Below are positions 1 to 20,261 of a DNA stretch of 20,261 nucleotides, piece after piece. Below the pieces are notes generated by a model that saw only the letters and a list, made by a program, of their open reading frames with translations, ran no database searches and was not told the DNA's origin. Location of the stretch: the IMG/VR virus record IMGVR_UViG_3300042518_001173, positions 1-20,261 of that record; one strand, written 5' to 3'. The position numbers and the translations under genes were made by a program. Origin of the DNA: a virus. Numbering within the stretch: the stretch's first letter is position 1; every line of letters begins with the position of its first letter.

Positions 1-25
1 CATCAACCATCTGCTCATCGCGCAT
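1..25 (-). CDS. Start of a cassette gene running off the left edge
   Basis: Only the first eight codons (M-R-D-E-Q-M-V-D) are inside the window. They start at an ATG (complement of 23-25) preceded on the minus strand by AGGAG at a seven-base spacing, directly beyond the AAC end of attC site 1. The position matches the other cassettes, where a minus-strand gene begins at or in an attC. No function can be inferred from eight residues. Confidence 0.35.
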
Positions 26-39
26 ACTCTGCTCCTGTG

Positions 40-127
40 CATAACCAAGACGATGCAGCGGACCCGCGATGCCGTCTGCCGGAATGGTAAGTCAGCGGTC
101 GCGGGCCGCTGATCGCAAGCGTTCTCA
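40..127 (+). repeat. attC-type recombination site 1
   Basis: The left half has AAC at 43-45 followed by GATGCAGCGGACCCGCG. The right half has CGCGGGCCGCTGATC followed by GTT at 121-123. The arms pair perfectly (GAT-CAGCGG-CCCGCG) once the extra G after GAT and the extra A after GCGG are looped out. The core right end reads GTTCTCA, not the usual GTTRRRY. The TCA of that core is the complement of the TGA stop of the neighbouring minus-strand gene. Confidence 0.82.
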
Positions 128-454
128 CTTCGTCCGCTCAAGCAGGCCGTCGATCACGGCGGCGACCTCCACACTGTCGGCAAAACGCCCCGCGAAGTAG
201 TCTTCTCGCACTCGCCGCAGCACCTTCCTCAGCGCCTCCCGCTCCTTGTCGGTGAGCGTGGGCGCGCGGTAGAGCGGGACGGCAACGCCATCCAACCCCG
301 GACACTCGTCAGCCTTTCGCTTCGCAGCGTCCTCGGTGTAGCAGACCGTACTGCGGTCAATCTTTGTGTCGCCCTTCCACTCGACGGCCCACGCCTCCGG
401 CAGAGAACCAGCGGATGCAAGAGACGGCTCGGGGGTGTCATTCGGTTGGTTCAT
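125..454 (-). CDS. Cassette-encoded hypothetical protein, 109 aa
   Basis: I do not recognise a named family. The start ATG (complement of 452-454) has GAGGAG six bases upstream and lies inside the loop of attC site 2. The stop TGA lies in the core of attC site 1, so the gene fills its cassette (122-486) almost edge to edge. Residues 11-18 (SLASAGSL) are encoded by the left arm of attC 2. After this tag come a tryptophan-containing segment (AWAVEWKG), a VAVPLYRAPTLTDKERE stretch of a type seen in phage and cassette hypotheticals, and a C-terminal charged helix. It is probably a small cytoplasmic protein. Nothing in it suggests membrane or secretion signals. Confidence 0.75.
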   Translation of the reverse strand: MNQPNDTPEPSLASAGSLPEAWAVEWKGDTKIDRSTVCYTEDAAKRKADECPGLDGVAVPLYRAPTLTDKEREALRKVLRRVREDYFAGRFADSVEVAAVIDGLLERTK

Positions 455-492
455 GGTCTTCTCCTCGCCGCTCCTGATCCTTCACGTTCCAC
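402..492 (+). repeat. attC-type recombination site 2
   Basis: AAC is at 406-408 and GTT at 486-488. The left arm GGATGCAAGAGACGGC pairs with the right arm GCCGCTCCTGATCC after looping out G and A at the same two positions as in site 1. The arm sequence differs from site 1 (GAG for CGG) with matching changes on both sides, so the structure is conserved rather than the sequence. The central loop carries a minus-strand Shine-Dalgarno and the ATG of the 109-aa gene. Confidence 0.82.
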
Positions 493-496
493 TGGC

Positions 497-1186
497 CTAA
501 AACAGAACCCCTTGCCGCAGCCGGTTGGCCGCCGCCTCGCAGTAGCCGACGTTGATCTCGATCCCAACGGCCTGCCGTCCTTCGAGCTTGGCCGCGACCA
601 GCGTGGTGCCGCTGCCCATGAATGGGTCGAGCACGGTCGCGGCCTCTGGCACGAGGCCGAGGCACCACCGCATGAGTGCGACCGGCTTCTGTGTCGGGTG
701 AACACGGTCGTCCTTCGCGGCCTCGCCCCGGCTGTAGTCGAAGCAGCGGACGGCCTTGTTTCTGTTCGTCCACGCCAGTTCAGCGTCCGCCAGCGAAAAG
801 TCCCGCTGGCCCTTATCCCAAACGAGCCAGCCCATCGACGGCGGCAGGGCATAGTAGTTTCCGCCCCAAACAATCGCATGGTCTGCCGAGTCCTGAATCA
901 TGTCGATCATCCATCGCGGCGGCGGCGACTCGTCCCAATCCGTTTTCCATGTCCTCCAGCCGTTGCGGGCTCGCCCTTCAGTCCCGCCGACGCTGTTTTG
1001 CTTTCCGCCGTATCCGATCCCGTACGGCGGGTCCGTCAGCAAGAGATCAAACCGATCAAGAAACGGCAGCACCTTGCGGCAGTCCGCGTTGTAGATCGTG
1101 ACCGCTTCGTCCTGATAGTACGGCGCGAAGGGAACCGCAGTGGAACCAACGGATGCAGCGGACAGCTCTTCAACGTCTTTCGGCAT
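497..1186 (-). CDS. DNA adenine methyltransferase (beta class, DPPY)
   Basis: This is a type II-like DNA methyltransferase that probably transfers a methyl group from S-adenosylmethionine to adenine N6. The 229-residue protein has the catalytic DPPY motif at residues 52-55, a HPTQKPVALM motif at 163-172 and the SAM-binding DPFMGSGTT motif at 187-195, followed by VGIEIN. The catalytic motif precedes the SAM motif, the circular order of the beta/D21 class. The start chosen is the ATG complementing 1184-1186, with AGGA six bases upstream inside the attC 3 loop. An ATG five codons earlier (1201) lacks a comparable site. Residues 9-15 (SAASVGS) are attC-encoded. No restriction endonuclease is adjacent, so this is an orphan enzyme. 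It may protect cassette or phage DNA from host restriction, which is inference. Confidence 0.88.
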   Translation of the reverse strand: MPKDVEELSAASVGSTAVPFAPYYQDEAVTIYNADCRKVLPFLDRFDLLLTDPPYGIGYGGKQNSVGGTEGRARNGWRTWKTDWDESPPPRWMIDMIQDSADHAIVWGGNYYALPPSMGWLVWDKGQRDFSLADAELAWTNRNKAVRCFDYSRGEAAKDDRVHPTQKPVALMRWCLGLVPEAATVLDPFMGSGTTLVAAKLEGRQAVGIEINVGYCEAAANRLRQGVLF

Positions 1187-1228
1187 GGGGAGTCCTTTCA
1201 TCGCTGCCGCTGATCCTGTGCGTTCTCA
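1140..1228 (+). repeat. attC-type recombination site 3
   Basis: AAC is at 1144-1146 and GTT at 1222-1224. The arms GGATGCAGCGGACAGC and GCTGCCGCTGATCC are perfectly complementary apart from the extrahelical G and A in the left arm. The core right end is GTTCTCA and supplies the TGA stop of the minus-strand gene beyond it. The loop carries the methyltransferase start codon and its Shine-Dalgarno. Confidence 0.83.
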
Positions 1229-1393
1229 GTTCTTCCGTTTGGCTCTCCGCGCGAACACCGGCACAACCGTTGCCCCGATGACGCGACGCCAACCAGCCAC
1301 CAACACGCGGTTCTTTGACCGCCGCAAAACCTCACCAGAGCAGTTCTCTACCAACTCCCAAGCCACCGGCATCTCGCTCTTTGAACACGGCAT
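1226..1393 (-). CDS. Small basic cassette protein, 55 aa
   Basis: A separate start for the distal part of the fused frame is well supported. The ATG complementing 1391-1393 has AAAGGAG seven bases upstream, and the gene ends at the TGA in the core of attC 3. The product begins MPCSKSEMPVAWELV and ends in a very basic stretch (ARRAKRKN). It contains the only complete gene of cassette 1223-1456. No family is recognised. The basic tail could bind nucleic acid, which is inference from composition only. Confidence 0.55.
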   Translation of the reverse strand: MPCSKSEMPVAWELVENCSGEVLRRSKNRVLVAGWRRVIGATVVPVFARRAKRKN

Positions 1394-1708
1394 CTCACTA
1401 CTCCTTTGCTTCTGAGAACCACGCGATGCTGCGGACTGCGCCGCTGATCGCAGGCGTTCTGCGCCCCATCCAACAACGCCGCCAAGGCAAGTGTTCGGAA
1501 TCCTCGTAGACCAGTTGACCGCATTGCCGTGCTTGTCTCGGATGACGAGGCTGACTCGGTGCGTGTAGCCCAAATCGCAGGAGGATGAGACTTCCTCAAC
1601 GTCCACCACCTCCCACACAAACGAACCCAAGCAAACCTTTTGGCCGATGCTCGGGATGCCCGGCTGAGAACCAGCCGATGCAACAGACCGCTCATTCGTA
1701 TCGCTCAT
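1226..1708 (-). CDS. Two-cassette fused ORF, 160 aa
   Basis: The frame starts at the ATG complementing 1706-1708, with GGAGG eight bases upstream in the loop of attC 5, and its first residues (RSVASAGSQP) are encoded by that attC. The first about 105 residues come from cassette 1457-1748. The frame then reads straight through attC 4, whose core is GTTCTGCG and so lacks the TGA seen in sites 1 and 3, and continues in frame into the 55-codon gene of cassette 1223-1456. Residues 17-65 (GIPSIGQKVCLGS..., ending in a VSLVIRDKHG strand) look like a small beta-rich domain. The family is unknown. The fusion may be real readthrough or an artefact of two cassettes meeting; the separate internal gene is listed on its own. 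Confidence 0.6.
   Translation of the reverse strand: MSDTNERSVASAGSQPGIPSIGQKVCLGSFVWEVVDVEEVSSSCDLGYTHRVSLVIRDKHGNAVNWSTRIPNTCLGGVVGWGAERLRSAAQSAASRGSQKQRSSEMPCSKSEMPVAWELVENCSGEVLRRSKNRVLVAGWRRVIGATVVPVFARRAKRKN
1413..1462 (+). repeat. attC-type recombination site 4, very short
   Basis: AAC is at 1417-1419 and GTT at 1456-1458. The left arm GCGATGCTGCGGAC pairs with GCCGCTGATCGC with the same looped-out G and A and one T/A mismatch. At about 50 bases it is close to the lower size limit for attC and has almost no loop. Unlike sites 2, 3 and 5 it holds no start codon in its loop; an open frame passes through it on the minus strand. Confidence 0.75.
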
Positions 1709-1754
1709 AGATGCCGCCTCCGTTGTTCGCGGCTGTTGATCGTACACGTTCTGT
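1665..1754 (+). repeat. attC-type recombination site 5 (last recognisable)
   Basis: AAC is at 1669-1671 and GTT at 1748-1750. The arms CGATGCAACAGACCGC and GCGGCTGTTGATCG pair perfectly after looping out the G and the A. The arm sequence (CAACAG) differs from the other sites yet keeps pairing, which is compensatory change. The loop holds GGAGG and the ATG of the fused minus-strand frame. No equally clear site is found further right, so the array appears to end here. Confidence 0.82.
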
Positions 1755-1756
1755 GG

Positions 1757-1974
1757 CTACTTGCCGTCGCTCGGCAGGGCCGGGAGAGGCATCCAGTGGG
1801 TGGGAAAGACCGAGTAAGGGGTGTAGCCGTCGATAGACCACCAAGTCCCACCGACAAGAGGCATGCGCGAGTGCATCTCTGCGACGACGATTACATGTTC
1901 CGGCTTTTCGTATGCAAGCACGCGCTGGCCCTCTTTCGGCAGTCGCTCCGCCACCGGAATCCAGTCCCCACTCA
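1757..1974 (-). CDS. DUF551 family protein, 72 aa
   Basis: The sequence opens with SGDWIPVAERLPKEGQ and closes with FPTHWMPLPALP, the two signature ends of DUF551, a small family common in phages and prophages with no established function. The start chosen is the ATG complementing 1972-1974, which has GGAG seven bases upstream. A longer frame to 2026 adds a non-conserved N-terminus. Its stop lies three bases beyond the attC 5 core, the same arrangement as the cassette genes, but its start is not in any attC. It may be the first non-cassette gene, or a cassette whose own attC has decayed. Confidence 0.75.
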
Positions 1975-2050
1975 TATTCGTACTCCATCGCTTTCCGTTG
2001 GTTTTCAAATACGTTCGGTTCGCCACAGCCGCACCCGTTCTCCGACGACG

Positions 2051-2356
2051 TCACCTATCCTCCATGCGGATCGAATCCGCCACTATCCGCTGCTTGTCGA
2101 TGCGGTCAAAGTAGACCACGAACACAATGTTCGAGCGTGCCCCGTGTCGTTCCTGCAAAATCGCGCCCAGCTGGGTGAGCATCCGCGCCGCCCGAAACGT
2201 GAACCGCGAAAACGCGACGCGTAGAAACGTCGTCGGCGGGTCCGCAGCCTCGAATTGATCGAGGAACACCTGGGCCGGCGCGTGCGTGTAGCCGGTGGGC
2301 CGGTATAGCGTGTCGCACGCGTCGCGAATCTGTTCAGCGGTGAGCCCGGCCAGCAT
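2051..2356 (-). CDS. Hypothetical protein, about 101 aa
   Basis: No family is recognised. I chose the ATG complementing 2354-2356 because GGAG sits six bases upstream; an ATG four codons earlier (2368) has a weaker site. The protein begins MLAGLTAEQIRDACDTLYRP and continues with alternating hydrophobic strands and helices (TFLRVAFSRFTFRAARMLTQLGAIL, then NIVFVVYF). It may be a compact alpha/beta protein. It is the first gene on the minus side of the divergent region and could belong to the same leftward transcript as the DUF551 gene. Confidence 0.6.
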   Translation of the reverse strand: MLAGLTAEQIRDACDTLYRPTGYTHAPAQVFLDQFEAADPPTTFLRVAFSRFTFRAARMLTQLGAILQERHGARSNIVFVVYFDRIDKQRIVADSIRMEDR

Positions 2357-2368
2357 CGTCGTCTCCAT

Positions 2369-2579
2369 GCTGTTTCCGCGGGAGTTTAGCGGTTTTCAAC
2401 GAATCTTCAATACCGGGCTTGGCGCGGTTCCAATGATCGTTTAGAACCTCCGCCCGTGACGACCACTTCGGCCGTCACCGCGACGCTCACGCGATCGCGA
2501 AAAGGATTCTGAAAGGCGAGGGACTGCCACATGCCACAACGCACGCAAAGCGTGGCGGCCCGTAACCACGGAGCACGCC
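2369..2579. promoter_or_regulatory. Divergent intergenic region
   Basis: This stretch separates leftward and rightward gene sets, so it should hold promoters for both. On the + strand TTGGCG (2419-2424), a 17-base spacer and TAGAAC (2442-2447) is a plausible but weak sigma70-like pair. Other signals are an inverted repeat GTGACG...CGTCAC in 2455-2480 and a small hairpin CACGC-AAA-GCGTG near 2542-2554. ACGGA at 2568-2572 is the Shine-Dalgarno of the next gene and also fits the CsrA core motif ANGGA. No start site can be fixed. Confidence 0.35.
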
Positions 2580-3236
2580 ATGCGAAACCGACTCGCGGAC
2601 TTTCTCACCAGATTCAAGGACGGGCCGCACGACGATCCGCAACTCGACGAACGGGCGGCAACGGAGTTTGCCCGATGGACGCCGCGGCAGCGGCGGCTCC
2701 GCAGACTGTTTGCACGGATGCAGCGCCGGAGGATTCGGCGAATGCTGCGGCTTTCGGCACCGTGCGCCACGGAGGGCGCGCGGGATGCTGAAACTACGGC
2801 GAAAAGTAGGGGAGCGGGTTGTCATTATCCCGCCGGACTCCGGACCCGTAACGGTGACTGTGATCCAAGTGACGGAGGGAACGGTGTGGATCGGGTTCCA
2901 GGCCGACGCCGATACGGCGATCCATCGGGAAGAAGTGTTGAGGCGGATCGAAGCCGCTCAACCGAAGCCCGCGCAGTAAGCCCGGTCGCCGCGGCATATC
3001 ACGACCGCCAGCCGGGCGACGCCGAAGCCGAGGCCGCAATCGCCGCCATGCAGGAACAAACATGGTTCCGCCGCGGCGACGTTGTGCGGTTCACCGACGC
3101 CGCCCGCGGGTTTCGCCTCGAAGCCGCCCGGGTGTGCAACGCGCTACCAGGCCGGCAACTACTCGTCGAAACGGTCGCGGGCCGGATGGAGCTCGTGATC
3201 GCCGAGTCTCACGTAATCGCGTGGGAGTGTGCATAA
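2580..3236 (+). CDS. Hypothetical basic protein; long frame enclosing csrA
   Basis: The ATG at 2580 has GGAG six bases upstream and opens a convincing coding stretch (MRNRLADFLTRF, then arginine-rich WTPRQRRLRRLFARM to about residue 60). The frame does not stop there. It runs through the out-of-frame csrA gene at 2785-2979 and rejoins a second coding-looking segment that ends at 3236. Either the 218-residue protein is real and csrA is nested in it, or two small genes happen to share a frame without an intervening stop. The middle part (about residues 70-130) reads like noncoding frame, which favours two separate genes. No family is recognised for the N-terminal part. Confidence 0.4.
   Translation: MRNRLADFLTRFKDGPHDDPQLDERAATEFARWTPRQRRLRRLFARMQRRRIRRMLRLSAPCATEGARDAETTAKSRGAGCHYPAGLRTRNGDCDPSDGGNGVDRVPGRRRYGDPSGRSVEADRSRSTEARAVSPVAAAYHDRQPGDAEAEAAIAAMQEQTWFRRGDVVRFTDAARGFRLEAARVCNALPGRQLLVETVAGRMELVIAESHVIAWECA
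2762..2787 (+). promoter_or_regulatory. Putative CsrA autoregulatory hairpin at csrA ribosome site
   Basis: A seven-pair stem (2762-2768 with 2775-2781, one G-U pair) closes the hexaloop ACGGAG at 2769-2774. The loop matches the CsrA/RsmA ANGGA recognition motif and contains the csrA Shine-Dalgarno. A second GGA overlaps the start codon (GGGATG, 2782-2787). In known CsrA systems such sites allow the protein to block its own ribosome binding. The structure is visible; the regulation is inferred. Confidence 0.6.
2785..2979 (+). CDS. csrA: CsrA-family RNA-binding translational regulator
   Basis: This is a small homodimeric RNA-binding protein that recognises GGA motifs in hairpin loops, usually over ribosome binding sites. 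The 64 residues begin MLKLRRKVGERVVI, continue with two strands (VTVTVIQV, VWIGFQA) and reach the signature IHREEVLRRI at residues 46-55. The N-terminal L4 and R6 and the R48 region correspond to the RNA-binding surface of the family. Length is typical (about 60-65). The start ATG has GGAGG upstream, inside an ACGGAG loop. A longer in-frame start at 2668 would add a low-complexity leader and is unlikely. As a phage gene it could retime phage or host translation, which is inference. Confidence 0.85.
   Translation: MLKLRRKVGERVVIIPPDSGPVTVTVIQVTEGTVWIGFQADADTAIHREEVLRRIEAAQPKPAQ
3048..3236 (+). CDS. Small hypothetical protein (SH3-like), 62 aa
   Basis: Beginning at ATG 3048 the frame encodes MQEQTWFRRGDVVRFTDA and several short beta strands up to ...SHVIAWECA. 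The pattern (RRGDVVRF, RQLLVETV, MELVIAESHVIAW) resembles small SH3-like barrels but no named family is recognised. The start is uncertain, since the only purine-rich site (GAGG at 3030-3033) is 14 bases away. The same frame is open upstream through csrA to 2580, so this may be the C-terminal end of that longer frame. Its stop TAA is followed at once by the next start codon. Confidence 0.45.
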   Translation: MQEQTWFRRGDVVRFTDAARGFRLEAARVCNALPGRQLLVETVAGRMELVIAESHVIAWECA

Positions 3237-3458
3237 ATGGCCGCCTACAAAAAACGCGGCCGGACGCCCGTCAAGCCGACCGACGTGCCAGTAATCGAGG
3301 CGGCGGTCGTCGCCCTGGTGCGGAGCATCGAAGACCTGTTCGAGCGGGAGACGTGGGTCGGCCCATGCACCTATCGCCAACACCCGACGCTCCGCGTTGT
3401 CGTTCGCGAACGTGCGGAGCGTGTCGCGCGTCTGTTCCTGAAACGGGGGCACAAATGA
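3237..3458 (+). CDS. Hypothetical protein, 73 aa
   Basis: The ATG at 3237 directly follows the upstream stop and has GGGAG nine bases before it. The product is basic at both ends (MAAYKKRGRTPVKP and VARLFLKRGHK). It has a central predicted helix (VIEAAVVALVRSIEDLFERE) and a possible second helix (LRVVVRERAERVARLFL). No family is recognised. Its stop overlaps the next start (ATGA), so the two are probably translationally coupled. Confidence 0.6.
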   Translation: MAAYKKRGRTPVKPTDVPVIEAAVVALVRSIEDLFERETWVGPCTYRQHPTLRVVVRERAERVARLFLKRGHK

Positions 3459-3568
3459 CGGCGACGGCCGCGGTGTGGTTCGTGCTCGGGTTCGCAACTG
3501 GAGTCGGAGTGGTATCCGCCGCGGTGGTCGCGGTGGGGTTCGGTGTGTGGATGAACACAAGAGGGTGA
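3455..3568 (+). CDS. Small single-pass membrane protein, 37 aa
   Basis: The ATG at 3455 overlaps the previous stop (ATGA). The product is almost entirely one hydrophobic segment (about residues 5-33, VWFVLGFATGVGVVSAAVVAVGFGVWM) rich in glycine, alanine and valine, with a short MNTRG tail. It should span the inner membrane once. Function is unknown; such tiny membrane proteins are common in phage early regions. It ends one base before the annealase start. Confidence 0.55.
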   Translation: MTATAAVWFVLGFATGVGVVSAAVVAVGFGVWMNTRG

Positions 3569-3569
3569 T

Positions 3570-4406
3570 ATGACGAGTGCCGAAACGACGATTGGAGTTC
3601 GGGAGCCGGCCAAACGATCGGTAGTGATGACGATCGCGGCGCGGTACGGGATGGAACCGGCCGCATTCGAGGCCACGGTTCGCGGTACATGCGGCCTGGC
3701 CGGTGCGACACGCGAGGAGTTTGCCGCGTTCGTGCTCGTCGCCAACGAGTACCGGCTCAACCCGCTGACCAGGGAAATCTATGCGTTTCCAAAAAAGGGT
3801 GGCGGCATTCAGCCAATCGTGTCTGTCGACGGATGGCTGAACCTTGCAAACAGCCACCCGCAGTTCGACGGGCTGGAAGTCGAGTTCGAGCACGACGACG
3901 CCGGGAAGCTCATCTCGGCGACGGCCCGCGTTCACCGGAAGGACCGGAGCCACCCGATCGTCGTGACGGAGTATCTGGCGGAATGCGTCCGATCGACCGA
4001 CCCGTGGAAGATGGCCCATCGGATGCTCCGCCACAAGGCGGCAATCCAGGGCATTCGATACGCGTTCGGCTTCTCCGGAATCATGGAGCCGGACGAGGCC
4101 GAATCCATCGCGGTGCGCGAGCCGGCCACGCCGGAGCCGCGCGCCGTGCAGCAGCTGCCGCCGCTGTCAGAAGCGGAGTACCAGCGGCTCATGCCTTCGT
4201 GGCGGACGGCGGTTGAATCGGGCCGGAAGGCCGCCGATGCCGTGCTCGCCATGGCCCACACCAAATGGGCGATCACGGATGGCCAAGCCGACGCACTCCT
4301 CGCGCTCGGGGCTACTGTCGCGCCGGACGGCGAGATCATCGACGCGGTGCGGGCGACCGTCGGCGACGCGTGGGAACCGCCGGTCGACACGGAAGGGGGC
4401 AACTGA
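3570..4406 (+). CDS. bet: Phage single-strand annealing protein (Bet/RecT family)
   Basis: The protein anneals complementary single strands during phage recombination, working on 3' tails made by the exonuclease encoded next door. The 278 residues contain the family core at about residues 60-90 (ANEYRLNPLTREIYAFPKKGGGI, then PIVSVDGWL), followed by SHPQFDGLEVEF, a basic AHRMLRHKAAIQGIRYAFGFSG segment and an acidic variable C-terminus. Length matches lambda Bet and RecT (about 260-270). The stop is two bases before the exonuclease start, the usual annealase-exonuclease pair. The choice between the Bet and RecT labels is not decisive from sequence; the RLNPLTREIYA motif favours Bet-like. Confidence 0.9.
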   Translation: MTSAETTIGVREPAKRSVVMTIAARYGMEPAAFEATVRGTCGLAGATREEFAAFVLVANEYRLNPLTREIYAFPKKGGGIQPIVSVDGWLNLANSHPQFDGLEVEFEHDDAGKLISATARVHRKDRSHPIVVTEYLAECVRSTDPWKMAHRMLRHKAAIQGIRYAFGFSGIMEPDEAESIAVREPATPEPRAVQQLPPLSEAEYQRLMPSWRTAVESGRKAADAVLAMAHTKWAITDGQADALLALGATVAPDGEIIDAVRATVGDAWEPPVDTEGGN

Positions 4407-4408
4407 CC

Positions 4409-6052
4409 ATGGAAACCGTCACGCTGGCACAAGGCTCCCCGGATTGGCTGGCCCACCGGGCACGACATTTCAACGCGTCCGACGCCCCGGCGATGCTCGG
4501 GGTGTCGCCGCACAAGACCCGCCGGCAACTGCTCGCGGAAGTGCAAACCGGGATCACGCCCGAAGTCGATGCCGCCACTCAACGGCGGTTCAACAACGGC
4601 CACCGGCTGGAGGCTCTCGCCCGTCCGCTCGCCGAAACGATCGTAGGGGAGCCGCTCTACCCGGTGACGGGGAAAAACGGCCGCTACTCCGCGAGTTTCG
4701 ACGGCCTGACGCTGGGGGAGGAGACTGCTTTCGAGCACAAAAACCTGAACGCGGAACTGCGGGCGGTATTCGCGGCAGGGGCCGACCTGCCCCTGCACTA
4801 CCGCGTGCAGATGGAGCACCAACTGCTGGTGAGCGGAGCCGATCGCGTGCTGTTCATGGCATCCGATTGGGACCACGACGGCAATCTGATCGAGGAGTTC
4901 CATCGGTTCGTGGCGCCCGACTCTGCCCTGCGGCAAACGATCGTCGACGGGTGGGAGCGGTTCGCTGCCGACCTGGAGCAGTTCGAGCCGGCCCCGGCGG
5001 CGCCCGCGGCGCCAGTCGGGGAAGCCCCGGAAACGCTGCCGGCCCTGCGAATCGAGGTGGAAGGGACGGTCATCGCCTCGAATCTCGTCGCGTTCCGGGA
5101 AACGGCCATTGCCGCGATTCGGACCGTCAACCGCGAACTGTCGACCGACCAGCACTTCGCGGATGCCGAACTGTCCGTGAAATGGTGCCGGGAGGTCGAA
5201 ACCCGGATCGAGGCCGCAAAGGCCCACGCCCTGAGCCAGACGGCCAGCATCGACGAGCTGTTCCGGACGCTCGACGACATCACCGCCGAATCCCGGCGGG
5301 TGCGGCTCGACCTGGAGCGGCTCGTGAAGGCCCGAAAGGACGAACTTCGGAACGGAATCGTTCTCGACGCCCAACGGGCACTGGCCAAACACGTCGAGAC
5401 GCTTTCGGCGGAGTGCCAGCCGTTCGCGGTGACGCCGGTTCCCGCGGACTTCGCCGGGGCGATCAAGGGACGGCGGTCACTCACGGCCATGCACGACGCG
5501 ATCGATCACGCCTTGGCGGATGCGAAGATCGCGGCCGACGCCGCGGCCCGGGTCGTGCGGACGAATGCCGCGTTTTTCTGTGACGCCGCGCGTGGCCACG
5601 AGACGGTTTTCCCGGACGTCTCCCGGCACATCGGCATGGCCCACGACGCTTTCCGTGAGTTCGTGTCGGGGCGGCTTGCTCGGCATGCGGCCGAGGAGGC
5701 CGAGCGGGCCAAGAGGGCCGCGGAAGCGGCTGCGGCGGCGGCGCCACCTACCCCGGTGCCGACAACGCCGGTGCATCCGGCAGAGCCCTCCCCAACGGCT
5801 CGCGAAGATTTCCAGGCGGTGCAAGACGAGGGCGCGGCTCTTTCGCTCGGCGACATAAACGCCCGGCTCGGGATCACGATGACGGGCGCTTTCGTCGCCA
5901 ACATCCTCGGGATCACGCCGGCCGGAAAAAGCCGAAACGCGATCCTGTTCACAGAACGCCAGTTCGCGGCACTCTGCCGACAACTGATCGCGCACGTCGA
6001 AGCCGCACGGGTGCGGCATCGTGTGGCCGAAACGGTGAAAGGGATGGAGTGA
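4409..6052 (+). CDS. YqaJ/lambda-type exonuclease fused to a long C-terminal region
   Basis: The N-terminal about 200 residues form a lambda-type 5'-3' exonuclease of the PD-(D/E)XK superfamily. Visible motifs are NASDAPAMLGVSP at 22-34, the catalytic D98 in SASFDG, E109 and K111 in FEHKN, and Q134 in YRVQMEHQL. It would resect duplex ends for the annealase upstream. At 547 residues it is over twice the size of lambda Exo (226). After an alanine/proline linker (about 192-205) comes a helical, coiled-coil-rich region resembling DUF1351-type phage proteins. After a second Ala/Pro-rich linker (about 435-480) comes a C-terminal module with DINARLGITMTGAFVANILG that resembles DNA-binding ends of phage proteins. 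The last two assignments are tentative. Confidence 0.85.
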   Translation: METVTLAQGSPDWLAHRARHFNASDAPAMLGVSPHKTRRQLLAEVQTGITPEVDAATQRRFNNGHRLEALARPLAETIVGEPLYPVTGKNGRYSASFDGLTLGEETAFEHKNLNAELRAVFAAGADLPLHYRVQMEHQLLVSGADRVLFMASDWDHDGNLIEEFHRFVAPDSALRQTIVDGWERFAADLEQFEPAPAAPAAPVGEAPETLPALRIEVEGTVIASNLVAFRETAIAAIRTVNRELSTDQHFADAELSVKWCREVETRIEAAKAHALSQTASIDELFRTLDDITAESRRVRLDLERLVKARKDELRNGIVLDAQRALAKHVETLSAECQPFAVTPVPADFAGAIKGRRSLTAMHDAIDHALADAKIAADAAARVVRTNAAFFCDAARGHETVFPDVSRHIGMAHDAFREFVSGRLARHAAEEAERAKRAAEAAAAAAPPTPVPTTPVHPAEPSPTAREDFQAVQDEGAALSLGDINARLGITMTGAFVANILGITPAGKSRNAILFTERQFAALCRQLIAHVEAARVRHRVAETVKGME

Positions 6053-6228
6053 TGAAAAACGTATACGGGATCGAGCCCGACGACGTCGTCGAATGCTTCA
6101 CCGAATCGGAACGCCGTGAAATGGTCGCGATGGACGCGCAGAAACCACGGCACTACCCAGAGGACTACTTCGACCCGGACCCATGGCAGCAAAACGCCAT
6201 ACGGATCATGGAGGACTGCCCCGAATGA
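6052..6228 (+). CDS. Small acidic hypothetical protein, 58 aa
   Basis: The ATG overlaps the exonuclease stop (TGATG) and the gene ends with an ATGA overlap into the next one, so all three are likely co-translated. The product is acidic and rich in aromatic and proline residues (MKNVYGIEPDDVVECF, then HYPEDYFDPDPWQQN). It has no membrane segment. No family is recognised. Confidence 0.6.
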   Translation: MKNVYGIEPDDVVECFTESERREMVAMDAQKPRHYPEDYFDPDPWQQNAIRIMEDCPE

Positions 6229-6602
6229 GCGACTACTGGCCAGAACGGAACGACTACGGCCCCCTGTTCGCCCAGCCGCAGGCCGCGACCGCCGGCGCCG
6301 CTGCCGGCAAAGCGTGTCTGGCCAAGGCCGAGCGGGAAGGATTCAACACCGACGCGGCCCGGGCCGCGGTACTCCAACTGCTCGCGGACGGCCGGGCACG
6401 CTCCGGCGAGGAGATCGTCGATCACTGTCAGCGGCTCGGCCTAGTGCCGCACGACGCGCGGGCCTTCGGGCCGGTGTTCGGGACGCTGGCCCGGCGCGGC
6501 CGGATCGAGGCCGTCGGGTTCGTAGCGCGGGCGAAGGGCCACGGCACGGCCGGCGGAAGGTTGTGGCGAATCACGGGAAAGGGGGCCACGGATGGCCGGT
6601 GA
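6225..6602 (+). CDS. Winged-helix-like phage protein, 125 aa
   Basis: The start chosen is the ATG at 6225, which overlaps the upstream stop; an in-frame ATG at 6183 would lie well inside the upstream gene. After a variable N-terminus (MSDYWPERNDYGPLF) residues about 45-120 have a winged-helix pattern: AARAAVLQLLADG, SGEEIVDHCQRLG, then GPVFGTLARRGRIEAVGFV and a final strand GRLWRI. Small winged-helix proteins of this kind sit beside phage replication genes. DNA binding is therefore likely, and the specific role is unknown. The gene end overlaps the next start by 11 bases. Confidence 0.6.
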   Translation: MSDYWPERNDYGPLFAQPQAATAGAAAGKACLAKAEREGFNTDAARAAVLQLLADGRARSGEEIVDHCQRLGLVPHDARAFGPVFGTLARRGRIEAVGFVARAKGHGTAGGRLWRITGKGATDGR

Positions 6603-7509
6603 CTGGCTGAAAATGCGGCATGACATAGGAGACGATCCGGCCACGATTCGGATAGCCGCGCTATGCGGCCTGGACGAAGACGCCGTCGTCGGAAAGCTGC
6701 ACCGGATATGGTCGTGGGCCGACCGCCACACCGCCGACGGGCACGCGGAGGGAATCGGGCTCGCGTGGGTCGATCGCACCGTCCGGTGCGACGGGTTTGG
6801 GGCCGCCATGGTGAGCGTCGGGTGGATGGAGGAAACCGAATCGGGGATGGCTTTCCCGCGTTTCGATCGGCACTGCGGCAACACCGCCAAGGTCCGCGCA
6901 CTCGCGAAAACCCGAATGGAGCGCGCACGTTGCGCTCCGAGCGCAACAGAAACCGAACAGCCGCGCAATAAAAAAGGAACCAGAGAAGAGAAGAGAAGAG
7001 AAGAGGAAGAAAACCAACACGCGCGCGCCGCCGGAACCGCCGGCGAAACGCCGCCGGAAGCCAAGCCGGAACCCGGAGCCCATTCCTCGGATTGCCAGAA
7101 TGCGGCAGGACGGCCGCAACCGGACCGGGGCGACACGGGAGCCGCCGCGAGTGCAAACAGCCGCCACGGGGCCGCTGGCGACGAATGGCGACGGGCCGGT
7201 TGGGTGCATGACGAATGGGCGCGGGTGGTCACGGTGTGGAACCGGACCGAGCGGGCCGCCCCCTGGACGCTCGCCACTCCGCCGAACGGATTCGCGGAGC
7301 TGGCCGCGTCGCCCGGGTGGATCGACACCGCGCTGGCCGGCATCGCCATGCTCGCGGAATGCCGGCGGTTCGCGCGGCCGGTGCCCTGGACCCAGTTCGT
7401 CCGCGAACTCGACCGGATTCTCGCCGGTGAATTCCGCGAACTGGCCGAGCCGCGCCGGGAACTGACCGCGGCCGGGGGCGCCAGACAGCAGCGGAGGGGG
7501 AACCTATGA
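6592..7509 (+). CDS. Phage replication initiator-like protein, 305 aa
   Basis: Residues 1-95 (AGDWLKMRHDIGDDPATIRIAALCGL..., KLHRIWSWADRH) look like the N-terminal DNA-binding domain of phage replication or DnaD/O-like proteins. It is followed by a low-complexity charged linker (about residues 120-200, including an EEKRREEEE run). The C-terminal about 90 residues (WTLATPPNGFAELAASPGWIDTALAGIAML, PWTQFVRELDRILAGEF) resemble the helical DnaT/DnaD-like end. Position before a loader-like gene supports a replication role. The linker is encoded by four GAGAA repeats, where slippage would shift the frame. The family assignment is by pattern and position and could be wrong. Confidence 0.6.
   Translation: MAGDWLKMRHDIGDDPATIRIAALCGLDEDAVVGKLHRIWSWADRHTADGHAEGIGLAWVDRTVRCDGFGAAMVSVGWMEETESGMAFPRFDRHCGNTAKVRALAKTRMERARCAPSATETEQPRNKKGTREEKRREEEENQHARAAGTAGETPPEAKPEPGAHSSDCQNAAGRPQPDRGDTGAAASANSRHGAAGDEWRRAGWVHDEWARVVTVWNRTERAAPWTLATPPNGFAELAASPGWIDTALAGIAMLAECRRFARPVPWTQFVRELDRILAGEFRELAEPRRELTAAGGARQQRRGNL
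6983..7002 (+). repeat. Pentanucleotide tandem repeat (GAGAA)x4 inside a gene
   Basis: Four exact GAGAA units are followed by partial copies (GAG, GAAGA). The run is AG-only in an otherwise GC-rich gene and encodes the charged linker of the replication-like protein. Gain or loss of one unit changes the frame by five bases. Confidence 0.8.
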
Positions 7510-8084
7510 GCCGCACCTGGGAACAAAACCGCGACACGATCAACGGCCTATGGCCGATGGCTGTCTGGACGCCGGAGGAAGCGGACCTATGGCGGGCCGA
7601 CCTGCACGGGCTCGACCACGACGTGCTGTTCGACGCGCTGCGTGAAGTGAAGCGGAGCCGCGAGTCGATTTACCCGCAACTCGCGTGGGTGCATGCCGCG
7701 TACCGGGAGATCATGGCCGCACGCCGGGCGGCCAGACGGGCCGCGGAACGCGGGCCGGGGGCGGGGGCGCCGGCCTACTCCACGCCGCGGATGCAGCTGG
7801 ACCCTGCCCGCGAACGCCGGGCGCGGGCGGAACTCGAGTCGCTCCTGGAGCAAACCGAGCCAGCGGGCCTCGGGGCGGTCCGGCGCCGGGCCGGCGAATT
7901 GATCGACGCCGTCGATGCCCTGTGGGCGGCGCGGTTCCTGGCACGGGTGGCCGCGAAAGCCGCGGGGGAACGCGCGGCCGGGTGTGTCGTCGTCGAGGCC
8001 GTTGACGTTCGCGGGCCGAGCGACGAGGCCGCGATCGAGGCCCGCCGCGCCGACGCTCTCCGCGTGCTCGCAAAAAGTACCTGA
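7506..8084 (+). CDS. Putative helicase-loader-like protein (G39P type), 192 aa
   Basis: The start overlaps the previous stop (ATGA). The N-terminal about 70 residues (DTINGLWPMAVWTPEEADLWRADL, LDHDVLFDALREVKRSRESIYPQLAWVHAAYREI) follow the pattern of phage helicase loader/inhibitor proteins of the G39P kind: a Trp-containing helix, a leucine-rich helix, then a proline-led final helix. The remainder is alanine/arginine-rich and helical. Position after an initiator-like gene and before a resolvase supports a replication role. No AAA+ Walker motif is present, so it is not a DnaC-type loader. The assignment is tentative. Confidence 0.45.
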   Translation: MSRTWEQNRDTINGLWPMAVWTPEEADLWRADLHGLDHDVLFDALREVKRSRESIYPQLAWVHAAYREIMAARRAARRAAERGPGAGAPAYSTPRMQLDPARERRARAELESLLEQTEPAGLGAVRRRAGELIDAVDALWAARFLARVAAKAAGERAAGCVVVEAVDVRGPSDEAAIEARRADALRVLAKST

Positions 8085-8129
8085 ATCGGGGTCGACACAC
8101 CGTTTCAAGCCGTCACGATTGGAGGTCGC

Positions 8130-8615
8130 ATGGACGCGCCCAGAATCACCATCGGGATCGACCCGGGCCCGCGGGAGTCGGCGCTCGTCGTATGGGACGG
8201 CGTGGCCGTGCTGTCGGCGCGAGACGTGCCGAATTCCGCCGTGCCGCACGCGCTCGCCGGGGTATCGGCCGCCATCGCCTGCGAATGGGTCGAGTGCTTC
8301 GGGATGGCCGTCGGGCGGGAGGTGTTCGAGACGGTGTTCGCGGTCGGGACGTTTTCCGCCGCCGCGACGCTGCGGTTGATCCCACGGCGCGACGTGAAGC
8401 TGCACCTTTGCGCGTCGCCCCGGGCGAAGGACGCGAATATCCGCCAAGCCCTAATTGATCGTTTCGGGATCGTGGGCACGAAGAAAACCCCCGGCCCGCT
8501 GTTCGGGATATCGAATCACCGGTGGGCTGCGCTGGCCGTGGCCGTGACCGCGCACGACCTTCCGGCCACCGACCACGAGCCCGGGTTCCACCGCCCGGCG
8601 GGGGCGGTCGCGTGA
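8130..8615 (+). CDS. RuvC-like Holliday junction resolvase
   Basis: An RNase H-fold nuclease that would cut branched DNA made by recombination and replication before packaging. The 161 residues start with the first catalytic strand ITIGIDPGP (D11), then a second acidic strand CEWVECFGM (E55). The conserved stretch SPRAKDANIRQALIDRFG leads to GTKKTPGPLFGISNHRWAALAVAVTA, typical of the phage RuvC-like family. The usual terminal acidic residue of cellular RuvC is not obvious near NHRWAAL; phage relatives vary here. The start ATG has GGAGG eight bases upstream. The stop overlaps the next gene start (TGATG). Confidence 0.8.
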   Translation: MDAPRITIGIDPGPRESALVVWDGVAVLSARDVPNSAVPHALAGVSAAIACEWVECFGMAVGREVFETVFAVGTFSAAATLRLIPRRDVKLHLCASPRAKDANIRQALIDRFGIVGTKKTPGPLFGISNHRWAALAVAVTAHDLPATDHEPGFHRPAGAVA

Positions 8616-9103
8616 TGGTCGCCGACCACGGACTTTCGGACGTGCTGCGGGCCGTGCGGGTGGAGGCCGAGCGGTACGCTGCCCGGTGGGGGGGCGAGCC
8701 GGAGGAAGTCGCGCACCGCGTGCTCGCCTACGTGGGCGAAACGGTGCGCGATGGCCGCGCGGATTGGGCCGTAGTGGTCGTGTCGATCCGGCGAGCGCTG
8801 GCGAAAATCGCCCGGCACGATCGGCGGTTGCGGCGGTCGCCTACGCTGCCCGTAGTGTCGGCGCACGCCGGAATCCCCGCCGTCGACGCGATGGCCGACC
8901 AGCGGCGGATCGACCTACGAATCGACCTGGACGCGTGCCTCGCGAAAGAGGGCGCCGCGGTTCGCCGGTTGTGCGGGCTCCTCGAGACGATGACGATCGC
9001 CGAAGCCGCCGCCGTCATGGGCGTGCCGCGATCGACGCTCCGCGGTTGGCTGGCGTCGCTCCGAGAGCGAATGGAAGCACGCGGGATGGGGCCGGACGGG
9101 TAG
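8615..9103 (+). CDS. Sigma-70-like regulatory protein, 162 aa
   Basis: The start at ATG 8615 overlaps the resolvase stop. Residues 15-70 (VEAERYAARWGGEPEEVAHRVLAYVGE, then WAVVVVSIRRALAKIARHDRRLRR) resemble sigma region 2, with an acidic helix and a basic helix. Residues 115-152 (AVRRLCGLLETMTIAEAAAVMGVPRSTLRGWLASLRERM) are a region-4-like helix-turn-helix. The overall size (162 aa) fits ECF-type sigma factors or phage late activators of that fold. It is the last gene before a new promoter, so it may act on the late genes or on early-to-late switching. That role is inferred. It may instead be a sigma-like HTH protein without polymerase binding. Confidence 0.6.
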   Translation: MVADHGLSDVLRAVRVEAERYAARWGGEPEEVAHRVLAYVGETVRDGRADWAVVVVSIRRALAKIARHDRRLRRSPTLPVVSAHAGIPAVDAMADQRRIDLRIDLDACLAKEGAAVRRLCGLLETMTIAEAAAVMGVPRSTLRGWLASLRERMEARGMGPDG

Positions 9104-9221
9104 GGGGCAAAAAGGTACTCCCGGGCGGTCGGCGGCCGGGGGTGGGCCTACGGATCGCCGCCCTGTTGATGCAGACTTGCCCTGCGCGGAATTATTCCGA
9201 ATTGGCACGCGGTTTTTTTGC

Positions 9222-9250
9222 TTGACGCATGGTATCCGACCGGATACTAT
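9222..9250 (+). promoter_or_regulatory. Sigma70-like promoter with operator
   Basis: TTGACG (9222-9227), a 17-base spacer and TACTAT (9245-9250) form a near-consensus promoter in an unusually AT-rich patch, preceded by a T7 run at 9213-9219. The spacer contains the perfect inverted repeat GTATCCG-AC-CGGATAC (9232-9247), which overlaps the -10 box and is placed to act as a repressor operator. It should drive the genes from 9302 rightward. Confidence 0.7.
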
Positions 9251-9301
9251 ATAGGTGTTGAGCGAATGAGACTTGCGACACGAAAACGGGAACCCGCGAC
9301 C

Positions 9302-9574
9302 ATGAATACGACCGCGACCAACTGGAAAAAAGGCGACCGCGTCAAGCTGACTACGACGACCGCCGGCCCGGAGCTGCTCGAGATTGTCCGGTTTCGCCGG
9401 ACCGGCGCCGCGCAGTACGTCACTCTCGCGAACGCGCAGACCGCCGCCCGAATCCGGGCCGGCGAAGTCGACGCCCGGATCGTCGTCCTAACCGGAATCG
9501 GCGGCCACGTTCGCGAAATCGAAACGCAGGAATTCCACCGGCTCGCCGCCCGCGGGCTCGCGGTTCACGCCTGA
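9302..9574 (+). CDS. Hypothetical protein, 90 aa
   Basis: The first gene after the promoter. The ATG at 9302 is chosen because an earlier in-frame ATG at 9266 lies within a few bases of the expected transcript start. The product begins with a GDRVKLTTTTAGPELLEIVRF segment that looks like an SH3/KOW-type barrel, continues VTLANAQTAARIRAGEVDAR, and ends in a short helix. No family is recognised. There is no membrane or signal segment. Confidence 0.6.
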   Translation: MNTTATNWKKGDRVKLTTTTAGPELLEIVRFRRTGAAQYVTLANAQTAARIRAGEVDARIVVLTGIGGHVREIETQEFHRLAARGLAVHA

Positions 9575-9605
9575 GCCTACGACCCCCACCAAAGGAAAAC
9601 GAACC

Positions 9606-10097
9606 ATGTCGAAAATCGAAATCCTCGGAATGGCGGACGAGGGGAAGTGCGACCACTGCGGGGCGAACTGCCCGCGTCGACGCGTCGCGGTTCGGTCGCG
9701 ATTCGCTGACGGCGCCACGGGGGAAGTCGAGTTTTGGGGTGTCGTCTGCGCCGGCTCGGCCCGGTACGGTCGCCGGACTGCGGCGAACGGAAACCGCGTT
9801 CGGCTCGAAGCGGAAAACGCCGACCGCGTCGCCGAACTGAACCGGCTCGAGCGGGAACGCCGATTCGCCTTCCGCGTGGCGGGCGAAGTTCCCGCCGACG
9901 GCGGTCCGCGGAACGCCGCGAACATTCGCTATCGCCGAACCGGCCGTCCCATCGTGGGTTCCTACTTCCTGGCCGACGACGCCGGGCGGATCGTCCGCGT
10001 TGACGGAACGGACGCCGCCGACGTGGAACTGTTCGCCAGCCGCGGTTTCACCGTGCCCGTGTCTGCCCCCGTCGCTGCTGACGCTGTCCCGGCCTGA
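9606..10097 (+). CDS. Zinc-ribbon-containing phage protein, 163 aa
   Basis: Residues 8-50 contain CDHCGANCPRRRV and, further on, WGVVCAG; the cysteines (15, 18, 22 and 48) could bind one zinc ion. A long basic helix follows (VRLEAENADRVAELNRLERERRFAF) and the C-terminal half is beta-rich (GSYFLADDAGRIVRVDGTDAADVELFASRGF). The ATG has AAAGGA about ten bases upstream. I recognise the overall look from phage hypotheticals but no defined family, so no function is given. Confidence 0.65.
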   Translation: MSKIEILGMADEGKCDHCGANCPRRRVAVRSRFADGATGEVEFWGVVCAGSARYGRRTAANGNRVRLEAENADRVAELNRLERERRFAFRVAGEVPADGGPRNAANIRYRRTGRPIVGSYFLADDAGRIVRVDGTDAADVELFASRGFTVPVSAPVAADAVPA

Positions 10098-10113
10098 TCA
10101 ACTGGAGATAAGA

Positions 10114-10410
10114 ATGCCCGCCACAGTCACGAGTTGGAAAGCCGTTGCCGCCGTCGCCCGCGACTACGTGCGCGAATACGTCGCCGGCCGCGACACGGCA
10201 GCCGATCGGCTGCGCATGGAAGCGCTCGTGCTCGCCGGCGCAGACCTGTCGGGACCGTGGTCGCACCAGCACGACTACGTGTGCCACCTATCCACAATGA
10301 CGGCCGCCGATGCGGAGAATCGGACGAAAAGCGACATAGCGGACATGATGAGCACACACCCCACCGCCGCCCGGCCGCGGGTCCGCGTAATCCGAAGCCC
10401 GACGAACTGA
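10114..10410 (+). CDS. Hypothetical protein, 98 aa
   Basis: The ATG at 10114 has GGAG at a six-base spacing, which decides the start over an upstream ATG at 10000 that would overlap the previous gene. The product starts with a helical stretch (VTSWKAVAAVARDYVREYVAGRDTAADRLRMEALVLAGADL) and ends with a basic tail (RPRVRVIRSPTN). No family is recognised. Confidence 0.55.
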   Translation: MPATVTSWKAVAAVARDYVREYVAGRDTAADRLRMEALVLAGADLSGPWSHQHDYVCHLSTMTAADAENRTKSDIADMMSTHPTAARPRVRVIRSPTN

Positions 10411-10418
10411 CCAAACCC

Positions 10419-10625
10419 ATGCGAATCGAGCCCCGCGAGTACGTTCGAGTCGGAACCGCCGCAAAGATCGCCGGCGTGACCCGAGCGTACCTGCGCCGCC
10501 TAATCCACGACGAGAAGCTGCCAGCCGTCGAAGTCGACGGAATGTTCCTCGTGCGTCGCCGTGACGCCGAAAAACTGCGAGACCGCCGCAAAGCCGCCGG
10601 ACGGGGCGACCCGTCGTCGGAATGA
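10419..10625 (+). CDS. Excisionase/MerR-like HTH DNA-binding protein, 68 aa
   Basis: Residues 10-52 (VGTAAKIAGVTRAYLRRLIHDEKLPAVEVDGMFLVRRRDAEKL) are a winged helix-turn-helix of the excisionase (HTH_17) type: an AAKIAGVT first helix, the recognition helix AYLRRLIHD, then a wing with GMFLVRRRD. Such proteins act as excisionases or small regulators. It lies between two copies of a TATCC-N4-GGATA inverted repeat (9233-9246 and 10631-10644), so it is a reasonable candidate to bind them. The start chosen is ATG 10419; the longer in-frame region upstream is shadow of the previous gene. Confidence 0.7.
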   Translation: MRIEPREYVRVGTAAKIAGVTRAYLRRLIHDEKLPAVEVDGMFLVRRRDAEKLRDRRKAAGRGDPSSE

Positions 10626-10630
10626 CCTGT

Positions 10631-10644
10631 TATCCAATCGGATA
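10631..10644. promoter_or_regulatory. Second TATCC-N4-GGATA inverted repeat (operator candidate)
   Basis: TATCC-AATC-GGATA lies just before the start codon at 10650. The same arms and the same four-base gap occur in the promoter at 9233-9246 (TATCC-GACC-GGATA). Two matching sites in short noncoding gaps of one transcript suggest a shared DNA-binding protein. Confidence 0.5.
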
Positions 10645-10649
10645 CCACT

Positions 10650-11324
10650 ATGCCAGACGTGCCACCACTCCGCCAAAATCCCCTGCTGTTCGACAAGCAC
10701 GAGCCGGTGATCGATCCAGACGTGATCCGCCGCGCGCACGTTACCCTCGTGCGCGAGCGAACGCGAGACATTCGCGACCTGCGCCGCAAGGAATCAGCGG
10801 CCGAAGCTGTCGCGGGCCTGAGCCTAGACGGCCGCGAAATCTTCGGTCTGACAAAGGGCCAATTCAGCCTCACCGACATGATCGACGCCATACTCGCGAC
10901 AACCGGGCCGGCGGAATTGCACGTCTCGACCTGGACCGCCGCCAATACGGACGTCTCCAAGATGCTCGAGATGATCGGGTCCGGACGGCTGACCGCGGCC
11001 CGCTGGCTCGTCGACGTCACGTTCGTGCGCCGTGCCCCGCAACTCGCCGCCCGCATTCGCGAAGCGTTCGGAGCTGACGCGATCCGCGTGACCCGGACAC
11101 ACGCGAAATTCTCCGTAGTGCGGAATGCGACGTGGTCCGTGGTCGTCCGCACGAGCATGAACCTAAACCATAACCCACGGCTCGAAGACTTCACGGTCGC
11201 ACACGATACCGAACTCGCCGCGTTTCTACTGGAGGCCATGGATGACGTCTGGAAAACCCAACAACGCTCGGTTGCTGACGGCTCACACACCGGCACAACC
11301 GAATGGTGGCACCGCCACGGATGA
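10650..11324 (+). CDS. PLD-like (HKD) domain protein, 224 aa
   Basis: Residues 148-181 (TRTHAKFSVVRN, then VVVRTSMNLNHNPRLEDF) match the HxK...N...E pattern of the phospholipase D/HKD superfamily: H151, K153, N171 and E179. Upstream, a SLTDMIDAILATTGPAELHVSTWTAA segment fits the first strand and helix of that fold. Only one HKD motif is present, so it would have to dimerise, as single-motif nucleases do. The gene sits before the terminase genes and overlaps the next gene by 83 bases in another frame. A DNA-end role is possible; the substrate is unknown. Confidence 0.65.
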   Translation: MPDVPPLRQNPLLFDKHEPVIDPDVIRRAHVTLVRERTRDIRDLRRKESAAEAVAGLSLDGREIFGLTKGQFSLTDMIDAILATTGPAELHVSTWTAANTDVSKMLEMIGSGRLTAARWLVDVTFVRRAPQLAARIREAFGADAIRVTRTHAKFSVVRNATWSVVVRTSMNLNHNPRLEDFTVAHDTELAAFLLEAMDDVWKTQQRSVADGSHTGTTEWWHRHG

Positions 11325-11610
11325 ACCGGCCGCGCCGCCGCCGCACATCGCCGTAGTCCAATGGCTCATAAGCGGGGCCAGCGAATCCGACGTGCTCGAG
11401 GCGATCGCCGCGAAATACCCGGGCGCAGACGTGAGGGCCACCATGCAGGCCGTGCGCGAGCACCTTGTTGCCGAAGGGACGCCTGACGCCGACGCGCTCC
11501 GCGGATGGATACTCACCGCCTACCGGGAACTGTATCGCCGCATGCTTGAAGTGGGTGACTTCGACGGCGCCCGAAAGACGCTGAAAAACATCACAGAGGT
11601 CGGCTTGTGA
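11242..11610 (+). CDS. terS: Putative terminase small subunit, 122 aa
   Basis: The gene overlaps the last 83 bases of the PLD gene and ends with an ATGA-type junction (4 bases) with the large terminase. After a disordered N-terminus (proline and threonine rich, about 35 residues) it has a helix-turn-helix-like segment (VVQWLISGASESDVLEAIAAKYPG) and a C-terminal helical part (LRGWILTAYRELYRRMLEVGDFDGARKTLKNI). This layout and its location match small terminase subunits that recognise packaging DNA. The N-terminal overlap makes the exact start uncertain. Recognition is by pattern and neighbourhood. Confidence 0.6.
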   Translation: MTSGKPNNARLLTAHTPAQPNGGTATDEPAAPPPHIAVVQWLISGASESDVLEAIAAKYPGADVRATMQAVREHLVAEGTPDADALRGWILTAYRELYRRMLEVGDFDGARKTLKNITEVGL

Positions 11611-13718
11611 CGCTGTTCGCGGGCACGAAACGCACGCCGTCCGACAAAGCCGCCAAACGGCACTCAGCGCACCGCGGCCGGGCCGCCAAACAGGATCGCG
11701 CCGCCAGTCTGGCCGGCCGCGACATAGGCGAACTACCGGACGTCGTCGACCCGGCCCGAAAGGAAGCGTGCCGGCTGAATTTCAGGCTGTTTTGCGACAC
11801 CTACTTCGCCGACCAGTTCTACCTCGCGTGGTCCGACGACCACCTGGAGATCATCGCGGCCGTCGAGGCCGCCGTGCTCCGCGGTGAACTGCTCGCGTTC
11901 GCCATGTCCCGGGGGAGCGGCAAAACCGCGCTAATTGAGGCGGCAGGACTGTGGGCGCTGCTCTACGGCCACCAGCAATTCGTGACGATCATCGGCGCGA
12001 CCGAGGAACACGCCGCGCAGATGCTCGAGAATATCAAAATCGGGTGCGAAACTCGCGAACTACTCGCGGCCGACTTCCCCGAAGTCTGCTACCCGATCGC
12101 CAAGCTCGAGCGAATCAACAACCGCGCCCGCGGCCAACTCTACCGCGGCAAACCGACACACATTCACTGGCGGGGCGAAGACGTTCAGTTTCCCAGCATA
12201 CCGGGCTCGCCGGCGTCGGGGGCGATCATCCGCTGCCGCGGCATGACGGGCTCCATTCGCGGCATGGCCGTATCGCGAGCATGCGACGGGCGCCGGGTCC
12301 GGCCGTCGCTCGTGCTCGTGGACGATCCGCAGACCGACAAAAGCGCCCGAAGCCCGTCACAGGTCGCCCAGCTCGAAAAGGTGTTCAAGGGGGCCATACT
12401 TGGGCTCGCCGGGCCAGACGTGCAGATCGCCGGGCTCGTCACCGTAACCGTGGTCGCCCCCGACGACCTGGCCGAACGGTTGCTCGATCGCGAGCGAAAC
12501 CCGGCCTGCCACGGCCGGCGAATGCGAATGGTCTACGAATGGCCGACCGACAACGAACTGTGGGAGCGTTACGCGGAACTGCGCAAAGCCGGGCAACGGA
12601 GCGGCGCCGGGACGGCGGAGGCCGACAAGCTGTTCGCCGACAACCTGGACCGCATGACGGCGGGAAGCGTCGTCGGCTGGCCGGCACGGATTCGGCCGGG
12701 CGAAATTCACGCCCTCCAATCCGCGTACAACCTCCGCATCGACAAGGGCGAGGCGACGTTCGCCGCGGAGTACCAAAACGAACCGCTACCGGTCGTCGAT
12801 CGGTCCGTCGAAGAACTGACCGCACCGGAAATCGCCGACAAGCTCAACCGCTACCCGCGGCAGTTCGTGCCGCTCGCGTGTCAGCACTTATCGATGATGG
12901 TGGACGTCCAGAAAGAGGCTTTGTATTGGGCTATCTGCGCGTGGGAGGAAAATTTCACTGGCTACGTGATCGACTACGGCGCCTACCCCGAGCAACGTCG
13001 GCCGTATTTCACGCTGCGCGACATAACCAAACGGCTGTCAGACGTAAGCAAGGCCAAGAGTGTCGAGGGGGCTTTGCTCGAGGGGCTGGAAGCCCTGACC
13101 GGAACGTACCTGGGGCGCGAATGGAAGCGCGAGGATGGCGCCACCATGCGAATCGAGCGGTGCCTGGTGGACGCGAACTATCGATCCGACACGGTCTACC
13201 AATTCTGCCGCGAATCGAGTCGGGCCGGCGTCATCATGCCGAGCCACGGGCAGGGCGTGAAGGCGTCAAGCCTGCCGTTCGCCATGTACGCGAAAAAGCC
13301 CGGCGACCGCGTCGGGCACTACTGGCGGGTGCCAAACGTCGCGAAAAAACGAATCATCCGCCACGTAATGATCGACACCAACTACTGGAAATCGTTTCTA
13401 CATGCGCGGCTGGCCGTGCCGCGGGGCGACCCGGGCTGCCTGTCGCTGTTCGGAGAGCACGCCGAAACACACCGGATGCTTGCCGATCATCTGATCGCCG
13501 AGTACCGCACGACAAACACGGCCAAGGGGCGCACGGTCGAGGAATGGAGCGAACGGCCAGGACGGCCAGATAACCATTTGCTCGACTGCCTCGTCGGGTG
13601 TGCGGTCGGGGCCAGCATGCAGGGGGCAACGCTCGCCGGCTCCAACGGATTCAAGCCGGCCAGGCGGAAACGGGTGTCGTTCGCGGAAATCCAACGCCAA
13701 CGGAAGGGCGGCAGATGA
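11607..13718 (+). CDS. terL: Terminase large subunit
   Basis: This is the motor ATPase and nuclease that packages phage DNA into the prohead and cuts it. In the 703-residue protein the Walker A motif SRGSGKT is at 101-107 and the Walker B LVLVDD at 235-240. An AEYQNEP motif near 387-393 leads into the nuclease domain, with acidic residues D433 (MMVDVQ), D522 (LVDANY) and D655/D660 (DNHLLD). Length is near the upper end for the family and comparable to lambda gpA (641). The start overlaps the small subunit stop; the alternative frame reads are poor. A portal of the lambda type follows, so lambda-like packaging is likely, but the cutting mode (cos or pac) is not visible. Confidence 0.9.
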   Translation: MTLFAGTKRTPSDKAAKRHSAHRGRAAKQDRAASLAGRDIGELPDVVDPARKEACRLNFRLFCDTYFADQFYLAWSDDHLEIIAAVEAAVLRGELLAFAMSRGSGKTALIEAAGLWALLYGHQQFVTIIGATEEHAAQMLENIKIGCETRELLAADFPEVCYPIAKLERINNRARGQLYRGKPTHIHWRGEDVQFPSIPGSPASGAIIRCRGMTGSIRGMAVSRACDGRRVRPSLVLVDDPQTDKSARSPSQVAQLEKVFKGAILGLAGPDVQIAGLVTVTVVAPDDLAERLLDRERNPACHGRRMRMVYEWPTDNELWERYAELRKAGQRSGAGTAEADKLFADNLDRMTAGSVVGWPARIRPGEIHALQSAYNLRIDKGEATFAAEYQNEPLPVVDRSVEELTAPEIADKLNRYPRQFVPLACQHLSMMVDVQKEALYWAICAWEENFTGYVIDYGAYPEQRRPYFTLRDITKRLSDVSKAKSVEGALLEGLEALTGTYLGREWKREDGATMRIERCLVDANYRSDTVYQFCRESSRAGVIMPSHGQGVKASSLPFAMYAKKPGDRVGHYWRVPNVAKKRIIRHVMIDTNYWKSFLHARLAVPRGDPGCLSLFGEHAETHRMLADHLIAEYRTTNTAKGRTVEEWSERPGRPDNHLLDCLVGCAVGASMQGATLAGSNGFKPARRKRVSFAEIQRQRKGGR

Positions 13719-13897
13719 GCACAACAGGAACCGTCGGAATCGAATGCCCGCGGTGCGGGTGCCGGGAACTGCGGACGACGCACACGCGACGCGTGCGCGA
13801 GGGGATGATCCGACGGTACAAAGAATGCCGCCACTGCGGCCGGCGGATCACGACGCACGAGGCGACGACGCGAGCCCAGGCGAGCGGCCGCGCCTAA
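13715..13897 (+). CDS. NrdR-type zinc ribbon protein, 60 aa
   Basis: The ATGA overlap with terL sets the start. The product is a zinc ribbon with C11-P-R-C14 and C38-R-H-C41. The spacing and sequence around them (TRRVREGMIRRYKEC, CGRRITTHE) follow the N-terminal zinc ribbon of the repressor NrdR (RRRRQC...CGxRFTTxE), but the ATP-cone domain that normally follows is absent. It may be a phage DNA-binding finger of Ogr-like use. It sits between terminase and connector genes. Function is inferred only to the level of nucleic-acid or protein binding. Confidence 0.65.
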   Translation: MSTTGTVGIECPRCGCRELRTTHTRRVREGMIRRYKECRHCGRRITTHEATTRAQASGRA

Positions 13898-14042
13898 ATC
13901 CGGTTCCGTCCGGTTCACGCGCCGGCGTCGATCAAGTGCCACATATGGCACTTTCTCGGAATTCCGTGATTTTGCGCCGCCACTTTGAGCGGAGAAAGGC
14001 ATTTCTTCTCTCCAGAGGGATACCCTTCTGGAGCGCCGCCCG
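13898..14042 (+). promoter_or_regulatory. Leader with palindrome and ribosome-site hairpin
   Basis: This gap holds two clear structures. One is AAGTGCCA-CATA-TGGCACTT (13934-13953), with perfect 8-base arms. The second is a hairpin with stem CTCCAGA/TCTGGAG (14010-14016 with 14027-14033). Its loop contains GGGAT, and its 3' arm contains the GGAG Shine-Dalgarno of the gene starting at GTG 14043. The A before the loop makes AGGGA (14016-14020), a CsrA-like ANGGA core. The hairpin could gate translation of the head genes. No good promoter pair is evident. Confidence 0.5.
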
Positions 14043-14243
14043 GTGTCTGACGAGACGATCGCCGACGCAATCAAAGAGAACGCCGCCGGCCCCGCAAAGG
14101 CCAGCGGCGATTCTGTCTCAATCGAACAGCACTCGATCCAAGACCAGATCGCCGCCGACCGCTACCTCGCGAGCAAGCGGGCCGCCGCCAAGCCGCACCG
14201 CGGCATGCGATTCACCCGCATCATCCCCCCGGGGGCCGAATGA
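14043..14243 (+). CDS. gpW-like head-tail connector protein, 66 aa
   Basis: It occupies the lambda W position, between terminase and portal. The 66 residues include DSVSIEQHSIQDQIAADRYLASKRA and end RGMRFTRIIPPGAE. Phage proteins with this stretch in this slot belong to the small head-tail joining/gpW-like group; the match is by pattern and position. The start is GTG (14043-14045) with GGAG nine bases upstream in a hairpin arm. Its stop overlaps the portal start (ATGA). Lambda gpW stabilises the filled head and joins the tail. Confidence 0.6.
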   Translation: MSDETIADAIKENAAGPAKASGDSVSIEQHSIQDQIAADRYLASKRAAAKPHRGMRFTRIIPPGAE

Positions 14244-15727
14244 TGCCGGGCCTCCGCGCCATCCTCGGCGGGCTATTCCAGTCGCCATTCGCCGCGCCGC
14301 GGCGGGCCGTCGGCCGTGCGCTGCGGTTCATCCGCGGCGGATACGATTCGGCCCGCACCACCGACGACAACCGCCGGCACTGGGCCAACGCCGACCACCT
14401 CTCCGCCAACGCGGCACTCTCGCCGGCCGTCCGCGAAACGCTCCGCAGCCGCGCCCGCTACGAAGTCGCCAACAACTGCTATGCGGCGGGGATCGTGCGG
14501 ACGGTCGCAAACGACCTAATTGGAACCGGCCCGACTCTCCAGCTGGTGGCCCCCAACGGGCACGACGCCAACCCGATCGAACGGTCGTGGGTGTCATGGG
14601 CCAAGGAAATCAAGCTGGCCCGCAAGCTCCGTTGTATGCGGCAGTGCCTCTCCCGCGACGGCGAAGCGTTCGCGGTCCTGTTCACGAATCCGCGGCTGCG
14701 CCACCCGGTCAAACTCGACGTGCGGCTCATCGAGGCCGAGCAGGTCACGACGCCGGGGCTCGTGCGTGAAAACGCCGTGGACGGCATCGACTTTGACCAG
14801 TACGGAAACCCGATCCGGTACCACATCCTCCGCACGCACCCCGGCGACCCGCTGCACTCGCAGGAAGCCGACGAGATCGACGCCGAGTTCGTGATCCACT
14901 GGTACCGGCTCGAGCGGCCCGGCCAACGGCGGGGCGTGCCAATCCTCGCGCCAGCGCTGCCGCTGTTTTCCAAGCTCCGCCGCTACACGCTCGCGGTACT
15001 CGGGGCCGCGGAGGCCGCCGCCATGCAAGCCGGCGTCCTCTACACCGACGGCGCGCCGAACGACGACGACGGCGTCGAAGGCGAAGCCTTCGAGGCGGTC
15101 GAATTCGAACGCAACATGTTCACGACGCTGCCGGGCGGCTACCGCCTCGAGCAATTGAAAGCCGAACAGCCGACGACCACGTACTCGGAGTTCAAAGCCG
15201 AACTGATCGACGAGGCAGCCCGCTGCGAAAACGTGCCCAGCGGGATCGCGCGGGGCAATTCGTCCGCCTACAACTACGCCAGCGGCCGGCTGGACAATCA
15301 AATGTTCGGCCGGGCGCAGCACGTTGACCACTCCGAAGTCGAGGAGGAGGTCATCGACCGCATCTTCGCCGCGTGGCTCGACGAGGCCGCCCGAGAGCCC
15401 GGCGTGATCCCGGACGACTTCCCGCCGCTGGCCGACTGCTCGCACGAATGGTATTGGGACGGCCGCGAGCACGTTGACCCGGCCAAGGAAGCCAACGCCC
15501 AGGCCACCCGGATTGCAAACCTCACGACGTCGCTCGCCGAGGAATACGCCCACCGCGGCCGGGATTGGGAAAAGGCCGTCCGGCAGATCGCCCGCGAGCG
15601 GGCCGTGCTCGCCGAACTGGGGCTGCAGCTGCCCGACGGAACCGCCGTCACGACGGCCGCCAACACCGCGAGCACGCTGACCGACCTCGCCGACCAGGCC
15701 GCCGCCACACCGGGGGGGAGCCGATGA
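14240..15727 (+). CDS. Portal protein (lambda gpB family)
   Basis: The dodecameric ring at the head vertex through which DNA enters and leaves. The 495-residue protein has the lambda-family opening: GGYDSARTTDDNRRHWANADHL, then a LRSRARYEVANNCYAAGIVRTVANDLIGTGP block at about 76-106. Further conserved features include QCLSRDGEAFAVLF, VIHWYRLERPGQRRGVP, and a GNSSAYNYASGRLDNQMF motif near 340. Length matches lambda gpB (533). Second and first methionines are adjacent (MMPG); either may be used. It overlaps the next gene by four bases. Confidence 0.9.
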   Translation: MMPGLRAILGGLFQSPFAAPRRAVGRALRFIRGGYDSARTTDDNRRHWANADHLSANAALSPAVRETLRSRARYEVANNCYAAGIVRTVANDLIGTGPTLQLVAPNGHDANPIERSWVSWAKEIKLARKLRCMRQCLSRDGEAFAVLFTNPRLRHPVKLDVRLIEAEQVTTPGLVRENAVDGIDFDQYGNPIRYHILRTHPGDPLHSQEADEIDAEFVIHWYRLERPGQRRGVPILAPALPLFSKLRRYTLAVLGAAEAAAMQAGVLYTDGAPNDDDGVEGEAFEAVEFERNMFTTLPGGYRLEQLKAEQPTTTYSEFKAELIDEAARCENVPSGIARGNSSAYNYASGRLDNQMFGRAQHVDHSEVEEEVIDRIFAAWLDEAAREPGVIPDDFPPLADCSHEWYWDGREHVDPAKEANAQATRIANLTTSLAEEYAHRGRDWEKAVRQIARERAVLAELGLQLPDGTAVTTAANTASTLTDLADQAAATPGGSR

Positions 15728-17793
15728 CCGCGCACACCCGCCGCCGCCGTCGCGAGCGAATGATCCTTGCCACCGCCGCGCGCCCGTTCACGCTGGCCGC
15801 CGCCGCCGGCGTGGAGATCGAGGCCGGGCCGGCTGACGCCACCGCGCCAGCGCCCATCCGCATCGACGCGTACAGCGGCGGCCTGATGAACGTAACCGGC
15901 ATCGGCCCCTGCGTGGTCGACGTGCTCGGGATCGAGGCCGACGCCCGCGTCGTCCTGCTCTCCGGCCACGAAAACGCCCTGTCGGCAACGCTCGGGAGCG
16001 CCGCCGTGCAAGTCGTCGACGCGGCGCGGCTCGTCGCCGTCGGCGAAATCGCCCGCACCAATCCAATCGCCGCCACGGCAATCGAACTACGGCGGGCCGG
16101 CGTGCCGCTCCAGGCCAGCATCGGCGCCGAGCCGCTCGAGCCGCCGACGCGCATCCGCGCGGGCGACTCGGTCACCGTCAACGGCCGGACGATCACAGCC
16201 GGCCCGGGTGGGTTCCTGCTATTCCGCCGGACCCGGCTTCGCCATATCGCGATTCTGCCCAACGGGGCGGACGCACAGACCAGTGTCTCAATCGCGGCCG
16301 CGGCCGCCAATCAGGAGGGTTCAAACGTGGATTTCCAGAAGTGGGTCGAGTCGCTCGGTTACGTGTTCGCGGACCTGACGGCAGAGCAAACCGCCGTCCT
16401 CCAGGACGTCTACGACAAGCTGCAGGCCGTCAAAAGCGGCTCCGCCAATGACGGCGAGGAGCAAAAGCCCGTCGCCGCGGCCGGCGTGGCCGGCGTCGTC
16501 GCCGACTACCGGGCCGCAATCGCCGCGGAAACCAACCGCGTCAACATGATCCGCGCCGTCTGCGGTGACCGTCACGGCGACATCGCCGCAAAGGCGATTG
16601 CCGAGGGGTGGGACACGGTGAAGGCCGAACTGGCCGTCGTCCGCGCGGCCCGGCCCAACCTGCCCGCCATTCACACCCGGGAGGCCAGCCCGGCCAATAC
16701 GAAGGTAATCGAGGCGAGCCTGTGCATGGCCGCCGGGATCAACGTCGAGAAGGGCTACAACGAGGAGACGCTCGACCGGGCGCACAAGCTCCGCCGGCGT
16801 GGCCTGCGGTGGCACGCGGAGCAGATCGCCGCGGCCCGCGGGCACGCGATCGACGCCGACCCGGGCACAATGGAGTGGATTCGTGCCGCGTTCTCCACCT
16901 CCGAACTCTCGGGGGTAGTCGGCAACGTCGCCAACAAGGCGCTGCAGGAGGCGTTCGCCATGGCGCCCTCCGTCGCGGAGCAGATCACGGCGACCAAGTC
17001 GCACGCCAATTTCCAGCCGAATACCGTCTACAGCCTCGCGCTCAACGGCGAACTTCAGCCCGTCGCCAAGGACGGCGAACTCAAGCACCTGCGGCTCTCG
17101 GAGGAAAGCCGGACGCGGCAGGTCGAAACCCGCGGGGCGGTCCTGTCCATCTCGCGCGTCGACATGGTCAACGATGACCTCAACGCGTTCGCCGACAACG
17201 CCCGCGCGCTCGGCCGAAAGGCGATCCACAGCCGCGAAAAGACGCTGTTCGCGACCCTCAACGCGACCGGCGCCGGTTCGTCGTTCTTCACGACGGCCCG
17301 CGCGAACTACTTCGAGGGTGCGGCCACCAACCTGCAAAGTTCCAGCATCGCCACCGCGGTGCAAATGTTCCGCGACCAGGTCGGGCCGGACGGTCTGCCG
17401 GTGATGGTCGATCCGACGCTGCTGGTGGTGCCGACCGCCCTCGAGCAGACGGCCAAGGAGCTGATGAACAGCCAGTACGTCGTCGGGCCGACCTCGGCCA
17501 AGACGCCGTCGGCCAACGTCTGGCAGGGGGCATTCAAGGTGCTGGTATCGCCGTGGCTCTCCAACAGCACGCTGTCGGGCGCCAGCTCGACCGCGTGGTA
17601 TCTGCTGGGCAACCCGGCCGACCTCGCGGCGCTCGAAATCGCCTACCTGAACGGCCTCCAGACGCCGACCGTGGAATTCTTCGGCATGGACACCACCCCC
17701 GACGTGCTCGGTGTGTCGTGGCGGGTGTTCTGGGACTTCGGCGTCGCACTCGCCGAGTACCGCGCCGGCGTCAAGAGCAAGGGCGCGGCCTGA
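15724..17793 (+). CDS. Prohead protease-major capsid protein fusion, 689 aa
   Basis: The start at ATG 15724 overlaps the portal stop. Residues 1-195 look like a prohead protease: RIDAYSGGLMNV, a candidate catalytic histidine H82 in SGHEN and a serine S132 in LQASIGAEP, the usual arrangement in phage head-maturation proteases. Residues about 200-330 are a helical linker that could act as scaffold. From about 390 onward the sequence matches Mu gpT-like/HK97-fold capsid proteins (SGVVGNVANKALQEAFAMAP, LSISRVDMVNDDLNAFADNARALG, then WQGAFKVLVSPWL and WYLLGNPAD). An in-frame GTG at 16327 with AGGAGG upstream could make the capsid part separately. Confidence 0.85.
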   Translation: MTAHTRRRRRERMILATAARPFTLAAAAGVEIEAGPADATAPAPIRIDAYSGGLMNVTGIGPCVVDVLGIEADARVVLLSGHENALSATLGSAAVQVVDAARLVAVGEIARTNPIAATAIELRRAGVPLQASIGAEPLEPPTRIRAGDSVTVNGRTITAGPGGFLLFRRTRLRHIAILPNGADAQTSVSIAAAAANQEGSNVDFQKWVESLGYVFADLTAEQTAVLQDVYDKLQAVKSGSANDGEEQKPVAAAGVAGVVADYRAAIAAETNRVNMIRAVCGDRHGDIAAKAIAEGWDTVKAELAVVRAARPNLPAIHTREASPANTKVIEASLCMAAGINVEKGYNEETLDRAHKLRRRGLRWHAEQIAAARGHAIDADPGTMEWIRAAFSTSELSGVVGNVANKALQEAFAMAPSVAEQITATKSHANFQPNTVYSLALNGELQPVAKDGELKHLRLSEESRTRQVETRGAVLSISRVDMVNDDLNAFADNARALGRKAIHSREKTLFATLNATGAGSSFFTTARANYFEGAATNLQSSSIATAVQMFRDQVGPDGLPVMVDPTLLVVPTALEQTAKELMNSQYVVGPTSAKTPSANVWQGAFKVLVSPWLSNSTLSGASSTAWYLLGNPADLAALEIAYLNGLQTPTVEFFGMDTTPDVLGVSWRVFWDFGVALAEYRAGVKSKGAA
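16313..16329 (+). promoter_or_regulatory. Internal ribosome binding site and GTG start at domain junction
   Basis: AGGAGG (16313-16318) is a perfect Shine-Dalgarno, eight bases before the GTG at 16327-16329. That GTG is in frame at codon 202 of the fusion, exactly where protease-like sequence ends. No such strong site occurs by coincidence in most genes of this window, and it is placed to decouple capsid from protease expression. Confidence 0.6.
16327..17793 (+). CDS. Separately started major capsid protein, 488 aa (alternative product)
   Basis: Translation from the internal GTG would give a 488-residue protein beginning with MDFQKWVESLGYVFADLTAEQ, a helical delta/scaffold-like N-terminus followed by the capsid fold. 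Capsid protein is needed in hundreds of copies and protease in few, so a separate start on the same mRNA makes sense. Lambda uses the same principle, in reverse use, for Nu3 inside gene C. Whether both products are made cannot be told from sequence. Confidence 0.5.
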   Translation: MDFQKWVESLGYVFADLTAEQTAVLQDVYDKLQAVKSGSANDGEEQKPVAAAGVAGVVADYRAAIAAETNRVNMIRAVCGDRHGDIAAKAIAEGWDTVKAELAVVRAARPNLPAIHTREASPANTKVIEASLCMAAGINVEKGYNEETLDRAHKLRRRGLRWHAEQIAAARGHAIDADPGTMEWIRAAFSTSELSGVVGNVANKALQEAFAMAPSVAEQITATKSHANFQPNTVYSLALNGELQPVAKDGELKHLRLSEESRTRQVETRGAVLSISRVDMVNDDLNAFADNARALGRKAIHSREKTLFATLNATGAGSSFFTTARANYFEGAATNLQSSSIATAVQMFRDQVGPDGLPVMVDPTLLVVPTALEQTAKELMNSQYVVGPTSAKTPSANVWQGAFKVLVSPWLSNSTLSGASSTAWYLLGNPADLAALEIAYLNGLQTPTVEFFGMDTTPDVLGVSWRVFWDFGVALAEYRAGVKSKGAA

Positions 17794-17853
17794 GCCGCGT
17801 TCCCGCTCGCCTGAACCAACCTTCACCACCACAACCAGAAAGCGAGATCAGAA

Positions 17854-18183
17854 ATGTCCGTTGCAGACTACGTTTCGGGACCGGACACCATCGACTACAC
17901 GCCCGGCAGTGACACCGCCGCCGGGACGGTCGTCGTGCAAGGAACCCAAGTCGGGATCACCAAGGTCGCAATCGTTGCCAACAAGCTCGGAACGCTCCAC
18001 GTTCAGGGCACGTTCGACATCGACTGCGCCTCTGGCACGACCTTCTCCGCGGGAGCGCTCCTCTACTGGAACGCCGGCACCGCCAAGATCACGACGACCA
18101 ACACGGACGTCCTGATCGGCCGGGCCGCCGTGGCGAAGACGTCGGGCCAGCTGAAGGCCCGCGTGCGACTGTGCCCGGCCTGA
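17854..18183 (+). CDS. DUF2190-like capsid cement (decoration) protein, 109 aa
   Basis: The sequence runs DYVSGPDTIDYTPGSDTAAGTVVVQGTQVGITKVAIVANKLGTLHVQGTFDID and then AGALLYWNAGTAKITTTNTDVLIGRAAVA, the beta-tulip pattern of DUF2190 proteins that decorate capsids and stabilise the shell. It lies directly after the capsid gene, the usual position. Size (109) fits the family (about 100-115). The Shine-Dalgarno (AAAGCGAG region) is weak. Confidence 0.8.
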   Translation: MSVADYVSGPDTIDYTPGSDTAAGTVVVQGTQVGITKVAIVANKLGTLHVQGTFDIDCASGTTFSAGALLYWNAGTAKITTTNTDVLIGRAAVAKTSGQLKARVRLCPA

Positions 18184-18206
18184 CCGCGTGCCGCTGCATG
18201 AATTCC

Positions 18207-18246
18207 GGCGGGGCGCCGCGCATGCCCAAGCGCGCGGCGCCCCGCC
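18207..18246 (+). repeat. Strong GC hairpin after the head genes
   Basis: A perfect 15-base inverted repeat (18207-18221 with 18232-18246; arms GGCGGGGCGCCGCGC and its complement) encloses a 10-base loop. It lies in the 93-base gap between the cement gene and the next gene. No T run follows, so it is not a standard intrinsic terminator. It could attenuate transcription, protect the 3' end of the head transcript or mark RNA processing. Confidence 0.7.
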
Positions 18247-18276
18247 AACCGGTAGCCAATACCCGGGAGCCAACCA

Positions 18277-18660
18277 GTGCCGACCGAAACGTGCCCCCAG
18301 GAATGCCCAACGTACAGCCGCCAGCCGGCATCCATGCCGCTGGCGTTCACCGTGGGCGACGACTTCCCGTTCCTGTTGCGATTCAATCGCAACCTGACGG
18401 GCTACACGCTCGCCGCGAGCATCACTTGCGTCGAAACGGGGGCCGCCGTGTGTTCGTTCACCATCGCCACCACGGGCGGCGACCTGGGGCTACAGACGAT
18501 CGCCGGTCAACAGTGGTTCCGCGTGCGGCTATCGCTCACGGAGCAGCAAACGGCCCTCGTCGTGCCGCCGCTGAACTACCGATGGTCGTTCCAGTGGACC
18601 GACACCGCAAACGACACCCGCACCATCTTTTCCGGCCGTGTCCGGGCCATGAGGCGCTGA
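18277..18660 (+). CDS. Hypothetical structural protein, 127 aa
   Basis: The start is GTG at 18277 with GGGAG seven bases upstream; an internal ATG exists at codon 20 (18334). After a cysteine-containing N-terminus (CPQECPTYS) the protein is all-beta (PLAFTVGDDFPFLLRFNRNLTGYTLAASITC, then WFRVRLSLTEQQTALVVPPLNYRWSFQWTD), similar in style to small immunoglobulin-like baseplate or head proteins. No family is firmly recognised. Position implies a virion or assembly role. Confidence 0.6.
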   Translation: MPTETCPQECPTYSRQPASMPLAFTVGDDFPFLLRFNRNLTGYTLAASITCVETGAAVCSFTIATTGGDLGLQTIAGQQWFRVRLSLTEQQTALVVPPLNYRWSFQWTDTANDTRTIFSGRVRAMRR

Positions 18661-18661
18661 C

Positions 18662-19510
18662 ATGACCTGCCAGGCCGCATCCGTCGTCGTCGAAGCCGAG
18701 CCGATTTCCGTCTCGGTCGAGTGCGTCACGCCCAACATCGAAGTCGTCGTCGAAGTCGCGTCATCATTCGCGCCGTCCGCGCATGCCGCCACCCACGGCG
18801 CCGCCGGCAGTGATCCGGTGACCGTCGCCACGTCGCAAATCACGGGCTTCACCGCCGCCGCGGCAGCAGCTGCGCCGGTTCAGTCTGTCGCCGGCCGGAC
18901 CGGCACGGTGACGCTCGCAAAGGCGGACATCGGCCTCGGAAGCGCGGACAACACGGCCGACACGGCGAAGCCGGTATCGACCGCCCAGGCGGCCGCCGAC
19001 GCGGCCGTCCAAGCCGCGGCCGTCCAGCGGGCCAATCACACCGGGACGCAACTGGCGGCGACGATTTCCGACTTTTCGGCCGCCGTTCAAGCCGCCGCGC
19101 CGCCGACCACGAACGCAAGCCTACTCACCAGCGGCACGGTCGCCGACGCGCGGCTCTCCGCAAACGTCGTTCTCACGGCCGACGCCCGGCTCTCTGACTC
19201 GCGGACGCCGACGGCCCACAAAGCGACTCACGCTACAGGCGGGGCGGACGCCCTCACGGCGAGCGACATCGGCGCGGCCGCGGCCTCTCACACTCACGCG
19301 GCAAGCGACATCGCCAGCGGCACGATCGCGGCGGCGCGGCTCGGGAGCGGGACGGCGTCGTCCTCGACGTTCCTCCGCGGCGATGGCTCGTGGGCTGCGG
19401 CTGGATCAACGAATGCAAACGACCTCACGGCGGGAACGCTCGCATTCGCCCGTCTACCGGCCCGCGTTCGGGCGGCAGTAAACGTTCTCAACTGGTCATC
19501 ATTCCGATAG
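18662..19510 (+). CDS. Tail-fibre-like repetitive protein, 282 aa
   Basis: Alanine, threonine and serine rich with repeated fibre-type motifs: HAATHGAAGSDPV and HKATHATGGADAL, VAGRTGTVTLAKADIGLGSADNTADT, and THAASDIASGTIAAARLGSGTASSSTFLRGDGSW. These recur in trimeric tail fibres and other receptor-binding virion proteins. The first about 40 residues (VVVEAEPISVSVECVTPNIEVVVEVA) would attach to the tail or baseplate. There is no chaperone gene visible. The start overlaps no other gene; the previous stop is two bases upstream. Confidence 0.7.
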   Translation: MTCQAASVVVEAEPISVSVECVTPNIEVVVEVASSFAPSAHAATHGAAGSDPVTVATSQITGFTAAAAAAAPVQSVAGRTGTVTLAKADIGLGSADNTADTAKPVSTAQAAADAAVQAAAVQRANHTGTQLAATISDFSAAVQAAAPPTTNASLLTSGTVADARLSANVVLTADARLSDSRTPTAHKATHATGGADALTASDIGAAAASHTHAASDIASGTIAAARLGSGTASSSTFLRGDGSWAAAGSTNANDLTAGTLAFARLPARVRAAVNVLNWSSFR

Positions 19511-19519
19511 GAACTCTCA

Positions 19520-19903
19520 ATGGCAGATTCACCCGCCTTCGCTGTCACGCCTCGCATCGGCGCGGCGAACATTGCCACCGCCAACGCCAACCGCGACGGC
19601 ACCGGGACGGTTGCCACACTCCTGACGGGAGCGGCGACCGGCACCCGTGTGGCTGAAATCGTCGTCCAAGCTCGCGTCACGACGACGGCCGGCATGGTCC
19701 GGCTGTTTCTGTACGACGGCACGACGTACCGATTCTTCGACGAGATCGCGGTCGCCGCAGCAACGGTTTCGGGAACCGTCAAAGGCACTCGCGTCAGCGC
19801 GCTATACAACAACCTCATCCTGCCGTCGGCTTCGTGGTCGCTCGTGGTGGCGACTCACAACGCGGAAAGCATCGACGTTGTCGCACTGGGGGCTGACCTG
19901 TGA
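19520..19903 (+). CDS. Hypothetical virion protein, 127 aa
   Basis: The ATG has AGGAA about seven bases upstream. The predicted fold is a beta sandwich (VAEIVVQARVTTTAGMVRLFLYDGTTYRFFDEIAVAA..., SWSLVVATHNAESIDVVALGADL), like the small receptor-binding or fibre-tip domains found downstream of fibre genes. No family is named. Its stop overlaps the next start (GTGA). Confidence 0.6.
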   Translation: MADSPAFAVTPRIGAANIATANANRDGTGTVATLLTGAATGTRVAEIVVQARVTTTAGMVRLFLYDGTTYRFFDEIAVAAATVSGTVKGTRVSALYNNLILPSASWSLVVATHNAESIDVVALGADL

Positions 19904-20261
19904 ACGACGGCATTCGCCCGCAGGGGCAATCGGCCACGCCGCTGCCCTACGGACTGCTGGGCAGCCAGGACAGACTCGCGCCGATGCCGGACTCCTACTG
20001 GCATCCGGAGGCAGCAAATTGGATGGCTCGCGTCCGCGCGAACGGCGGAGAGGTAAGCGCACCAACCATGCGCGCCGTGTCGCGTTTCTGCGCGGCAATT
20101 GAATCCGCCGGCATCCGATCAAGTCTGTTCCGCGTGAACCTCTTTTGCGGCAACTCGGACGCGACATTGACCGCCGTGCGGACGCCCCTGTTCCGTGGTC
20201 CGTCTTTGTCCGGGACGCAGTTTGGGAATGCGATGGACACGAACGTACTTTTCGTCGCTGG
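19900..20261 (+). CDS. Tail-associated protein, partial (runs off the right edge)
   Basis: A frame starts at GTG 19900, overlapping the previous stop, and stays open to the end of the window (about 120 codons). It includes SYWHPEAANWMARVRANGGEVSAPTMRAVSRFCAAIESAGIRSSLFRVNLFCG. This resembles the N-terminal segment of phage and prophage proteins that carry the stretch DPDAxxYixRVxxxGG..v...xxxAi..Fv..l...Gi, often followed by a sugar-binding or lectin-like domain. Identification is tentative because the C-terminus is missing. Confidence 0.65.
   Translation, partial: MNDGIRPQGQSATPLPYGLLGSQDRLAPMPDSYWHPEAANWMARVRANGGEVSAPTMRAVSRFCAAIESAGIRSSLFRVNLFCGNSDATLTAVRTPLFRGPSLSGTQFGNAMDTNVLFVA

Follow-up and report, generated by a model that had tools for sequence, protein, structure and literature searches.

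A phage-borne csrA gene whose conserved leader hairpin is a candidate for translational autoregulation

We analysed a viral DNA stretch of 20,261 nucleotides (the window) that carries a csrA gene with its Shine-Dalgarno sequence (SD) displayed in the loop of a leader hairpin. The encoded protein belongs to the CsrA family and keeps the family's RNA-binding residues, and the hairpin is conserved as RNA among its relatives. We propose, with a probability of roughly 0.6, that this CsrA-family protein of a temperate phage, probably one of planctomycetes, binds the hairpin of its own leader and thereby exerts negative feedback on its translation. Several lines of computed evidence agree on this reading: family, residues, fold, the ANGGAN hexaloop over the SD and hairpin conservation. 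The features discussed below are collected in Table 1.

Table 1. Features of the csrA region, in window coordinates
Feature	Position	Strand	Basis
Hairpin over the ORF N ribosome-binding site, GGAG in stem	2550..2586	+	Consensus fold, 11 leaders; no compensatory changes
N-X-C ORF, 218 aa (N ~2580-2784; X, the alternative frame of csrA; C 2979-3236)	2580..3236	+	Open in all relatives
csrA leader hairpin (apical 2760-2768/2775-2783, lower 2752-2759/2786-2793)	2752..2793	+	Fold, shuffles, pair counts and covariation in 11 leaders, low third-position variability in frame N
ACGGAG hexaloop, SD of csrA and ANGGAN-type candidate CsrA site	2769..2774	+	A, GGA and three closing pairs invariant
Second GGA overlapping the start codon	2783..2785	+	Direct reading; in 10/11 leaders
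csrA, 64 aa	2785..2979	+	PF02599, PHROG 9500; L4/R48 invariant; fold match 2mfc
recT, downstream gene, query for relatives	3570..4406	+	PF03837, PHROG 252

The csrA gene, its relatives and their host

The gene runs from ATG 2785 to TAA 2979 on the + strand and encodes a protein of 64 residues (MLKLRRKVGERVVIIPPDSGPVTVTVIQVTEGTVWIGFQADADTAIHREEVLRRIEAAQPKPAQ). A 64-residue CsrA had been proposed in the first-pass annotation, and both the reading frame and the family profile confirm it (PF02599, 52 bits against a curated cut-off of 27, E = 6.9e-14); the product also matches the phage CsrA family PHROG 9500. RNA binding in the CsrA/RsmA family requires residues L4 and R44. The window protein keeps both, as L4 and R48 (the latter aligning to R44 of E. 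coli), and both are invariant in the clade. L4, R6, G37, A40 and R48 remain invariant in an alignment extended by E. coli CsrA and three further viral CsrA proteins; E50 is nearly invariant in the CsrA alignment. The window protein is 52-63% identical to the other clade members, and some four additional residues (within IPPDSGP), inserted between the first strands, set the clade apart from E. coli CsrA. A profile of the clade retrieves RsmA, RsmE and CsrA structures. The best Foldseek match of the AlphaFold2 model (pLDDT 80, first strand unformed in the monomer model) is the complex of RsmE with RsmZ stem-loop 1 (2mfc, probability 1.00, E = 4.7e-4), and the comparison recovers the CsrA fold of beta strands and a C-terminal helix. 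The annotation had allowed for an inactive gene without RNA-binding residues; L4 and R48 are in place, and the modelled fold has RsmE as its best match.

We searched for relatives with the window RecT and retrieved 51 viral loci. csrA lies directly upstream in all 11 closest RecT loci (72-95% RecT identity); it is carried by 11 of the 49 RecT-bearing viral records searched and is missing from the 38 more distant ones. A scan with a CsrA alignment added one viral contig of 77 kb (L064) and, among genomes, a provirus (L078). Scanning viral contigs with the single CsrA protein gave no relatives, whereas the RecT and alignment scans succeeded. The 11 related viral contigs, L064 and L078 carry a module with the order ORF N, csrA, ORF C, recT, recE. 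L064 (record G051) bears two different csrA genes, at positions 18585 and 62138, the second (L097) with a GTG start and another leader type. Upstream of the module in the window, a DUF551 protein (PF04448) is encoded divergently at 1757-2368 on the minus strand, and the neighbour of its gene (2051-2368, minus) has a homologue at the matching place in L064.

L078 comes from a genome bin of the Planctomycetaceae; a tRNA-Arg gene lies at a distance of about 1 kb from its module, and the bin holds four other csrA genes. At least one member of the group is therefore a provirus, which supports the "phage or prophage" of the annotation. The phage group probably infects planctomycetes, and we infer a planctomycete host for the window virus itself. 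With certainty, the module is present in a single one of 392 sampled planctomycete genomes and a single one of 72 genomes from the bin's family; both are the same bin. CsrA-family matches reach 17 and 9 in the planctomycete genomes G099 and G075, while most genomes searched have none or one.

The leader hairpin and its conservation

In both the minimum free energy (MFE) and the centroid structure, the csrA SD falls inside the ACGGAG hexaloop, 10 nt from the AUG. The apical stem has nine contiguous pairs; beyond a two-base bulge, eight further pairs include the U and G of the start codon. The first-pass annotation had the SD in this hexaloop at the right coordinates, and only its stem of seven pairs gives way, to the nine obtained by folding. 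The region 2745-2815 has an MFE of -32.2 kcal/mol (z = -2.7), and 2 of 200 shuffles were equally stable. As a chance control, 4 of the 78 ANGGA sequences on the + strand stand on a stem of at least seven contiguous pairs. The loop has the properties of a CsrA-type ANGGA(N) site, with GGA unpaired in a loop of the preferred hexaloop size, and the predicted site overlaps the SD of csrA itself, as expected for an autoregulated csrA. A second GGA shares the A of the AUG, 12 nt from the loop site and thus within the 10-63 nt taken as the spacing for bridging by a dimer. The annotation had noted it over the start codon; this holds for the window and for 10 of the 11 leaders compared, but the motif is lost in the most distant relative, L078, which makes bridging of two sites doubtful.

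Alignment of 11 full leaders shows the hairpin in every one of them. The loop consensus is A(C/U)GGA(G/U), in which the first A and the GGA never change, N is C or U and the last base G or U; the three closing pairs do not vary either. Most relatives have four pairs, a mismatch at one inner position and four more pairs. In L078, an AUGGAU loop stands on GCC/GGC, followed by a 2x2 internal loop and by CCCGC/GCGGG in place of CCGG/CCGG. The lower stem, which includes the start codon, shows covariation: 7 cells are changed on both sides, versus 3.0 expected, and 2 of 500 shuffles reach this number; the shuffles take no account of kinship among the sequences. For the apical stem alone, covariation in the 11 leaders is no higher than in shuffles, because this stem is too invariant to make it visible.

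The strongest evidence for conservation comes from the overlapping reading frame, since the csrA leader sits within ORF N. Third-position diversity of ORF N is 0.089 in the hairpin codons versus 0.353 elsewhere (about fourfold lower, resampling P = 1e-4), and second positions vary in the hairpin codons, among them the N of ANGGA. In codons 30-58 of ORF N, second positions score 0.06-0.08 and third positions 0.35-0.37. Low third-position and variable second-position diversity in the hairpin imply that its sequence is held as nucleic acid; judged by codon positions, the hairpin is conserved at the nucleotide level beyond the needs of the overlapping frame.

A covariance model of the leader matches csrA leaders only (next match E = 0.12), and searching the module loci with it gave no further targets with similar hairpins. 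We also looked at csrA leaders elsewhere. Among 31 cellular planctomycete csrA leaders, one has an ANGGAN hexaloop with at least six pairs and three loop the SD GGA out on a hairpin of at least six pairs; a general csrA leader hairpin was not found in this set. We folded the leaders of ten known phage csrA genes; ANGGA is often present at the SD, yet none forms a hairpin with an ANGGAN hexaloop. Pairing of the upstream region with the csrA start codon was considered as a general feature and proved not to be general. In Vibrio phages (L104, L107, L110) and Pseudomonas phages (L109, L111), a CAGCA(U) upstream is able to pair with the AUGCUG at which csrA begins; such pairing would enclose the SD and is weakly above shuffles.

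The reading frame around csrA

ORF N begins at ATG 2580 and is the first ORF of the rightward gene run, with csrA second; the head of the operon, which the first-pass annotation had assigned to csrA, thus belongs to ORF N. In every relative the frame of N remains open up to csrA, across it and just beyond, ending with C at 218-222 aa in most of them (C is short in L078). Codon-position conservation in this N-X-C frame is found for N and C but not for X, and C is conserved from the csrA stop codon onward (DRQPGDAEA...RGDVV). Over the csrA stop, the N-X-C codon is ATG in L064, GTG in L005, L006 and L078, CTG in L004 and L008, and GTA in the window, L002, L003, L009, L010 and L011. Four relatives (L004, L008, L009, L010) have no in-frame ATG, GTG or TTG between the csrA start and the conserved C block. 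Lacking a usual start, C must either begin at an unusual codon or form the end of a continuous N-X-C protein.

Selection on X was rejected: csrA third positions vary freely (0.44), and the second frame shows no constraint inside csrA. The absence of stops in X is mildly unusual (P0 per sequence 0.07-0.83). T before AA, AG or GA occurs in 0 of 139 cases in csrA versus 67 of 428, and control genes behave similarly but more weakly (10/362 versus 116/1304); cellular planctomycete csrA genes may likewise be open in the X frame. That csrA is nested whole inside a longer gene N-X-C, translated across csrA in another frame, is therefore a tentative proposal to which we give somewhat less than even odds. 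If true, expression of CsrA would be built into translation of N-X-C, with ribosomes opening the csrA hairpin and CsrA closing it.

ORF N has a hairpin of its own over its ribosome-binding site, with an invariant GCGTGGC, and translation of the leading gene of the run may be under control as well. No sigma-70 promoter or terminator was found in 2300-3600.

Feedback, competing readings and known systems

The feedback we propose would work as follows. The folded csrA mRNA would display its SD in the ANGGAN hexaloop and hold the start codon in the lower stem. Accumulating CsrA, presumably as a dimer, would settle on the loop, cover the SD and stabilise the hairpin; ribosomes could then no longer initiate on csrA, and its synthesis would limit itself. 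Ribosomes translating ORF N would traverse the hairpin and might open it now and then; the amount of CsrA made would then depend on how much N is translated. Related systems offer published parallels: ANGGAN hexaloops are ligands of RsmE, CsrA of E. coli represses its own translation at leader sites of which one covers the SD, and RsmA stabilises the SD hairpin of psl (PMC7652899); in iraD, CsrA sites are combined with a translated upstream ORF (PMC5574718). CsrA SELEX ligands mostly have four or fewer contiguous pairs (PMC7652899), and the window stem, with nine, may consequently be too stable for a CsrA ligand.

This stability would suit a hairpin that serves translational coupling only, hiding the csrA start until ORF N ribosomes open it, with the loop GGA merely an SD and CsrA uninvolved. 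ORF N is a real gene by its codon-position pattern and runs through the hairpin, and there are known examples of SD hairpins that an upstream ORF opens, among them that of the CsrA-regulated iraD (PMC5574718). Against this, the conserved loop is exactly six bases long and reads A-N-GGA-N; its first A is invariant though an SD does not need it, while N varies as in CsrA ligands. Moreover, a coupling hairpin would more usually bury the SD in its stem, as at ORF N. We consider coupling alone unlikely, though it is the best of the alternatives.

Less probable still is that the loop is read by CsrA proteins of the host and not by the phage's own, so that phage csrA would be switched by the Csr state of the host, for example at induction. 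The four other csrA genes of the provirus bin and the 17 matches in one planctomycete genome fit such a reading, yet csrA was found in only 24 of 59 planctomycete genomes searched, so many possible hosts would have none; a site on the csrA gene itself favours feedback, and host binding would be compatible with self-binding. The third-position differences between the window and L002 are 0.10 for N and 0.15 for recT versus 0.64 for csrA (window 2785-2979, L002 4193-4393) and 0.47 for C, which suggests that a csrA-C cassette may have been exchanged between close phages downstream of a conserved leader hairpin. Such an exchange would fit a palindrome acting as DNA, either as an operator or as the recombination junction, but we regard this reading as very improbable: what is conserved, namely the loop, SD and start codon, matters at the RNA level, and the loop stays fixed while stem bases change in L078.

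Overall, we favour negative feedback by the phage CsrA on its own leader. Phage csrA genes and csrA autoregulation have each been published on their own. What is new here is the clade itself, the conservation of an ANGGAN hairpin on a phage csrA, the placement of this hairpin within a second reading frame and the location of csrA within a longer ORF that is open in every relative. A phage CsrA has been proposed to suppress host CRISPR-Cas (PMC8450108), and plaques were smaller when a phage csrA was knocked down (PMC11879866); in the literature searched we found no description of how phages adjust the amount of a global regulator of this sort. The single conserved hairpin is a small candidate switch in a little-studied phage group, and an RNA element maintained within an overlapping coding frame.

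Like other phage and plasmid csrA/rsmA genes (PMC7366521, PMC8450108; PTXU04 gp28 in PMC11879866), the gene is a phage-carried homologue that probably acts on host or phage mRNAs. Unlike the known phage csrA genes, it belongs to a separate clade; at E = 1e-3, the phage collection gave only a bacterial csrA of 40% identity as a match to the window protein. The RsmE-RNA complexes (PDB 2mfc, 2jpp) share the protein fold and have an ANGGAN hexaloop as ligand, but the RNA here is the leader of csrA itself and not a decoy sRNA or hcnA. iraD resembles the window in combining a CsrA site at the ribosome-binding site (here a predicted one) with an overlapping upstream ORF; its short ORF stops at the iraD start, whereas the ORF here spans all of csrA (PMC5574718). 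E. coli csrA likewise has a CsrA-type site over its SD (PMC7652899), and translational self-repression is what we predict here; instead of the four sites of E. coli, the window csrA has one strong ANGGAN hairpin, is phage-borne and has its leader inside an upstream coding region.
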